This document shows, piece after piece, positions 1-62,507 of a DNA stretch of 62,507 nt. Both the position numbers and the translations under genes were made by a program. Below the pieces are notes generated by a model that was not told the origin of the DNA, did not search any database, and saw only the letters and a program-made list of their open reading frames with translations. How positions within the stretch are numbered: the stretch's first letter is position 1; every line of letters starts with the position of its first letter. The DNA is from Chloroflexota bacterium (lineage in GTDB: Bacteria; Chloroflexota; Limnocylindria; Limnocylindrales; CSP1-4): positions 1-62,507 of the forward strand of contig JAICUI010000012.1 of NCBI GenBank assembly GCA_025935925.1, given 5' to 3'.

Positions 1-2621
1 CGACGAACAGGACACCGGCCGAGCGGTACGACCCGGCGGCCATCGAGCCCAAGTGGCAGGCGCGCTGGGACGAGCTCGGGCTGTACGCGACCGACCTCGA
101 GGACGGCTCGCGGCCGCGGTACTACCTGCTGACGATGTACGACTACCCGTCCGGTTCGCTGCACATCGGCCACTGGTACGTGAAGACGCCGACCGACGCC
201 CTGGGTCGCTACCACCGGATGCGCGGCGACAACGTGTTCCAGCCCATCGGCTTCGACGCGTTCGGGCTGCCGGCCGAGAACGCAGCGATCAAGAACCGGA
301 TCAACCCGCGCGACTGGACGATGGCGAACATCGACACGATGCGCCGCCAGCTGCGGACGATGGGAGCGGCCTGGGACTGGAGCGCGGAAGTCGTCACCTG
401 CGACCCGAGCTACTACCGCTGGAACCAGTGGCTGTTCCTGAAGTTCTACGAGGCGGGGCTCGCGTACCGCACCGTGTCGGCGGTCGACTGGTGCCCGAAC
501 GACGGGACGCTGGCCCGCGAGCAGGTCGAGGGCGCCGACCGCCACTGCTGGCGCTGCGGCGCGAAGGTCGAGAAGCGCGAGCTGCCGCAGTGGTACCTGC
601 GGACGACGAGCTATGCCGACGAGCTGCTCGACTTCAGCGGCATCGACTGGCCGGAGCCCATCCGGCTGATGCAGACGAACTGGATCGGCCGGTCGTCGGG
701 TGCGGAGATCGTCTTCGAGACCGCGCCTTCCGGGCACCACGCGGGCGGCGAGGAGCTGCGCGTGTTCACGACCCGCCCGGACACGCTGTACGGCGCCACG
801 TTCATGGTCGTCGCGCCCGAGCACCCGCTGGTGGCGACGCTGACGGCGCCCGACCGTCGCGCGGACGTCGAGGCGTACGTCGCGGCCGCGGAGGCGAAGA
901 CGGAGATCGACCGCCTGTCGGCCGAGCGCGAGAAGACCGGCGTCCCGATCGGCGCCGACGCGATCAACCCGGTGAACGGCGAGCGGATCCCGATCTGGGT
1001 CGCCGACTACGTCCTCGGCTCGTACGGGACCGGCGCGATCATGGCGGTCCCCGCGCACGACGAGCGGGACTTCGCGTTCGCCCGCCGGTACGGGCTGCCG
1101 ATCCGGCGGGTGATCATCGAGCCCGGGGACGATCCCGACGTGCCGCTGGACGAGGCCTTCGTGAACAAGGCGGCCGACGAGGCGCCCCACACGAAGGCCC
1201 CCCACGGCGTGCTCGCCGACGCGGAGCTGATCTTCGGGGGGCGCGAGGCCGCCCGCGAGCTCGTCATGGCGAACTCCGGGCCGTGGGACGACCGCCCGGC
1301 GATCGACGCCTGGCACGGCATCGTGTCGGACCTCGAGGCCGGGGGGAAGGGCAGGGACGCCGTCACCTACCGCCTCCGCGACTGGCTGATCAGCCGCCAG
1401 CGGTACTGGGGGACGCCGTTCCCGATCATCCACTGCGAGCGGTGCGGCATCGTGCCCGTCCCCGAGGACCAGCTGCCGGTGCTCCTGCCCGACACGGTCG
1501 ACTACCGGGGCTCGGGCGAGAACCCGCTGACGCGCGACGAGGCGTTCCTCAACGTCACGTGCCCCAACTGCGGCGGTCCCGCGCAGCGCGAGACCGACAC
1601 CATGGACACGTTCATCGACTCGTCGTGGTACTGGTTCCGCTACCTGTCACCGGACAAGCCGGACGGCCCCATCGACGCCGACCTCGTCGAGTCGTGGACG
1701 CCGGTCGACCAGTACACGGGCGGGGCCGAACACGCGGTGATGCACCTGCTGTACAGCCGGTTCTGGACCAAGGCCATGCGCGACGTCGGCCTCGTCCAGC
1801 AGTCGGAGCCGTTCCTCCGGCTGTTCAACCAGGGCCAGATCCTGGGCGCCGACGGCGAACGGATGTCGAAATCCCGCGGCAACGTCCAGGACCCCGACGA
1901 GCTCGTCTCGCGCTACGGCGCCGACGCCGTGCGGCTGTACCTGATGTTCATGGGCCCCTGGGACCAGGGCGGTCCGTGGAGCCCGACCGGGATCGGGGGC
2001 GTGTCCAAGTTCCTGCACCGGGTCTGGGCGATCGCCACGGATCCGCACGGGATCGAGCCCGGTGACAGGGCCGCGGGCTCGCTGCCCGCCGGCGAGTCCG
2101 AGCGCGACGCGCGGGATCGGATGCGCACCGCCGCGCACCGGACGCTGCGGGACGTCACCGAGGACATCGAGGGCTTCCGCTGGAACACGATGGTCGCGAA
2201 GCTCATGGAGCTCTCGAACGTCCTGTTCCGCTACCGCGGCACGTCGGTCGCCGGGCTGCCCGAGTGGGACGAGGCCGTCGGGATCCTGCTGCTGATGCTC
2301 GCGCCCGCGGCGCCGCACGTCAGCGAGGAGCTCTGGACGCGGCGCCTCGACGCGCGCGGCGAGCCATGGTCGTCGATCCATCGCGAGTCGTGGCCGGTCG
2401 TCGACGAGCGGGCCGTGGCCGAGAACGCCTACGAGGTCCCGATCCAGGTCAACGGCAAGCTCCGCGACAAGGTCACCGTGCCGGCCGGGATCTCCGAGAT
2501 CGAGCTCGAGCAGATCGTGCTCGCGCGCGACAGGGTCCGCGCCGCGATCGGCGACCGCCAGGTCGCCCGCATCATCCACGCAGGGGGCGGCCGCCTCGTC
2601 AACATCGTCCTCCGAGACTGA
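1..2621 (+). CDS. leuS: Leucine--tRNA ligase, 5' end missing
   Basis: This class I synthetase charges tRNA-Leu with leucine in the cytoplasm. The frame is open from base 3, giving ERYDPAAIEPKWQARW before the first in-frame ATG at 135. That prefix is typical LeuRS N-terminus, so the true start lies just left of the window and the ATG at 135 is internal. The HIGH-type motif SGSLHIGHW follows at once. Two zinc-knuckle regions (CPNDG...HCWRC and CERCG...CPNCGG) flank the editing insert, and the KMSKS loop reads GERMSKSRGN near base 1860. The C-terminal anticodon-binding and tail regions are intact and end in a TGA. About 873 residues are visible, close to full length. Confidence 0.97.
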   Translation, partial: TNRTPAERYDPAAIEPKWQARWDELGLYATDLEDGSRPRYYLLTMYDYPSGSLHIGHWYVKTPTDALGRYHRMRGDNVFQPIGFDAFGLPAENAAIKNRINPRDWTMANIDTMRRQLRTMGAAWDWSAEVVTCDPSYYRWNQWLFLKFYEAGLAYRTVSAVDWCPNDGTLAREQVEGADRHCWRCGAKVEKRELPQWYLRTTSYADELLDFSGIDWPEPIRLMQTNWIGRSSGAEIVFETAPSGHHAGGEELRVFTTRPDTLYGATFMVVAPEHPLVATLTAPDRRADVEAYVAAAEAKTEIDRLSAEREKTGVPIGADAINPVNGERIPIWVADYVLGSYGTGAIMAVPAHDERDFAFARRYGLPIRRVIIEPGDDPDVPLDEAFVNKAADEAPHTKAPHGVLADAELIFGGREAARELVMANSGPWDDRPAIDAWHGIVSDLEAGGKGRDAVTYRLRDWLISRQRYWGTPFPIIHCERCGIVPVPEDQLPVLLPDTVDYRGSGENPLTRDEAFLNVTCPNCGGPAQRETDTMDTFIDSSWYWFRYLSPDKPDGPIDADLVESWTPVDQYTGGAEHAVMHLLYSRFWTKAMRDVGLVQQSEPFLRLFNQGQILGADGERMSKSRGNVQDPDELVSRYGADAVRLYLMFMGPWDQGGPWSPTGIGGVSKFLHRVWAIATDPHGIEPGDRAAGSLPAGESERDARDRMRTAAHRTLRDVTEDIEGFRWNTMVAKLMELSNVLFRYRGTSVAGLPEWDEAVGILLLMLAPAAPHVSEELWTRRLDARGEPWSSIHRESWPVVDERAVAENAYEVPIQVNGKLRDKVTVPAGISEIELEQIVLARDRVRAAIGDRQVARIIHAGGGRLVNIVLRD

Positions 2622-2639
2622 CCTCGGGGCGGTTCAGCC

Positions 2640-3092
2640 CTACGACGACCGGCCGGTGAGCTCCAAACGGCTGTTGTCGGGCTGGCGCAGCACGAGCTGG
2701 TCGCCGTTGACGCTGTAGCTCGTGACCGTCGACAGGGCCGCCACGAACGGCTGGCCCATGGAATCCGCCGGGCAGGCGGCGAGCGTCGACGGACCGGGCG
2801 TGATCGTGATCGAGCCGCCGGGCGTCGTGGTGTACGTCGCGGTCACCTGGTTGCAGTCGGCCTTGATGGCGGCCGTGCCGTCGTTCGCGAACGTGATCGT
2901 GTAGCGCAGTGACTCGGCGGCCGGCACGACGCCCTGCCACGCCGGCACGGTCGTCGCGACGGCGGTCACCCGCCAGGTCGGTCCGACGAGACCGTTGCCG
3001 ACGACGTTGCACGCCGCGAGCGCGAAGGAGGCCACCACGAGGGCCAGGCCGGCGGCGGCCAGGCGCAGCGAGGCGCGGATCGGGTCGGTCAT
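2640..3092 (-). CDS. META-domain lipoprotein (HslJ-like)
   Basis: A small secreted lipoprotein of about 150 residues. The N-terminus is a signal peptide ending in the lipobox SFALAAC, so the cysteine would be lipidated and the protein held on the outer face of the membrane. The remainder resembles META/HslJ domains: a GPTW opening, a middle ADCNQVTATY segment matching the family's conserved N-R-x-x-G/C-N-like core, and a late LVLRQPDNSRLEL strand. I chose the ATG at 3092. An in-frame GTG at 3110 would add six residues. It is convergent with leuS. The family is linked to heat or novobiocin tolerance in other bacteria, but no role can be read from this sequence. Confidence 0.75.
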   Translation of the reverse strand: MTDPIRASLRLAAAGLALVVASFALAACNVVGNGLVGPTWRVTAVATTVPAWQGVVPAAESLRYTITFANDGTAAIKADCNQVTATYTTTPGGSITITPGPSTLAACPADSMGQPFVAALSTVTSYSVNGDQLVLRQPDNSRLELTGRSS

Positions 3093-3294
3093 GTGACGGT
3101 TCGACTCCACAGCGAGAGGTCCGTCGGTGACTCTAGCCGATTCGCCGGGCGCCGCGGAGCAGCATGGCGCCGGCGGTCACCGGCGCCATGCTGGGTGGCC
3201 GCGCTACAGGCGATGCGCTGTGCGCTTGCGTTTCGGTTCCCCGATGGCTCCGCGCCGGCCCGCAGCCCGCCGTCACGAGGCACACTCAGGCGTG

Positions 3295-3648
3295 ATGGAC
3301 GACGAACCGGTCCCCGAGACGCGCGGTGTCAGCGTGGAGGTCCTCGGCACGTTCGACCTCGGCCCCGAGATCGAAGCCATCGACGGGCGGCACCTCCGGA
3401 TGCGGCGTTTCACGTTCGAGCCTGGAGCGGTGTTCGGACCGCTGCACGACCATCGCGGACGCCCCGGGATGGTGTACATCCTCGAGGGCACGATCACCGA
3501 TCATCGAAACGGGGTTGCGACGGACTACGGCCCCGGCGCGGGCTGGCCCGAGGATCGCGACACGGTCCACTGGCTCGAGAACCGGGGGACCGTCCCGGCG
3601 GTGGAGATCTCCGTCGACATCGTCAGCAGCGAACGGAGCATGCGTTGA
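3295..3648 (+). CDS. Cupin-domain protein
   Basis: A single-domain cupin of 117 residues. The first cupin motif is visible as GPLHDHRGRPGMVYILEGT (two histidines plus a downstream glutamate as metal ligands). The second motif follows as DTVHWLENRG. Small cupins of this kind bind a divalent metal and act as dioxygenases, isomerases or ligand sensors, and the substrate cannot be read here. I start at the ATG at 3295; a longer open frame upstream to 3127 looks non-coding. Its TGA at 3646-3648 overlaps the TTG of the broken oxidoreductase fragment that follows, so the two were probably once an operon. Confidence 0.75.
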   Translation: MDDEPVPETRGVSVEVLGTFDLGPEIEAIDGRHLRMRRFTFEPGAVFGPLHDHRGRPGMVYILEGTITDHRNGVATDYGPGAGWPEDRDTVHWLENRGTVPAVEISVDIVSSERSMR

Positions 3649-3758
3649 ACGACGTCAAGATCGGGGCCCTGTGCTGGAACCAGTACACGGAGTGGCCCGC
3701 CCTCCTCCAGGCCGGGATCCGGGCCGACGAGCTCGGCTTCGACAGCCTCTGGACCTGA
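3645..3758 (+). pseudogene. Truncated 5' fragment of an LLM-class oxidoreductase
   Basis: Thirty-seven codons from TTG 3645 to TGA 3756-3758 encode a near copy of the start of the full oxidoreductase at 4301. After the start codon 29 of 36 residues match, including IGALCWNQYT and LLQAGIRADELG. The match ends at the shared LWT, where the intact gene continues with WDHLYP and this copy reaches a stop. Synonymous positions differ widely between the copies, so it is not a fresh tandem duplication. It overlaps the cupin stop as a natural downstream gene would, which suggests this is the original start of the gene, cut off by the 3760-4400 insertion. Confidence 0.75.
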
Positions 3759-3813
3759 GTTCTCGGGCACCTGTGTCGTACTTGAAGGCAAGCGCCGAAT
3801 CAGGAGAAGCGTG

Positions 3814-4281
3814 ATGCGGCTCGATGGTCGTGCCGGGAGAGCCCTCGAACTCACCATCGATGGGTACCAGTTCCCCGGCATGGCGGCTGAACCCGACGGC
3901 TTCGACTTCGATGCGAACTGGCTGATCATCAGGGGCCGTGTCAGCGACGGGGCGCGCGAGTGGACCTTCCGGGATCCTTGCCTCCTCACGGATGAGGCAC
4001 GCGAACTCGCTGCATGGCTAGAGGCCGTGGCGACTGACTGGCGCGACCTGGACGCGACCGACTTCATCGAGCCGAACCTGGAGTTTCGGAGAGTCTCAGC
4101 TCCGGGAGACGCGCCGGTCATCCGCGTGACGCTGAGACTCGAAGCTCGTCCGCCATGGACAGGCGATGTGTCCGAGGACGATTGGGATAAGCACTTCATC
4201 GAGCTGGAGCTGTCCCGGGAAGCACTCGCGGCGGCCGCCAGCGACCTGAGGGACGAGCTCAAGCGATACCCGAAGCGGTAG
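3814..4281 (+). CDS. WapI-type immunity-like protein
   Basis: A soluble 155-residue protein. LELTIDGYQFP, DANWLIIRGRV and WTFRDPCLLTDEARELAAWL resemble a family usually annotated as WapI-type immunity proteins, which neutralise secreted contact-dependent toxins. That assignment is from memory of the family pattern and is moderate. An AGGAG lies seven bases before the ATG at 3814; a GTG at 3811 is the alternative. Two 60-base stretches I counted inside the gene are 62% and 65% GC, well below neighbouring genes, and codons such as GAA, GAT and CTA are commoner. It lies between the two copies of an oxidoreductase 5' end, so it probably arrived by transfer. No toxin gene is present. Confidence 0.6.
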   Translation: MRLDGRAGRALELTIDGYQFPGMAAEPDGFDFDANWLIIRGRVSDGAREWTFRDPCLLTDEARELAAWLEAVATDWRDLDATDFIEPNLEFRRVSAPGDAPVIRVTLRLEARPPWTGDVSEDDWDKHFIELELSREALAAAASDLRDELKRYPKR

Positions 4282-4300
4282 AACGGAATGGAGAGAACCA

Positions 4301-5239
4301 GTGACCGAAGTCAAGATCGGAGCCCTTTGCTGGAACCAGTACACCGACTGGCCGAGCTTGCTCCAGGCGGGCATCCGGGCTGACGAACTCGGCTACTCGA
4401 CCCTTTGGACGTGGGACCACCTCTACCCCATCGTCGGCGATTCCGAGGGGCCCAACTACGAGGGCTGGCTCACGATCACGGCGTGGGCGCAGGCGACGAA
4501 GCGCGTCCGCGTCGGGCTCATGGTCGGCGCGAACACGTTCCGGGCTCCGACGCTCACCGCGAAGCTCGCGACCACGCTCGACCACATCTCGAACGGGCGC
4601 GCGATCCTCGGCATCGGCGGCGCGTGGTTCGAGGAGGAGCACGAGGCGTTCGGGCTCGACTTCGGGTCCGGCTTCCCAGAGCGGCTGCGGTGGCTGGGCG
4701 AGGCCGTGCCGATCATGCGCGGGATGCTCGACGGCACCGAGCCCTCGGCGAAGGGCGACCACTACCACGCGAAGGATGTCCGCAACCTCCCGGCGCCGGT
4801 CCAGCAGCACCTCCCGATCTGCATCGGTGGTGGTGGCGAGCAGGTCACGCTCCGCCTCGTGGCCCGGTACGCCGACATGAACAACGTCGGCGGCGGGATC
4901 GAGAACGTCCGGCGCAAGGAGGAGGTCCTGCTGCGCCACTGCGAGGAGGTCGGCCGCGACCCGTCGACGATCGAGCGCACGACGGGCATCGGGACCGTGT
5001 TCATCCGCGACGACCGGAAGGAGGCCGAGCGGCTGTTCCACGCCGCCTTCGAGCGAAACCGCGTCGCGAAGCACTGGACGGACCAGCCGGTGGGAACGGT
5101 CGACGAGGTCGTCGAGTACCTGAAGCCGTACGTCCAGCTCGGGTACCGGCACCTGATCGCCGGGACGCCGGCCGACTACGACGAGGAGTCGATGACGCGG
5201 TTCGCGACCGAGGTCCGGCCGCGGCTCGAGCAGCTCTAG
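4301..5239 (+). CDS. LLM-class F420-dependent oxidoreductase
   Basis: A 312-residue bacterial-luciferase-fold enzyme, predicted to use coenzyme F420 (or flavin) for hydride transfer. Features include the N-terminal IGALCWNQYT strand, TLWTWDHLYP, VGANTFRAPTLTAKLA, and the conserved GRAILGIGGAWFEEEHEAFG loop typical of F420-type family members. The start is GTG 4301 with GGAGAG about six bases upstream. The first 110 bases use lower-GC codons (GAA, GGA, CTT, TTG, GCT), whereas the rest is host-like; the switch falls near LWT|WDHL, the same point where the upstream fragment breaks. The gene therefore looks chimeric but in frame and functional. Its 3' end overlaps the convergent CGNR gene by four bases. 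Confidence 0.9.
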   Translation: MTEVKIGALCWNQYTDWPSLLQAGIRADELGYSTLWTWDHLYPIVGDSEGPNYEGWLTITAWAQATKRVRVGLMVGANTFRAPTLTAKLATTLDHISNGRAILGIGGAWFEEEHEAFGLDFGSGFPERLRWLGEAVPIMRGMLDGTEPSAKGDHYHAKDVRNLPAPVQQHLPICIGGGGEQVTLRLVARYADMNNVGGGIENVRRKEEVLLRHCEEVGRDPSTIERTTGIGTVFIRDDRKEAERLFHAAFERNRVAKHWTDQPVGTVDEVVEYLKPYVQLGYRHLIAGTPADYDEESMTRFATEVRPRLEQL

Positions 5240-5874
5240 AGCGGCGGACCCACCGCGGGCCCGTCGCCGCCGGCACCCTTCCGTCGCTCGCGGTAGCGAC
5301 GGACCTTCGCCCGATTCCCGCAGCTGGACATGTCGCACCAGCGGCGCCGGCCCGCCCGCGACTCGTCCTCGAACACCCAACGGCACTCGTCGTTGGCGCA
5401 CACCCGGAAGCGGGCCGTCCGGTCCTCGGCGATCGCCTCGACGAGCGGCGTCGCGATTCTCGCCAGGGCCTCTCCCGTCGGGTCGTCGTCGGGATGACGG
5501 TGGCTCACCTCGACGCCGTCGGCCGTGCCACGCAGCTCGACGCGGGGTCCACGATCGAGGAGGGTGTTCAGCATCTCGAGGGCGTCGCTCGACGGCGGGC
5601 GATGCTCGACGACCGCATCCCAGACCTCGCGCATCGCGGAGCGAGCGGCCGCGATCCGCGCGAGCCATCGGTCGCCTTCACGCGACGCCTGGGCGCGGAG
5701 CGCATCTTCGTGGCCGAGCCCGTGGTGGGCGAGAAAACCGATGCCCGCCTCGGGCGTCGCCAAGGCGTCGGTGGGGCCGTCGTCGCCGAGCTCAAGCGTG
5801 TTGATCAGATCCTGGCTGGCGCCGAGGGAGGCCGTGTGGTCGTGCTCGTGGATGGGAACCGTGTCGATGTGCAT
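5236..5874 (-). CDS. CGNR zinc-finger (ABATE-domain) regulator
   Basis: A 212-residue protein with an N-terminal ABATE-type helical region (LGASQDLINTLEL opening) and a C-terminal CGNR zinc finger: CANDEC, then WCDMSSCGNRAKVRRYRER. The four cysteines would bind one zinc, and the basic tail fits DNA binding. Proteins of this family are treated as transcriptional regulators whose ABATE domain is thought to sense a small ligand. It is divergent from the two small genes at 5994-6388, and two palindromes lie in the shared upstream region, so autoregulation and control of those genes is the natural inference. It overlaps the oxidoreductase end by four bases on the opposite strand. Confidence 0.88.
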   Translation of the reverse strand: MHIDTVPIHEHDHTASLGASQDLINTLELGDDGPTDALATPEAGIGFLAHHGLGHEDALRAQASREGDRWLARIAAARSAMREVWDAVVEHRPPSSDALEMLNTLLDRGPRVELRGTADGVEVSHRHPDDDPTGEALARIATPLVEAIAEDRTARFRVCANDECRWVFEDESRAGRRRWCDMSSCGNRAKVRRYRERRKGAGGDGPAVGPPL

Positions 5875-5900
5875 GTCGTTGGGTAACCACTCTAAACCAG

Positions 5901-5929
5901 TTGACAGGTTACGTGCAACCGGGTAGGCT
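5901..5929 (+). promoter_or_regulatory. Sigma-70-type promoter for the small genes
   Basis: TTGACA at 5901-5906 and TAGGCT at 5924-5929 are separated by 17 bases. This is one of the best -35/-10 pairs in the window and points toward the 41-residue gene at 5994. Confidence 0.65.
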
Positions 5930-5968
5930 GTAACTGTTGAAAGGGTTTGTACCGGTTACGTGACCGGT
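5907..5968. promoter_or_regulatory. Two palindromic operator-like sites
   Basis: GGTTACGTGCAACC (5907-5920) fills most of the -35/-10 spacer. ACCGGTTACGTGACCGGT (5951-5968) lies downstream of the -10. Both share GGTTACGTG, start 47 bases apart, and are imperfect palindromes. A repressor dimer on the first would block the promoter; the divergent CGNR protein is the obvious candidate. Confidence 0.5.
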
Positions 5969-5993
5969 GGCAAACGGAAAGGAGCCACCCCCC

Positions 5994-6119
5994 ATGGAAG
6001 TCATCGTCGCTGTGATCCTGCTGGCCGTCTTCGCGCAGGTCGCCGCCATCGCCGGGTGGGAGAGCCGGGACGGGTTCGAGGGCGCGTACCGCAACGCGTC
6101 GACCTTCGCGGGCGAGTGA
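5994..6119 (+). CDS. Tiny single-span membrane protein (41 aa)
   Basis: A 41-codon gene with a strong AAAGGAG nine bases before its ATG. Residues 3-20 (VIVAVILLAVFAQVAAIA) form one hydrophobic helix. The C-terminal half is polar (WESRDGFEGAYRNAS). I do not recognise a family. The upstream promoter, ribosome site and neighbouring regulator support expression. It is followed three bases later by another small gene, so the pair is likely one transcript. Confidence 0.55.
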   Translation: MEVIVAVILLAVFAQVAAIAGWESRDGFEGAYRNASTFAGE

Positions 6120-6121
6120 TC

Positions 6122-6388
6122 ATGCTGCCGCTGCACGCGCTCCTGGCGATCGACCTCGCCAAGGAGCGGTCCCGGGAGGCCGCCGAGCTCGCCGCCCGCC
6201 ACCGGACGGCGGAGCTCCTGGCCGCTGAAGTCGCCGAGCACGCCTCGCCGGTGACGCCGGGACGTGCTCGACCCGGGCGCGGCCGGCTCGCCGCTGCCGG
6301 CCTCCTGCACCTCGTCGAGGGTGGCGCCGCGAACGTCGCGCGGTCGGCCGGCGACGCCGCCTCGCGCCTGGACGGGTCCTGCGCCTAG
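6122..6388 (+). CDS. Small hypothetical protein (88 aa)
   Basis: The ATG at 6122 lies two bases after the previous stop (TGA TC ATG), so translational coupling is likely. The N-terminal 45 residues are an amphipathic helix rich in A, E, R and L (LAIDLAKERSREAAELAARH); the C-terminal half is basic and alanine-rich. No domain is recognised. It could be the partner of the membrane peptide encoded just upstream. Support is the operon context and codon position bias rather than homology. Confidence 0.45.
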   Translation: MLPLHALLAIDLAKERSREAAELAARHRTAELLAAEVAEHASPVTPGRARPGRGRLAAAGLLHLVEGGAANVARSAGDAASRLDGSCA

Positions 6389-6416
6389 ATTCCGCTCCAT
6401 CGCTGGAGGATGGAGC

Positions 6417-6824
6417 ATGCGCGACGTCGCCGCCGTGTCCCGGGGCCGCGGGCGGATCGACCAGTTCTGGATTGACGACGCCGGCGCCCTGTGGCACCGG
6501 GAGCTCGCCGACGGTTCGTGGTCCGCGCCCGAATCGCTGGGCGGCACGCTCGCCTCGGGGCCGGCCGTGACCGCATGGGCGGACGACGAGATGGAGGTCT
6601 TCGCCGTCTTCCGCGACGGGGCGCTGTGGGACCGCTACTGGGACGGCGTCGCGTGGCACCCGTGGGAGTCACTCGGCGGCGAGCTCGCGATCGGCATCAC
6701 GCCGGCGGCGAGCTCGTGGGGCGCCGACCGGCTCGACGTGTTCGCGCCCGGTCGCGACGGGACCACGTGGCACCGGTGGTGGGACGGGACGCGGTGGGTC
6801 GAGTGGGAGCGCCTCGAGCCGTAG
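6417..6824 (+). CDS. Three-blade PLL/tectonin-like lectin repeat protein
   Basis: A 135-residue protein made of three repeats of about 45 residues. Each ends in an aromatic module: LWHRELADGSWSAPESLGG, LWDRYWDGVAWHPWESLGG, TWHRWWDGTRWVEWERL. This pattern matches sugar-binding beta-propellers of the PLL/fucose-lectin type. Those usually have six or seven blades, so three blades here would need dimerisation to close a ring. No signal peptide is visible. GGAGG precedes the ATG at 6417. Ligand binding is inferred only from the repeat pattern. Confidence 0.65.
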   Translation: MRDVAAVSRGRGRIDQFWIDDAGALWHRELADGSWSAPESLGGTLASGPAVTAWADDEMEVFAVFRDGALWDRYWDGVAWHPWESLGGELAIGITPAASSWGADRLDVFAPGRDGTTWHRWWDGTRWVEWERLEP

Positions 6825-6833
6825 CCCGGACGC

Positions 6834-7568
6834 TCAGATCCCCGAGCCTCGGTCGTCGTTCGAGCCGGGCTTCCGCCGAAGGCTCGGTCGAGGCAGCCGC
6901 CGTACGCCCGACCGCGCTGCCGATGCTGCCGTCGCGACCGCGGCGCGCGTGGCCGGCGCCGTCGCCGTGCCGATCTTCACGACGCGGAGCGCCACGGGAC
7001 GCGCCCTGTCGAGCACCTGGTCGGCTGCGGCCGGAACCGTCGCGCGGGTCGTCGTGGCCACCGCGCTCGCCCGCCTCGCCGCGGCTGGGACGGTCCGCCG
7101 GGCCGTGCCCGCCGCCTTGCCGGCCGTCGCCGCACCGCCGCGAATGACCTTTCCCGTGGTCCGGCCGCCGGCGCGGAGCGTCCACGCCGTCGTGACGCCA
7201 ACCGTACGGAGGTCGTCGGCGAGATCGCCGTCGGCGAGGCCGACCGCATCGAGGTGCTCACGCCGGCGGGCAGGATCGAGGCCGGCCATCGCGAACCGCA
7301 GCGCGGCGAGGACGACGGCGATGTCGTCCAGCTGGCCGACGACCGGGATCACGCCCGGAACCGCATCGATGGGCGACACGAGGTAGCCCGCGGCGGCGAT
7401 GACCGCCGCGCGGCGCGCGCGACTGATCAGCGGGTCGCGGCCCAGGCGCCACGCGAGCTTCGCGTAGCGCGGCATGCGGCGAATCGTCGAGGCGAAGCGC
7501 TCGCGCGGGAACGGGTCGGCGGCAGACACGGCGCGATCGTAAACGGCGTCCGCCATCGCGTGGCGCAT
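6834..7568 (-). CDS. DUF1232 (YkvA-type) protein with alanine-rich tail
   Basis: A protein of about 244 residues. The middle holds the DUF1232 signature YLVSPIDAVPGVIPVVGQLDD, a short membrane-associated helical hairpin. The C-terminal 120 residues are low-complexity alanine, threonine and arginine sequence with no recognisable fold. The start is uncertain: ATG 7568 and ATG 7556 are in frame and neither has a clear ribosome site. The frame is open further to 7859, but that part is arginine-rich and looks like shadow of comEA. Function is unknown for the whole family. Confidence 0.65.
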   Translation of the reverse strand: MRHAMADAVYDRAVSAADPFPRERFASTIRRMPRYAKLAWRLGRDPLISRARRAAVIAAAGYLVSPIDAVPGVIPVVGQLDDIAVVLAALRFAMAGLDPARRREHLDAVGLADGDLADDLRTVGVTTAWTLRAGGRTTGKVIRGGAATAGKAAGTARRTVPAAARRASAVATTTRATVPAAADQVLDRARPVALRVVKIGTATAPATRAAVATAASAARSGVRRLPRPSLRRKPGSNDDRGSGI

Positions 7569-7708
7569 CGCGGCACGGGACGTAAGTCGCAGATAAGTGG
7601 CACTCCGTAGAGTCCGTCCCGGACGCCCATCCCGGAGGACGTGCCCCCTGCGGGACGGGCGTTCCACGCAACCTTCCGCCGCCGGTCCCGCCCGGGAGAC
7701 GACCACCC

Positions 7709-8413
7709 GTGGAGCCGTCCGGCGCGCCGTGGCGCGTCCTCGAGACCGCCGAACCCGCTGCCACGCGCGAGTCGCAGGCATCGCCGCCGCCGCGCGTGCC
7801 ATGGATCGCCGTCGCGATCGGCGTGCTGGCGCTCGTCGTCGGCGCCGTCGCAGTCGCAATCACCCTGAGCTCCACGCCGATCGTCGGCGTCGACGGTGCC
7901 GCGCCGTATGCCGCCGGGTCGATCGCCGCATCAGACGCGCCGTCCGCGTCCGGCACCGCGTCGGCCGACCTCGTCGTGGACGTCTCGGGCGCCGTCGTGC
8001 ATCCCGGGTTGTACCGCCTCCGACCGGGCTCGCGGGTCGGCGACGCGATCAGGGCCGCCGGCGGCTACGCGGGCAGCGTGGACGCCGTGCTGGCTGACCG
8101 CGAGCTGAACCTCGCGGCGGCGGTGCACGACGGCGACAAGGTCCGCGTGCCGGTACGGGGCGACGCGGCCGCGGCGTCGAGCGCCAGTTCGGCCGGGGCC
8201 GGTGGCCGGCCCGCCGGCGGTCCGGTCGACCTCAACCGCGCGACCGCGGACGAGCTCGACACGCTGCCCGGCATCGGCCCGGCGACGGCCGCCAAGATCA
8301 TCGCCGCCCGGGAGCAACAGCCGTTCACGACGATCGACGACCTCGGCACGCGGAAGGTCGTCGGCCAGGCGACGCTCGAGAAGCTGCGGCCCCTCGTGAC
8401 CGTCGGGCCGTGA
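7709..8413 (+). CDS. comEA: ComEA competence DNA-binding protein
   Basis: A 234-residue DNA receptor of the natural-transformation machine. It has a cytoplasmic head, one membrane helix (about residues 32-53, VAIGVLALVVGAVAVAI), a soluble-ligand-binding-beta-grasp (SLBB) domain beginning VVDVSGAVVHPGLYRL, and a C-terminal helix-hairpin-helix pair (VDLNRATADELDTLPGIGPATAAKIIAAR) that grips double-stranded DNA outside the membrane. The start is GTG 7709. The TGA overlaps the GTG of comEC in a GTGA junction, so the two are translationally coupled. Confidence 0.93.
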   Translation: MEPSGAPWRVLETAEPAATRESQASPPPRVPWIAVAIGVLALVVGAVAVAITLSSTPIVGVDGAAPYAAGSIAASDAPSASGTASADLVVDVSGAVVHPGLYRLRPGSRVGDAIRAAGGYAGSVDAVLADRELNLAAAVHDGDKVRVPVRGDAAAASSASSAGAGGRPAGGPVDLNRATADELDTLPGIGPATAAKIIAAREQQPFTTIDDLGTRKVVGQATLEKLRPLVTVGP

Positions 8414-11400
8414 CCCGAGCGCCGCGCGCGACCTGGCTCGCGGTCGGGACGGCGCTCGCCGCGGCATGGGCCTGGCTCGGCCTGTCGCCGGTTGCCGCGG
8501 TCGCCGTCGCGCTCGCCGCCGTGGCGGTCGGCGGGGCGGCGCGGCCGTTCGCGGCGCGATCGAGCGGCCGCGTCGCGCACCTTCCCGCAATGGCGATCGC
8601 GGCGGGCGCCGGGGCAGCGCTCCTCGGCCTGCGGGTCATGCTCGGGCCCGCGGCCTGGCAGCCTCCACCGCTGCCCGACGGAACCGGGCCGTGGCGAGCC
8701 ATCGTCGTGTCGGTCGGATCGCCACGCGACGGCTCCCAGCAGGCGCGCCTCGCCCTGCTGACCGCGGACCCGGATCCCGAGGTGGCGGCGACGCTCCCGG
8801 CGTTTCCGGTCGTCCGGACCGGGGCGACGGTGGAGGTCGGTGGCCGGCTGGAACCGCCGCCGGAGGACGACCCCTACGGCGAGTACCTGCGGCGCACCCA
8901 GACGGCCGGCACGCTGCAGGCCCGCCGGCTCGTCCTGATCGCCGCCGCGGACGGCGTCACGCTCCAGGCCGCTCGCGATGCGGCCGGCGACGCGCTCCGG
9001 ATCGCGCTGCCCGAGCCGGAGGCCGGCCTGGCAGCCGGGGTCCTGATCGGGCTCCGCGAGCGCGTCGATCGTCAGCTCGCCGCGGACTTCGCGACGGCCG
9101 GTGCGAGCCACGTCGTCGCGATCTCCGGGTGGAACATCGCGATCGTGGCCGGCCTCGTCACGGCGGTGCTGCGAGGGCGTCCCCGGCGACTGGTCGCGCT
9201 CGGCGTCGGCGGCACGATCGTCGCGTACGTCATCGCCGCAGGCGCCTCGCCGTCGGTCGTGCGCGCGGCGGTGATGGCCGGGGTCGTCCTGACCGCCCGC
9301 GAGTCCGGCCGCGCCGGACGGGCCGCGCCCGCCCTCGCGCTGGCGGCGGCGCTGATGCTGATGGCCGAGCCCGCCATGATCGGCGACGCCGGGTTCCGGC
9401 TGTCGGTCGCCGCGACGGCGGGTCTCCTCGCTTGGGCGACACCGCTCGGCCGATGGATCGGGTCGTTGCGCGGCGGACGCGTCCCGGCGTGGCTCGCGGA
9501 AGGGCTCGGCATCTCGCTGGCCGCGCAGGCCGCGACCCTGCCCGACGTCCTCGTCACGTTCGGGCGGTTGTCGGTGGTGGCGCCCGGCGTGAACCTCCTG
9601 GTCGTGCCGCTCGTGCCGGCGGCGATGGCGGCGGGGGTCGTCGCCATGGCGGGCGGGACCGCCACGATGCTCGGCGTTCCCCCTCTCGTCGCGACGGTCG
9701 CCGGCCTTCCCGGGTGGCTGATCCTCCACGCGATCGTGCTCGTCATCCGGGTCGCGGCCGCCGTCCCGTTCGCCGCGGTCGCGATCCCGCCCGAGATCGC
9801 GCCGCTGGTCGCGCTGATCCCCGCGCTCGCGGTGATCGCGGCGCCGTCGGCGATCCGGGCGGCGCGACATCGACGCGGCCGGCGGCGGGCGTCGCCATCA
9901 CATCCGGCCGCGGTCGCTCGGGCCCCAGGCCGCCGCCCAGGGACATCGTCGCGTGCGTCCCCGGCCGGTCGCGCGGTGCTCGGCGCCGGCATCGTGGTCG
10001 TCGCGATCTCGACCCTCGCGATCGGTGACGTCGCGGGCCGCGAGGCGCGGATCGTCATGCTCGACGTGGGGCAGGGCGACGCGATCCTCGTCGACGGCGG
10101 GGACGGCTCCCGGATGCTGGTCGACGGCGGCCCCGACCCCGAGCGCCTGCTCCTGCAGCTCGACGCGCGGATCCCGCCATGGGATCGGCGGATCGACGTC
10201 ATCGTCCTGACCCACCCGCACGAGGACCACGTCGCGGGGCTCGTCCGTGTGCTGGAGCGGTACCGCGTCGGCCGGGTGTTCGAGCCGGGCATGCACGGAC
10301 CGGGACCGGGCTGGAACGCGTGGAATGCGGCGCTGCGCGGCGGGCCTCCTCGCGGCATCCTCTCGACCGGCGCCAGGCTGCGCCTCGGCCTCGTCCGCCT
10401 CTCGGTCCTGTGGCCGGATCCCGGCGTCCCGGCCGCACCGGCGGCCACCGGCCGCGGGATCAACGACGTGTCGATCGTCCTGCTCGGCGAGGCCAACGGC
10501 CGTCGCTTCCTCCTGACGGGCGATGCCGAGGACGATGTCGACCCACGGCTCCTTGCCCGCGGCCTCCCGCACCTCGACGTGCTCAAGGTCGCGCACCACG
10601 GCAGCGCCACGGCGACGAGCGCGCCGCTGCTCGCCGCCACGCGACCGACCGTCGCGCTGATCTCCGTCGGCGCGCGCAACGACTACGGCCATCCCGCCCC
10701 GGACACGCTCGGCCGGCTGCGCGATGCCGGCGCGCGGGTGTACCGGACGGACCGCGACGGCACGATCGAGGTCGACCTGCGGCGCGAGGGCCTCGCGGTC
10801 CGGACGGCCGGCCCGGTGACGAAGGCCGCCCGTGGGCCCGCCCGGTACGATGCCGCGCATGCCCGCCCCGAGCCGCGCCGCCGCGGCCCGAACCTTCCTG
10901 TCGCTCGATCCACCGGCGTGGTCCGCGCGGCACGCGTGCGCCGTCGCGGACGTCGCGGCATGGCTGGCACGAGCCGTCGTGCGGCGCGGCCTTCCCGTGG
11001 ACGTGGCGGCGGTCGAGGCCGCGGCCCTCCTCCACGACGTCGACAAGGTCGTCGGCCGGCCGCCGGAGGTGCGGCACGGGGACGGCTCGGCCGCGTGGCT
11101 CGCGGGACATGGCTTCCCGACCCTCGCGCCGCTGGTCCGCGACCATCCCGTGACGCGCCTCGCCGACGACGCCGACGCTGCCCGCCTGCTGGATGCAACG
11201 ATCGAGGCCCGGATCGTGGCCTACGCCGACAAGCGCGCGGGCCAACGCCTGGAGTCGATGGACGACCGGTTCGCTTCGTGGCGACGGCGGTATCCGGCGG
11301 GACCGGCCGATCCACCCTCGGCGGGAGCGCCGGTGCCGGATGGCCGGCCAGTCCCCGGCAAGCGCGGCTGGGACGCCGACGTCGCGGAACGGGTGTACCA

Positions 11401-12555
11401 GCGCGCGCTCGCCCTCGAGCGCGACGTCTGTGCGGCGGCCGGCGTCGAACCAGGCGAGGTCCGGCGACTCCGCTGGGCCCGGGCGGCCCTCGCCTCGGCC
11501 GCGTCGAACCGATGACGAGCCCCGTCCTGGCGTATTACCGCGGCGGCGACGGATTCGCGCTCGACCGGGCGGTCGATGCCGTGGTCCGGCGCATCGAGCA
11601 CGACACGGGCGCCGCGCCGGATCGCTGGCGGGTCGCGGGCGACGAGACCGGGCCGTCGCAGATCGCCGAGCGCGTCGCGACGGCGCCGATGTTCGGCGGC
11701 GGGACGGTCGCCGTCGTCACGGACCCCGGGCCATTGCTGCGTTCGAAGGACGGCCGGACGGCCTTGGAGCGGTCCCTCGCGGCCGTGGCGCCCGGCAACG
11801 GGCTCGTGTTCATCGAACAGGGCGACGCGGGGACGAAGCGGCCGCAGATGCTCCAGGCGCTGGAGGCCGCCGTGCTCAAGGCTGGCGGCGAGGCCAAGGC
11901 GTTCCCCGCGCCCAAGGCCGGCGAGCTCGCGGGCTGGCTCCGGCACCTCGCCCAGGAGCGCGGCCTCGTCCTGGAGCGCGACGCGTCGGAGGAGCTCGCG
12001 CGCCGCGTGGGCGGGTTCGTCACCGAGGGCGACGTCGACCGCCAGCGCCAGGGGACGCTCGCCGCGGCGGAGCTCGACAAGCTCGGGCTGTACCGCCAGG
12101 CCGCGCCCATCACCGCCGCCGACGTCCGGACGCTGGTCCCCGAGGTCATCCCCGACTCGACCTGGGCCATGCTCGACGCGGTCGCGGAACGACGCGCGGA
12201 GGTGGCCGGCCCGCTGCTCGACCGGCTGCTGGAGACCACGCCCCTTCCGGTCGTGATCGTCCAGCTCCACCGGCGGCTCCGCGAGCTGCTGATCGCGGCC
12301 GACCTCGTCGCGCAGGGCCGGCGGCCGCCGGACATCGTGAAGGCGATCGGCGGGCACCCGTTCCGGGCTCAGAAGCTCGTGGAGCAGGCACGGCGCTGGA
12401 CGCTGCCGGAGCTCGACGCGGCCCTCGAGGGCGTGCTGGAGCTCGACGCCATGATCAAGGGGGCGGTCGACGCGGCGTCGACCGAGCGCCAGGTCCGCCT
12501 CGCGTTCACGCTCTGGATGCGCGACCGCGTCGCGCCCGCGCGGCGCGACCGCTAG
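8410..12555 (+). CDS. comEC: ComEC DNA-uptake channel; frame open into holA
   Basis: ComEC forms the channel that takes single-stranded DNA through the membrane. The N-terminal DUF4131 region is followed by the Competence domain (ASHVVAISGWNIAIVAGLV) with about ten membrane helices. A C-terminal metallo-beta-lactamase domain carries LDVGQGDAILVDGG, THPHEDHVAGL and KVAHHGS. ComEC homology ends near base 10,810. No stop occurs in this frame there, and it stays open, arginine-rich and shadow-like, across the HD gene until it becomes holA and ends at 12555. Either a base is missing near 10,800 (a TGA lies one frame away at 10817-10819), or a ComEC-linker-HolA fusion exists. GTG 8410 overlaps the comEA stop. 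Confidence 0.8.
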   Translation: MTRAPRATWLAVGTALAAAWAWLGLSPVAAVAVALAAVAVGGAARPFAARSSGRVAHLPAMAIAAGAGAALLGLRVMLGPAAWQPPPLPDGTGPWRAIVVSVGSPRDGSQQARLALLTADPDPEVAATLPAFPVVRTGATVEVGGRLEPPPEDDPYGEYLRRTQTAGTLQARRLVLIAAADGVTLQAARDAAGDALRIALPEPEAGLAAGVLIGLRERVDRQLAADFATAGASHVVAISGWNIAIVAGLVTAVLRGRPRRLVALGVGGTIVAYVIAAGASPSVVRAAVMAGVVLTARESGRAGRAAPALALAAALMLMAEPAMIGDAGFRLSVAATAGLLAWATPLGRWIGSLRGGRVPAWLAEGLGISLAAQAATLPDVLVTFGRLSVVAPGVNLLVVPLVPAAMAAGVVAMAGGTATMLGVPPLVATVAGLPGWLILHAIVLVIRVAAAVPFAAVAIPPEIAPLVALIPALAVIAAPSAIRAARHRRGRRRASPSHPAAVARAPGRRPGTSSRASPAGRAVLGAGIVVVAISTLAIGDVAGREARIVMLDVGQGDAILVDGGDGSRMLVDGGPDPERLLLQLDARIPPWDRRIDVIVLTHPHEDHVAGLVRVLERYRVGRVFEPGMHGPGPGWNAWNAALRGGPPRGILSTGARLRLGLVRLSVLWPDPGVPAAPAATGRGINDVSIVLLGEANGRRFLLTGDAEDDVDPRLLARGLPHLDVLKVAHHGSATATSAPLLAATRPTVALISVGARNDYGHPAPDTLGRLRDAGARVYRTDRDGTIEVDLRREGLAVRTAGPVTKAARGPARYDAAHARPEPRRRGPNLPVARSTGVVRAARVRRRGRRGMAGTSRRAARPSRGRGGGRGRGPPPRRRQGRRPAAGGAARGRLGRVARGTWLPDPRAAGPRPSRDAPRRRRRRCPPAGCNDRGPDRGLRRQARGPTPGVDGRPVRFVATAVSGGTGRSTLGGSAGAGWPASPRQARLGRRRRGTGVPARARPRARRLCGGRRRTRRGPATPLGPGGPRLGRVEPMTSPVLAYYRGGDGFALDRAVDAVVRRIEHDTGAAPDRWRVAGDETGPSQIAERVATAPMFGGGTVAVVTDPGPLLRSKDGRTALERSLAAVAPGNGLVFIEQGDAGTKRPQMLQALEAAVLKAGGEAKAFPAPKAGELAGWLRHLAQERGLVLERDASEELARRVGGFVTEGDVDRQRQGTLAAAELDKLGLYRQAAPITAADVRTLVPEVIPDSTWAMLDAVAERRAEVAGPLLDRLLETTPLPVVIVQLHRRLRELLIAADLVAQGRRPPDIVKAIGGHPFRAQKLVEQARRWTLPELDAALEGVLELDAMIKGAVDAASTERQVRLAFTLWMRDRVAPARRDR
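10846..10851 (+). promoter_or_regulatory. Leaderless -10 element (TACGAT)
   Basis: TACGAT ends seven bases before the ATG at 10859. This spacing predicts a transcript starting at or beside the start codon of the HD gene. Confidence 0.5.
10859..11515 (+). CDS. HD-domain phosphohydrolase-like protein
   Basis: A soluble protein of about 218 residues with the HD signature HACAVADVAAWLARAV followed by AALLHDVDKVVG, then a later conserved DHPVTRL and a VAYADKRAGQRLESMDDRF segment typical of small bacterial HD proteins. A metal-dependent phosphohydrolase is likely; the substrate is unknown. Start choices are ATG 10850 or ATG 10859; I prefer 10859 because a -10 lies seven bases upstream. The last four bases overlap holA (ATGA). 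The gene sits out of frame over the region where comEC lacks a stop. Confidence 0.75.
   Translation: MPAPSRAAAARTFLSLDPPAWSARHACAVADVAAWLARAVVRRGLPVDVAAVEAAALLHDVDKVVGRPPEVRHGDGSAAWLAGHGFPTLAPLVRDHPVTRLADDADAARLLDATIEARIVAYADKRAGQRLESMDDRFASWRRRYPAGPADPPSAGAPVPDGRPVPGKRGWDADVAERVYQRALALERDVCAAAGVEPGEVRRLRWARAALASAASNR
11512..12555 (+). CDS. holA: DNA polymerase III subunit delta
   Basis: The clamp-loader delta subunit (347 residues) opens the sliding clamp ring. The N-terminal domain starts LAYYRGGDGFALDRAVDAV, followed by MFGGGTVAVV and the GLVFIEQGD strand. The C-terminal helical collar domain contains TWAMLDAVAERR, PVVIVQLHRRLRELLIAADL and HPFRAQKLVEQARRW, all typical of HolA. The ATG at 11512 overlaps the HD stop by four bases. 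The gene shares its reading frame with the unterminated comEC frame upstream. It ends one base before the convergent gene at 12557. Confidence 0.92.
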   Translation: MTSPVLAYYRGGDGFALDRAVDAVVRRIEHDTGAAPDRWRVAGDETGPSQIAERVATAPMFGGGTVAVVTDPGPLLRSKDGRTALERSLAAVAPGNGLVFIEQGDAGTKRPQMLQALEAAVLKAGGEAKAFPAPKAGELAGWLRHLAQERGLVLERDASEELARRVGGFVTEGDVDRQRQGTLAAAELDKLGLYRQAAPITAADVRTLVPEVIPDSTWAMLDAVAERRAEVAGPLLDRLLETTPLPVVIVQLHRRLRELLIAADLVAQGRRPPDIVKAIGGHPFRAQKLVEQARRWTLPELDAALEGVLELDAMIKGAVDAASTERQVRLAFTLWMRDRVAPARRDR

Positions 12556-12556
12556 G

Positions 12557-12811
12557 TCAGTCCGCGGACGACCAGGCCTCTTCCTGCAGGACGACGTCGC
12601 TCTCGATCGCGAACACGCAGCGGCCGTCGCCGAGGTCGAGCAGGTCGATCAGCTCGGGATCGATGTACAGCTGATGGCAGTCTTCGCAGAGCCCACCGGG
12701 GATGCCGAAGCAGAGCCGCTCGCTCTTGTCGGGCAGCCGGAACGTCGTGTCGAAACGCGTGATGACCAGACGGCGGCTGCACCCAGGACAGCGATCTCGC
12801 AGGCCCGACAT
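12557..12811 (-). CDS. Small zinc-ribbon protein (84 aa)
   Basis: Two CxxC pairs (RCPGCSRRL and GLCEDC) form a probable zinc ribbon, followed by an acidic tail (YIDPELIDLLDLGDGRCVF). The layout is like YgiT-type zinc-finger proteins, although the helix-turn-helix part of that family is missing. The ATG at 12811 is preferred over the upstream frame because GGAGAAG lies five bases before it. It stands alone, downstream of the rsfS-obgE group and convergent with holA. Function is unknown. Confidence 0.65.
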   Translation of the reverse strand: MSGLRDRCPGCSRRLVITRFDTTFRLPDKSERLCFGIPGGLCEDCHQLYIDPELIDLLDLGDGRCVFAIESDVVLQEEAWSSAD

Positions 12812-12944
12812 CGGGGCTTCTCCGATGGCGTCGACCCCGGTGGCCGACGGCTCGGAGGTGATGCTCGCAGGCAACACCCGCGCCCAATATGACCCTTCGG
12901 TACCGCTCCCGCCGGTACCTGGCCACCTCGCGTACGACCCGCCG

Positions 12945-13367
12945 CTACTGCACCCGCAGCACGGTGCGCGCGGCCGACCAGTGGCGCTCGAGCTGGTAAT
13001 AGTCGCGCTCGGGCGGCGTGAACACGTGGACGATCACCGCGCCGTAGTCGAGCAGGACCCAGTGCGACTCGGCGGTCCCCTCGCGGCCGATCGGCTTGAC
13101 GCCCTCGTCCCGCAGCGCTTCGACGATCCCGTCGGCGATCGCGCTGATCTGGCGCTCCGATCCGCCGGAGCAGATCACGAACGCGTCGGCCAACGTCGTC
13201 AGCTCCCCGAGGTCGAGCAGGACGATGTCGGCGGCCTTCTTGTCCTCCGCGAGCTCCACGATCCGCCGCGCGAGGTCGAGCGGCGCACGATCGGATTTCG
13301 GCGCCGCTCCGTCGCGGGCCGGCAGGCCGTCGGGTCGGGGCGTGGCGGAGGCGGCGGGTTCGGTCAC
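12945..13367 (-). CDS. rsfS: Ribosomal silencing factor RsfS
   Basis: A 140-residue protein that binds ribosomal protein uL14 and blocks subunit joining when nutrients are short. An Ala/Pro-rich 25-residue extension precedes the Oligomerization/RsfS core: DLARRIVELAEDKKAADIVL, LADAFVICSGGSERQISAIA, then ESHWVLLDYGAVIVHVFTP and the aromatic DYYQLERHW. GTG 13367 overlaps the nadD stop, forming an obgE-nadD-rsfS operon, an order seen in many bacteria. Confidence 0.93.
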   Translation of the reverse strand: MTEPAASATPRPDGLPARDGAAPKSDRAPLDLARRIVELAEDKKAADIVLLDLGELTTLADAFVICSGGSERQISAIADGIVEALRDEGVKPIGREGTAESHWVLLDYGAVIVHVFTPPERDYYQLERHWSAARTVLRVQ

Positions 13368-14038
13368 GTGGCGTCGGTCCTCTGGGCGATGGCTTGGTAC
13401 AGGCGATGGTCGGCGATCCAGGCGGCGACCGCGTCGGGGACGAGGTAGCGCACCGATCGTCCGGCAGCCGCGCGTCGTCGCACCACGCTACCCGAGATCG
13501 GCAACAGGGGCCCGTCGAGGAAGGCCACGCGGCCTGCGCAGCCGGGGAACCTCGCGTCGACCCACGCCGCGTCGAGCGGCGCGAACCCGGCCCTCGGCAC
13601 CACCGCGAGCCGCGCCAGCTCGAGGACCCGCTCCGGCTCGCGCCACGCCGTGAACCCGGCGAGCGCCTCCGACGACAGGATGAACCAAGGGTCGGCAAGC
13701 CCGGCGTCGCGGAGGTCGCCAAGCGTGTCCACCGTGTACGAGGCGCCGCCCCGGGCGATCTCGGCGTCGCTGACCTCGAAGGTCGCGTTGCCGGCGACGG
13801 CGAGTCGCACCATCGCCAGGCGGTCGGCGGCCGGCGTCACGGGGCGGCCGGGCTTGTGCGGCGGCGACGCGGCGGGGATGAACACGACCCGCTCGAGGCC
13901 GAGCGCCTCGCGCGCCTCCTCGGCGATCGCGAGGTGACCGTGGTGGATCGGGTCGAACGTTCCGCCGAGGAGCCCGACGGACCCCGGGACGACCGGCGCC
14001 GGCGGCGGCACCTCGCCCGCCGCGCCCGGCTCGGTCAC
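13364..14038 (-). CDS. nadD: Nicotinate-nucleotide adenylyltransferase
   Basis: This enzyme makes deamido-NAD from nicotinate mononucleotide and ATP, the adenylation step of NAD synthesis. The nucleotidyltransferase motif GGTFDPIHHGH occupies residues 25-35, and the PHKPGRPVTPAADRLAMV loop and the C-terminal ISGSVVR (the ISxSxxR motif) are present. It has 224 residues with a short proline-rich lead. GTG 14038 overlaps the obgE stop and the gene's own stop overlaps rsfS, so the three are translationally coupled. The open frame continues upstream to 14452, but only as a shadow of obgE. Confidence 0.93.
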   Translation of the reverse strand: MTEPGAAGEVPPPAPVVPGSVGLLGGTFDPIHHGHLAIAEEAREALGLERVVFIPAASPPHKPGRPVTPAADRLAMVRLAVAGNATFEVSDAEIARGGASYTVDTLGDLRDAGLADPWFILSSEALAGFTAWREPERVLELARLAVVPRAGFAPLDAAWVDARFPGCAGRVAFLDGPLLPISGSVVRRRAAAGRSVRYLVPDAVAAWIADHRLYQAIAQRTDAT

Positions 14039-15324
14039 TCGCCGTCCTCGAGCGGCTCCCACTCGAGCTCCGTCGACCCGATGTGGACGGTGTCGCCGGG
14101 CCGCACCCCGGCCCGCCGGAGCGCGGTGTCGATCCCCAGGCGCGCGAGATCGCGCTGGAACCGTTCGGCCGACTCCTCGTTGTCGAAGTTCGTCTGGGCG
14201 ACCAGCCGCTCGATCCGCTTGCCGCGGACGTGGTACCCCTCGTCGTCGCGCTCCAGCGTGAATCCGTCGCCCGCGGCTTCGATCCGGTGGATGACCACGC
14301 CCGCCGGCTCCGGCGGCTCGGCGAGGCCGGCGGCGTCGGGCAGCAGCTCGCCGACCGCCGCGCGCAGGTCGGCGAGCCCCTCGCCGGTGTCCGCCGAGAT
14401 CGCGACCGCGGGCAGCCGCTCGCGGCGCATCGCCGCCTCGAAGTCGGGCCACGAGGCGCGCGCCGCCGGCAGGTCGAGCTTGTTGAACACGGTGAGCTGC
14501 GGCTTCTCGAGCAGCGCCGGGTCGTGCGCCTCGAGCTCGTCGCGGATCACCTCGTGGTCGCGCACGGGGTCGCTCGCCGCGCCGTCGACGATGTGCAGCA
14601 GCACGCGCGTCCGCTCGACGTGGCGCAGGAACGCGTGGCCGAGGCCGGCGCCCGCGGACGCGCCCTCGATCAGGCCCGGGACGTCGGCGATCGTCGGCCG
14701 GCGGCCATCCTCGAGCCCGAGGTCCAGCACGCCGAGGTTCGGCTCGAGCGTCGTGAACGGATACGGCGCGACCTTGGGACGCGCCGCCGTCAGCGCCGCG
14801 AGGAGCGTGGACTTGCCCGCGTTCGGGAGGCCGACGAGGCCGACGTCCGCGATCAGCCGGAGCTCGAGCCGCAGCTCCTTCTGCTCCCCTGGCTCGCCCT
14901 TCTGGGCGTGTCGCGGCGCCTGGTGGGTCGACGTGGCGAAGTGCGTGTTGCCGAGGCCGCCGCGCCCGCCACGCGCAACCATGACCTCCTGTCCCACCGC
15001 CACGAGGTCCGCGATCAGCTGCCCGGTCGCGAGGTCGATCACCGCGGTCCCGGGAGGTACGTCGAGGACCAGATCGCGTCCGGCCTTGCCGTGCATCTTC
15101 TGGCGCGCGCCGGCGCCGCCGGCCTCGGCCGTGAAGTGGTGCTTGTAGCGGAAGTCGTGGAGCGCCGTCTGGCCCGCGTCGACGCGCAGGTGGATCGAGC
15201 CGCCGCGGCCGCCGTCCCCGCCGTCGGGCCCGCCCCTCGGCACGTGCGCCTCCCGGCGCATCGTCGCGGCTCCGTCGCCGCCCGCGCCGGCGCGGACGAA
15301 GATCCGGACGTCGTCGAGGAACAT
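14035..15324 (-). CDS. obgE: Obg family GTPase
   Basis: An essential GTPase of 429 residues acting in 50S ribosome assembly and stress signalling. The glycine-rich Obg fold comes first (FVRAGAGGDGAATMRREAHV, GGPDGGDGGRGGS). The G domain has P-loop GLPNAGKST, switch region PFTTLEPNLG, DVPGLIEGAS and NKLD. A C-terminal OCT domain follows (VRGKRIERLVAQTNFDNEES). The start is ATG 15324; no strong ribosome site precedes it and no closer in-frame start exists. It leads the obgE-nadD-rsfS operon. Confidence 0.96.
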   Translation of the reverse strand: MFLDDVRIFVRAGAGGDGAATMRREAHVPRGGPDGGDGGRGGSIHLRVDAGQTALHDFRYKHHFTAEAGGAGARQKMHGKAGRDLVLDVPPGTAVIDLATGQLIADLVAVGQEVMVARGGRGGLGNTHFATSTHQAPRHAQKGEPGEQKELRLELRLIADVGLVGLPNAGKSTLLAALTAARPKVAPYPFTTLEPNLGVLDLGLEDGRRPTIADVPGLIEGASAGAGLGHAFLRHVERTRVLLHIVDGAASDPVRDHEVIRDELEAHDPALLEKPQLTVFNKLDLPAARASWPDFEAAMRRERLPAVAISADTGEGLADLRAAVGELLPDAAGLAEPPEPAGVVIHRIEAAGDGFTLERDDEGYHVRGKRIERLVAQTNFDNEESAERFQRDLARLGIDTALRRAGVRPGDTVHIGSTELEWEPLEDGE

Positions 15325-15371
15325 CGGGTCGATTGTCGCATGGGGCCCGTGCGGCCCCGGGCCGCTCGGGC

Positions 15372-16709
15372 CTAGAAGTACCGCATCGGGTTGGTCTCGT
15401 AGCCCCCGCGCCACGGGAAGCCGATCCAGACCTCGAAGTGGAGGTGCGGGCCCGTCGCGTTCCCGGTCTGGCCGATGCGCCCGACGCGCTGGCCCGAGCT
15501 CACCGATTGGCCCACGCCGACGGCGATCGACGACATGTGGTTGTACGTGGTGTACAGGCCGCTCCCGTGCGAGATGTAGACCTGGTACCCGCCGCCGTTC
15601 GACCGCCAGCCCGAGAAGACCACCTTGCCCGGCGCCGCCGCGACGACCGGCGACCCGTAGTCTGCCGCGATGTCGATGGCGCCGTGGCCCGCGTGGAAGT
15701 ACTGGCTGATGTAGTTGCCGCCGCCGACCACGGGCCAGTGGAACCGCCCGCCGTTGTACGTCGACGGCTCGCGATGGGTCGCGTGGCTGCTCGCCTTCGA
15801 CGCGCTCGGCGGGGACGCCGGCTTCGGCGCGGGCTTGGCCGTCGGCTTCGGCGTCGGGATGGGATCGCCTTCGGCGCCGGGCAGGACGAGGACCTGGCCC
15901 ACGATCAGGGTCGGGTCCGTCAACCCGTTGAGCGCCATGACCTTCGCCGCGTCGACGTCGTACTCGGCTGCGAGCGAGTCGAGGGTGTCGGTGTCCTTGA
16001 CCGTCACGATGAGCCCGGACACGGGCGGGATCCGGAGCACCTGGCCGACGTGGAGCTCGTCCTTCGACGTCAGCTTGTTCGCCCACCACAGGGTCATCAT
16101 CCGGACGTTGAACCGGCGCGCGATGCCCACGAGCGTGTCGCCGGCCTTCACCTTGTACCGGACGATCAGGTCGGCGCCGTCGGCGACCTCGGTGTCGGGC
16201 GCGTAGCCCGTGACGATCGTGCCGTCGTCGAGGAGGTTGCCGGGGTCCGGCGACGCCTGCTCGGCGCCTGGCCGGTTCCGCACCTCGTCCGGGAGGACGA
16301 TGGGCTGGAACGTGCCGTAGTTACCGGCCAGCTGCGCGGCGTCCTCCTCGGGCCGCGCCTCGTACGCGTTGGCGAACCGGTCGAAGCCGCCGTTGGCGGC
16401 GATGCGGACCGACTGGCCGGCGCCGCTCGTGCGCCCGACCGCGCCGCCCGACACCGAGGGCAGGACCGCGAGCAACGAGGCGATGGCGACGATCGCGCCG
16501 ACGAGCAGGGGAAGCGCCCGATCGGTCGACGCGAAGGGCCGGAGCGAGCGACGCGTATGCGCCGTGACCGTGGCGGCGACGGAGCCACCCCGGCGGCCGG
16601 CCGAGCCCTGGATGGTGCGGGCGAGCGCGATGCTCCGGCGGTTGAGGCGGCCGATGGCGGTGTCGCGGCGGGAACGGGCGTGGGCCCGGGGCGCGGCGTC
16701 GTTCGGCAC
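15372..16709 (-). CDS. LysM-containing M23 cell-wall endopeptidase
   Basis: An exported peptidoglycan hydrolase of about 445 residues. A basic cytoplasmic N-terminus leads into one membrane helix near residues 70-92 (LPLLVGAIVAIASLLAVLP). Two LysM repeats follow (YKVKAGDTLVGIARRFNV and TVKDTDTLDSLAAEYDV), then a Pro/Lys-rich linker and an M23 domain with HAGHGAIDIAADYGSPV and TGPHLHFEVW, which supply the zinc ligands. The start is taken as GTG 16709, with other options upstream. A promoter at 16868-16897 implies a leader of about 140 bases. It is followed closely by obgE. Confidence 0.88.
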   Translation of the reverse strand: MPNDAAPRAHARSRRDTAIGRLNRRSIALARTIQGSAGRRGGSVAATVTAHTRRSLRPFASTDRALPLLVGAIVAIASLLAVLPSVSGGAVGRTSGAGQSVRIAANGGFDRFANAYEARPEEDAAQLAGNYGTFQPIVLPDEVRNRPGAEQASPDPGNLLDDGTIVTGYAPDTEVADGADLIVRYKVKAGDTLVGIARRFNVRMMTLWWANKLTSKDELHVGQVLRIPPVSGLIVTVKDTDTLDSLAAEYDVDAAKVMALNGLTDPTLIVGQVLVLPGAEGDPIPTPKPTAKPAPKPASPPSASKASSHATHREPSTYNGGRFHWPVVGGGNYISQYFHAGHGAIDIAADYGSPVVAAAPGKVVFSGWRSNGGGYQVYISHGSGLYTTYNHMSSIAVGVGQSVSSGQRVGRIGQTGNATGPHLHFEVWIGFPWRGGYETNPMRYF

Positions 16710-16867
16710 GCCGTCAGTCGGCTTCGGCAATACGGTCTCCTGGCACGAGGACCGCCCGGTATGCAACGTCTGGGGACGCCGCGCCGATCCTCGGGGGCTG
16801 CTGGTGACGGTCCAGGCCTCCCCCTGACCCACCGGATCTGCTACCGGTTTGACCGAACTCCTCGGCG

Positions 16868-16897
16868 ACCGTACCAGATTTGTAACGGCATCCGCAA
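16868..16897 (-). promoter_or_regulatory. Promoter upstream of the M23 gene
   Basis: On the minus strand TTGCGG (16892-16897) and TACGGT (16868-16873) are 18 bases apart, and TGG directly before the -10 gives it an extended form. The transcript would carry about 140 untranslated bases before GTG 16709. Confidence 0.45.
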
Positions 16898-16948
16898 ACG
16901 CGAAGGAGCGCGCGTGCGGACCCCGTGAACGGGTCCCGGCGCCGGGCT

Positions 16949-18328
16949 TCAGTCCAGGGTCTTGGTCAGCGTCCCGAGGAACTGGGCGTTGTTCTCGGTC
17001 TTCGCGATCCGGTTCAGCAGCAGCTCGATCCCCTCGTTGGTGCCGACCGCCGAGAGCATCCGCCGCATCGTCCACACCATCTTGAGCGTGCCCTCCTCGA
17101 GGAGCAGCTCCTCGCGGCGGGTCCCCGAGCGCTGGACGTCGATGGCCGGGAAGATCCGCTTCTCCGCGAGCTTCCGGTCGAGGATGAGCTCCGAGTTGCC
17201 GGTGCCCTTGAACTCCTCGTAGATGACGTCGTCCATGCGCGAGCCGGTGTCGACGAGGCAGGTCGCGATGATCGTCAGCGAGCCGCCTTCCTCGATCTTC
17301 CGCGCGGCGCCGAAGAACCGCTTGGGCGGATAGAGGGCGATCGGATCGATGCCGCCGGAGAGCGTCCGGCCGCTCGGCGGCAGCGCGAGGTTGTACGCGC
17401 GCGCGAGGCGGGTGATCGAGTCCAGCAGGATCACGACGTCGCGGCCGGTCTCCACCTGGCGCTTCGCGATCTCGAGCGCCATCTCGGCCACGTGCGTGTG
17501 GTTCTCGGTGGGCTCGTCGAACGTCGAGCTGATGACCTCGCCGTGGACGCTCCGGCGCATGTCCGTGACCTCCTCGGGCCGCTCGCCGATGAGCGCGACC
17601 ATCAGGAGGATGTCGGGGTAGTTCGCGGTGATGCCGTTCGCAATGGCCTTGAGGAGCATCGTCTTGCCGGCCTTCGGCGGGCTGACGATCAAGGCACGCT
17701 GGCCCTTGCCGAGCGGGTTGACGAGGTTGACGAGCCGCTGGCTGAGGTTCTTCGGGTCCGACTCGAGGTTGATGAGCTCGATCGGGTGGATCGGCGTCAG
17801 GTCCTGGAAGACCGGGCGGCGGCGTGCGGCGTCGGTGTCGACCCCGTTCACGCTGTCGACGCGGATCAGGCCCCAGTACTTCTCGCCCTCGCGCGGCGCG
17901 CGGACGGCGCCGGTGACCCGGTCGCCGACGCGGAGCCCGAAGCGGCGAACCTGGCTGGAGCTCACGTACACGTCGTCGGGGCTCGGGAGCAGGCCGTGGC
18001 GGCGCATGAAGCCGTAGCCCTCGTCCACGATGTCGAGGATGCCGAAGGCGTAGTCGAGCCCGGCGCGCTCGGTCTGGGCCTGGAGGATCTGGTCGACGAG
18101 GTCGTCGACGCGGTTGGATTCCGCATCCTCGATGTCGAGCTGCTCGCCCACGGCGCGCAGCTCCTTGACGCTCATCTCGCGCAGGTCGCGGACGTCCAGG
18201 TCGTTGCGGTCGCGCGCCGCCTGGAGCTCGGCGACCTCGTCCTGCTCCGTGACAGGCAGGCGGCTGGTCTGGGGTCGACGCCGCGGCCGCCGGTTGCGAC
18301 CGGGGCGCTGGTCAGGGCCGTTGGGCAT
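16949..18328 (-). CDS. rho: Transcription termination factor Rho
   Basis: A hexameric RNA helicase that ends transcription (459 residues). An arginine-rich start is followed by an N-terminal helical region ([19 protein letters not shown]), then the RNA-binding cold-shock-like domain ([20 protein letters not shown]). The RecA-type ATPase has Walker [13 protein letters not shown] near residue 215, Walker [18 protein letters not shown], and the Q-loop and R-loop region [26 protein letters not shown]. It is complete. It lies downstream of pyrG on the same strand but has its own promoter at 18456-18485. Confidence 0.97.
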
Positions 18329-18455
18329 GGGGTTGGGCTGACCTCGGGGGTACAGTCCGCCGACGGACAGGATCCGGCGGGAGGACGATTCGTCGCGCCA
18401 CGGCCGGAGTTCGCGCGCACACGGGATGCCGTCGCGCGGCGGTGGGGACCTACGA

Positions 18456-18485
18456 AGAATATCGGACGGATGTGCGCTTCGTCAA
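18456..18485 (-). promoter_or_regulatory. rho promoter
   Basis: TTGACG (18480-18485) and TATTCT (18456-18461) on the minus strand are 18 bases apart, giving a leader of about 120 bases before rho. The surrounding 60 bases are distinctly AT-richer than the genes on either side. Confidence 0.6.
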
Positions 18486-18602
18486 TGCATTCGGGGTGCG
18501 TTTCACGATGGCGGTCTCCGGGTCGATCCGCGCTGAGCGCGCGTCCCGATGGAAGGTTCACGGCGACCCGCGCCGTGCGCCTCGGCTCGCGACCCATGGG
18601 CC

Positions 18603-18646
18603 CCCGTTCGTCCGTTCCGCGGGCCGGCGGGACGATCGCGAACGGG
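18603..18646. other. Inverted repeat between pyrG and rho
   Basis: CCCGTTCG (18603-18610) and CGAACGGG (18639-18646) are perfect complements around a 28-base loop. They lie just past the pyrG stop, inside the 372-base gene-free gap 18329-18700, and may help end pyrG transcription, though no T-run follows. Apart from this and the rho promoter I see nothing in the gap. Confidence 0.35.
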
Positions 18647-18700
18647 CCGTCCGGACACCCGCTGGGCGCGCATGGCTCGGGCGAGCGCCGCCCCGGAGGC

Positions 18701-21121
<2,421 letters not shown>

Positions 21122-21183
21122 TCAGGGCGCCGAGGCGCCGGCCTGCCGTCCGGGATGCGCCGCGTCCGGGATCCGGTCGGGTC

Positions 21184-21345
21184 GCGACCCTCCGTCGCTG
21201 AACGGTTGGGTACGGCCGCGCGAGGCTCCCGCCATCGCGACCGTGAGTCGCGGGTCGAACCCCGAGGTGTGTGCCGACGGGCTTGGCGCGACGATGAGTC
21301 GCTGGACCGGAGGCCCTCGCCCGGGTTTCAGCGACTCACGGTCGC
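21184..21345. repeat. Cluster of four GCGAC-N5-GTCGC hairpins
   Basis: Fifteen-base palindromes GCGAC-N5-GTCGC occur at 21184, 21237, 21288 and 21331, with loops CCTCC, CGTGA, GATGA and TCACG. The 21237 copy is the reverse complement of the TCACG type. The same element recurs six times at 46114-46455. They fill the gene-free gap 21119-21466, and the rest of the gap is GC-rich simple sequence with no gene. Confidence 0.7.
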
Positions 21346-21466
21346 GACGGGCAGCGCGGGCAGCCGGGGCGGGTGCGGCGGAGCCGCGGGCAGCGGGCAG
21401 CACGCACCGCGCGCATCGCCGGCGCCGGGCAGCGACCGCGGCCGCGGGCCCGCGCCGAGCCGGGGC

Positions 21467-22408
21467 TCAGCCCGGGACCTCGCCCTCGGACGGCGGCGTC
21501 GGCACCGGGGGATCGAAGCGGCCGGGACCCCACACCTCGGCGCCGCAGAACAACGGCCGCTGGACGGGCCGCGGGTACGCCCCAGGGTCCGACCCGAACG
21601 TCGCGACCTCCGCATCGAGCCATCGGTCGATCTCCGCGAACGACGTCCATCGCCGGTACGGCCAGCCGCGCTCCTGGCAGAACGCCTCGAGCGAGTGCTT
21701 GGCGAACACCACGTCGCTGTAGCCCGCCGCGTAGCGGTCGGACTCGCCGTCGCCGACGAAGACGACCCGCCGGCCCGCGGCCTGGTGCGCGAGGACGCGG
21801 TCGCGCTTGCAGGTACCGCACACGAAGCACGCGGCGTTGCCGTTTGGGAAATCGATCCTCGCCCCGCCGGGGCCGAACGTCGTCGCCGCTGTCACGACCG
21901 GGATCCAGCCGACGCCCAGCGACGCGAGCGCCGGCTCGATGAAGAACCCGAATCCGTCGGACACGACCTCGATCGGGATCCCCGCGGCCCGCGCCCGCTC
22001 GGCGAACGGCACGAACCCGGGGTCGTGTGGCTGCGCGGCGGCCTTGGCGCGGAGCGCGTCGGGGTCCGCGTCGATCAGCCCCACCTCCCACGACATCAGG
22101 CGCCGCGACCCCACGCGGCCAGCGTCGTAGTCGGCGACCCAGGCCTCCCACTCGCCGGTGACGAACGCGGCCATGAGGGTGTCCGAGACGTCGGTCTGGG
22201 CGATCGTCCCGTCGTAGTCCACCAGGAGCGCGATGGGCGGCGCCCCGGGCTCGAGCGGCGGGACGGGCGCGCGCGGCAGCGGCGATGACGTCGGCGGGTC
22301 TGGCAGCGGCGGACGCCAGGCCGGCTCCGCGTGCGCGGTGTGCTCGGGCGGCTCGCCGTGGACGGGCTCGGGCGCCTCGCCGTCGACGGGGTCGAGCGGC
22401 CTCGTCAT
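21467..22408 (-). CDS. HAD-family phosphatase (MtnX-like)
   Basis: A 313-residue haloacid-dehalogenase phosphatase. A proline-rich lead of about 55 residues precedes motif I LLVDYDGTIAQTD, with both aspartates. Motif II is PIEVVSDGFGF, and motif IV is VFVGDGESDRYAA, with LAHQ and KRDRVLA between. The segment ACFVCGTCKRDR puts three cysteines together and could bind a metal. The closest general match is the MtnX/SerB-like HAD-IB group; the substrate cannot be named. ATG 22408 overlaps the stop of the EamA gene upstream, so the two are coupled. Confidence 0.82.
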   Translation of the reverse strand: MTRPLDPVDGEAPEPVHGEPPEHTAHAEPAWRPPLPDPPTSSPLPRAPVPPLEPGAPPIALLVDYDGTIAQTDVSDTLMAAFVTGEWEAWVADYDAGRVGSRRLMSWEVGLIDADPDALRAKAAAQPHDPGFVPFAERARAAGIPIEVVSDGFGFFIEPALASLGVGWIPVVTAATTFGPGGARIDFPNGNAACFVCGTCKRDRVLAHQAAGRRVVFVGDGESDRYAAGYSDVVFAKHSLEAFCQERGWPYRRWTSFAEIDRWLDAEVATFGSDPGAYPRPVQRPLFCGAEVWGPGRFDPPVPTPPSEGEVPG

Positions 22409-23283
22409 TCGGCGATCGCGCGGCGGAGGCCGCCGGGGAGGATCGTCCGCCGGCGGGTCAGCCAGACCCCGACGATGATCACCGCGCCACCGACGACCTG
22501 CGCGGCGCCGACCGGCTCGCCGAGCAGCCAGGCCCCGAGCAGCACCGCCCCGAACGGCACCAGGAACTGCGAGACGGTGACCCGGGTCGGGCCGACGAGC
22601 CGGATCGCGTTGAACAGGAACACGTTCGCGATCCCGGCGGCGAGCGCGCCCGAGTAGAGGATCGCGACCAGGGCCGGCACGGTGACCGCGGCGGGTGGCG
22701 CGGTGAGGGCTTCCCAGGCGCCGAACGGCAGCAGGAACAGCATCCCGCCGAACACGGCCCACGCCGTCGCCTGGAGCGGGTCGACCTCACGGAGCATGCG
22801 TGTCGCCGCCACGGTGTAGATCGCCCACAGCACGGACGCGCCGAGCGTCAGCGCGTCGCCTACGAGCGAGCTGCCCAGCGACAGCTCGTGGCCGGCGGCG
22901 ATCACCACCGCCACACCGAGGAACGCGACGAGCGCGCCGACGAGCTTGGGCGGCGTCAGCCGGTCGAGGCCCACGAGCGCCGCCAGGATCGCCGTGAGCA
23001 CCGGCGCGGCAGCGATGAGCAGCGCGGAGTCGCCCGCGGTGATCTGCGTCAGCCCCACCGACCACAGCAGCTGGTACGCGCCGAACCCGAGCACCCCGAG
23101 ACCCATCATCGTGAGCGCCGTGCGGACCGGCGGACGCACCGGCCCGAGCCGCCAGCGAACCAGGGCGAACAGCGTGACGGCGGCCACGACGTAGCGGGCC
23201 GAGGTGAACGTCAGCGGGCCGAGCACCGTGATCGCCGCCTTGACGATGACGAAGTTCGCGGACCACATGACCACCGTGGCCAT
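22405..23283 (-). CDS. EamA/DMT-family transporter
   Basis: A membrane protein of about 292 residues with ten predicted helices in two EamA repeats: the first starts VVMWSANFVIVKAAITVLGP, the second DALTLGASVLWAIYTVA, each ending in a gly-rich helix. The family exports amino acids, sugars or nucleosides, and substrates are rarely predictable. ATG 23283 is the first conventional start. A CTG at 23427, just after an AGGAAGG, would add 48 Pro/Ala-rich residues, but a terminator-like hairpin lies in that stretch, so I prefer 23283. Confidence 0.83.
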   Translation of the reverse strand: MATVVMWSANFVIVKAAITVLGPLTFTSARYVVAAVTLFALVRWRLGPVRPPVRTALTMMGLGVLGFGAYQLLWSVGLTQITAGDSALLIAAAPVLTAILAALVGLDRLTPPKLVGALVAFLGVAVVIAAGHELSLGSSLVGDALTLGASVLWAIYTVAATRMLREVDPLQATAWAVFGGMLFLLPFGAWEALTAPPAAVTVPALVAILYSGALAAGIANVFLFNAIRLVGPTRVTVSQFLVPFGAVLLGAWLLGEPVGAAQVVGGAVIIVGVWLTRRRTILPGGLRRAIAE

Positions 23284-23343
23284 GACGCCGGCCTCGGCGA
23301 GGCGGCGCTCGCGGACCGGAACGGGCCGGGGCGAGGAAACGGA

Positions 23344-23368
23344 GACGCCCGCCGGGTCGGCGGGCGTC
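23344..23368 (-). terminator. GC-rich hairpin after the 51-aa gene
   Basis: A perfect ten-base stem (GACGCCCGCC / GGCGGGCGTC) with a five-base loop, followed on the minus strand by TCTCCGTTTCC. It fits a weak intrinsic terminator between the tiny membrane gene and the EamA transporter. Confidence 0.45.
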
Positions 23369-23423
23369 GGACGGGCGGCGGGGACTGCGGCGGACGGGCT
23401 GTCCGCCGGCGCGGGCGCCTGGA

Positions 23424-23579
23424 TCAGGCGCCTTCCTGCTCGAGCTCGAGCGCCTCCTCGTCGTCCTCCTCGGTGAGCTTGAGCCAGACGAACAGCCCGG
23501 CGAGGACGAGCAGCGGGATCACGATCAGGGCGCCGAGCGTGATGCCGAGGGCGACGGCGACGGTCTTCAGTGCCTTCAT
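23424..23579 (-). CDS. Tiny membrane protein with acidic tail (51 aa)
   Basis: A 51-residue protein. Residues 7-33 form one long hydrophobic helix (VAVALGITLGALIVIPLLVL) followed by WLKL and a strongly acidic tail (TEEDDEEALELEQEGA). AAGGAGG six bases upstream of ATG 23579 and a good promoter at 23612-23640 support it as a real, well-expressed gene. It is too short for family assignment. The acidic tail faces the cytoplasm if the basic N-terminus stays inside as a reverse signal-anchor hairpin; the topology is uncertain. Confidence 0.65.
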   Translation of the reverse strand: MKALKTVAVALGITLGALIVIPLLVLAGLFVWLKLTEEDDEEALELEQEGA

Positions 23580-23611
23580 GGGAGGCCTCCTTCCGGTTCC
23601 GGATGGGCCCG

Positions 23612-23640
23612 ATTGTGCCCCGGGCCGCGAGCGATGTCAC
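23612..23640 (-). promoter_or_regulatory. Promoter of the 51-aa gene
   Basis: On the minus strand GTGACA (23635-23640) and CACAAT (23612-23617) are separated by 17 bases, about 35 bases before the ATG. Confidence 0.5.
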
Positions 23641-23679
23641 GGGCAGGCGCGTTGCAGCCCGCGCCCGGAGGCTTGCGGA

Positions 23680-24213
23680 TCAGCCGGGAGTCTCGCCCCA
23701 CGCGACCCCGGTCGGGCGCGGCGGCACCCGCAGGTTCGGCCCCTCGGTGACCAGCGACTCGACGTCGTCCTTGGTGAACTCCGCGAGCTCATGATGCGAG
23801 CCCGCCTGCCCGGCGACGTGCAGCCGGATCACGTACGAGCCCGCCTGCTCGAACAGGAACACGTCCTTGGGGTGCTGGGTGTCCATCCAGTGGCCGATCA
23901 CGCGCAGCGCGCGCTCGTACTGGCCGCCCTTGCCGGACGCCTCCTGGCCGCTCGCCCGGCGCGCCGCAGCCTCCTCCATGAACTTCGCGATGTCGTCGTC
24001 GAGGAAGGACAGCGTCTCCTTGGAGATCGACCCGACCGACTCGGACCACGCGGAACCCTGCGACGCGCCGGCGGTGATCAGGCCCTGGACCACGAACCCG
24101 TCGGGAACCTCGAGCAGCAGGATGTCGCGCATGCCGTGGCTGTCGATGAAGGCGCCGATGGACCGGAAGACCTCCTCGAAGTCCTGCCTCGGGCTGCCCT
24201 CGTAGATCCGCAT
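23680..24213 (-). CDS. Hypothetical protein (177 aa)
   Basis: A soluble protein of unknown family, starting MRIYEGSPRQDFEEVFRSIG. It mixes hydrophobic strands (MRDILLLEVPDGFVVQGLI, DVFLFEQAGSYVIRLHV) with charged helices. The two strand pairs are spaced about 85 residues apart and look like an internal duplication of one small alpha/beta unit. No signal peptide or membrane helix is present. It follows the ABC exporter genes on the same strand with a 55-base gap and may share their transcript. Confidence 0.7.
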   Translation of the reverse strand: MRIYEGSPRQDFEEVFRSIGAFIDSHGMRDILLLEVPDGFVVQGLITAGASQGSAWSESVGSISKETLSFLDDDIAKFMEEAAARRASGQEASGKGGQYERALRVIGHWMDTQHPKDVFLFEQAGSYVIRLHVAGQAGSHHELAEFTKDDVESLVTEGPNLRVPPRPTGVAWGETPG

Positions 24214-24268
24214 GGCTGCTCCCTCGCTGCGCCCCGGACCCGAGTCCGCCCGGCGGCAGCCCCGACGG

Positions 24269-25258
24269 CTACGAGCCGGTGGTCCGGTCGAGCAGCCCCT
24301 GGTCCCGGGCGCGACGCTCGCTCGACCGGAAGATGGCGGTCGCCGCGAGTGTAACGAGCGCCCCGGTCAGCAACAAGGCGGCGATGACCTGGAGCCCGTC
24401 GGGCGCCGACGTTCCGGTGACGGCCGTCCACAGCGATCCCTGGCCGCCGATCGAGGACGGTCCCGACGGCACGATGGCGCGCCGGACGCCGTCGACCCAC
24501 CACGTGATCGGGTTCAGCAGCCCGAGGACCTCGATCGGGTCCGGCAGCACGGCCAGCGGGAACACGACGCCGGTGACCAGGAACATCGCCCCGGCGAGCG
24601 CGTCCGGGTAGGACCAGCTCTCCTGCCGTGTCTGCAGGCAGATCGCGGCGAGCACGACGCCGATCGCGATCACCGGGACGATTCCCAGGACGAGCACCAC
24701 GAGGAGATACGGCCACTGGACGGCGCCGAGGTCGATGCGCAGCCCGAGGATGATCACCGAGAACAGGAGCGCGACAGCCGTGCCCATCGCGCCCGCGGCC
24801 AGCCGCGCGCCGCCGCGACCCACCAGCGTGACGAGGAGCCGTGACGGGCTGACCGCGACGTACTTGAGCATCCGGTACCGCTCCCGGTCGTCGAGGACCG
24901 ACCAGGCCGGCCCCTGGATGCCGGCGATCACCGTGGCCCACAGGGCGCTGCCGAGGATCACGAACGTCCGCGTCGCGTCCGACGCCGAGCCGCCGATGAT
25001 CTGGATCATCACGACGAGCAGCAGCAGCGACGCGACCGGCTTCGCGACCGTGTAGATCACGAACAGCGTCGGGTCGGTCCAGTTGGACTCGATCCGCCAG
25101 CCGAGCAGGAGCGCGGTGCGGAGGCTCCGGACCGTGTCGGCGAGGCCCGCGCCTTCGGTCCGCTTGGGGTCGAACCGGCCGGCGTCGAGCTGGCCGAGCC
25201 CGGCCGGGACGGGCGATGCCGGGCCGGAGCCGTGGCCGGGCGAGGTGATCGCGCTCAT
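24269..25258 (-). CDS. ABC-2 type permease
   Basis: A 329-residue membrane subunit of an exporter. About 55 polar residues precede six helices: TLFVIYTVAKPVASLLLLVV, ATVIAGIQGPAW, AMGTAVALLFSVIILGL, LLVVLVLGIVPVIAIGVVL, AMFLVTGVVFPLAVL and LQVIAALLLTGALVTLA. The conserved FPLAVLPDPIEVLGLLNPITW stretch is typical of ABC-2 permeases of drug or polysaccharide export. ATG 25258 overlaps the stop of the next permease, so the two subunits are translationally coupled and probably form a heterodimer. Confidence 0.88.
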   Translation of the reverse strand: MSAITSPGHGSGPASPVPAGLGQLDAGRFDPKRTEGAGLADTVRSLRTALLLGWRIESNWTDPTLFVIYTVAKPVASLLLLVVMIQIIGGSASDATRTFVILGSALWATVIAGIQGPAWSVLDDRERYRMLKYVAVSPSRLLVTLVGRGGARLAAGAMGTAVALLFSVIILGLRIDLGAVQWPYLLVVLVLGIVPVIAIGVVLAAICLQTRQESWSYPDALAGAMFLVTGVVFPLAVLPDPIEVLGLLNPITWWVDGVRRAIVPSGPSSIGGQGSLWTAVTGTSAPDGLQVIAALLLTGALVTLAATAIFRSSERRARDQGLLDRTTGS

Positions 25259-26175
25259 TGCCAGCGGATCGACAGCGTGCCGCGATGCCGGGCGATCCGC
25301 TCGATGCGGTGGATCGTCCACCGGGCGAGCAGCGTGAACACGATCGTCATCCCGAGCAGGATCAGCGCCTCCAGCTCGGGCGACGGCGTGCCGGTGATGT
25401 ACGGCTGGCCCGCGAACACGAGCTGCCGCATCGCGTCCAGGCCCACGGCGAACGGCAGCGTCGCGATGGCGAGCGCGCCCAGCGCGCCGAGGCGGCCCAC
25501 CGGGAAGTTGAGCCCGGACACGAAGTACACGGGCTCGATCAGCACGTTCGTCATGTGGAACGCCTCCCGGCCCCACAGCAGGAACAGGCTCGCGAGCATC
25601 ATCCCGAGGCCGTAGAGCGCCGACAGGGTCAGCACGAACACGACGACGACGAGCAGCCACTGGTCGACGGAGAACGTGACGCCGTAGACGAGCGTCGAGA
25701 TGACGAGCACCGCGGCCGCCCGGAGCGAGCTCATGACGAGTCCGCCGATCGCCATGCCGAGCAGGATCGCCATCAGGTTCATCGGCGCGGCGAAGTACAG
25801 CTCGAGGTTGCCCTGGCTCTTCTCCCAGTACAGCTGCCCGGCCATCATCCAGACGACGTTGAGCCAGAACGCCGACAGCGCCCCGCCGAGGACGACGAAC
25901 CCGATGTACGCCTCGGGCGCCTGGAGGGCGCGGTAGACGAACACGAACGCCGACGTGGTCAGGAACGGCAGCAGGATCTCGAAGAACAGCCAGCTCGGCT
26001 CGCGGACCATCCCTCGCACGCGCGGGTACGCGCGCCCGATCAGCGCGCGCATGTTGTTCGCGGCCACCTGGCGCCGCGTCCAGCGGGCCGCGGTCCGGGG
26101 ATCCGTGCCGCCCCGCGAGTGTGCGAAGACCGCCGAGCGATCGACCCGGGCGCGGTCGACGGGGATCGCGCTCAC
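25255..26175 (-). CDS. ABC-2 type permease
   Basis: A 306-residue partner permease. After about 60 residues, helices run from WLFFEILLPFLTTSAFVFVY through LVVVVFVLTLSALYGLGMML and end with LEALILLGMTIVFTLLARW. The VYFVSGLNFPVGRLGALG motif is the ABC-2 signature loop equivalent to the one in the neighbour. GTG 26175 overlaps the stop of the ATPase gene upstream (GTGA), so the order ATPase-permease-permease is tightly coupled. Confidence 0.88.
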   Translation of the reverse strand: MSAIPVDRARVDRSAVFAHSRGGTDPRTAARWTRRQVAANNMRALIGRAYPRVRGMVREPSWLFFEILLPFLTTSAFVFVYRALQAPEAYIGFVVLGGALSAFWLNVVWMMAGQLYWEKSQGNLELYFAAPMNLMAILLGMAIGGLVMSSLRAAAVLVISTLVYGVTFSVDQWLLVVVVFVLTLSALYGLGMMLASLFLLWGREAFHMTNVLIEPVYFVSGLNFPVGRLGALGALAIATLPFAVGLDAMRQLVFAGQPYITGTPSPELEALILLGMTIVFTLLARWTIHRIERIARHRGTLSIRWQ

Positions 26176-27209
26176 GCCTCGGCCCCGACCGGCACCGGCG
26201 GCTCGGTCTCCTCGCTGAACCCGCGGCCGACGAGCTCGACGAACACGTCCTCGAGGGTCGGCTCCGACTTGCGCAGGGCGAGGATCTGGGAGCCGAGGCC
26301 CCCGAGCGCGCTGACGACCGCGCCCAGCGCCGCGTCCTCGGTGAGCACGAGGTTGACCGCGACGCGCTGCTGCTCCGGGTCCGAGTCGGCGGCGAGGGAC
26401 GCCGACACGACACCCGGGAGCCGGGCGAGCGACGGCGCGCCGCCGTCGAGGTGGTCGACCTCGAGCCGGAAGATCGACTCGCGCTGGACGCGCTTCTTGA
26501 GCTCGTCGGGCGTGCCGATCGCGAGGATCCGGCCGTGGTCCACGATCGCGATCCGTTCGCAGAGCTCGTCGGCCTCGGCCATGTAGTGCGTCGTGAGCAG
26601 GACGGTGCGGCCCGGGACGGCCGCCTTCCAGGCAAGGACGAGGTCGCGGATCCCGCGGGCGGCGGCCACGTCGAGCCCGAGCGTCGGCTCGTCGAGGAAC
26701 AGGATCCACGGGTCGTTGAGGAGACCGCGAGCCATGTTCATCTTCTGGCGCTGGCCGGTCGACAGCGTGCTCACGCGCTGCAGCCGCTGATCTCCCATCC
26801 CGACAGCCTCGATCAGCTCGTCGACCCGCCGCCAGCCCTCGCGCGCCTCGAGGCCGTAGAACTGGGTGAACATCCACAGCTGCTCGCGGACCGTGAGGAT
26901 CCCGTAGCCCGACTGCTCGCCGCCCGCGACCATGTTCATGATCCGGCGGATCCGGTTGCTCTCGGTCGACACGTCGAAGCCGAAGATCCGCGCCTCGCCT
27001 GAGGTCGGCAGCAGGAGCGTCGTCAGGATCTTGATGAGGGTCGTCTTGCCGGCGCCGTTCGGCCCGAGCAGGCCGAAGAACTCGCCGGGACGGACTTCGA
27101 GGTCCACGCCGGCGAGCGCGACGACGGGCTGCGGCTTCGTCTCGTAGACGCGCCGCAGGCCGGCGACCGAGATCGCGGGGGGCAGGGCGGAACCGGTGTC
27201 GACGGACAT
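26172..27209 (-). CDS. ABC exporter ATP-binding protein
   Basis: A 345-residue ATPase of the DrrA/CcmA type. Walker A is GLLGPNGAGKTTLIK, the Q-loop follows at GGEQSGYG, the signature is STLSTGQRQKMNMARGL, Walker B is ILFLDEPTLGLD, and the switch histidine lies in TTHYMAEADELC. A C-terminal regulatory domain of about 100 residues ends EPTLEDVFVELVGRGF, as in daunorubicin-type exporters. It leads the three-gene exporter from ATG 27209. A -10 and -35 lie 34-63 bases upstream. Drug or lipid-linked glycan export are both plausible. Confidence 0.92.
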   Translation of the reverse strand: MSVDTGSALPPAISVAGLRRVYETKPQPVVALAGVDLEVRPGEFFGLLGPNGAGKTTLIKILTTLLLPTSGEARIFGFDVSTESNRIRRIMNMVAGGEQSGYGILTVREQLWMFTQFYGLEAREGWRRVDELIEAVGMGDQRLQRVSTLSTGQRQKMNMARGLLNDPWILFLDEPTLGLDVAAARGIRDLVLAWKAAVPGRTVLLTTHYMAEADELCERIAIVDHGRILAIGTPDELKKRVQRESIFRLEVDHLDGGAPSLARLPGVVSASLAADSDPEQQRVAVNLVLTEDAALGAVVSALGGLGSQILALRKSEPTLEDVFVELVGRGFSEETEPPVPVGAEA

Positions 27210-27242
27210 GCGCAGCCGGTGGGAACCTCGTGCGGGACGCGC

Positions 27243-27272
27243 ATCCTAGCACGATCCCCGCCCGCGTTGGAA
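27243..27272 (-). promoter_or_regulatory. Promoter of the ABC exporter operon
   Basis: TTCCAA (27267-27272) and TAGGAT (27243-27248) on the minus strand, 18 bases apart, about 34 bases before ATG 27209. Confidence 0.45.
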
Positions 27273-27293
27273 GATGACCGTCTTACACGCGGT

Positions 27294-27932
27294 TTAGCGC
27301 GATCGAACAGGACGGTAGTCCGCGGGAACGCCCATCCGCAGCCGGACGGCGCGTTCGGCAAGGTCGATGACGCGGCCGTCGCCCTGCGCCCGGAACAGGT
27401 CCTCGCCCAGGCTCATCCCGGCCATGACGTCGAACTCGAGCTGCTCCAGATCCGCCCCGGGAGGCAGCTCGCCGGCCGTCGCGGCCGCCTCGAGGTGGTC
27501 GTGGAACCGCTGCCGGAAGTCGCGGCGGACGTCAATGACGGCATCGAGCACTGGACCGGGGTACGAGAGCAGCTCGTCGAAGGTGGCGTCGAAGAAGCAG
27601 CCGCCCGGAAAGATGCGCCGGCGGATGTGCTCCATGAACAGGTCGGCGAGCGCGATGAGGCCATCGCGGCCGGGCGGGTACGCGCTCGCGGGGCCCAGGA
27701 CGACGTCCTCGAAGATCGACTTCGCGGCCGCGACCGTTGCGAGCTGCAGCTCCTCCTTGGACCCGAAGTGCGCGTACATCCCGCTCTTGCTCATCCCCAC
27801 TTCGGCGGCGAGCTCGCCGAGCGACAGCGCCTCGAGGCCGCGCACGGTCGCGAGGCTCGCCGCGGTTCGGAGGATCGCCTCGCGGCTGCGGATCCCGTCG
27901 CTCCTGACGGCTCGGGTGGCCGGGACGGCCAT
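27294..27932 (-). CDS. TetR-family regulator
   Basis: A 212-residue repressor. The N-terminal helix-turn-helix domain runs from SREAILRTAASLATVRGLEAL through LGELAAEVGMSKSGMYAHFGSKEEL. The C-terminal ligand and dimer domain resembles the group with GCFFDATFDELLSYPGPV and DLFRAQGDGRVIDLAERAV. It is divergent from two short secreted-type proteins, and two palindromes sit in the shared upstream region. The ABC exporter lies directly downstream on the same strand and could also be under its control, but no matching palindrome is seen before that operon. Confidence 0.9.
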   Translation of the reverse strand: MAVPATRAVRSDGIRSREAILRTAASLATVRGLEALSLGELAAEVGMSKSGMYAHFGSKEELQLATVAAAKSIFEDVVLGPASAYPPGRDGLIALADLFMEHIRRRIFPGGCFFDATFDELLSYPGPVLDAVIDVRRDFRQRFHDHLEAAATAGELPPGADLEQLEFDVMAGMSLGEDLFRAQGDGRVIDLAERAVRLRMGVPADYRPVRSR

Positions 27933-27980
27933 ACGTCGTTTGTCCTCCGTGCGTTGCGGGCGGGCGTCGATGCCGAAGTT

Positions 27981-28031
27981 AGCACGACCGTTCGTATCGT
28001 CTTCGGCGTACTAAGTACGACCGATCGTACT
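27981..28031. promoter_or_regulatory. Double TetR operator
   Basis: AGTACGA-CCGA-TCGTACT (28014-28031) is an 18-base palindrome with perfect seven-base arms. AGCACGA-CCGT-TCGTATC (27981-27998) is a weaker copy exactly 33 bases away, about three helical turns. Both lie between the divergent tetR and the gene at 28081. Confidence 0.7.
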
Positions 28032-28080
28032 CACTCGATCGTCGTCCCATTGCACCGTCACACGTCGAGAGGCTCATCCG

Positions 28081-28395
28081 ATGTTCGTCACCAACCCGAC
28101 CGATCCGTCCTTCCCCGCGATCCGCTACCTCAACGCGCTCGGTCCGGCGTCGCCGTACCCGCGCGGCGGGGCGCCCGCCGCACGTCGCAGCGCGCGGTCG
28201 GAGCGCGGCCAGCTGTCCGCGATCGCCGGCGTCGTGCTCGCGGCCGCCGCCGTCGCCGCCGGGTTCCTCGGCGGGGCCACCGCCGCGACCCCGATGGCGG
28301 AGGTGCGGCCCCTCGTCCACCACCCGATGCCCGGCGAGTTCCTCCTCGGCCCCGGGAACCTGACGCCGCCCGGCATCGTGGTCCCGCTGTCCTGA
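28081..28395 (+). CDS. Short single-span or secreted protein (104 aa)
   Basis: An unrecognised protein. A polar, proline-rich N-terminus with an arginine patch (ARRSARSERGQ) precedes one hydrophobic segment near residues 45-68 (LSAIAGVVLAAAAVAAGFLG). The C-terminal part is proline- and glycine-rich (GPGNLTPPGIVVPLS). The hydrophobic stretch could be a membrane anchor or an internal export signal. The palindromic operators 50 bases upstream and the divergent tetR suggest it is the main target of that regulator. Confidence 0.55.
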   Translation: MFVTNPTDPSFPAIRYLNALGPASPYPRGGAPAARRSARSERGQLSAIAGVVLAAAAVAAGFLGGATAATPMAEVRPLVHHPMPGEFLLGPGNLTPPGIVVPLS

Positions 28396-28511
28396 GCCCG
28401 GGATCGTCGTTCGTCCACTTCCGGAGCCGGCGGCCGCCGATGCCGCCGGCGCCGGATCGCGCCGACGATGCGATCACCTCGAACCCGCCCTCACCACCGG
28501 AGTCCACCGCG

Positions 28512-28685
28512 ATGCGCAACCTCACGAGCCTCCACCGTCCTCGCCCCGTGGCGACCGCCCCGTCGAGCGCCGCATACCGCGTCCAGGCGGACCGGCTCGT
28601 GACGTTCTCGGGCTTCGTCCCGCCCGCGGCGGTGACGCGGGTCGCTCCCGCGACCCGCCCGGCGGCCGCCAGGAAGGCCGCCTGA
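28512..28685 (+). CDS. Small basic protein (57 aa)
   Basis: A 57-residue, alanine- and arginine-rich ORF (VTRVAPATRPAAARKAA tail) with a GGAG ten bases before ATG 28512. It follows the 104-residue gene on the same strand and is followed at once by a strong terminator hairpin, which argues that it is the last gene of that transcript. No homology is recognised and it could be chance coding. Confidence 0.35.
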   Translation: MRNLTSLHRPRPVATAPSSAAYRVQADRLVTFSGFVPPAAVTRVAPATRPAAARKAA

Positions 28686-28722
28686 CCAGACACTTCCCCA
28701 CTCCAAGGCTCGTCGCCGATCC

Positions 28723-28757
28723 GGCGCCGGTCCGGCCCTCGTGGCCGGGCCGGCGCC
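28723..28757 (+). terminator. Strong hairpin ending the TetR-linked transcript
   Basis: A 15-base stem with one G-U pair (GGCGCCGGTCCGGCC / GGCCGGGCCGGCGCC) and a five-base loop, followed by TCCGTTTCC. A second small hairpin (CTCCG-TTTC-CGGAG) overlaps its end at 28756-28769. It stands between convergent transcripts (28685 and psuG ending at 28795) and may work both ways. Confidence 0.6.
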
Positions 28758-28794
28758 TCCGTTTCCGGAGGGTTTGCGGGAAACCCGGCTGCGT

Positions 28795-29733
28795 TCAGCG
28801 CTTGTCGGCGAGCTCGCCCGCCAGCAGGCCCGCGACGCGCGCGTTGTCCGTGATCAGCGCGATGTTGGCCTTCACGGAGGCGCCGTCCGTGATCTCGGCG
28901 ACCCGGGCCAGGAGGAACGGCGTCACCTCGCCCGCGCGGACGCCCTTCGCCTCGGCCTCCCGCAGCGCGTCCTGGATCGCGGCGCGCGCCACGGCGAGCG
29001 GCAGCGCGTCGGCGGCCGGGACCGGGTTGCAGATCACGAGCCCCGACCCGAGGCCCAGCGCCTCGTGGGCTCGCACCACCGCGGCGGCACCCGCGACGTC
29101 GGCGACGAACGTGGGCGCCGGAATCCCCGAGCCGCGGCTGTAGAACCCGGGCACCTCGTCGATGCCCAGCGCGACCACCGGAACGCCGCGCGTCTCGAGG
29201 TACTCGAGCGTCCGCGGCACGTCGAGGATCGCCTTGGGGCCGGCGCACACGACGGCGACCGGCGTGCGGGCCAGCTCGTCGAGGTCCGCGGAGATGTCGA
29301 AGGTCGGGGACGTCCCGTCGATGGCCCCCACGTGGACGCCGCCGATGCCCCCGGTCGCGAACACGCGGATCCCGGCGGCGTGCGCCGCGATCATCGTCGC
29401 GGCGACGGTCGTCGCGCCCCAGCCGCCCGACGCGATGGCGTAGCCCAGATTCGGGCGTGACGCCTTGATCACGGAGCCCCGCGGCGCCGTCGCGAGCATC
29501 TCGAGCTCATCGCGCGACAGCCCGACGAGGAGCCGGCCGCCGTGGAGCGCCACGGTCGCGGGGACGGCGCCGGACGAGCGCACCGCCGTCTCGGAGCCCG
29601 TCGCCACCTCGACATTCTGCGGATACGGCAGCCCGTGGCTGATGAGCGTGGACTCGAGGGCGACGACGGGGCGGCCGTCGTGCAGCGCGTCGGCGACCTC
29701 GGGGGCGATGACGAGACGGTCGGCGGGGATCAT
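28795..29733 (-). CDS. psuG: Pseudouridine-5'-phosphate glycosidase
   Basis: It splits pseudouridine 5'-phosphate into uracil and ribose 5-phosphate in the cytoplasm. The 312 residues carry the family signature ALESTLISHGLPYPQN, then VVCAGPKAILDVPRTLEYLE, GFYSRGSG and PVPAADALPL, and end with VKANIALITDNARVAGLLA. It lies 21 bases after psuK, the matching kinase, so both steps of pseudouridine salvage are encoded together. A leaderless-type -10 sits six bases before its ATG, inside the psuK-psuG gap, so it may also be transcribed alone. The ribose 5-phosphate could feed the pentose phosphate genes nearby. Confidence 0.95.
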   Translation of the reverse strand: MIPADRLVIAPEVADALHDGRPVVALESTLISHGLPYPQNVEVATGSETAVRSSGAVPATVALHGGRLLVGLSRDELEMLATAPRGSVIKASRPNLGYAIASGGWGATTVAATMIAAHAAGIRVFATGGIGGVHVGAIDGTSPTFDISADLDELARTPVAVVCAGPKAILDVPRTLEYLETRGVPVVALGIDEVPGFYSRGSGIPAPTFVADVAGAAAVVRAHEALGLGSGLVICNPVPAADALPLAVARAAIQDALREAEAKGVRAGEVTPFLLARVAEITDGASVKANIALITDNARVAGLLAGELADKR

Positions 29734-29739
29734 CGTGCG

Positions 29740-29745
29740 AGGGTA
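29740..29745 (-). promoter_or_regulatory. Leaderless -10 element of psuG (TACCCT)
   Basis: TACCCT on the minus strand lies six bases before ATG 29733, the arrangement seen at other leaderless genes in this window. Confidence 0.4.
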
Positions 29746-29754
29746 CGTCCCGCG

Positions 29755-30744
29755 TCAGCCGAGCGGCAGCTCGCCCGGCGGCGACGACAGGTGACGGTGC
29801 GCCGTCCGGTTGCCGAGGAGCGCCCCGCGCTGGAGCGCGGCGACGGGCGCCAGGCCCCGCCCGAGGGCGTCCAGCCAGCCCGCGAGGAACCCGGCGTCGA
29901 ACGCGTCGCCGGCGCCCGTCGTGTCCGACGGCTGGATCGGCGTCGTCGCCACCTCGAACCGCAGCCGTTCGCCGGCGTCGCGGGCGAGGATCGTCGCGCC
30001 CTCGCGGCCGCGCTTGACGATCGCGACGGGCGCGAGATCGAGCAGGTCGCGCTCGCGGCGCGGCCCGAGCAGCGCCCGCGCCTCGTCGGCGGTCGAGAAC
30101 AGCAGGTCCGGATCCGCGCGGTGCAGGAGGAGCAGCGCCTCGTCGCGCCCGCGTGCGAGGAGCGGCGCCGCCGAGGCGAGGTCGACCGTCACCCGCGCGC
30201 CCGCGACGCGAGCGTGGTTGATCGCCGCGAGCCCCGCGTCGCCGAGCGGCTGATCCAGCAGCGAGTACGCCGGGAGGTGCAGCACGCCCGCGCCCTCGAA
30301 CCACGCGGGGCGGAGGTCGTCGGGGCGCAGCCGGAGGGCCGCGCCGCGCTCCGTGACGAACGATCGCTCGCCCGTCCCCTCGACGACGACGCCGATGCGT
30401 CCGGTGCGCGCCCCGGCGACGCGAACGGCGTGCACCGTGACGCCGTCGGCGGTGAGCGCGGCGACCAGCGCGCGACCGGGCGAATCGCGGCCGATCGCGC
30501 AGATCAGCGAGCTCCGCGCCCCCAGGCGACCCAGCCACCGCGCGGCGGAGGCCGCGGACCCGCCCTGGCGGATACGAACCTGCCCCGTGACGTCGCTCCC
30601 GCGCTCCAGCGCGCGGTCCGGAGTGACGACGATGTCGAGCACCAGGTCGCCGAGGACGACGACCGACGGCCGCGCCGCCTGCGACGCGAGCGTTCGGCGG
30701 CGGCGCCGGGCGGAGAGCGCGCGGCGGGTCGGCAGGATCGGCAT
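29755..30744 (-). CDS. psuK: PfkB-family kinase, probable pseudouridine kinase
   Basis: A 329-residue ribokinase-fold kinase. N-terminal residues are basic (about 20), then [13 protein letters not shown] and the substrate-side [19 protein letters not shown]. The PfkB signature [16 protein letters not shown] supplies the catalytic aspartate. Assignment to pseudouridine phosphorylation rests on linkage to psuG, not on residues I can see, and another sugar or nucleoside is possible. ATG 30744 is chosen because the longer frame to 30888 is arginine-rich shadow; TATCCT lies eight bases upstream. Confidence 0.85.
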
Positions 30745-30902
30745 CGCCTCGGAGGATAGGCCGCGGACGGCCCGCGGCGCGACGGGGCCGCAAGGTCCGC
30801 GCGGTACGATGGGCTCTCGCGGCCGCACGCGCCGCGCTGCCGGGTACGACCCGCGCCCGCAGTCCGTCCAGACGCGACCCCCGCGCATCCCGGAGACCAG
30901 CG

Positions 30903-33056
30903 ATGACCCTCGCGACCGGCCAGCTCGAGCGGCTCGCCATCGACACCATCCGCACGCTCGCGATCGACGGCGTCCAGCAGGCGAACTCCGGCCACCCCGG
31001 CGCCCCGATGGGCATGGCGCCGATGGCCTTCACGCTGTGGACCCGCCACCTCCGGCATGCGCCGTCGAACCCGGCGTGGCCCAACCGCGACCGGTTCGTG
31101 CTGAGCGCCGGGCACGCGTCGATGCTCCTCTACTCGCTGCTGTACCTCACGGGGTACGGCGTCGAGCTCGACGACCTCAAGCAGTTCCGCCAGTGGGGGT
31201 CGATCACGCCAGGTCACCCCGAGTACGGCCTCACGCCGGGCGTGGAGGCGACGACCGGGCCGCTCGGCCAGGGCCTTGCGAACGCCGTCGGGATGGCCAT
31301 CGCCGAGCGCCGGCTCGGGTTCGAGTTCAACCGCCCCGGCCACGAGATCGTCGACCACCGCACGTACGTGATCTGCTCCGACGGGGACCTCCAGGAGGGC
31401 GTCTCGGCGGAGGCGAGCTCCATCGCCGGTCACCAGCGCCTGGGCAAGCTGATCGCCCTGTACGACGACAACCACATCCAGCTCGATGGGCCGACGGCGT
31501 GGGCGTTCAGCGAGGACGTCCTCGGCCGGTACGCCGCCTATGGCTGGCACACACAGCGCGTCGAGGACGGGACCGACGTCGAGGCGATCGACCGCGCGCT
31601 CGACGCGGCGGAGGCCGACGAGCGGCCGTCGATGATCGCCGTCCGGACGCACATCGGGTTCGGCTCGCCCAACAAGCAGGACACCCAGAAGGCGCACGGC
31701 TCGCCGCTCGGCCCGGACGAGGTCCGGCTGACCAAGGAGGCGTACGGCTGGGACCCGGACAAGACGTTCTTCGTCCCGGACGACGCCCTCCAGCTGTTCC
31801 GGCGCGCGATCGACCAGGGCCGGGAGCTCGTCGATCGCTGGGAGGATCGGCTCGCCGCGTACGCCGAGGCGTTCCCCGACGACGCGGCCGAGCTCAAGCG
31901 GCGCCTCGCCGGGCGGCTCAACCCGGCCTGGGACGACGGCCTGCCGGTCTACGAGGTCGGCTCGGAGATCGCGACCCGCAACGCCAGCCAGGACGCGATC
32001 CAGGCGCTTGCCGGGCCCGTCCCGGAGCTGTTCGGCGGGTCCGCCGACCTGTCCGAGTCCAACCTGACCGACGTCAAGGCGAACGGGCCGGACCACTTCG
32101 AGGCCGACCATCCCGGGCGCAACCTGCGGTTCGGCGTGCGCGAGCACGGCATGGGCTCGATCACCAACGGCATCGAGTACCACGGCGGCTTCCTGCCGTA
32201 CTGCGCGACGTTCCTCACGTTCAGCGACTACATGCGCGGCTCCGTCCGGCTCGCCGCCCTGTCCGAGCTGCACGTCGTGTACGTCTGGACCCACGACTCG
32301 GTGGGCCTCGGCGAGGACGGCCCGACGCACCAGCCGGTCGAGCACTACGCGGCGCTGCGCGCGATCCCCAACCTGTGGTTCGTGCGGCCGGGCGACGCGA
32401 ACGAGGCGATCGCCGCCTGGGCGCTGGCGGTCGAGCGGCCGGCGCTCGCCGGCGCACTGTCAGGCCCCGTGGCCCTCGCGCTCACCCGCCAGAAGCTGCC
32501 GACGCTGCCCGGCACGAAGGAGATGGCACGCGAGGGCGTCCGCCGCGGCGGCTACGTCCTGCGCGAGGCCGGCGGCTCGTCCGGCGCCCAGGAGCCGCAG
32601 CTGATCCTCATCGGCACCGGGTCCGAGCTCCAGCTCGCGTTCCATGCGGCGGATCAGCTGGAGCGCGACGGCATCCCGACGCGGGTCGTCAGCCTGCCGT
32701 GCTGGGAGCGCTTCGAGGCCCAGGACCAGGCGTACCGTGACAAGGTGCTGCCGCCCTCGGTCACGAAGCGGGTGTCCGTCGAGGTCGGCGTGTCGCTCGG
32801 CTGGGAGCGGTACGTGGGCTCCGAGGGGGCGATCATCGGGCTCGACCACTTCGGGGCCAGCGCGCCGGCCGGAACGATCTTCAAGGAGTTCGGGTTCACG
32901 GTCGACCGGGTCGCCGACGTCGGACGCCGGGTCGTCCGCGAAGGGCTCCATGGGCGGATGAAGACCCTCGGGTCCCCGCACGGCGAGCACCCGACGCTCG
33001 GCGACGACGACCCGGGCGTCGACCGCACGGGGTCCGACGACCCGGGACACGACTGA
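30903..33056 (+). CDS. tkt: Transketolase
   Basis: It moves two-carbon units between pentose and hexose phosphates with thiamine diphosphate. The 717 residues show the N-terminal [15 protein letters not shown] region, the ThDP/Mg motif [17 protein letters not shown] to [10 protein letters not shown], the second-domain [16 protein letters not shown] with its catalytic glutamate, [20 protein letters not shown], and a C-terminal domain with [15 protein letters not shown] 20-residue acidic tail ([19 protein letters not shown]) is extra. TACGAT at 30805-30810 would give a leader of about 85 bases. rpiB follows in the same direction. Confidence 0.97.
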
Positions 33057-33125
33057 CATCCTCCGGCCGGTGGCCCGCGGGGCGTGACCGCGGCCACCGA
33101 GCGCCGCTCGAAAGGAGAGCGCACA

Positions 33126-33599
33126 GTGCGCGTCGCGTTCGCCGCGGACCACGCCGGGGCGCGGTTCAAGGACGAGATCGTCCGCCGGCTCACCGGCCTG
33201 ACCGCGGGCGAGCACGAGCTCATCGACCTCGGCGGTGACGGCTCGGATCCCGAGGACGACTACCCGGACTTCGCGCAGCGGTTGGGCCTCGCGATCCAGG
33301 AGGGCCGCGCGGATCGCGGCATCCTGATCTGCGGGTCCGGCGTCGGCGCGTCGGTGGCGGCGAACAAGATGCGCGGCGTCCGGACGGCGATCTGCCACGA
33401 CACGTACTCGGCGCACCAGGGCGTCGAGCACGACGACATGAACGTCCTGACCCTCGGCGCGCGCGTGATCGGCGTCGAGCCGGCGGTCGAGTGCTGCGTC
33501 GCGTTCCTGGGCGCGCGGTTCAGCGGCGAGCCGCGTCACGAGCGGCGGCTACGGAAGGTCCTCGCGATGGAAGCCGCGTCGATGGGCGAGGCGTCCTAG
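33126..33599 (+). CDS. rpiB: Ribose-5-phosphate isomerase B
   Basis: It interconverts ribulose 5-phosphate and ribose 5-phosphate. The 157-residue RpiB/LacAB protein starts VRVAFAADHAGARFKDEI, has YPDFAQRLGLAI, and carries the catalytic-region motif GILICGSGVGASVAANK and the RTAICHDTYSA loop. AAAGGAG eight bases before GTG 33126 fixes the start; the in-frame GTG at 33084 would add 14 poorly conserved residues. It is 69 bases after tkt, so both non-oxidative pentose phosphate enzymes are probably cotranscribed. Confidence 0.94.
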   Translation: MRVAFAADHAGARFKDEIVRRLTGLTAGEHELIDLGGDGSDPEDDYPDFAQRLGLAIQEGRADRGILICGSGVGASVAANKMRGVRTAICHDTYSAHQGVEHDDMNVLTLGARVIGVEPAVECCVAFLGARFSGEPRHERRLRKVLAMEAASMGEAS

Positions 33600-33766
33600 G
33601 GGCTCGTCGCGCGCCGCCGCCCGGCGCGTCGGGGCTGCGTAACGCGGCCGACATCTTGATGTCGGTTCGGGCGGCGATTCTTCATCGACGCTTGGTTGTC
33701 GCGGTGGCGTCCGCGGACGACAGTGGCCCTGCAGTTCCGGGGGTGAGGACCGAACAGGGCACGGAC

Positions 33767-35371
33767 ATGACGATGCTGCGCCGACGCTTGCCGGCATGGT
33801 CGATGCGCCTCGCGCGACCGGCTGCGGCCCTCGCCGTCGCGCTGGTCACCTCCCTCGTGCTCCGCGGGTCGGGGACGCTCGAGGACGCGAACGCCGCGCT
33901 GCAGGTGATGGGGTTCGACCCGGACCGGGCGCAGCTGCTGACCGCGTTCATCGCCGAGGCGGTCGTCGTCGCGCTGGCGGTGCTCGTGACCCGCGCGGCG
34001 CTCGTCGCCTCGCTCGCGGGCATGGCGGTCGGCGCGCTCGAGTTCCAGGCGACGTTCCGGCACGAGACGACCGCGGCGATGGCGGCCGGTGGCGGGGCCG
34101 GCTCGTTCACGGCCCTCGGCTGGGCGGCGACGCTGGTCACGTTCGTGATCGCGCTCGCCATCGTCGCGTGGGCGACGGCGTCGCTCGCGCTCATCGTCCG
34201 GCGCTGGCTGGTGCTCGCCGCCGCGGACGTCGGGGCCTTGGCGCGGCGTCCGCGCCGTCGCGCGAGGATCGTCCGCCCCGCCGCGGTCGTCGCGGCCGCC
34301 GCGCTCCTCGCCGTCACGCTGCCGGTGTTCGGCGACATGGTCAACTACACCCCCGACGTCGACATGCGATCGGGCGGCGCGACGGTCGCGGGATCCGCGG
34401 CGACCGCCGAGGTGCCGCCGCCCGAGAACGGGCCGGCCCTGCCGCCCGCGACGCTCGACCAGACAGGCGTCGTGCCGGGCACGGCGGCTTCCGGGACGGC
34501 GCAGCCTGCGGCACGGGTCCTCGCGACGGATCGGCCGTGGGAGCGCTGGCGGCCCAGCGGCGCCGGGTCCACGACCGTTGCGACGTTCCCGGGGCCGTGG
34601 GTCGGCGGGACCAAGCCGTCCGCCCAGGTCACGATCTACCTGCCGCCGGGCTACGCGACCTCGACGCTGCGCTACCCGGTCATCTACGAGGTGCCGTGGG
34701 ACCTGACCGGCGGCTGGACCACCGCCGGCGACATGCAGGCGACCCTCGACTCGCTGATCACGAGCGGCGCGATGCCGGCGTCGATCGTCGCGTTCGTGTC
34801 GGAGCACGGGGGCGCGTTCGTCGACGACGAGTGCGCGAACGCGGCGAACGGCCGCGAGTGGTTCGACACCTACCTCACCCAGACCGTCGTGCCATACGTC
34901 GACCGCCGCTTCCGGACGATGGCGACGCCCGAGGCGCGTGCGGTGATGGGCTTCTCGCAGGGCGGCTACTGCGCGGCGACGCTCGAGCTCCGGCACCCGG
35001 ACGTGTTCCGATCCGCGGTCTCGTTCAGCGGCTACTACCAGGCCGGCATCCGCTCGCCCGAGACGCCCAACGCGTGGCGCCCGTTCGGCGGCAGCCCGGC
35101 GCTCGAGGCGGCGTCGTCGCCGCTGCTCATGGCGCCGGCCGTGGCGCGGTCGCTCGCGCCGGACCTGTTCTTCGAGCTCTCGGCCTCGCCGCACGAGCCG
35201 TTCTTCGGGCCGCAGTACTCGGCCTTCGCGTCGACGCTCCACAACGAGGGCATCTCCGTCGCGCTCTTCCCGACTCCGCTCGGCCACGCGTGGTCCGCGG
35301 TCCGGAGCGTCGAGCCGAAGGCGCTGACGACGCTCGGCGAACGCTGGGCGGCGCTCGGGGTGTTCGGGTGA
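33767..35371 (+). CDS. Membrane-anchored alpha/beta-hydrolase (esterase)
   Basis: A protein of about 534 residues. The N-terminal third has four membrane helices (RPAAALAVALVTSLVL, AFIAEAVVVALAVLVTRA, LGWAATLVTFVIALAIVAWA, VVAAAALLAVTLPVFG). A Pro/Ala-rich linker leads to an esterase-D/antigen-85-like domain: VTIYLPPGYATSTLRYPVIYE, the nucleophile elbow MGFSQGGYCAA, and a late histidine in PLGHAWSAVR. The catalytic domain would face outside. Its stop overlaps the GTG of an MprF-like synthase, so the pair is coupled; an aminoacyl-lipid hydrolase role is an inference from that pairing. Confidence 0.8.
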   Translation: MTMLRRRLPAWSMRLARPAAALAVALVTSLVLRGSGTLEDANAALQVMGFDPDRAQLLTAFIAEAVVVALAVLVTRAALVASLAGMAVGALEFQATFRHETTAAMAAGGGAGSFTALGWAATLVTFVIALAIVAWATASLALIVRRWLVLAAADVGALARRPRRRARIVRPAAVVAAAALLAVTLPVFGDMVNYTPDVDMRSGGATVAGSAATAEVPPPENGPALPPATLDQTGVVPGTAASGTAQPAARVLATDRPWERWRPSGAGSTTVATFPGPWVGGTKPSAQVTIYLPPGYATSTLRYPVIYEVPWDLTGGWTTAGDMQATLDSLITSGAMPASIVAFVSEHGGAFVDDECANAANGREWFDTYLTQTVVPYVDRRFRTMATPEARAVMGFSQGGYCAATLELRHPDVFRSAVSFSGYYQAGIRSPETPNAWRPFGGSPALEAASSPLLMAPAVARSLAPDLFFELSASPHEPFFGPQYSAFASTLHNEGISVALFPTPLGHAWSAVRSVEPKALTTLGERWAALGVFG

Positions 35372-37074
35372 GCGGCGTCGCCCGGCGCGCGTGGCACGGC
35401 GCGCAAACCGTCATCGCGGGCATCGAGCCGCGAGCGCTGCTGGGGCTCGTCCCGGCGCTCGTCCTCGTCATCTGCTCGTTCTCGGCCGACGAGGTGGCGA
35501 TCACGGGCGGCGATCCCCTCGGGATGTGGCGAATCCTGCCGGCTGGGCCCGTCGGCGGCGACTGGCTGAGCGCCGAGCTGTCGAGCACGGTGCTGCTGCT
35601 CGTGGCGATCGCGATCGCCCGTGGCAAGCGGCTGGGCTTCTGGCTCGGGCTTCTCGCGATGGCCGGCGCGGTCGTGGTCCAGGGCGGGCAGCTCGGGCAT
35701 CCGATCGGGGCCATCGCCGCCGTCGTGGTCGCGAGCCTGCTCATCGCCACGCGCCGCCGGTATCACGTCACGACCAGCCAGCGGGACACGGTGCTCGCGG
35801 CGGGCCTGCTCGCGGGGGGCGGCCTGGTCGTCGGGCTCGGGACGTTCGAGGCGGTCCGCGGCGGCGCGGCGGTGCGGGATGCGGTCGACGCGATCGGGAG
35901 CCTGTTCGACCTCGCGACGCCGCTGCCCGTGCCGGGGCTCGCGACCGTCGGAGTCGCGCTCGTCGTCGCCCGCATCGCCTATCTCGTGGCCGCCGTCACC
36001 GTGCTCGAGCCGGCTCCCGACACGAGGCCGGCCGAGGCCGTCGCCGCGGCGCGTCGAACGCTCCGGCGGGTCGGCGCGGGCTCGCTGCGGCCGTACCAGG
36101 AAGAGGAGGCGTGCGTCCCGTTCGCGGACCCGGCGGAGCGGGCGGTGCTCGTGGTCGCGATGGCGGGACGGACCGGCGTCGTGCTCGGCGACCCGGCCGG
36201 GGACCCGGCCACAGCGTCCGCCCTGTTCGAGACATGGGTCGCGGATGCGCGGCGCCGGGACGTGGTCCCGGTCGTGTACCAGGCATCGCCGCGGTTCGCG
36301 GCCGAGCTCCGGGGACAAGGGTGGACGGCGTGCTCCGTCGGGCGGGACGCGGTCATCGATCCGGTGGCGTTCGACATCCGCTCGCCGCGCGTCGCCAACC
36401 TCCGCCACACCGTGACCCGGGCGCGACGCGGCGGGCTGCGCACGATCGCGACGCGCGACGGGATGGCCGCGCTCGATGCCCGGACGATCCGGGCGCTCGC
36501 GGCGCTCGACGCCGCGTGGCGCCGCGAGGCCGGTCCGTCGCTGGGGTTCACCGTCGGACGCTTCGAGCCGGACGACCGGCGGCCGGCGCTGGTCGTGGCC
36601 GCGCTCGACGCCGACGATCGGCCGGCGGCGTTCGTCGTGCTCCGGCCGACGGGCGCGGACGGCGGCTGGATGCTGGACGTGATGCGTCGGGCCCGCGGCG
36701 GGACGCCGGGGGCGGTGGAGCTGTGCCTCGCGGACGCGATCGGCGAGCTCGGGAACGACGGCGTCCGTCGCCTGTCGCTCGGGCTCGCGCCGCTGTCCGG
36801 CCTCGAGGTGACGTCTGGCCCGATCGCCGAGCGCGTGCTCGCGGTCGCGGCCCGCGCCATCAGGCCCGTGTACGACGTCCGCGGGCTCGCGTTCTTCAAG
36901 CAGAAGTTCGATCCCGCCTGGGAACCGCGGATGCTCGTCGTCCGCCACGGGTGGGACTTCGGCGGCGCGGCCCTGGCGCTGCTGCGGCTGCACCTCGGTG
37001 GGTCGTGGCCGCGGGTCGTGCGATCCGTCGCGGGATCCGCGCGCGCGATCCGGCGGGGGTCCGCGACGGGCTAG
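35368..37074 (+). CDS. MprF-like (DUF2156) lipid aminoacyltransferase
   Basis: A 568-residue protein: about six N-terminal membrane helices (starting LLGLVPALVLVICSFSA) and a C-terminal GNAT-like DUF2156 domain that in MprF transfers lysine or alanine from tRNA to phosphatidylglycerol. Diagnostic segments are VLGDPAGDPATASALFETWV, FDIRSPRVANLRHTVTRARR, LGFTVGRFEPDDRR, RRLSLGLAPLSGLE, and the end YDVRGLAFFKQKFDPAWEPR. It is shorter than MprF (about 850 residues), lacking the eight-helix flippase half. The amino acid used cannot be told. GTG 35368 overlaps the hydrolase stop; the 3' end overlaps the convergent glycosyltransferase by four bases. Confidence 0.88.
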   Translation: MSGVARRAWHGAQTVIAGIEPRALLGLVPALVLVICSFSADEVAITGGDPLGMWRILPAGPVGGDWLSAELSSTVLLLVAIAIARGKRLGFWLGLLAMAGAVVVQGGQLGHPIGAIAAVVVASLLIATRRRYHVTTSQRDTVLAAGLLAGGGLVVGLGTFEAVRGGAAVRDAVDAIGSLFDLATPLPVPGLATVGVALVVARIAYLVAAVTVLEPAPDTRPAEAVAAARRTLRRVGAGSLRPYQEEEACVPFADPAERAVLVVAMAGRTGVVLGDPAGDPATASALFETWVADARRRDVVPVVYQASPRFAAELRGQGWTACSVGRDAVIDPVAFDIRSPRVANLRHTVTRARRGGLRTIATRDGMAALDARTIRALAALDAAWRREAGPSLGFTVGRFEPDDRRPALVVAALDADDRPAAFVVLRPTGADGGWMLDVMRRARGGTPGAVELCLADAIGELGNDGVRRLSLGLAPLSGLEVTSGPIAERVLAVAARAIRPVYDVRGLAFFKQKFDPAWEPRMLVVRHGWDFGGAALALLRLHLGGSWPRVVRSVAGSARAIRRGSATG

Positions 37075-38477
37075 GACGCCCGCGGCCGTTGGGAGACCGA
37101 GCGTTCGAACGCCGCGCTCGGCGCGTGCGAGGTGCGGACGAAGCGCGGGTCCGCCGGGCGGCGTGCCGTTCGGAGCCAGCCGACGGGTAGCGCGACGAGC
37201 CACAGCGACTGGAGCGCGAGCGTCCCGACGATCCGTCGGGCCGCCGTTCGCCGCGTCGGTCGCGGCTCGTCGTCGTCGAGCGCGAGGTCGCGCGTCGTCG
37301 CGAGCGCGACGGCCAGGCCCGCGACCGCGTATCCGCCTGCGAGCTCGGCCGCGAGCCCGGGCGTGCGGTACGCCCCGGGGCGAACGGCGCGGGTGACGAG
37401 CCCGGCGGCCAGCCAGGGCACGAGCGCGTGGGCGGCGTACGCGAGGGCATCGAGCCGTCGCCGTGCCGGGATCGCGGCGTCGAGCTGGGCCGGCAGCACG
37501 ACCGACAGGTCGCGGCGCACCAGGCCCTCCGCCCAGCGGATCCGCTGGCGCACGAGGGCGGGCAGCGCGAGAACCGGTTGCTCCCAGACGTCGAGGCCGG
37601 CGAGCCGGTCGACCGAGGCGTCCGCCAGCAGGTACGCCCGCGTGGACAGGTCGAGGTCCTCGCATAGCGCGCCGGCTGCCCATCCGCCGAGGCGGGCGAC
37701 GAGCGCCGCGCGGACGACCATGCCATCGCCGCGCAGCTCCGACGCGCCGCCCGCCGCCCGGCGCGCGCGCTGGACGCGCTCGTCGGCCAGCTGCTCGTGG
37801 TCCTGCGCCTCGGCGAGCAGCCGCGCGAGCGACGCACCCGCGGCCGGGCGGAGCATCCGCCGGCGCGCGGTCACGACGTCGGCACCGCCGTCCATGGCCG
37901 CCGCGCAGCGCGCCAGGAACCACGGCTCCACGCGCGCGTCCGCATCGAGGACGACGAGCGCCGTGTCCGCGGTGCCGGGGACGGGGACGCTGGCGAGCGC
38001 CGCGCCCTTGCCGTCCCCGCCGGACGCGCGCCGGACGACCCGCGCGCGCGCATCGAGCCCCGACGCGGCGATCGCGGCGCTCGCCACGTCGCCGGTGCCG
38101 TCGGTGGACCGGTCGTCGATGACCACGATCTCGACGTCGATCGCGTCGAGCGGCTCCTGCGCGGCGAGGTCGCCGAGGATCGCGCCGATCACCACGGCTT
38201 CGTCACGGGCGGGGATCAGGACGATCAGCCGCCGGATCGGGCACGGGGCGCGTCTCGGACCGCGCGGTCTCGCGCCCGCCCGACCCGGCGCGACCGCCAC
38301 CGCGACGCCGCTCGCCGCGGCAAGGACGGCCAGCGCGAGGACGGCCGCCCGACACGCCCGGGACCGCTCGGCGCCCGCACCGATCGCGAACGCCGCGACG
38401 GGCAGCCCGACGGCGAGCACGCGCGTCGTCGCGGGTCCCGGCGCCCGCGACCGGCGGACCCCGGAGCGTCGTCGCAT
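37071..38477 (-). CDS. Membrane glycosyltransferase, family 2
   Basis: A 468-residue processive-type glycosyltransferase. Two N-terminal helices (VLAVGLPVAAFAIG, AVLALAVLAAASGVAVAV) precede the GT-A domain: LIVLIPARDEAVVIGAI, EIVVIDDRSTDGTGDV, the metal-site LVVLDADARVEPW, LCEDLDLSTRAYL and the QRIRWAEG motif. C-terminal helices follow. It resembles enzymes that extend membrane polysaccharides or glycosylate lipids. TATGCT six bases before ATG 38477 suggests a leaderless transcript. It sits tail-to-tail with the MprF-like gene, so the neighbourhood may concern envelope modification. Confidence 0.85.
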   Translation of the reverse strand: MRRRSGVRRSRAPGPATTRVLAVGLPVAAFAIGAGAERSRACRAAVLALAVLAAASGVAVAVAPGRAGARPRGPRRAPCPIRRLIVLIPARDEAVVIGAILGDLAAQEPLDAIDVEIVVIDDRSTDGTGDVASAAIAASGLDARARVVRRASGGDGKGAALASVPVPGTADTALVVLDADARVEPWFLARCAAAMDGGADVVTARRRMLRPAAGASLARLLAEAQDHEQLADERVQRARRAAGGASELRGDGMVVRAALVARLGGWAAGALCEDLDLSTRAYLLADASVDRLAGLDVWEQPVLALPALVRQRIRWAEGLVRRDLSVVLPAQLDAAIPARRRLDALAYAAHALVPWLAAGLVTRAVRPGAYRTPGLAAELAGGYAVAGLAVALATTRDLALDDDEPRPTRRTAARRIVGTLALQSLWLVALPVGWLRTARRPADPRFVRTSHAPSAAFERSVSQRPRAS

Positions 38478-38483
38478 CGGACG

Positions 38484-38489
38484 AGCATA
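38484..38489 (-). promoter_or_regulatory. Leaderless -10 element of the glycosyltransferase (TATGCT)
   Basis: TATGCT on the minus strand ends six bases before ATG 38477. A second TATGCT on the plus strand at 38585-38590 probably drives gnd with a leader of about 65 bases. Confidence 0.45.
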
Positions 38490-38659
38490 GGGACTCGACG
38501 GTGACCGCTCCGCGGCCCGCGTCCGCGAGGCCGCGGCAAGGAACTCGCAACGCCGCGACAGGCGACGGATGAACACCCACGGCCTATGCTCTAGCCCACG
38601 ACCCCGACCGGCCACGCGACCGGCCGCCGCCCCCAGCGGTACAGCGGAGAACTGCCCCA

Positions 38660-39559
38660 ATGCACATCGGCTTCATCGGCCTCGGCCGGATGGGCGCGAA
38701 CATGGTTCGCCGGCTCCTTCGCGACGGTCACCAGGTCGTCGCCTACAACCGGACGCCCGAGAAGACGACGGAGATCGTCGGCGAGGGCGCGGAGGGGGCG
38801 TTCTCCATCGCCGAGCTCGTGCAGAAGCTCCAGAAGCCGCGGGCGGTGTGGGTCATGGTCCCCGCGGGCGACGCGACGGAGGCGCAGATCGAGGAGCTCC
38901 TCGAGCACCTCGAGCCCGGCGACACGATCATCGACGGCGGCAACACCAACTTCCACGACGACGTGCGGCGCCACGCCGCGCTCAAGGAGAAGGGCATCGG
39001 CTACGTCGATGCCGGCACCAGCGGCGGCGTCTGGGGCCTCCAGGTGGGCTACGCGCTCATGGTGGGCGGGGAGCGCGAGCACGTCGCGCCCCTCGAGCCG
39101 ATCTTCAAGACCCTCGCACCGGAGGGCGGCTATCTCCACACCGGCGGCCCGGGGTCCGGCCACTACGTGAAGATGGTCCACAACGGCATCGAGTACGGCC
39201 TGATGCAGGCGTACGCCGAGGGCTTCGAGATCATGCACGCGAGCGACTACGGGCTCGACCTCGCGGCGATCGCGGAGATGTGGATGCACGGCTCCGTCGT
39301 CCGGTCGTGGCTGCTCGAGCTGCTGGGGCGCGCGTACAAGGACCAGGGCACGGACCTCGAGCACCTCAAGGGCTGGGTCGCGGACTCGGGCGAGGGCCGC
39401 TGGACCGTCCAGGAGGCGATCGACCGCGACGTGCCCGCGCCGGTCATCACCCTGTCGCTCCTCACCCGGTTCCGATCGCGCCAGGACGACACGTACGGCG
39501 GCAAGGTGCTCGCGGCGCTGCGCAACGAGTTCGGCGGCCACGCGGTGAAGACGGAGTAG
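38660..39559 (+). CDS. gnd: 6-phosphogluconate dehydrogenase, decarboxylating (short form)
   Basis: It oxidises 6-phosphogluconate to ribulose 5-phosphate, CO2 and NAD(P)H. At 299 residues it is the short YqeC/GndA-like type. The Rossmann start is MHIGFIGLGRMGANMVRRL, and the conserved DGGNTNFHDDVRR, DAGTSGGVWGLQVGYALMVGG and catalytic-lysine segment HYVKMVHNGIEYGLMQAYAE are present. The C-terminus is the helical domain ending NEFGGHAVKTE. It opens the oxidative pentose phosphate run gnd-zwf-opcA-pgl; the gap to zwf is 106 bases. Confidence 0.95.
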   Translation: MHIGFIGLGRMGANMVRRLLRDGHQVVAYNRTPEKTTEIVGEGAEGAFSIAELVQKLQKPRAVWVMVPAGDATEAQIEELLEHLEPGDTIIDGGNTNFHDDVRRHAALKEKGIGYVDAGTSGGVWGLQVGYALMVGGEREHVAPLEPIFKTLAPEGGYLHTGGPGSGHYVKMVHNGIEYGLMQAYAEGFEIMHASDYGLDLAAIAEMWMHGSVVRSWLLELLGRAYKDQGTDLEHLKGWVADSGEGRWTVQEAIDRDVPAPVITLSLLTRFRSRQDDTYGGKVLAALRNEFGGHAVKTE

Positions 39560-39665
39560 CCGGTCTCGGGCGATGGCGACGATCCACGGTCCGGGCATCG
39601 CTGCCGGCATCCGGGTGACGAGGACCGGTGGCGTACGAGCGCAGCTCGGATGGGGGTCGCGCTAG

Positions 39666-41327
39666 ATGGCGACGACGAAGACGCAGCCCGCTCCGGCGGC
39701 ACCCGCCACCCCGGCGCCCGCGCGCAAGGAGGCGCCGCGCACGATGCGCGACCTGCGCCTCGCGACGGAGAGCAAGCGGCGCGCCGCGAGCACGCGAGGC
39801 CTCGAGAACCCGCTGCGCGAGGGGCTCAGGCTGGAGCGCGTGCCCGATCCCGCAGCGTTCGTCCTGTTCGGAGCCACCGGTGATCTCGCCCATCGGAAGG
39901 TCGTGCCCGCCCTGTTCCAGCTGTGGCGCACGCACCTGCTGCCGCACGAGTTCCAGATCGTCGCCGTCGGCCGGCGGCCGTACACCGACCAGGCGTTCCG
40001 CGACGAGCTCAAGCAGTCGCTCGACCAGTTCAGCCGGGTCCAGCCGGTCGACCAGGAGACCTGGGACGACCTCGCCGAGCGGATCACGTACCACCGCGGC
40101 GACTTCAGCGACCCGACGATGTTCCAGGCCCTCGCGGCCCGCCTCGACAAGCTCGACGAGGACCAGGGGACGCGTGGCAACCGGATCTTCTACCTCGCGA
40201 CGCAGCCGTCCGCGTTCGCGGAGATCGTCGCGGGGCTCGGCCGGGCGGGTCTCGATCACGAGCACCACGAGGCCGGCTGGCGCCGCGTCGTCATCGAGAA
40301 GCCGTTCGGGCACGACCTCGAGTCGGCCATCCGGCTGAACCGGGAGGTCGGCAAGGTCTTCCGCGAGCGGCAGGTCTACCGCATCGACCACTACCTCGGG
40401 AAGGAGACGGTCCGCAACCTGCTGGTCTTCCGATTCGGGAACGGCATCTTCGAGCCGATCTGGAACCGCCGGCACATCGACCACGTGCAGATCACGGTGG
40501 CGGAGTCGATCGGGATCGAGGGGCGCGGCGCGTTCTACGAGGAGACCGGGGCGAGCCGCGACTTCCTCCAGAACCACCTGCTCCAGCTCCTCAGCCTCGT
40601 CGCGATGGAGCCGCCCGCGACGTTCGACGCCGACGCGCTGCGCGACGAGAAGGTGAAGGTCATCCGCGCGATCCAGGAGCTGCGCCCCGACCAGGTCGCG
40701 CGCGACGTGGTCCGCGGCCAGTACGGCCCGGGCTGGGTGTCCGGCCAGCCGGTCATCGCCTATCGCCAGGAGGAGGACGTCAACCCGCAGTCCGAGACGG
40801 AGACGTACGTCGCGGCGCGGCTCCTCGTCGACGACTGGCGCTGGTCGGGCGTCCCGTTCTACCTGCGGATGGGCAAGCGGTTGCCGAAGCGGGCGACGGA
40901 GATCGCGATCCAGTTCAAGGACGTGCCGCACCGGCTGTTCCGCGACAGCGCCACCGACCCGGAGCCGAACCTGCTCGCGATGCGGATCCAACCCGACGAG
41001 GGGATCATGCTGCGCTTCGGCGCGAAGGTCCCGGGGCTGGGCGTCGACATCCGCAACGTGACCATGGACTTCACCTACGGCTCGGCGTTCCAGGTCGACA
41101 GCCCCGACGCCTACGAGACGCTGATCCTCGACGCGCTCCTCGGCGACGCGTCGCTGTTCACCCGCGCGGACGAGGTCGAGGAGGCGTGGTCGATCGTCGA
41201 CCCCGTGATCCAGGCGTGGGCCGAGGAGGGCCCGCCCGACTTCCCCAACTACGAGGCGGGCACGTGGGGCCCCGAGGCCGCCGACGACCTGCTCGCCCGG
41301 GACGGCCGGCGCTGGCGACGGATCTGA
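39666..41327 (+). CDS. zwf: Glucose-6-phosphate 1-dehydrogenase
   Basis: First enzyme of the oxidative pentose phosphate pathway. An Ala/Pro/Lys-rich 55-residue lead precedes the dinucleotide motif LFGATGDLAHRKVVPAL. The active-site RIDHYLGKETVRN lies near residue 238, and EKPFGHDLESA and the MDFTYGSAFQ strand are present. The total of 553 residues is longer than usual mainly because of the lead. The next gene is OpcA, the allosteric partner of this enzyme in actinobacteria, so the holoenzyme is probably a complex. ATG 39666 is the first start in a clean frame; the lead could be shorter if an internal start is used. Confidence 0.96.
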   Translation: MATTKTQPAPAAPATPAPARKEAPRTMRDLRLATESKRRAASTRGLENPLREGLRLERVPDPAAFVLFGATGDLAHRKVVPALFQLWRTHLLPHEFQIVAVGRRPYTDQAFRDELKQSLDQFSRVQPVDQETWDDLAERITYHRGDFSDPTMFQALAARLDKLDEDQGTRGNRIFYLATQPSAFAEIVAGLGRAGLDHEHHEAGWRRVVIEKPFGHDLESAIRLNREVGKVFRERQVYRIDHYLGKETVRNLLVFRFGNGIFEPIWNRRHIDHVQITVAESIGIEGRGAFYEETGASRDFLQNHLLQLLSLVAMEPPATFDADALRDEKVKVIRAIQELRPDQVARDVVRGQYGPGWVSGQPVIAYRQEEDVNPQSETETYVAARLLVDDWRWSGVPFYLRMGKRLPKRATEIAIQFKDVPHRLFRDSATDPEPNLLAMRIQPDEGIMLRFGAKVPGLGVDIRNVTMDFTYGSAFQVDSPDAYETLILDALLGDASLFTRADEVEEAWSIVDPVIQAWAEEGPPDFPNYEAGTWGPEAADDLLARDGRRWRRI

Positions 41328-41337
41328 GGCCCGGCTG

Positions 41338-42675
41338 ATGGTCGAGGCGGGCGGCTCCGGCGGGTCGCGCCAGTACGGCGACATCATCGCGGTGGGCACG
41401 CGCCCCGCGGGCGGCGGACGGGTGGCGCTGGCGGATCCGCCGAAGCCCGGCGAGCCGACGATGCGCTGGTCGTCGACCGCGCACACGATCGACGACATCG
41501 AGAAGGAGCTCGCCCGGATCTGGGCGGAGCCCAACCTGATGATCGACCCCGGCGGCGAGGACACGGCCGGCGGGAGGCACATCGCGGCGCGCACCTCGGT
41601 GATGAACCTCGTGGTGGTCGCGCGCCAGCCTGAGGTGGGGGCGCGCGCCGCCGAGATCATCTCGCGGCTCACGGGCCGCCACCCGTCGCGGACGGTGGTG
41701 GTGCTGTCCGCGGATCCCGACGGGCCGCCGTGGCTCGACGCGAAGATCCAGGCGCACTGCGTCCTGCCCCGCGCCGACGCCCCCGAGACGTGCACCGAGC
41801 TGATCTTCCTGACCGCGGGCGGCGAGACGGGCCGCCACCTCTCGGCGCTCGTCGCGCCGCTGCTCATCCACGACCTGCCGGTGACCGTGTGGTGGCCGGG
41901 CGAGCCGCCGCTCGGTGCCGTGCCGACGCAGACCCTGCTCGAGTCGACCGACCGGCTCGTGATCGACGCGTCGACGTGGTCGGGCGACGGGCTGCCGCGC
42001 CTTCGACAGCTCGCCGTGCTCTACGACCGGTTCCCCCGGCTGTCCATCCGCGACTTCGCGATGGTCCGCCAGGCGCGCTGGCGCGAGGCCATCGCGTCGG
42101 TCTTCGACATGCCGGAGTACACGCCGTTCCTCGGGTCGATCCGGCGCGTCGCCGTGGGCTACGGCACGCACGACGAGACCGGCGCGCCGGGGACGACCAA
42201 CATCGTCAAGCCGCTGTACCACGTCGCGTGGCTCGGGTCGCGGCTCGGGATGCGGGTCGTGGCGCCGCTGTCGGCGGCCGAGCCGCGTGGTCGCCTCTCG
42301 ACGCCGAGCCGGCCGCGGCCCGGCGAGCGGGCGCCGATGCATCGCGGGCTCGCGGGCCGGCTGCGATCGTCGTCGGGCGAGGTCTCGGTCGTCATCCGGC
42401 CGGTCGCCTCGAAGATGCCGCCCGGCACGACGCTGCGCGTCGAGATCCTCGCCGAGCGACGTGGCTCGGAGCTCCGCGCCGACGTCACCGCCGAGGCGGA
42501 GAACGTCCACGTCCACACGTGGCTCGACGGCGTCGAATACATGGACCGGACGTTCAAGGCGCCGCGCCGCAACGAGGTCGACCTCCTCGGCGAGGCGCTC
42601 GAGGTTGGCGGCCGGGACCCGGTGGCCGTGGAGATGCTGCGCATGGCGGCGGAGCTGGGCGGGGAGGCGACATGA
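41338..42675 (+). CDS. opcA: OpcA-type G6PDH assembly/regulatory protein
   Basis: A 445-residue OpcA-family protein that binds and activates glucose-6-phosphate dehydrogenase. Visible segments are MRWSSTAHTIDDIEKELARIW, TSVMNLVVVARQPEVGARA, HPSRTVVVLSADPDG, LPVTVWWPGEPPLG and DRLVIDASTWSGDGLPRL. The first 40 residues are glycine-rich and not conserved, so an internal start at ATG 41461 is possible. It is 11 bases from zwf and overlaps pgl by four bases (ATGA). The family is known in actinobacteria and cyanobacteria; here it fits the zwf-opcA-pgl order. Confidence 0.92.
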   Translation: MVEAGGSGGSRQYGDIIAVGTRPAGGGRVALADPPKPGEPTMRWSSTAHTIDDIEKELARIWAEPNLMIDPGGEDTAGGRHIAARTSVMNLVVVARQPEVGARAAEIISRLTGRHPSRTVVVLSADPDGPPWLDAKIQAHCVLPRADAPETCTELIFLTAGGETGRHLSALVAPLLIHDLPVTVWWPGEPPLGAVPTQTLLESTDRLVIDASTWSGDGLPRLRQLAVLYDRFPRLSIRDFAMVRQARWREAIASVFDMPEYTPFLGSIRRVAVGYGTHDETGAPGTTNIVKPLYHVAWLGSRLGMRVVAPLSAAEPRGRLSTPSRPRPGERAPMHRGLAGRLRSSSGEVSVVIRPVASKMPPGTTLRVEILAERRGSELRADVTAEAENVHVHTWLDGVEYMDRTFKAPRRNEVDLLGEALEVGGRDPVAVEMLRMAAELGGEAT

Positions 42676-43472
42676 TCGGGACGGAGCCGACGGGACAGCC
42701 GAAGCTGGTGGTGGTCGACGCGGATGACGTCTCCGCGACCGCCGCGTCGCACATCGCGCGCGTCCTCGGCGATGCCCTGGCGGCGTCCACCGCGCCCGTG
42801 CACTGGGCGACCACGGGCGGCTCGTCGGCACCCGGCATCTACCGGGCGATGAAGGCGCCCGACGTCGCGGGCGGTCTCGACTGGGGGCGGATCCACACGT
42901 GGTGGGGCGACGACCGGTTCGTTCCGCCCGACCACCCGCTGTCCAACGTGCTGCCGTTCAACCAGGTGCTGCTCGCGGACGAGGCGAACGGCTTCGCGGG
43001 GCTCCTCATCCCGGCAACGAACCTCCACCCGGTCCCCGTGCCGGAGGCGCTCGCACGGGGCGTCGGGCCCGCCTGGGCCGCGGCGCGCTACGCGGAGTCG
43101 CTGCGCGAGCTCGTGCCGCAGTACGACATCGGGCTGCCGGTGTTCGACCTCGTCATCCTGGGCGCCGGTCCCGACGGTCACCTGCTGTCGGTGTTCCCGG
43201 GTTCGCTCGTGTGGGACGAGCCCGGCTTGTGCGCCGGCGTCCCGGCGCCGACCCACGTGGAGCCGCACGTCGAGCGCGTGACGATGCACCCCCGGATCCT
43301 CGCCGCCGCACGGTCGGTCCTGCTGGTGACGTCCGGATCGTCCAAGGCCGAGCCGCTGGCGGCCGCCTGGCCCGGCGGCGACAAGCGCGAAGTGCCGCTT
43401 CGGGCGGCCAGGCTGCGGCAGGCGACGTGGATCGTCGACGAGGCCGCCGCCGCGGGGATCAGGCGGGACTGA
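42672..43472 (+). CDS. pgl: 6-phosphogluconolactonase
   Basis: It hydrolyses 6-phosphogluconolactone between the zwf and gnd steps. The 266-residue SugarP-isomerase-fold protein has HWATTGGSSAPGIYRAM, the signature TWWGDDRFVPPDHPLSN, FDLVILGAGPDGHLLSVFPG, and a C-terminal VLLVTSGSSKAEPL. With gnd, zwf and opcA it completes the oxidative branch. ATG 42672 overlaps the opcA stop. Its last 14 bases overlap the convergent gene at 43459. Confidence 0.94.
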   Translation: MIGTEPTGQPKLVVVDADDVSATAASHIARVLGDALAASTAPVHWATTGGSSAPGIYRAMKAPDVAGGLDWGRIHTWWGDDRFVPPDHPLSNVLPFNQVLLADEANGFAGLLIPATNLHPVPVPEALARGVGPAWAAARYAESLRELVPQYDIGLPVFDLVILGAGPDGHLLSVFPGSLVWDEPGLCAGVPAPTHVEPHVERVTMHPRILAAARSVLLVTSGSSKAEPLAAAWPGGDKREVPLRAARLRQATWIVDEAAAAGIRRD

Positions 43473-43752
43473 CGCCGGCTTTCGCCCTCGCGGCGACCGG
43501 GTGCGTCGTCGGGCTCGGGTCGGGGTCGGGCGTCGCGCTGCGCGGCGCCGCGTCATGGACGAGGGCGCGCCACGCGTAGACGAGGCGGCGCTGGTCGTCG
43601 AGCCCGACCAGGCGATGACGACGGAACGCGACGATGAACGGCAGCGTCGCGCCGTAGGCGCGGGTGGCGGCGAACTCGATGCGGGCGAGGGCCGCGATGT
43701 CGGTCGTCGCGAGCGTCTCGATCAGCAGCAGGTCGGTGTCGGTCGTCGTCAT
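43459..43752 (-). CDS. Hypothetical protein (97 aa)
   Basis: A small soluble protein of no known family: an acidic start (TTTDTDLLLIETLATTDI), a helix (AALARIEFAATRAYGATLPF), then a basic segment and a Pro/Thr-rich tail. GAGGAA about six bases upstream supports ATG 43752, and the longer frame to 43818 is unlikely. It stands between the convergent end of pgl and the divergent hydrolase. No role can be proposed. Confidence 0.5.
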   Translation of the reverse strand: MTTTDTDLLLIETLATTDIAALARIEFAATRAYGATLPFIVAFRRHRLVGLDDQRRLVYAWRALVHDAAPRSATPDPDPSPTTHPVAARAKAGVSPA

Positions 43753-43885
43753 GGCGGGTTCCTCGTGTGCGGGCTCGTGACGAGCGTGCGGCGGTGCCCC
43801 GCCGCGGACCATCGACAAAGGACGACGCCGGGCGGGGACGATGGTCGTCGACCCTCGCGGCGGGCGTCGGCCTCCGACCGGCCGC

Positions 43886-43891
43886 TACGCT
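43886..43891 (+). promoter_or_regulatory. Leaderless -10 element of the hydrolase (TACGCT)
   Basis: TACGCT ends six bases before GTG 43898, which decides this start over the ATG at 43841 that lies upstream of the -10. Confidence 0.5.
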
Positions 43892-43897
43892 CATCGG

Positions 43898-44740
43898 GTG
43901 GTTGCGCCGTTCGGCGAGGAGGCTGCGCTCGAGGTCCCGGGACGCGACGGGACGCGCATCGCCGTGTTCGCGGGCGGCGGCGGCCCGGAGCCGCCGATCC
44001 TCCTCATCCACGGGACCGCGTCGGATCACCGCACGTGGCGGGTCGTCGGCCCGATGCTTGCGGCGGATCGGCGGGTGTTCGCGATGGACCGCCGTGGCCG
44101 CGGGGCGTCCGGTGATGCCGCCGGCTACGACGCGGGACGCGAGCTCGACGACATCGCAGCGGTCACCCGGGCGGTCGGGCCGATCGGCGTCATCGGCCAT
44201 TCCCTCGGTGGGCGGCTGGCGCTGGCGGCCAGCGGCCGAACGAGCGCGATCCGGGGCGTCCTCGCGTACGAGAGCGCGCCGATGCCCGGCGCCGCGTCGG
44301 ACCGCCGGGCGAGCGATCGACTCCTCGAGGCCCTCGAGACCGACCTCGCGCGCGGCGACCTCGACGCGCTGCTCGCCCGGTTCATGACGGATGCGGTCGG
44401 CATGCCGCCCGACGAGCTCGCGGCATTCCGCGCCAACCCGATCTGGCCCGAGCGCGCCTCGACCGCGCCGACCATCGTCCGGGAGCTCGCCGCGGTCGCT
44501 CGGGACCCCGCGATCCGGTTCGACGTACTGGCCGCGACGGCGGTGCCCGTCCTGCAGCTCGTGGGCGGCGAGTCGTCCGCATGGTTTCGCCACGGCGCGG
44601 TCGCCCTCGACCGCCGGCTCGCGAACGGCCGGCTCCGCGTGATCGACGGGGCACGACACGCCGCGCATCACACGCATCCCCAGGCCTTCGTCGACGCCGT
44701 CCGGGAATTCACGGCCGGGCTACCATCGGTGCATGCCTGA
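43898..44740 (+). CDS. Alpha/beta-fold hydrolase
   Basis: A 280-residue soluble hydrolase. ILLIHGTASDHRTWR is the oxyanion-hole strand, AMDRRGRGASG the usual DRRG turn, GVIGHSLGGRLAL the nucleophile elbow with its serine, and the late GARHAAHHTHP supplies the catalytic histidine. There is no signal peptide. Close relatives include esterases, haloperoxidase-like enzymes and C-C bond hydrolases, so the substrate is open. The start is GTG 43898 because of the -10 six bases upstream. Its end lies just ahead of citrate synthase, which has a leaderless promoter inside the hydrolase's last codons. Confidence 0.82.
   Translation: MVAPFGEEAALEVPGRDGTRIAVFAGGGGPEPPILLIHGTASDHRTWRVVGPMLAADRRVFAMDRRGRGASGDAAGYDAGRELDDIAAVTRAVGPIGVIGHSLGGRLALAASGRTSAIRGVLAYESAPMPGAASDRRASDRLLEALETDLARGDLDALLARFMTDAVGMPPDELAAFRANPIWPERASTAPTIVRELAAVARDPAIRFDVLAATAVPVLQLVGGESSAWFRHGAVALDRRLANGRLRVIDGARHAAHHTHPQAFVDAVREFTAGLPSVHA
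44721..44726 (+). promoter_or_regulatory. Leaderless -10 element of citrate synthase (TACCAT)
   Basis: TACCAT ends six bases before ATG 44733 and lies inside the 3' end of the upstream hydrolase gene. Confidence 0.45.
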
Positions 44741-45848
44741 CGTCGCCGCGGCGCCTGCCGACACCCGCCCCTACTCCCCGGGCCTCGAGGGCGTCATCGC
44801 CGGCGAGAGCTCGCTGTCCCAGATCGACGGCGAGGCCGGCGCGCTGCGCTATCGCGGTTACCCGATCGGCGAGCTCGTCGAGGCGGGCTCGTACGCCGCC
44901 GTCGCGGAGCTGCTGTGGACCGGCGACTGGAACCCCGGGGCGAAGCTGCCGTGCCAGCCCGTGCCCGACGCGGTGATGACGGCGCTCCGCGCGCTGCCGA
45001 GGTCCGCCCGCCCGATGGACGCGCTCCGCACGGCGGTTTCCGTGTGGGGCTCGGTCACCGATCCGTCGTGGCCCGCGACACCCGACCAGGCGCGCGCGCT
45101 CACCGCGTTCTCGCCATCGGCGCTCGCCGCGTTCGCGCGGCTCCGCCAGGGGCTGGAGCCGGTCGCGCCGGATCCCGACCTCGATCTGGTCGCGGGCTAC
45201 CTGTACCAGGTCAACGGCAGGGCGCCGGATACCGAGACGGCCCGGGCGTTGGATGCGTATTTCGTCGTCGGTGCCGAGCACGGCTTCAACGCGTCGACGT
45301 TCACCTGCCGGGTGATCACGTCGACCCGCTCGGACCTCGCGTCGGCGGTGGTGGGCGCCATCGGGGCGATGAAGGGGCCGCTGCACGGCGGAGCGCCGTC
45401 GGAGGTCGTCGAGCAGATCCACGAGGTGGGCTCGCCGGAGAAGGCCGAGCAGTGGGTCCGCGACACGCTCGCGAAGGGCGACCGGCTGATGGGCTTCGGG
45501 CATCGCGTGTACCGGGCGTACGACCCGCGCGCCGCGGCGCTTCGCAAGGTCGCGGAGGGCATGGAGCACCGGCCCGAGTGGCTGGAGCTCGCGATCGCCG
45601 TGGAGGACGTCGCGCTCCGGGTCCTCCAGGAGAAGTACCCGGACCGGCCGCTGCGGACGAACGTCGAGTACTACGCGGCGCCCGTCCTGATGGGCGTCGG
45701 CCTCACGCCCGATCTGTTCCCCGCGACGTTCGCCCTCGCCCGCCACGCCGGCTGGACGGCGCACGCGATCGAGCAGGGCGCGAACAACCGGCTGATCCGC
45801 CCCGACGTCCGGTACGTGGGCCCGGCGGAGCGACCGCTGCCCCGCTGA
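44733..45848 (+). CDS. gltA: Citrate synthase
   Basis: It condenses acetyl-CoA with oxaloacetate, the entry to the TCA cycle. The 371 residues match the short Gram-positive/archaeal form: SPGLEGVIAGESSLSQIDGE, LRYRGYPIGEL, EHGFNASTFTCRVITSTRSD with the first catalytic histidine, KGPLHGGAPSEV, and the active-site GFGHRVYRAYDPRA near residue 255, then the aspartate region LRTNVEYYAAPVL. A 2-methylcitrate synthase cannot be fully excluded, but no prp genes are near. The gene-free repeat region follows. Confidence 0.93.
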   Translation: MPDVAAAPADTRPYSPGLEGVIAGESSLSQIDGEAGALRYRGYPIGELVEAGSYAAVAELLWTGDWNPGAKLPCQPVPDAVMTALRALPRSARPMDALRTAVSVWGSVTDPSWPATPDQARALTAFSPSALAAFARLRQGLEPVAPDPDLDLVAGYLYQVNGRAPDTETARALDAYFVVGAEHGFNASTFTCRVITSTRSDLASAVVGAIGAMKGPLHGGAPSEVVEQIHEVGSPEKAEQWVRDTLAKGDRLMGFGHRVYRAYDPRAAALRKVAEGMEHRPEWLELAIAVEDVALRVLQEKYPDRPLRTNVEYYAAPVLMGVGLTPDLFPATFALARHAGWTAHAIEQGANNRLIRPDVRYVGPAERPLPR

Positions 45849-45906
45849 GCGGGGTCGCTCCGGAGCACGCCCGTCGGTGCGCGCGTTCGCCGGTGCGCGC
45901 CGCGCC

Positions 45907-46086
45907 CGACGCTCTTCGCTCGCAACGCGCTCGCGCGCCGCGACGCTGTGACCCGGCCCGACGCTCCTTTCGGGCCCGACGCTCTCCTGCCGCGACGCTC
46001 GCTCGCCGCGACGCTGTGACCCGGCCCGACGCTCCTTCCAGGCCCGACGCTCTCCTCGGCCGCGACGCGACCTTGGCTTCGACGCC
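45907..46086. repeat. Iteron-like CGACGCT array
   Basis: CGACGCT occurs at 45907, 45941, 45959, 45977, 45993, 46009, 46027 and 46045, with near-copies CGACGCG at 46063 and CGACGCC at 46080. Spacing is 16-18 bases after the first gap of 34 (two units). No ORF with sensible composition crosses it. It opens the 710-base gene-free stretch after citrate synthase. Confidence 0.7.
45938..46073. repeat. 68-base tandem duplication inside the array
   Basis: The block beginning CCGCGACGCTGTGAC at 45938 is repeated at 46006. The first 51 bases of the two units differ at only a few positions. Each unit contains three to four CGACGCT elements, so part of the array grew by duplication. Confidence 0.65.
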
Positions 46087-46113
46087 GTTCCCGCGGTGAT
46101 GCTCTGGGCAGCC

Positions 46114-46455
46114 GCGACTCACGGTCGCTGATTCGCCCCGATGGCTCGCCGGAGCCGCGTCCTCGACGCGTCGCAGCGACTCCCGGTCGCGATCCCTCCT
46201 CCACGGGGGCGCGCGGCGATCCGTGCGGCCCGGTCCAGCGACTGAGCGTCGCGACGCGGCGCATGCGTCACGGCCTCGAGTCCGCGCGAACGTCCCGGGC
46301 CACGCCTGCGCCCGCCGCGACTGAGCGTCGCTGATTCGCCCCGTTCCCGATCGGAACCTCGTTCTTGACCCCGCGGTCGCGACTCACGGTCGCCTTCGGC
46401 GGTCCAAGGAGGCGCACGGCGATCCCTGCTGCCCGATTCAGCGACTCACCGTCGC
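46114..46455. repeat. Six GCGAC-N5-GTCGC hairpins
   Basis: Copies start at 46114 (loop TCACG), 46176 (TCCCG), 46238 (TGAGC), 46317 (TGAGC), 46379 (TCACG) and 46441 (TCACC), roughly 60-80 bases apart. Copies 46114 and 46317 share the 12-base 3' flank TGATTCGCCCCG, and copy 46441 resembles the copy at 21331 on both sides (TTCAGCGAC...GTCGCGACGGG). Together with 21184-21345 they form one dispersed family. Confidence 0.7.
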
Positions 46456-46558
46456 GACGGGGCGCCGCGCCCGGACGGGCGCGAGGCATCGCCGCGCCGG
46501 GCGCCGCAGCCTCGTCGCGACCGGGCGCCGCGCCCCTTGCCGCACCCCGGTGATCGCC

Positions 46559-47101
46559 CTAGTGGAGGACGAGCAGCTTCAGCCCCGCGATGATCAGCCC
46601 GAGGCCGAGGTCCACGACCCCCACCAGCAGCGCGATGCCCCATCCGCGCCCGATGGCGAGCCCCACGGCCAACCCCCACAGGAACATCTGCACGACCGCG
46701 ACGAGCAGTGCCAAGTCCAGCGCCTGCTCGACGGTCGCGAGACCGAGCGGTGCGATCGCCAGCGCGAGCATCGGCGGCACGGCCGCGAGCAGCATCGGGC
46801 TCTCCTCGCGAGCCACCTCGACGACCTGCGCCCGCGACAACGGACCGCGGACGCCGAGCCCGACGATCCCCGCCCACACGTCGGTGAGCCAGAACACGAA
46901 CACGCCGACCGCGATGACCACCCCGACCAGGAAGACGTCGGCGTCCTTGCGTGCCTGCGCCGCGACCAGGACGGTGACGAGCAGCGTGCCGTAGATCGCC
47001 GAGGAGACGTCGGTGCCGGCGAGCCGGCGGATCGCTGCGCGGCCCGGGCGCCCCTCGATGGCGATACGCTCGTCGCTCGCGGCGGGCAGGTGCGGGTTCA
47101 C
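46559..47101 (-). CDS. Hypothetical membrane protein (180 aa)
   Basis: An unrecognised protein with about five helices: AIYGTLLVTVLVAAQ, VFLVGVVIAVGVFVFWLTDV, MLLAAVPPMLALAIAPLG, ALDLALLVAVVQMFLWGLAV and IALLVGVVDLGLGLIIAGL. A polar N-terminus of about 30 residues stays in the cytoplasm. It starts at GTG 47101, four bases after the corA stop, so it is probably cotranslated with CorA and may assist or modulate it. Similar proteins exist as conserved unknowns; no domain name is offered. Confidence 0.72.
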   Translation of the reverse strand: MNPHLPAASDERIAIEGRPGRAAIRRLAGTDVSSAIYGTLLVTVLVAAQARKDADVFLVGVVIAVGVFVFWLTDVWAGIVGLGVRGPLSRAQVVEVAREESPMLLAAVPPMLALAIAPLGLATVEQALDLALLVAVVQMFLWGLAVGLAIGRGWGIALLVGVVDLGLGLIIAGLKLLVLH

Positions 47102-47105
47102 GCGG

Positions 47106-48098
47106 TCACAGGTAGCCGCGCCGCCGGAAGAACAGCAGCACGCCGCCGAGGATCGCGAACATCAGCACGATCACGATCCAGAACTCGAGCAGCCCCTCGT
47201 CGCCCGGCAGGTCGAAGTTCATCCCGAAGATCGATGCGATCAACGTCAACGGGAGCAGCGCGACGCTGAACGCCGTGAGGACGCGCAGGCTCTCGTTGAG
47301 CCGGTGGGACAGCACGGACTCGTTCGAGTCCTCGAGCGCCTCCGCGACCTCCTTGTAGTTCTCGAGCAGGTCCCAGATCCGCTCCGCGGCGTCCGTGATG
47401 TCGTCGAAGTAGATGTCGAGGTCTTCGGTGAGGTAGCGCTGCTTCGTCCGTTCGAGGTCGCGAAGGACCGCGCGCATCGGCCGCACGGCCCGCCGGAAGT
47501 TGATGATCTCCTGCTTGGCGTTCGAGATCTCCCGGACGATCTTGTCGCTGCGGCCCTCGAAGATGTCGTCCTCGAGCTGGTCGAGCTTGGCGCCCATCTT
47601 GCGGAGCATCGGGAACGACGCGTCGACGCACGTGTCGACGATCTTGTAGAGCAGGTACCCCGAGCCCTTCGAGAACACGTCCTCGCGCACCTGCTCGCGG
47701 GCGCGGTAGCGCTCGAACATCGCGGCGAGCGGCGGCAGGTTCTGGTCCGGCAGCGTGATCAGGAAGTCGGGGCCGACGAACATGTCGACCTCGGCCGTCA
47801 GCAGGCGGTCCTGCGCTTTGTCGAACACCGGGAAGTGCAGGACGATGAACAGGTAGTCGTCGTACGCGTCCAGCTTGGGGCGCTGGTTGCGCGACGCGAC
47901 GTCCTCGATCGCGAGCGGGTGGAAGCCGAACTCCCGCTCCAGCCACTCGCGGTCCGCCTCTCGCGGCCGTTCTAGGTTCAGCCACCGGACGCCGCCGGAC
48001 GCGATGACGTCCGGCTCGATCCCGTCAGGCTCCTCGAGGACCCCCGGCAGCGACCCGGGGCGCGTTCGCAGGCGGGGCCGCGGCAGCAGGTTCGGCAC
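47106..48098 (-). CDS. corA: CorA-type magnesium channel
   Basis: A 330-residue pentameric divalent-cation channel. A large cytoplasmic domain (FHPLAIEDVASRNQRPKLDA, YDDYLFIVLHFPVF) is followed by the long stalk helix and two C-terminal membrane helices. The selectivity motif sits in IASIFGMNFDLPGDEGLLEF (GMN), and the protein ends FFRRRGYL. I start at GTG 48098; no strong ribosome site is visible. A -10 (TACGAT, 48127-48132) lies upstream, and between it and GTG 48098 starts an overlapping proline-rich ORF in another frame. A small membrane gene follows four bases after the stop. Confidence 0.9.
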   Translation of the reverse strand: MPNLLPRPRLRTRPGSLPGVLEEPDGIEPDVIASGGVRWLNLERPREADREWLEREFGFHPLAIEDVASRNQRPKLDAYDDYLFIVLHFPVFDKAQDRLLTAEVDMFVGPDFLITLPDQNLPPLAAMFERYRAREQVREDVFSKGSGYLLYKIVDTCVDASFPMLRKMGAKLDQLEDDIFEGRSDKIVREISNAKQEIINFRRAVRPMRAVLRDLERTKQRYLTEDLDIYFDDITDAAERIWDLLENYKEVAEALEDSNESVLSHRLNESLRVLTAFSVALLPLTLIASIFGMNFDLPGDEGLLEFWIVIVLMFAILGGVLLFFRRRGYL

Positions 48099-48120
48099 TT
48101 GGAGGGACCCCGGTTCGCAT
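48025..48120 (-). CDS. Possible proline-rich leader peptide of corA (31 aa)
   Basis: ATG 48120 lies six bases after a -10 element and opens a 31-codon frame, different from that of corA, that overlaps the first 25 corA codons. It has seven prolines (VPPSAEPAAAAPPANAP). Proline-rich leader ORFs control magnesium transporter genes elsewhere. It may equally be chance in GC-rich sequence. Confidence 0.3.
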   Translation of the reverse strand: MRTGVPPSAEPAAAAPPANAPRVAAGGPRGA

Positions 48121-48126
48121 GGGCGG

Positions 48127-48132
48127 ATCGTA
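48127..48132 (-). promoter_or_regulatory. -10 element upstream of corA (TACGAT)
   Basis: TACGAT on the minus strand, six bases before ATG 48120 (leader ORF) and 28 bases before GTG 48098 (corA). Confidence 0.45.
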
Positions 48133-48214
48133 ACCCAGCGCGCGTGCCGCGCACGGCCGCATGGCCCGATCGGGGGTTTGCGCGATCCCCGCGTGCGCCG
48201 CATCCTTCCCGCCG

Positions 48215-49864
48215 ATGTCCGTCACGCCCCCCGCGCCGCGCCCGCGTTCGAGCGCGCCCCGTCTCCTGCTGCTCACCGCGCTCGTCCCCGGCCTCGGCCA
48301 CCTCGTCGCCGGGCGACGCCTGTGGGCGCTCGTCCTCGCCCTCCCGTTGATCGCGATGCTCGTCGCGATCGGGATCGCGCTCGCCGGCAGCAGCGCGACA
48401 TCCCTCGCGGCGCGCCTGTTCGACCCGACGGTCCTCGGCGTCCTGCTCGTCCTCCAGTCGACGCTGTTGCTGTGGCGGCTCGTGGCGCTGGGCGCCGTGC
48501 GCGTCGTGACGCCGATCCGGCCGACGGCGGCAACCCTCGCCGCGCTGCTCGCCTCGATCGCGATCATCGTCGGGCCGCAGCTCGTCGTCGCGTCGCTGAC
48601 GCTCGATGCGCGGGATGCCGCCGCCGAGGTCTACCAGCCGGTCGACGAGGGCGGCGCGTGGGTTCCCGACGGCAGTCCGGTCCCGATCGCCTCCGACGAT
48701 CCGGACTTCGGATTCGAGAGCCCGGACCCGGGCGACCTGCCCGGCGATCTCCCGTCAGGCGACCCGTCGGCCGAGCCGTCCGCGACACCGTCGCCGACGC
48801 CCGCCGTCCCGCGGGTCAACGTCCTCCTCATCGGGGTCGACTCCGGTCGCGCGAGCGTCCACACGTTCCTGACCGACACGATGATCGTCGCGTCGCTCGA
48901 CCCGGTCGGGAAGACGGTGTCGATGGTGTCGATCCCGCGCGACATGGTCGACGTGCCGCTGCCCGACGGCCGCACGTTCCGGGGCAAGATCAACAGCCTC
49001 GTCGCGTACGCGAACAGCAACCCCCGCAAGTTCCCCGGGGCGGCGGACGGCCAGTCGGTGCTCGCGGCCGCGCTGGGCGAGCTGCTCGGCCTGCGGATCG
49101 ACGGCTGGGCCCAGGTCAACCTGCCGGGCTTCCGCGACCTCGTCGACGCCGTCGGCGGCATCAACGTCACCGTGACCGACGGCTTCTGCGACTACCGGTA
49201 CAAGGAGTTCGGCATCCAGGGGTTCAGCATCAGCCCCGGCCGGTACCACTTCGACGGCGACCACGCCCTCGCGTACGCCCGCGTCCGCAAGGCCGCCGGC
49301 GAGAGCGACTTCACCCGCGCCGGCCGGCAGCAGGAGGTCATCGCGGCGCTGCGCGACAGGATCGTGCGTGGCGGCCTCCTCGAGCACCCGGCGCAGTTCC
49401 TGCGCGGCATCGGGCAGACGATCAGCACCGACATCCCGCCCCACCTGATCGCCGACTACATCGACATCGCGAGCGCCGTCCAGCGGAACGACGTCTACCG
49501 GTTCGTGATCGACCACCCGCTCGTCCGCGGCGCCTACGACGAGCGCGGCTCGATCCAGGAGCCCCGCATCCGGCAGATCCGGGAGATGGCGGCGCGGCTG
49601 TTCACGGAGGCGGGCGTGCGGCCGCAGGGCTTCGACACGATGCCGCCCGCGGGGAGCGGCGCGACGCGGACGCCGTCGTCGTCCAGCACGTGCGGCGTCG
49701 TGGCGACGCCACGACCGACGGCGAAACCGACGCCGAAGCCGACGCCCAAGGTGACGCCGAAGCCGACGGCCACGCCCACGCCCGCGGCGACGCACACTGC
49801 GACGCCGGAGCCGACCCGCGAGCCGACGCCGGAGCCAACGCTCGAGCCCACCGCGGCGCCGTAG
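48215..49864 (+). CDS. LytR-CpsA-Psr (LCP) ligase, multi-spanning
   Basis: It attaches lipid-linked polymers to peptidoglycan outside the cell. The 549 residues begin with three or four membrane helices (RLLLLTALVPGLGHLVAGRR, ALVLALPLIAMLVAIGIALA, LGVLLVLQSTLLLWRLVALG, ALLASIAIIVGPQLVV), more than the usual one. A Pro/Ser/Asp-rich linker follows, then the LCP core: VNVLLIGVDSGR, FLTDTMIVASLDP, MVSIPRDMVDVPL, INSLVAYA, and the DHALAYARVRKAAGESDFTR arginine block. The tail is about 45 residues of Thr/Pro/Lys/Glu repeats (TPKPTPKVTPKPT), likely a cell-wall spacer. Confidence 0.9.
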   Translation: MSVTPPAPRPRSSAPRLLLLTALVPGLGHLVAGRRLWALVLALPLIAMLVAIGIALAGSSATSLAARLFDPTVLGVLLVLQSTLLLWRLVALGAVRVVTPIRPTAATLAALLASIAIIVGPQLVVASLTLDARDAAAEVYQPVDEGGAWVPDGSPVPIASDDPDFGFESPDPGDLPGDLPSGDPSAEPSATPSPTPAVPRVNVLLIGVDSGRASVHTFLTDTMIVASLDPVGKTVSMVSIPRDMVDVPLPDGRTFRGKINSLVAYANSNPRKFPGAADGQSVLAAALGELLGLRIDGWAQVNLPGFRDLVDAVGGINVTVTDGFCDYRYKEFGIQGFSISPGRYHFDGDHALAYARVRKAAGESDFTRAGRQQEVIAALRDRIVRGGLLEHPAQFLRGIGQTISTDIPPHLIADYIDIASAVQRNDVYRFVIDHPLVRGAYDERGSIQEPRIRQIREMAARLFTEAGVRPQGFDTMPPAGSGATRTPSSSSTCGVVATPRPTAKPTPKPTPKVTPKPTATPTPAATHTATPEPTREPTPEPTLEPTAAP

Positions 49865-49919
49865 CCGATCGACCGCGGTCGCGGACGAGCCAACCGCCGT
49901 ACCCCGACCGCCCGCGGGG

Positions 49920-51329
49920 CTAGTCGCGGCGCCCTCGATCGTCCTCGCGCCGGTCCAGGCCCGCCTCCGCGAACGCGGCGAGGGCCCGCTCCCGGGCCGC
50001 CGCGTGGTCGACGATCCGGCCGGGATAGCCCGTCGCGCGGTGGACATCCTCCTGAAGCGTCCACGGCTCGTGGACCGCGGCGCCCTCGATGGCGCGCAGC
50101 TCGGGGACCCAGCGCCGGACGTAGTCGCCGTCCGGGTCGAAGCGCGTCCCCTGGAGGACCGGGTTGAACACCCGGACGAACGGCTGCGGATCCGTGCCGG
50201 TCCCCGCCGACCACTGCCAGCCGCCGTCGTTCGACGCCGGGTCGCCGTCCGTGAGGTGGCGCATGAACTCGGCCTCGCCGAGCCGCGGGTCGATGAGCAG
50301 GTCCTTCGCCAGGAACGACGCGACGATCATTCGCGCCCGGTTCGGGACGAATCCCGTCGCGTGGAGCTGGCGCATCGCCGCGTCGACGACGGGGTACCCC
50401 GTCCGGCCGTCCCGCCACGCCTCGAGCGCCTCGCGGTCGTCGCGCCAGCGCATCGCGCGGGCCGCGGGCCGGAACGGGGACGTCGTCGCGTCCAGCTGGT
50501 GCCACAGGACCTGCGCGTAGAAGTCGCGCCACGCGAGCTCGCGGATGAACGCCTCGGGCCCGGGGCCGGGACGATCGGCCGCGTGGACGACCTCGGTCGC
50601 GGACAGGAGCCCGAAGCGCAGGTCCTGCGACAGTCGCGACGTTCCCTGGCGGTCGAGCCGGTTCCGCGTCTCGTGGTACGTCGCGAGCCCGCCGTCGACC
50701 CAGGTGTGCAGCCGCTCGCGCGCCGCCGGCTCGCCCGGGTCCGGCATCAGGGCGGGGTCCGCGGTCGGGGGCCCGAGATCCGGGACGTCGTCCGGGCGCG
50801 CTTCGGCGGGTCCCGGGATCCGTGACGGCGCCGCGAGTGGGGAGCGTCGGGGACGGGCCAGCCAGGCGCGGGCGTACGGCGTGAACACGCGATACGGCGC
50901 GCCATCGCCGGTCACGAGCTCGTCGGGCTCGTGGACGTACTGGCCGCGCTTCGCGTGCAGCTCGACGCCGTCGCGTGCGAGCCGCTCGGCGACGGCGTGG
51001 TCGCGGTGGCGCCCGGTCCCCGAGACGTCGCGCGTGACGTAGACCGCGTCCGCGTGCGTCTCGCGAACGAGCGCCGGGACGACCGATCGCGAATCGCCGC
51101 GCAGGATCCGCAGCGCCGCGCCCCGGGCGGCGAGCTCGTCGCGCAGCGCGACCAGGCTCTCGCGCATGAACCAGCGCCGGTTCGGCGCGCCGTCGTGGAG
51201 CGCCAGCAGGCGGTCGTCGAGCACGAAGACGGGCACGACCACGTCGGCCTCCTCGACGGCAGCCGTGAGGGCCGGGTGGTCTTGGACCCGGAGGTCACGC
51301 CGGAACCAGGCGATCGCGATGCGGGGCAT
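49920..51329 (-). CDS. phrB: Deoxyribodipyrimidine photolyase
   Basis: A light-driven DNA repair enzyme that splits UV-induced pyrimidine dimers. The 469 residues have the N-terminal antenna domain (IAWFRRDLRVQDHPALT, VVPVFVLDDRLL) and the FAD domain: LSQDLRFGLLSATEVVHA, FIRELAWRDFYAQVLW, GRTGYPVVDAAMRQLHATG, FLAKDLLIDPRLGEAEFM and the NDGGWQWSAGTGTD segment typical of CPD class I photolyases. ATG 51329 is preferred over 51344 because of the conserved MPRIAIAWFRRDL start. Confidence 0.94.
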   Translation of the reverse strand: MPRIAIAWFRRDLRVQDHPALTAAVEEADVVVPVFVLDDRLLALHDGAPNRRWFMRESLVALRDELAARGAALRILRGDSRSVVPALVRETHADAVYVTRDVSGTGRHRDHAVAERLARDGVELHAKRGQYVHEPDELVTGDGAPYRVFTPYARAWLARPRRSPLAAPSRIPGPAEARPDDVPDLGPPTADPALMPDPGEPAARERLHTWVDGGLATYHETRNRLDRQGTSRLSQDLRFGLLSATEVVHAADRPGPGPEAFIRELAWRDFYAQVLWHQLDATTSPFRPAARAMRWRDDREALEAWRDGRTGYPVVDAAMRQLHATGFVPNRARMIVASFLAKDLLIDPRLGEAEFMRHLTDGDPASNDGGWQWSAGTGTDPQPFVRVFNPVLQGTRFDPDGDYVRRWVPELRAIEGAAVHEPWTLQEDVHRATGYPGRIVDHAAARERALAAFAEAGLDRREDDRGRRD

Positions 51330-51378
51330 ACCCCTTCTTCGCACGACCCGCCGTCCCGGACGGCATCATCGCGGCACG

Positions 51379-51912
51379 ATGGACGTTGCGACGGAGATCC
51401 AGCTGCCGGACCCGTGCCTCGTCGCCCTCGTCGGTGCCGCGGGCGCGGGCAAGTCGACCTTCGCCGCGCGCCACTTCGCCGCCGGCGAGGTGCTGTCGTC
51501 GGACGCGTACCGCGGCTACGTCAGCGGCGATCCCGCCGACCAGCGAGCGACGCGGATCGCCTTCGCGGCACTCCACGAGGCGCTCGCGTCGCGGCTCCGG
51601 CGCGGCCTGCTGACCGTCGTCGACGCGACCAGCGTCCGTCCCGCGGCGCGCAGCGCCCTCTTGCGGATCGCCGCGGCCGAACACGTGCCGGCCATCGCGA
51701 TCGTCCTCGACCTCCCGGCCGACCTCGTCACCGGTCGCAACGCGCTTCGCGTGACGGGCGTGGTGCCCGACGACGCCGTTCGTCGCCAGCTCCAGGACCT
51801 CCGTCGCTCGATCGACAGCGGCCTGCTCGCCGCGGAGGCCTGGCAGACGGCGATCCGGTTGACGACGCCCGCGGCGATCGACGCCGTCCGCGTGACCCGC
51901 AGCCGCCGCTGA
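51379..51912 (+). CDS. AAA-type small kinase (PNKP-like)
   Basis: A 177-residue P-loop kinase. Walker A is LVALVGAAGAGKSTFAARHF, followed by SSDAYRGYVSGDPADQRATR, the aspartate strand TVVDATSVRPAAR, and the hydrophobic AIAIVLDLPADLVTGRN. The order matches polynucleotide-kinase-like domains that phosphorylate RNA, DNA or small molecules. Genes of this type elsewhere are often linked to a phosphatase or RNA ligase, but none is here. It is divergent from photolyase, which hints at a DNA repair context without proving it. Confidence 0.8.
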   Translation: MDVATEIQLPDPCLVALVGAAGAGKSTFAARHFAAGEVLSSDAYRGYVSGDPADQRATRIAFAALHEALASRLRRGLLTVVDATSVRPAARSALLRIAAAEHVPAIAIVLDLPADLVTGRNALRVTGVVPDDAVRRQLQDLRRSIDSGLLAAEAWQTAIRLTTPAAIDAVRVTRSRR

Positions 51913-51922
51913 GCCCAGGAGG

Positions 51923-52246
51923 TCAGCGCGCCGGCTCGCCCTCGATCGCGACCCGGCCGTACGGCTTCGCGCGCAGCTCCACCCAGACCCCGCAGCGCAT
52001 GTAGACGTCGTCGCGGAACAGCGCGATCGCGTCCGCCTCGCTCGCTGCACGCACGAGGAGCAGGGCCGTCGACAGATCCAGGTAGCCGCCGGCCTCGAGG
52101 ATCGTCCCGGCCGCCTTCAGGCGGGCGATCCGCTCCAGGTGCTCGAGGCGGACCGCCGGCCGGGTCTCGGCCGCGTCCGGGGCGTAGGTCGCCTCGACGA
52201 CCCAGATGGGCTCGATCGCATAGGCGGGGGCGGCGTCGTCGCTCAT
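51923..52246 (-). CDS. YCII-related protein
   Basis: A 107-residue alpha/beta barrel-like protein of the YciI type. IEPIWVVEATYAPDAAETRP and RLEHLERIARLKAAGTILEAGGYLD match the family opening, and the ALFRDDVYMRCGVWVELRAKPY end carries the usual second half. YCII proteins are small dimers of unclear function. TACGCT ends six bases before ATG 52246, a leaderless arrangement. It is convergent with the kinase and divergent from the ABC importer. Confidence 0.8.
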   Translation of the reverse strand: MSDDAAPAYAIEPIWVVEATYAPDAAETRPAVRLEHLERIARLKAAGTILEAGGYLDLSTALLLVRAASEADAIALFRDDVYMRCGVWVELRAKPYGRVAIEGEPAR

Positions 52247-52252
52247 GGCCAC

Positions 52253-52258
52253 AGCGTA
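52253..52258 (-). promoter_or_regulatory. Leaderless -10 element of the YCII gene (TACGCT)
   Basis: TACGCT on the minus strand, six bases before ATG 52246. Confidence 0.45.
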
Positions 52259-52286
52259 CCGGCTCGACACCCGCCCCTCCTGTCGC

Positions 52287-52310
52287 TATTCTCACTTTGT
52301 CAGTCGAGAA
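52287..52310 (+). promoter_or_regulatory. -10 and inverted repeat before the ABC importer
   Basis: TATTCT (52287-52292) is a likely -10. TTCTC (52289-52293) and GAGAA (52306-52310) form an inverted repeat across the predicted start site, in AT-richer sequence. The Rrf2 regulator encoded after the operon could bind here. Confidence 0.4.
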
Positions 52311-52352
52311 ACAAGACATGTCGCCCCAGCCATATTGCGCACGAGGGAACCT

Positions 52353-53504
52353 GTGACCCGATCCACGCTCGGCCGAACGGCAAGTCTCCTGATCGCGGCG
52401 AGCGCGCTGCTCGCCGCTTGCAGCGGCGCGGGCGCCGCGGTGTCCGCCGCGGGCGACGCGACGATGCCCGGTCCGTCAACCGCCGGCTCGGGCGGGCCGG
52501 GGGCCGCCGCACCGGACTCCTCCCCGGCGCTCGGCGTACCCGGCCCGCTCGGCGACGCCGTCACGATCAACCTCGGCGTGTTCCCGAATGTCACCCACGC
52601 GCCCGGCCTCGTCGCCACGGCCGACGGCGGACCCCTCCGGCAGCTGATGCCGAACGCCACGATCAGCGTCCAGTCGTTCAGCTCGGGCACGAAGGCGGTC
52701 GAGTCGATGTTCTCGGGCGCGACGGACATCACGTTCGTCGGCCCGAACCCCGCGATCAACGCGTACGCCCAGTCGAAGGGCGAGGCCGTGCGCGTGATCT
52801 CGGGCTCGACGTCGGGCGGTGCCTTCCTGGTCGTCAAGCCCGCGATCACGGGCGCCGCGGACCTCAAGGGCAGGACCCTCGCGACGCCGTCGCTGGGCAA
52901 CACGCAGGACGTGGCGCTTCGGGCGTGGCTCAAGGCCCAGGGCCTCACCAGCGACACCGCCGGCGGCGGCGATGTCTCGATCACCCCGCAGGACAACGCG
53001 CAGACGCTCGACACGTTCGTCGCGGGCACGATCGACGGCGCGTGGGTCCCGGAGCCGTGGGCGACGCGCCTGATCCAGGAGGGCGGCGGCAAGGTCCTCG
53101 TCGACGAGCGCGACCTGTGGCCCGACGGCAAGTACGTCACGACCCAGCTCATGGTCTCGACGCCGTTCCTGCAGGCCAATCCCGAGGTCGTGAAGCGGGT
53201 CCTGCTCGCGACGGTCCGGTCGGTCGACTTCGTGAACGATCACCCGGCCGAGGCGCAGCAGATCGTGAACGGCGAGATCGAGAAGTGGACGACGAAGAAG
53301 CTGTCCGACGACCTGCTGACGGCGTCGTGGGGCAACCTCACCTTCACGGTCGACCCGATCGCGTCCTCGCTCCAGAGGTCTGCAGAGGACGCGACGTCGC
53401 TCGGGCTGCTCGAGGATCCCGGCGACCTGAAGGGGCTGTACGACCTCGACCCGCTCAACGAGCTCCTGAAGGCGCTCGGCAAGCCGGAGGTCAAGGGCCT
53501 GTGA
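52353..53504 (+). CDS. ABC importer substrate-binding lipoprotein (SsuA/NMT1-like)
   Basis: The 383-residue extracytoplasmic receptor of the importer. A signal peptide ends in ASALLAACSG, so the cysteine is lipidated, then a Ser/Gly/Ala-rich linker. The binding domain has INLGVFPNVTHAPGLVA, FSGATDITFVGPNPAINAYA, TLATPSLGNTQDVALRAWLK and GTIDGAWVPEPWATRL, matching the nitrate/sulfonate/taurine group. GTG 52353 has GAGGGA six bases upstream. The stop overlaps the ATPase start. The actual ligand cannot be chosen from sequence. Confidence 0.87.
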   Translation: MTRSTLGRTASLLIAASALLAACSGAGAAVSAAGDATMPGPSTAGSGGPGAAAPDSSPALGVPGPLGDAVTINLGVFPNVTHAPGLVATADGGPLRQLMPNATISVQSFSSGTKAVESMFSGATDITFVGPNPAINAYAQSKGEAVRVISGSTSGGAFLVVKPAITGAADLKGRTLATPSLGNTQDVALRAWLKAQGLTSDTAGGGDVSITPQDNAQTLDTFVAGTIDGAWVPEPWATRLIQEGGGKVLVDERDLWPDGKYVTTQLMVSTPFLQANPEVVKRVLLATVRSVDFVNDHPAEAQQIVNGEIEKWTTKKLSDDLLTASWGNLTFTVDPIASSLQRSAEDATSLGLLEDPGDLKGLYDLDPLNELLKALGKPEVKGL

Positions 53505-54313
53505 GGCTGGTGCCGGCCCTCGCCGGCCCATTCGGGGTCCCGGAAGCGGAGCCCTCGCGGGCCGGCGCGGGGCGGATCACCGTCCAGATCGACGGCGTGA
53601 CGAAGGTCTTCCCCGCGGGCTCGGGGAGCGTGACGGCACTCGACGACATCTCGCTGACCGTGCGCCAGGGCGAGTTCGTGTCGATCCTCGGCGCTTCGGG
53701 CTGCGGCAAGTCGACCCTGCTCAACCTCGTCGCCGGCCTCGAGGCGCCGACGCGTGGCTCGGTCCACCGGGCCGGCGAGCCGTCGTTCATGTTCCAGGAT
53801 GCGGCGCTGTTCCCGTGGCTGTCGGTCGAGCAGAACGTCGAGCTGCCGCTGAAGCTTCGCAAGGTCCCGCGGGGCGCGCGGCGCGACCGCGTCGCGCAGC
53901 TCCTGGACATGGTCCAGCTCGGGGCGTTCGCGAAGCGCCAGCCGCACGAGCTGTCGGGCGGCATGCGCCAGCGCGCGGCCCTCGCGCGGGCCCTCGCCCG
54001 CGACGCGGAGGTGCTGCTGATGGACGAGCCGTTCGGCGCCCTCGACGCCATGACGCGCGACGTGCTCCACGACGAGCTGGAGCGGATCTGGCAGTCGACC
54101 GGCCAGACGATCCTGTTCGTGACGCACAACGTGCGCGAGGCCGCGCGGCTCGGCGACCGCATTGTCCTGCTCACGTCGCGGCCCGGCCGGGTCGCCGAGG
54201 CCTTCCCGGTCGACATTCCGAGACCCAGGCGCATCGAGGATCCGGACGTCGCGGCGCTCGCGGGGCTCGTCACCAACCGGCTCCGGCAGGAGGTGGCCCG
54301 CCATGGCAGGTGA
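53501..54313 (+). CDS. ABC importer ATP-binding protein (SsuB/TauB-like)
   Basis: A 270-residue ATPase. VTALDDISLTVRQGEF leads to Walker A LGASGCGKSTLLNLVAGL, the Q-loop FMFQDAALFPWL, signature LSGGMRQRAALARAL, Walker B VLLMDEPFGALD and the H-loop FVTHNVREAARL. This LxxWxxVxxN-like pattern is characteristic of nitrate/sulfonate importers. About 25 extra residues lead the domain. GTG 53501 overlaps the receptor stop (GTGA) and its end overlaps the permease by 11 bases. Confidence 0.93.
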   Translation: MRLVPALAGPFGVPEAEPSRAGAGRITVQIDGVTKVFPAGSGSVTALDDISLTVRQGEFVSILGASGCGKSTLLNLVAGLEAPTRGSVHRAGEPSFMFQDAALFPWLSVEQNVELPLKLRKVPRGARRDRVAQLLDMVQLGAFAKRQPHELSGGMRQRAALARALARDAEVLLMDEPFGALDAMTRDVLHDELERIWQSTGQTILFVTHNVREAARLGDRIVLLTSRPGRVAEAFPVDIPRPRRIEDPDVAALAGLVTNRLRQEVARHGR

Positions 54314-55175
54314 CGTGACGCCGTTCTCGCCACGGTCCGCGGAGGTCGCGGGGCTCGACGCGCTCGAGGCGCGGGCCGCCAACCGCGAGTCCGTCGTGCG
54401 ACGGGGGTGGGCCGCGACGTGGCCGAAGCTGCTGGCGATCCTGATCGTCCTCGCGGTGTGGCAGCTCGTCGTGTGGACCCGCTGGCGGCCGGAGTTCGTG
54501 CTGCCCAGCCCCGTCGACGTGCTCGCGCGGCTGTGGTCCGACCTGCAGACGGCGGCGCTGTGGAACGCCATCGCGATCACGATCCGCCGCGGGATCGTCG
54601 GGTTCGCGCTGGCGATCGTGATCGGCGTCGTGGTCGGGGCCCTCGTCGCCCGGTTCGCGATCCTGCGGGCGGCGATCGGATCGCTGATCACCGGACTGCA
54701 GACCATGCCCTCGATCGCCTGGTTCCCGCTCGCGATCCTGCTGTTCAAGCTGAGCGAGCAGGCGATCACCTTCGTCGTGATCCTGGGCGCGGCGCCGTCG
54801 ATCGCGAACGGCCTCATCCACGGCGTCGACCACATCCCGCCCGTCCTCCGCCGGGCCGGCCGCGTCCTCGGGGCGCGCGGTCTCGACGAGTACCGCTACG
54901 TGGTGCTGCCGGCGGCGATGCCCTCGTTCGTCGCGGGCCTCAAGAACGGCTGGGCGTTCGCGTGGCGCAGCCTGATGGCCGGCGAGATCATCGTGGTCAT
55001 CGCGTTCCAGGCGTCGCTCGGCCAGCTGCTCCAGGTCAACCGGGAGCTGTCGGACGCCAAGGGGCTGCTCGCGGTGATGATCACGATCCTCGCGATCGGG
55101 ATCCTGATCGACTCGCTCGTGTTCGGGACGATCGAGCGCCGCCTCCGCGAGAAGCGGGGGCTCGTCGCGGCCTGA
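54303..55175 (+). CDS. ABC importer permease (SsuC/TauC-like)
   Basis: A 290-residue permease with six or so helices: LLAILIVLAVWQLVVW, GIVGFALAIVIGVVVGALVA, and the loop EAA-like motif GARGLDEYRYVVLPAAMPSF near residues 195-215 that contacts the ATPase. TMPSIAWFPLAILLFKLSEQ and LMAGEIIVVIAFQASLGQLL are diagnostic of the nitrate/sulfonate/taurine group. ATG 54303 lies 11 bases inside the ATPase gene, so all three importer genes are coupled. The Rrf2 gene is convergent 23 bases on. Confidence 0.92.
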   Translation: MAGDVTPFSPRSAEVAGLDALEARAANRESVVRRGWAATWPKLLAILIVLAVWQLVVWTRWRPEFVLPSPVDVLARLWSDLQTAALWNAIAITIRRGIVGFALAIVIGVVVGALVARFAILRAAIGSLITGLQTMPSIAWFPLAILLFKLSEQAITFVVILGAAPSIANGLIHGVDHIPPVLRRAGRVLGARGLDEYRYVVLPAAMPSFVAGLKNGWAFAWRSLMAGEIIVVIAFQASLGQLLQVNRELSDAKGLLAVMITILAIGILIDSLVFGTIERRLREKRGLVAA

Positions 55176-55198
55176 CGCCCGGCCGGCGCCGGCACCGA

Positions 55199-55657
55199 TC
55201 AGTGCGGGACGAGCGCGTCCGGATCGTCCAGCAGCGCGCGGACGTCCGTCGGGATCTCGCCCGACACGACGTCGGCGATCGTGACCCGTTCGAGCACGTG
55301 CCGGAGGCTGACGCGCGTCGCGAGCCACACGTCGCGGAGCGCCGTCGCGGAGCCGTCGAAGGCGAGCGACTCGGGACGGACGCCGCGGACGTCGGCGAGC
55401 GGCCCCTCGACCGCCCGGATCACGTCCGCGATGGTGATCGACGCGGGCGCCGCGGCCATCCGGTACCCACCGACCTGGCCGCGCAGCGAGCGCACGAACC
55501 CGGCCCGCCGGAGGTCGACGAGGATGTTCTCGAGGAACGAGTGTGGGATGTCCTGCGCCCGTGCGATCTCGTCGGCCTTGACCGGCGCCTCGCCCGGCCG
55601 CGCCGCGATCTCGCACAGCGCGCGCACCGCGTAGTCCACCTTGGCCGAGATCCGCAC
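55199..55657 (-). CDS. Rrf2-family regulator
   Basis: A 152-residue winged-helix regulator. VRISAKVDYAVRALCEIAAR is the family start, then VKADEIARAQDIPHSFLENILVDLRRAGFV and SLRGQVGGYRMAAAP (recognition helix and wing). The iron-sulfur cysteine cluster of IscR/NsrR is absent (the only cysteine is in ALCEI), so it is more like the sulfur regulator CymR. It is convergent with the importer operon and probably controls it. TAGGAT six bases before GTG 55657 indicates a leaderless transcript. Confidence 0.88.
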   Translation of the reverse strand: MRISAKVDYAVRALCEIAARPGEAPVKADEIARAQDIPHSFLENILVDLRRAGFVRSLRGQVGGYRMAAAPASITIADVIRAVEGPLADVRGVRPESLAFDGSATALRDVWLATRVSLRHVLERVTIADVVSGEIPTDVRALLDDPDALVPH

Positions 55658-55663
55658 CCGTCG

Positions 55664-55669
55664 ATCCTA
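55664..55669 (-). promoter_or_regulatory. Leaderless -10 element of the Rrf2 gene (TAGGAT)
   Basis: TAGGAT on the minus strand, six bases before GTG 55657. Confidence 0.5.
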
Positions 55670-55677
55670 CGCGGCGG

Positions 55678-56511
55678 CTAGGCCGCGCCCAGCGCGATGA
55701 GCGCGATCGCGACCGCCGTGAGCGCGATCCCCACGACGTGGCTCCGGGTCACGTGCTCGCGCAGCAGGACGATGGCGAGGATCACCGTCACGACCGGGTA
55801 GAGCGACGACAGCACCGCGGCGATCGCCAGGGCGCCCGCCTGCGTCGCGAGGATGAACGCCGCGTTGCCACCCATGTCGAGGAGGCCGATCCCGATGAGC
55901 TTGGGCGGGATGTCGCGCGGCATCCGCCATGGCTGGCGCGCGACCAGGATGATCGTCACGAGGACGACCGCCTGCACGAGCCGCAGCAGCACGAGCGGGC
56001 CGAGCGCCGTCGAGCCGGACAACTGGCCGATGCACACATTGAACACGCCGATCGACAGCCCGGCCGCGAGCGCCCAGCGGATCCCGGAGGGCCGGTTCGG
56101 GTCGGCGCCCGGCGCGCGGGTCACGAGGATGACGGCGAGGATCGCCGCGAGGATGCCGCCGACGGCGGCGGGATGCGGCACGCCCTGCAGCCCGAACCCG
56201 ACGACGACCGGCACGACGGCGGACAGCACCCCCGTCGTCGGCGCGACGACGCCCATCCGGCCGACCGCGAGCCCGCGGTACAGGCACGTGATTCCGACGA
56301 GGCCGCCGAATCCCGCGAGGATGGCGAGCCCGATGTCGGACGGCACCGGGAACGGCTCGCCCCGCGCGATCGCGAGGAGCAGCGCCGCCACGGCGCCCAC
56401 GGCCTGCGTCACCGCGACGACCGACAGCACCGGCGCGCGCCGCGTCACGAGGCCGCCGCCGAAGTCGCCCGAACCCCAGCACAGCGCGGAGGCCAGACCC
56501 AGGACCACCAC
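55678..56511 (-). CDS. EamA/DMT-family transporter
   Basis: A membrane protein of 277 residues with about ten helices in two EamA halves, the first from VVLGLASALCWGSGDFGGGL and the second from SGIRWALAAGLSIGVFNVCI. It is not closely similar to the EamA gene at 22405 (different loops and motifs). It likely exports a small metabolite; which one is unknown. Start GTG 56511 is 19 bases after the stop of the SMC-like ATPase, so it may be the last gene of that transcript. Confidence 0.84.
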   Translation of the reverse strand: MVVLGLASALCWGSGDFGGGLVTRRAPVLSVVAVTQAVGAVAALLLAIARGEPFPVPSDIGLAILAGFGGLVGITCLYRGLAVGRMGVVAPTTGVLSAVVPVVVGFGLQGVPHPAAVGGILAAILAVILVTRAPGADPNRPSGIRWALAAGLSIGVFNVCIGQLSGSTALGPLVLLRLVQAVVLVTIILVARQPWRMPRDIPPKLIGIGLLDMGGNAAFILATQAGALAIAAVLSSLYPVVTVILAIVLLREHVTRSHVVGIALTAVAIALIALGAA

Positions 56512-56530
56512 CGCGACCTCGGGGGCGAGG

Positions 56531-58717
56531 TCAGCCAGCGGCCGCCTCCTCGAGCTCGGTGTGGCCGTCGACCGCGGTCGGCGGATCGAGGACGACGATC
56601 CTGTCGGCCTGCTCGTCGTAGCGCTCCGACGTGGTCAGGTAGATCACCTGGAAGTCGGCGGCGACGTCGCGCAGCAACCCGAGGGCCCGGGTCGCGCGCG
56701 CGTCGTCGAGCGTCACGAACGGGTCGTCGAGCACGAGCGGCGGCCGACGGTCCCCCGTCACGAGCCGGACCAGGCCGAGCCGCGCCGCGAGGTACACGAC
56801 GTCGAGCGTGCCCTGGCTGAGCGACGTGACCGGGACCCAGTCGTTGCGCTCGGGCGAGAAGACGTCGATGTCGAGGTTCTGGTCGTCGACCCGGACGCGC
56901 TTGTACCGGCCGTCCGTGATCCGCGCGAGGTCGCCGACCATCCGCCGCTCGAGGTACCGCGTCGCGCGCTGCATGGTCGCCTGCTCCGCCGCATTGATCG
57001 CCGCCAGCGTCCGCGCGTACACCCGTTCGCGGCGCTTGAGGATCTCGAGCTCCTCCTGCCAGCCCGCGAGCCGCTCGGCCACCGACGCGACCTCCTCGGC
57101 ATCGACGGGGTTCTGCTCGACGCGCGCACGCGCGTTCGCCTCGTCATCGCGGGCGCGCTCCAGCTGCCGCTCCGCGTCGCCGACCTCGACCTCGAGGCGC
57201 TCTCTCGCCCTTGGCTCCTTGGCGATCGGGCCGAGGGCGTCGAGGGCCGACGTCTTCTGCTCGATCTCGAGCGACGCCGCGTCACGCCGGTCCGGGAGCT
57301 GCGCGTGTGGCTCGTCGCCGATGAGCCCGCCGAGCCGCGCGCGGCGCTGCTCGATCTGCGCGACGTGGGCTTCCTCCGCATCGAGCCGCTCCTCGGCCTC
57401 CGCGGTCGCCTCGATCCCCAGCCCCTCGAGCTCCTCGTCGCGGTCCGCCTGGGCCGTCTTGAGCTCCTGCTCGATCTCGGACCGCCCACGGAGCCGCCGA
57501 TCCACCTCGACGTCGCGCAGCTGGCGCTGCAGCCGGTCGCCGCGCCGCCGGGCCAGGCCGGCGACCGCGAGCACGACGCCCATCACCGCCACGATGCCGC
57601 CCACGATGGGCAGGACCGGCCCGGTCTCGAGGATGTTGAGGGCGTCGAGCGCGATGCCCAGCATCGCGATGAGGAGCCCGATGGCGACGAACGCGAGCCC
57701 GCCGCGCGACAGCGGCTGCCAGCGGACCTCCGGCTGGACCTCGAAGTCGACCTTGACCTCGCCGGCGAGCATCTCCTCCAGCGTGGCGATCTTCGTCTCG
57801 AACCCGCGCAGCCGCTGGACGGCGGGGCGCAGCACCGCCAGCGGCGTGGGCGACGGGTGGGACTCGTCGAGCGAGGCGATCTCGTCGCGCAGCGTGACGG
57901 CCTCGCGGTAGCGCTCATAGCGCTCGCGCGCGGCATCGCGCTCCGCCGTGAGGCGCTCGGCCTGGCGCGCCTTCTCGAGCATCGCGCGCCGCTCGACGAG
58001 GGCCTTGTCGGCGTCCGCGCGCCGTTCGCGGGCCTGGGACAGCGTGTCACGGTCGCGCTCGAGGCGGGTCAGCGCCTCCTCGCCGGTGCGCAGCTGCGCC
58101 GTCACGTCGGCGACGGCGTCGTCCGCGACCTTGAGGCGGCCCGGGTTCTTCGTCCCGCTCGCGCGGAGCCCCTGGAGCGCCCGTTCCAGCTGCTTCCGGG
58201 CGCGACTCGTGCCGCGGTCCGCGCCGCTGATCGACGCCTGGAGCCGGTCGCGGAGGGCCGCCTCGTCGCGCTGGAGCCCGGCGAGCTCGAGGTGGCGCAC
58301 GGACGCGGTCGAGCGGAAGAAGCCCTCCGTCGGGACGCCCGAGAGCTCGGCGAGGAGCTCGTCGGCGCGCGCGGGGTCGGTGATGACCTCGCCGTCGAGC
58401 TCGAGCCGGACGCTTCCCTTCGCGCCCTGGAACTGCTTGGCGACGCGGCCCTCGTGTGCGCCGCCGTCCTCGTCCTCGTAGGTGAACGCGAGCGAGATCG
58501 CCGGCCGCGCCTCGGTGCCGCCGTCCCACGGCACGAGCCCGTCGAGGTCCTGCGCGGCGCTCGTCACCTTGCGCGTCAACGCCAGCTCGAGGGCGCGCTG
58601 GAGGGTCGACTTGCCCGCCTCGTTGGGGCCGCGGATGACCGTCAGCCCGGGCGCGAGCTCGATCGTCGTGTCGCGGTGGCGCCGGACGTCGCGGACCGCG
58701 AGGCTCGTGATCCTCAC
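56531..58717 (-). CDS. SbcC/YhaN-like SMC-type ATPase with central membrane hairpin
   Basis: A 728-residue repair-type ATPase. The N-terminal half-ATPase has ITSLAVRDVRRHRDTTIEL and Walker A VIRGPNEAGKSTLQRALELA. Long coiled-coil arms follow on both sides of two hydrophobic helices (GLAFVAIGLLIAMLGIALD and VLPIVGGIVAVMGVVLAVAG). The C-terminal half has LSQGTLDVVYLAARLGLVRL (signature) and PPLVLDDPFVTLDD (Walker B). A zinc hook is not visible; the membrane hairpin replaces it. GTG 58717 overlaps the stop of the SbcD-like nuclease, so they form a coupled Mre11-Rad50-type pair. Confidence 0.87.
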   Translation of the reverse strand: MRITSLAVRDVRRHRDTTIELAPGLTVIRGPNEAGKSTLQRALELALTRKVTSAAQDLDGLVPWDGGTEARPAISLAFTYEDEDGGAHEGRVAKQFQGAKGSVRLELDGEVITDPARADELLAELSGVPTEGFFRSTASVRHLELAGLQRDEAALRDRLQASISGADRGTSRARKQLERALQGLRASGTKNPGRLKVADDAVADVTAQLRTGEEALTRLERDRDTLSQARERRADADKALVERRAMLEKARQAERLTAERDAARERYERYREAVTLRDEIASLDESHPSPTPLAVLRPAVQRLRGFETKIATLEEMLAGEVKVDFEVQPEVRWQPLSRGGLAFVAIGLLIAMLGIALDALNILETGPVLPIVGGIVAVMGVVLAVAGLARRRGDRLQRQLRDVEVDRRLRGRSEIEQELKTAQADRDEELEGLGIEATAEAEERLDAEEAHVAQIEQRRARLGGLIGDEPHAQLPDRRDAASLEIEQKTSALDALGPIAKEPRARERLEVEVGDAERQLERARDDEANARARVEQNPVDAEEVASVAERLAGWQEELEILKRRERVYARTLAAINAAEQATMQRATRYLERRMVGDLARITDGRYKRVRVDDQNLDIDVFSPERNDWVPVTSLSQGTLDVVYLAARLGLVRLVTGDRRPPLVLDDPFVTLDDARATRALGLLRDVAADFQVIYLTTSERYDEQADRIVVLDPPTAVDGHTELEEAAAG

Positions 58718-59889
58718 AGCGTCAGCTCCCGGCCGGCGAGGAGCAGGCGACCCAGGCGGAGAACGTCGAGCAGCTCGTCCGCCTCGCGCGCGGCCGCCGT
58801 GTCCGGCGACGCCTTGAGCGCGGCGATCCGCGCCTCGACGTCGCGGATGAAGGCTCCGGCGACCGTCTCGGACGGCGGCAGGGCACCCTCGGTCAGCGGC
58901 GGGTGGCTCTGGTCGCGGACGCGCACACGCAGGTAGTCGCCGCGGAGCGCCGACTCGACCTCCTCGGTGTCGAGGTCGAGCTCGTCCGGGCGGACCCCGA
59001 TGAGGCGGAGGTCGAGCACCCGGTCCTTGTCGCCGCCGGCCTTCAGCCTGGCGATCAGCGCCGCCTGCGATTCGACCGTCGCGGCATCGACCTCTCGCCG
59101 CTCGAACGTCGTGCGGCCGACCACGCGCTCCTCGACGGTGACGGTCTTCTCGTCGCCGGGCTTGTCGAGCGCGACGAGCAGCACCTTCCCGGCGCCGTCC
59201 TGGTCGAGGGCCACCGGCTCCGGTGCGCCCGCGTAGGCGTACGTGACGCCGCGGGCCTTCTGGGTCTGCGCAGAGTGCCAGTGGCCGAGCCCGAGGTAGT
59301 CGAGGCCGCTCGCCGCGATCTCGTCGTTGGTGATGACGACGTCGTCGTGGTCGGTGCGGCCGGGGATCGCCACCGCGGCGTGGAGGAGGCCGATGCGCCA
59401 CGTCGCCTCGGGCGCCTTGGTCGTCGCGAGGTCCCGCAGCGGGCTGTGCGGCGCCCGCTTCGTCGCGAAGCACGGCCCGTGGACGACGGCGTCGAGTGTG
59501 TCGAGATGGACCCACGGCCGATCCGGCGTGAGGACGGTGACGAACGGGTCGCCCGGTTTCGAGCCTGCCATCGCGGGCAGGTCGTACGCGCGGTACACGG
59601 ACGACCGGTCGTAGACGTCGTGCGTTCCGGGCACGAGCACCGAGCGGATCCGCGCCTGGACCAGCCTGGCGAGCTCGTGCGCGACGCGCTCCACGGAGCG
59701 GCGCGGCTGGACGTTGGAGTCGAACAGGTCGCCCGCGACCAGGAACAGGTCGACGCGCTCGGCGATCGCGAGATCGACGGTGGCGACGAACGCGGCGAAC
59801 TGGCGCTCGCGCTGGGTCGCGGCGGCGTCGCCGAGGTCGGCGTGGCGGGCACCGAGATGCACGTCGGCGGTATGCAGCAGGCGGAGCAT
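58714..59889 (-). CDS. SbcD/YhaO-like metallophosphoesterase nuclease
   Basis: A 391-residue Mre11-type nuclease. Metal-binding motifs are LLHTADVHLGARH, DLFLVAGDLFDSNVQPRR, VLVPGTHDVYDR (the usual GNHD is GTHD), IGLLHAAV and GLGHWHSAQT. A C-terminal capping region of about 150 residues follows. It would act with the neighbouring ATPase on DNA ends or blocked replication ends. ATG 59889 is supported by GGGAGG about ten bases upstream and by the conserved start. The frame is open further to 60321 but is shadow sequence. Confidence 0.88.
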   Translation of the reverse strand: MLRLLHTADVHLGARHADLGDAAATQRERQFAAFVATVDLAIAERVDLFLVAGDLFDSNVQPRRSVERVAHELARLVQARIRSVLVPGTHDVYDRSSVYRAYDLPAMAGSKPGDPFVTVLTPDRPWVHLDTLDAVVHGPCFATKRAPHSPLRDLATTKAPEATWRIGLLHAAVAIPGRTDHDDVVITNDEIAASGLDYLGLGHWHSAQTQKARGVTYAYAGAPEPVALDQDGAGKVLLVALDKPGDEKTVTVEERVVGRTTFERREVDAATVESQAALIARLKAGGDKDRVLDLRLIGVRPDELDLDTEEVESALRGDYLRVRVRDQSHPPLTEGALPPSETVAGAFIRDVEARIAALKASPDTAAAREADELLDVLRLGRLLLAGRELTL

Positions 59890-60187
59890 GCGGGCGGCTG
59901 CCTCCCTGTCGTCGCCGGCGGGCGACCGCCGGATCCCGCGAGCGGCCGCTCGACCCGCGATCACGGCATCCGGGACGAGGCGCCCGGGCTGCCGTGTCGA
60001 TCGGGAGGCCGGTCGCCCCCGGGACCCGGAGCGATTCGGGCGCCCCCATCGCTCCCGTTTCGCCACGCCGAGTCTCGGCGGCCATTGTGACAGGTTGGGC
60101 GTCACTGCCGGGATCGGCCGAAGGCGCCCACGGCATCCCGCAAGGCTCTTGCAATGCCCATGAAAGGCCCCTCCCGGAACCGGGGTG

Positions 60188-60193
60188 TAGGCT
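60188..60193 (+). promoter_or_regulatory. -10 element before the zinc-ribbon gene (TAGGCT)
   Basis: TAGGCT lies 162 bases before GTG 60356 in the 466-base gap 59890-60355. No good -35 is seen. The rest of the gap is gene-free; a promoter for the nuclease must also lie here but I cannot place it. Confidence 0.35.
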
Positions 60194-60355
60194 GGCCGCA
60201 CTGACCACCGGTGCGCCCCACCTGGGCTCCGAGAGAGACGGCACCCGGTTGCGCGGCCCCGGTTCGACTCCCGCCGCGACTGCGGAACCGCGGCGATCCC
60301 TCGGTGATGGGGCGGACCCAATCAGACAGCCGAGCGCGCGCCCGGGAGGAGCATC

Positions 60356-60697
60356 GTGACGTACGTCGACCGAACGTTCAGCTGCGTCGACTGCGGGGTG
60401 GACTTCATCCACTCTGCCGCCGACCAGGAGTACTACGCGCAGAAGGGGTTCACGTCCGACCCCAAGCGCTGCGCCTCGTGCCGGGCCTACCGGCGAGCCA
60501 CCCGCGACACGGGCGGCTACGACGTCTCGACGATCGGCGGTCCGCGTGGCTACGAGCGCACCGAGGATCGCGGCCCGCGGGAGTACTTCGCGGCGGTCTG
60601 TACATCCTGCGGCAACCAGGCGCAGGTGCCGTTCAAGCCGCGCATGGACAAGCCGGTCTACTGCTCCGATTGCTTCCGGCAGATCCGGCCGGACTGA
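60356..60697 (+). CDS. Zinc-ribbon domain protein (113 aa)
   Basis: Two zinc-binding halves: an N-terminal probable zinc-ribbon FSCVDCGVDFIHSAADQ...KRCASCRAYRR and a C-terminal AVCTSCGNQAQVPF...VYCSDCFRQ. Four CxxC pairs are present. The family (CxxC-x-CxxC zinc-ribbon, common in Chloroflexota and relatives) is of unknown function, perhaps nucleic-acid binding. GTG 60356 follows a GGGAGGAG about eight bases upstream. A strong terminator hairpin ends the transcript. Confidence 0.85.
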   Translation: MTYVDRTFSCVDCGVDFIHSAADQEYYAQKGFTSDPKRCASCRAYRRATRDTGGYDVSTIGGPRGYERTEDRGPREYFAAVCTSCGNQAQVPFKPRMDKPVYCSDCFRQIRPD

Positions 60698-60723
60698 GCT
60701 CGCAGCCGACCTTCGCAGATCTC

Positions 60724-60747
60724 ACGCCCCCGGCGCCCCGGGGGCGT
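60724..60747 (+). terminator. Intrinsic terminator of the zinc-ribbon gene
   Basis: A perfect ten-base stem (ACGCCCCCGG / CCGGGGGCGT) with a four-base loop CGCC, followed by TTCC. It begins 26 bases after the stop. Confidence 0.6.
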
Positions 60748-60832
60748 TTCCATGCCCGGTGGCCGGTCACGCGGCGCGGTCGCCCGCGCCGAGCTCGGCA
60801 GCCACCCGGCGACTGGACCCGTTTCAGCGTTC

Positions 60833-60857
60833 CGGTCAATTCCGCTCCGAATGACCG
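60833..60857. other. Small hairpin in a gene-free gap
   Basis: CGGTCA-A-TTC and GAA-TGACCG pair with one bulged A around a six-base loop. The gap 60748-61140 has slightly lower GC than its surroundings and no ORF with credible composition; I see nothing else in it. Confidence 0.3.
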
Positions 60858-61140
60858 TTATCCGGGAAGCTGGACGCGCGTCGCGCCTGGACGCCGGATC
60901 AAGTAGCCGGAACTGGCAAACCGTCGCGTTCGAGACGGCGAAGACGTCGGTCGTCGACCGGCCGAAGCCGTCGAACGTTCACCAGCCGCCGATGTGGCGG
61001 CAAGATCCGACCGCGAGCGGGCGACCGCACTCGGACGCCTCGCGTGCTCAGTGGCCGGCGGGCGGGAGCAGCCTCTGGCAGGCCGGCAGTGGATCCGGCC
61101 GGGCGTCGTGGGACGTCACCCGCGTCCGTCGTGCCGGCGC

Positions 61141-61863
61141 TCAGATCCTGAACGCCTCGCCGCGTCGGAAGCGTTCCCGGCGTCGACCCCGCCACACCGT
61201 GACGCGGCCCGCCCCGTGGACCTGCCATCCCCCGTTGGCGCCGACGACCGCCGTGTCCTCGTCGATCCCGAGCACGACGCCGCCGCGCGGCGCCTGCAGC
61301 ACGAGCAGCGCGGACAGCACCTCCGGCCACGCGTCGTAGTGCGGGATGACCGCGACGTCGTCGACGAGCGCGAGGCCTGACGCCCAGCGCACCGGGAAGG
61401 GCATCGGCATCCGGGCCCTCGGGATCCGCCGGAAGTCCATCGTCCGGCCGACGATCGCCATCGCGCCCGCGGAGCAGCCCGCGACGACCGCTCCGCGGTC
61501 GTGTGCCCGAACGAGCGCCTCGCCCAGCGGCGAGCGCATCAGTACGTCGACGAGGTGGCGGGGATGGCCGCCGGACAGGTACACGAGGTCGGCCTCCCCG
61601 ACGGCCTGGAGCGCGGCCGCGTCGTGGCCCTCGGACGCGTCACGGACGAGCACGGGCTCGACCTCCGCACCGAGCGCCCCGAAGTGCTCGACGCCCATCT
61701 CGGCCCAGGTCCGGAACGTGGTCTCGCCGTCGGGCGCGGACGCGGTCGGCAGGATGACGACGCGTGGCCGCGGCCTGCCCGTCGAAGCGAGCAGGCCCTG
61801 GTCGAACGTCGCCATGGGTGCAAGGAACTCACCGGCGCCGACGAGCGCCACGGGTCCGGGCAT
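61141..61863 (-). CDS. Type 1 glutamine amidotransferase-like / peptidase S51
   Basis: A 240-residue protein. VALVGAGEFLAP starts the fold; RPRVVILPTASAPDGE and DLVYLSGGHPRHLVDVL are the family's strands, and VVAGCSAGAMAIVG carries the nucleophile serine of S51 peptidases (cyanophycinase and dipeptidase E relatives). VIPHYDAWPEVLS and GIDEDTAVVG follow as expected. Its substrate may be Asp-containing peptides or cyanophycin-like polymers, but no cyanophycin synthetase is in view. TAGACT ends seven bases before ATG 61863, fixing that start over the longer frame. Confidence 0.85.
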   Translation of the reverse strand: MPGPVALVGAGEFLAPMATFDQGLLASTGRPRPRVVILPTASAPDGETTFRTWAEMGVEHFGALGAEVEPVLVRDASEGHDAAALQAVGEADLVYLSGGHPRHLVDVLMRSPLGEALVRAHDRGAVVAGCSAGAMAIVGRTMDFRRIPRARMPMPFPVRWASGLALVDDVAVIPHYDAWPEVLSALLVLQAPRGGVVLGIDEDTAVVGANGGWQVHGAGRVTVWRGRRRERFRRGEAFRI

Positions 61864-61870
61864 CGGCCGC

Positions 61871-61876
61871 AGTCTA
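61871..61876 (-). promoter_or_regulatory. Leaderless -10 element of the S51-type gene (TAGACT)
   Basis: TAGACT on the minus strand, seven bases before ATG 61863. Confidence 0.5.
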
Positions 61877-61943
61877 GAGCAGCACCCATCCGCGCGACAT
61901 TCGAGGATGGACGCCGCTTCGCGCCGCTGCGACACTCGGCTCG

Positions 61944-62507
61944 ATGGCAGGCTCCGCGACGATGACCCCGGCGCAGCGCTGGTCCATGTCCGCGGCCATC
62001 CTCGGATCGGGGATGGTCTTCCTCGACAGCACGGTGGTGAACCTCGCGCTGCCGCGGATCGGCAAGGAGCTTCCGGCGACCGTCATCGGGCAGCTCGAGG
62101 GCCAGACGTACGCGGTCTCGGGCTATCTCGCGATCCTGGCCGCGCTGCTCATCCTGGCCGGCGCGCTGGCCGACTACTACGGTCGCCGCCGCGTGTTCGC
62201 GATCGGCCTCACGGGCTTCGGCGTGTCGTCGGTCCTGTGCGGCGTCGCCCCCACGCTCGAGCTGTTCGTCCTGTTCCGGCTGCTCCAGGGCGCGACGGGT
62301 GCGCTGCTCGTCCCGGGCTCGCTGGCGATCCTGACGGCGCTGTTCGACGGCCAGGCCCGGGCGCGGGCCTTCGGGATCTGGGCGTCGGCGACGTCCGCGC
62401 TCAGCCTCGTGGGGCCGCTCGTCGGCGGGCTCCTCGTCGACACGGCCAGCTGGCGGATCGCGTTCCTGATCAACGTGCCCCTCGTCATCGTCGCGCTGTT
62501 CGCGACG
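61944..62507 (+). CDS. MFS exporter (DHA2/EmrB type), 3' end missing
   Basis: The first 188 codons of a drug-type major-facilitator exporter, open to the right edge. Helix 1 carries MVFLDSTVVNLALPRIG, the motif A loop is LADYYGRRRVFAIG, then LLQGATGALLVPGSLAIL and SALSLVGPLVGGLLVDTASW with FLINVPL (motif C region), all typical of 14-helix EmrB/QacA exporters. ATG 61944 is the first start after the divergent S51 gene, 80 bases away; no clear ribosome site precedes it. The remainder lies outside the window. Confidence 0.9.
   Translation, partial: MAGSATMTPAQRWSMSAAILGSGMVFLDSTVVNLALPRIGKELPATVIGQLEGQTYAVSGYLAILAALLILAGALADYYGRRRVFAIGLTGFGVSSVLCGVAPTLELFVLFRLLQGATGALLVPGSLAILTALFDGQARARAFGIWASATSALSLVGPLVGGLLVDTASWRIAFLINVPLVIVALFAT

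Follow-up and report, generated by a model that had tools for sequence, protein, structure and literature searches.

How a gene can be parted from its own beginning and still be read as an intact frame is the question raised by a locus in the window, by which we mean the whole 62,507-nt stretch of DNA analysed here, from a 3.3 Mb genome in 120 contigs. The gene encodes an LLM (luciferase-like) oxidoreductase and is intact (4301-5239, GTG start; PF00296 E 4.4e-45), and a second version of its first 37 codons lies upstream. A reading of the sequence alone had noticed this fragment, placed after a cupin gene and ending in LWT, and had proposed that foreign DNA carrying an immunity-like gene and a related 5' end displaced the resident start and restored the frame. 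The fragment is confirmed (Table 1), and the questions that follow are which of the two starts is native, whether the event was unique and what could have produced it.

Table 1. Coordinates of the features at the cupin-LLM locus of the window.
Feature	Position	Strand	Evidence
Cupin gene, 117 aa	3295-3648	+	PF07883 E 2e-10
F, 5' end of LLM read as the displaced resident start, 37 codons, LWT then TGA	3645-3758	+	
Left junction TGGACCTGAG, end of LLM identity	3750-3759	+	
Left-end motif TGTGTCGTA, ~15 nt past the junction	3772-3780	+	
WapI-like immunity-family gene (cargo), 155 aa	3814-4281	+	PF24716 E 2.6e-34
Shine-Dalgarno-like GGAGAG ahead of the new GTG start	4290-4295	+	sequence
G, 5' end of LLM read as the incoming start, 37 codons	4301-4411	+	5' clade, 100/91
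Right junction TGGACGTGGG, join of the putative incoming 5' end and resident body	4406-4415	+	codon-37 identity break, genus-mates
Putative resident body, LLM (F420/FMN-type) oxidoreductase	4412-5239	+	body tree; PF00296

Two starts for one oxidoreductase gene

The coding part of the displaced fragment F (3645-3755) is LNDVKIGALCWNQYTEWPALLQAGIRADELGFDSLWT, followed by the stop TGA at 3756-3758, and its TTG start overlaps the cupin stop codon. F shares 79% nucleotide identity with G (4301-4411), the start of the intact gene, and the insert measures ~656 bp from the start of F to the start of G. GC and GC3 are.68 and 1.00 for F,.65 and.77 for the WapI-like gene,.62 and.84 for G and.70 and.97 for the LLM body, in agreement with the contrasts named in the sequence-only reading. 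Its placement of the join at the LWT codon is likewise borne out by a break in identity at codon 37 among genus-mates. On the minus strand, a CGNR zinc-finger/ABATE regulator (5236-5874) lies 3' of LLM and adjoins it in several genus-mates.

The genomes nearest the window are mostly or all metagenome-assembled genomes (MAGs), the named relatives being Chloroflexi/Limnocylindrales. Between pairs within the genus, the first 111 nt of LLM mostly show 68-82% identity (one pair 88%, one 91%) and the next 111 nt 80-92%, so the even divergence that the earlier reading had listed as a sign against a chimera is not observed. The LLM body of the window has 82-84% nucleotide identity to genus-mates, and the body tree puts it with its own genus. 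The 5' end departs from the genus: in the 111-nt alignment, the new 5' ends of the window, L076, L078, L096, L104 and L057 form one clade (support 100/91). This clade is rejected by the gene bodies with a log-likelihood difference of 294 and an AU p value of 2e-43, a value that is post hoc because the group was named after the 5' ends had been seen; the likelihood difference itself is very large.

In the two relatives L057 and L104, the displaced fragments are nearer to the starts found in those relatives whose bodies are most alike, and the starts of the intact genes are nearest to starts borne by distant bodies. In the window, F clusters with the genus-mate L077, weakly. On the evidence of these trees, F is the resident start in the window and G the incoming one, which supports the chimera proposed earlier. 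The low GC of G had also been considered as proof of foreign origin; alone it is weak because L076 and L078 have low-GC starts as well, and it gained meaning only once the 5' tree had put these starts in the same incoming clade. At another locus (L133), unrelated sequence stands in place of LLM codons 1-17 and codons 18-37 match the incoming type; this may be a deletion derivative.

The gene between F and G points to a foreign origin too. Its product matches the whole WapI profile PF24716 (118.8 bits against a cut-off of 27), and it is missing from all 11 other genomes of the genus; a search of 100 other genomes found it in one. The sole other WapI among the 101 nearest genomes belongs to one distant class member (31% identity), and distant homologues occur in three of 399 other Chloroflexota genomes. 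As to its source, no phage record matched, and the 14 plasmid records that did, mostly from Streptomyces, are below 60% identity and none covers 80%. The term "immunity-like" comes solely from the name of a Pfam family; the toxin partner that the name would suggest was not seen, no toxin or WapA gene being recognised among the open reading frames between leuS and LLM.

Recurrent insertion at codons 37-40 of LLM

Homologues of LLM at E 1e-40 are present in 97 of the 101 genomes nearest the window. Clean LLM 5' fragments cut at codons 37-40 occur at six loci (the window, L042, L057, L055, L056 and L104), each followed by differing cargo (0.5-3.3 kb) and an intact LLM, and decayed fragments are present in L041, L046, L050 and L087. 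Several loci bear two ids (L042 = L085, L055 = L126, L056 = L127, L041 = L083, L046 = L093, L050 = L106), and the id ranges L033-L072 and L076-L155 overlap in loci. Distances from start to start are 656 bp in the window, 2591 in L042, 788 in L055, 792 in L056, 3274 in L057 and ~520 in L104 (518-3274 overall). The truncation point is the same in L042, L057, L055 and L056 and within 9 nt in L104. Because the sister taxa L055 and L056 share their cupin insert, the clean cases represent at least five events, their independence being judged by body divergence and cargo, undated. The LLM oxidoreductase gene is a recurrent insertion hotspot in Limnocylindria, uncultured soil and freshwater Chloroflexota. 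The relatives thus repeat the architecture described in the sequence-only reading, of which the insertion itself stands and its one-off character gives way to a recurrent site-specific hotspot.

The putative attachment site reads TGGAC-N-TGGGACC in DNA and LWT-WD in protein, at codon 37/38 of LLM, and the left junction is TGGAC[CG]TG[AG]G or close to that. The left-end motif of the window insert is common to L042 and, as TGTGTCGT, to L057, in all three inserts ~15 nt past the junction. The pattern TGGACNTGRG-N(7-14)-TGTGTCGT has three matches in 107 family genomes, each at an LLM junction, and its reversed control has none in the same 107. The motif TGTGTCGTA is not present in L055/L056 or L104, and the site may accordingly serve more than one family of elements. 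A right-end motif, GACACACRTGTCCAT, has two matches in 177 class genomes, both inside the insert beside LLM (L042 and L057), and is missing from the window insert; L057, L104 and L078 have AACTTGGATACACAAGTCTCTGGAC in common right before the junction. In L054, leuS is directly upstream of LLM, and a variable stretch lies in between in many relatives.

The cargo is diverse. L057 carries a type II restriction-modification pair (MTase_II E 4e-143, REase_II E 4e-55), L042 has open reading frames of 140 and 277 aa without a Pfam match and L104 has one of ~120 aa without an assigned family. In L076, L077 and L096, a membrane-type protein of 60-73 aa is encoded directly upstream of LLM. The cargo of L055 and L056 is a cupin, in the order LLM fragment, cupin, LLM. 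Across pairs, cupin identity barely tracks LLM body identity (r = 0.18); for example, L127 and L106 share 92% in the cupin and 70% in the body. In the window, the TTG start of F is coupled to the cupin, as in L106, so a previous insertion of this type probably brought the cupin. The coupled start suggests that F, although resident when the WapI insert arrived, had itself come with the cupin, and the window would then hold two stacked events, the cupin insertion followed by the WapI insert. Two further loci may be recorded here: L106/L050 (G033) has one in-frame TAG in its LLM match and a decayed LLM fragment upstream of its cupin, and L135, a contig titled Steroidobacteraceae with a Limnocylindria-like cupin-LLM locus, is likely a mislabelled bin or contamination.

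The starts of LLM fall largely into two classes, namely leaderless-like ATG starts that have a TANNNT box 5-10 nt ahead of them and GTG or TTG starts with a Shine-Dalgarno sequence; no TANNNT box was found on non-ATG LLM starts. The intact LLM has a GTG/TTG start with Shine-Dalgarno in six of six fragment-bearing loci. Of the six displaced fragments, those of L042, L055 and L056 have the leaderless form, and many resident starts look leaderless. An insertion thus alters the start signals of LLM as well, and the gene is presumably still expressed from the new start.

Candidate recombinase and competing explanations

Traces of a recombinase come from the two larger elements. The insert of L057 ends beside LLM with MVAYGYVRKSAITDAKTLSPEVQRERITA on the opposite strand, and a search of 177 genomes with this sequence returned only itself, the LLM junction of L042 (E 6.8e-5, 53%) and a match in G140 (E 1.4e-7, 63%). 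The last is an intact 433-aa serine recombinase (PF00239 E 3.6e-29), and the remnants in L057 and L042 are short, decayed N-termini of a serine integrase adjoining LLM. The G140 enzyme (L199 ~7154-8617, G140:C3) adjoins an ssb gene cut at W|DRLAEIC, with the DNA TGGGACC as at LLM; the 20 kb of contig to the left lack the 5' part of this ssb. Relatives of the enzyme sit divergently beside the starts of ssb, lepA and ndk. In one case (L230 4390-12699, G044:C16), the serine-integrase gene adjoins ndk and the genes that come next resemble DarT/DarG by eye. The far end of this G044 element showed no ndk fragment, and replacement 5' ends were not seen on the G140-type ssb/ndk elements.

No intact integrase was found in the LLM inserts and no trace of one in the window insert, and a search for integrase motifs around LLM at all loci was positive only for L057. 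The statement in the sequence-only reading that there is "no integrase here" is thus correct for the window, and two larger relatives keep a serine-integrase remnant. In a viral collection, the right-end motif, the candidate attP arm and the G140 integrase had no match. A degenerate LLM-start pattern gave 38 matches there, of which only L171 (IMGVR_UViG_3300009646_000250) is a real LLM. L171 is a phage contig (3589-5085 and 9848 to end) with genes for a Prim-Pol, a serine recombinase, a DNA methylase and two terminase small subunits; the contig ends ~190 bp before the start of an intact LLM, and a phage may accordingly use the LLM neighbourhood too.

The recurrent junction, the displaced and replaced ends, the horizontally spread 5' ends and the varied cargo seen at these loci are, with good probability, the work of integrating elements that attach at codon 37/38 of LLM and replace the gene start, the window holding a small derivative. 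The right end of such an element would provide a ribosome-binding site together with the element's own version of the ~111 nt that open LLM. Recombination at the shared core would reduce the resident 5' end to a remnant on the left and would join the 5' end of the element to the resident body in frame, so that the enzyme would be kept while cargo is added upstream. Each new insertion would land beside the LLM body and would thereby displace older cargo upstream. From the remnants we infer a serine integrase of the G140 type as the recombinase. The small inserts may be deletion derivatives or may have been moved in trans; the window insert, with its WapI cargo and without an integrase, is probably a non-autonomous derivative placed after the earlier cupin insertion. 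A more specific version, offered tentatively, is that of one-gene cassettes with an LLM 5' copy, moved in trans by the serine integrase, accreting upstream in an integron-like manner and switching LLM from a leaderless to a ribosome-binding-site-led start.

The strongest competitor, possible and still clearly the less probable account, keeps the site-specific insertion and assigns it to a tyrosine or other recombinase, with the serine remnants as passengers. The integrases of dusA and prfC islands are tyrosine-type, several LLM inserts are without the motif of the two serine-remnant elements, and dyad symmetry in the attP, which was reconstructed and never observed directly, is within the shuffled range. 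Against this, tyrosine integrases were not noticed among the inserts, both larger elements have their serine remnant adjoining the regenerated gene, and intact relatives of the enzyme stand at gene starts. An unlikely account is homology-facilitated illegitimate recombination of a relative's DNA, with a homologous crossover in the LLM 5' region, microhomology at the other end and no dedicated recombinase. It would yield a displaced fragment and a chimeric gene; F and G are 79% identical over 111 nt, and the window insert is without an integrase. Moreover, the identity of F and G of L042 over most of codons 5-34 suggests that homologous exchange takes place there. This account fits poorly with six loci of unrelated cargo whose illegitimate ends all fall at codons 37-40, with shared end motifs and with integrase remnants at two loci.

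Very improbable is an old tandem duplication of the LLM start with decay and a later WapI insertion between the copies: tandem LLM paralogues do exist in some relatives (L061, L066), but the genus has no intact second LLM at the locus, F and G do not group across species as the old paralogues that the sequence-only reading had named as its other counter-sign, and the 5' and body trees conflict sharply. Equally remote is an assembly chimera in a metagenome bin, which the MAG origin of the relatives and the fragmented window genome might suggest, since F and G differ by 21% and are thus not one repeated copy, and the same architecture occurs in bins of independent studies.

Integration at codon 37/38 by elements of this kind would give an uncultured class of bacteria a new hotspot for chromosomal integration. 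The loci provide a natural series of stages, from a 3.3 kb restriction-modification element with an integrase remnant to 0.5-0.8 kb one-gene inserts and decayed fragments, and the series suggests how elements lose mobility while the cargo stays. The N-terminal 37 residues of LLM and its start signals are swapped across genera and the rest is vertical, which is a warning for gene trees drawn from whole genes. If an active integrase were found, the LLM site could be a landing site for genetics in Limnocylindria.

Comparison with known systems

The closest parallel is offered by the dusA-associated genomic islands, which insert in the 5' part of dusA and leave the native 5' end as a remnant (Farrugia 2015, PMC4482086; IMEVchUSA3, PMC8409611). 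These islands supply a new 5' coding end and promoter, restore the frame and are flanked by imperfect direct repeats (PMC4482086; PMC8409611). The LLM inserts similarly keep to one site near the 5' end of a conserved gene, at codons 37-40 in each of six loci, leave a resident remnant and bring an in-frame, element-borne 5' end, as in gene-5'-end-replacing islands of the dusA/prfC type in general. Such islands have an integrase of their own, and the truncated serine remnants in L057 and L042 are the only counterpart at LLM. Further differences are the target, an LLM oxidoreductase (PF00296) cut at codon 37 and not dusA, the Limnocylindria host, the serine type of the remnants, the many single-gene inserts lacking an integrase and the repeated stacking. 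The SXT/R391 ICE in prfC also gives its target gene a new promoter and N-terminus, as cited in PMC8409611; it is large and conjugative and differs from the LLM inserts in target, host and integrase.

Diverse large serine recombinases can converge on one conserved coding-site target (PMC10083194). The G140-type enzyme resembles this class in its resolvase domain and in adjoining its target gene, with N-terminal remnants at LLM and an intact relative at ssb in G140. No intact enzyme was found in the LLM inserts, the reconstructed attP does not show the inverted half-sites that flank a central dinucleotide in elements of this class, and replacement of a 5' end is not a defining feature of the class. 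For integron gene cassettes, the fixed site in a coding sequence argues against membership. No paper on mobile elements of Limnocylindria was found among open PMC papers, and priority is thus not certain. Compared with these systems, what is new is the target gene, the host lineage, the probable serine recombinase and the stacking of one-gene inserts.
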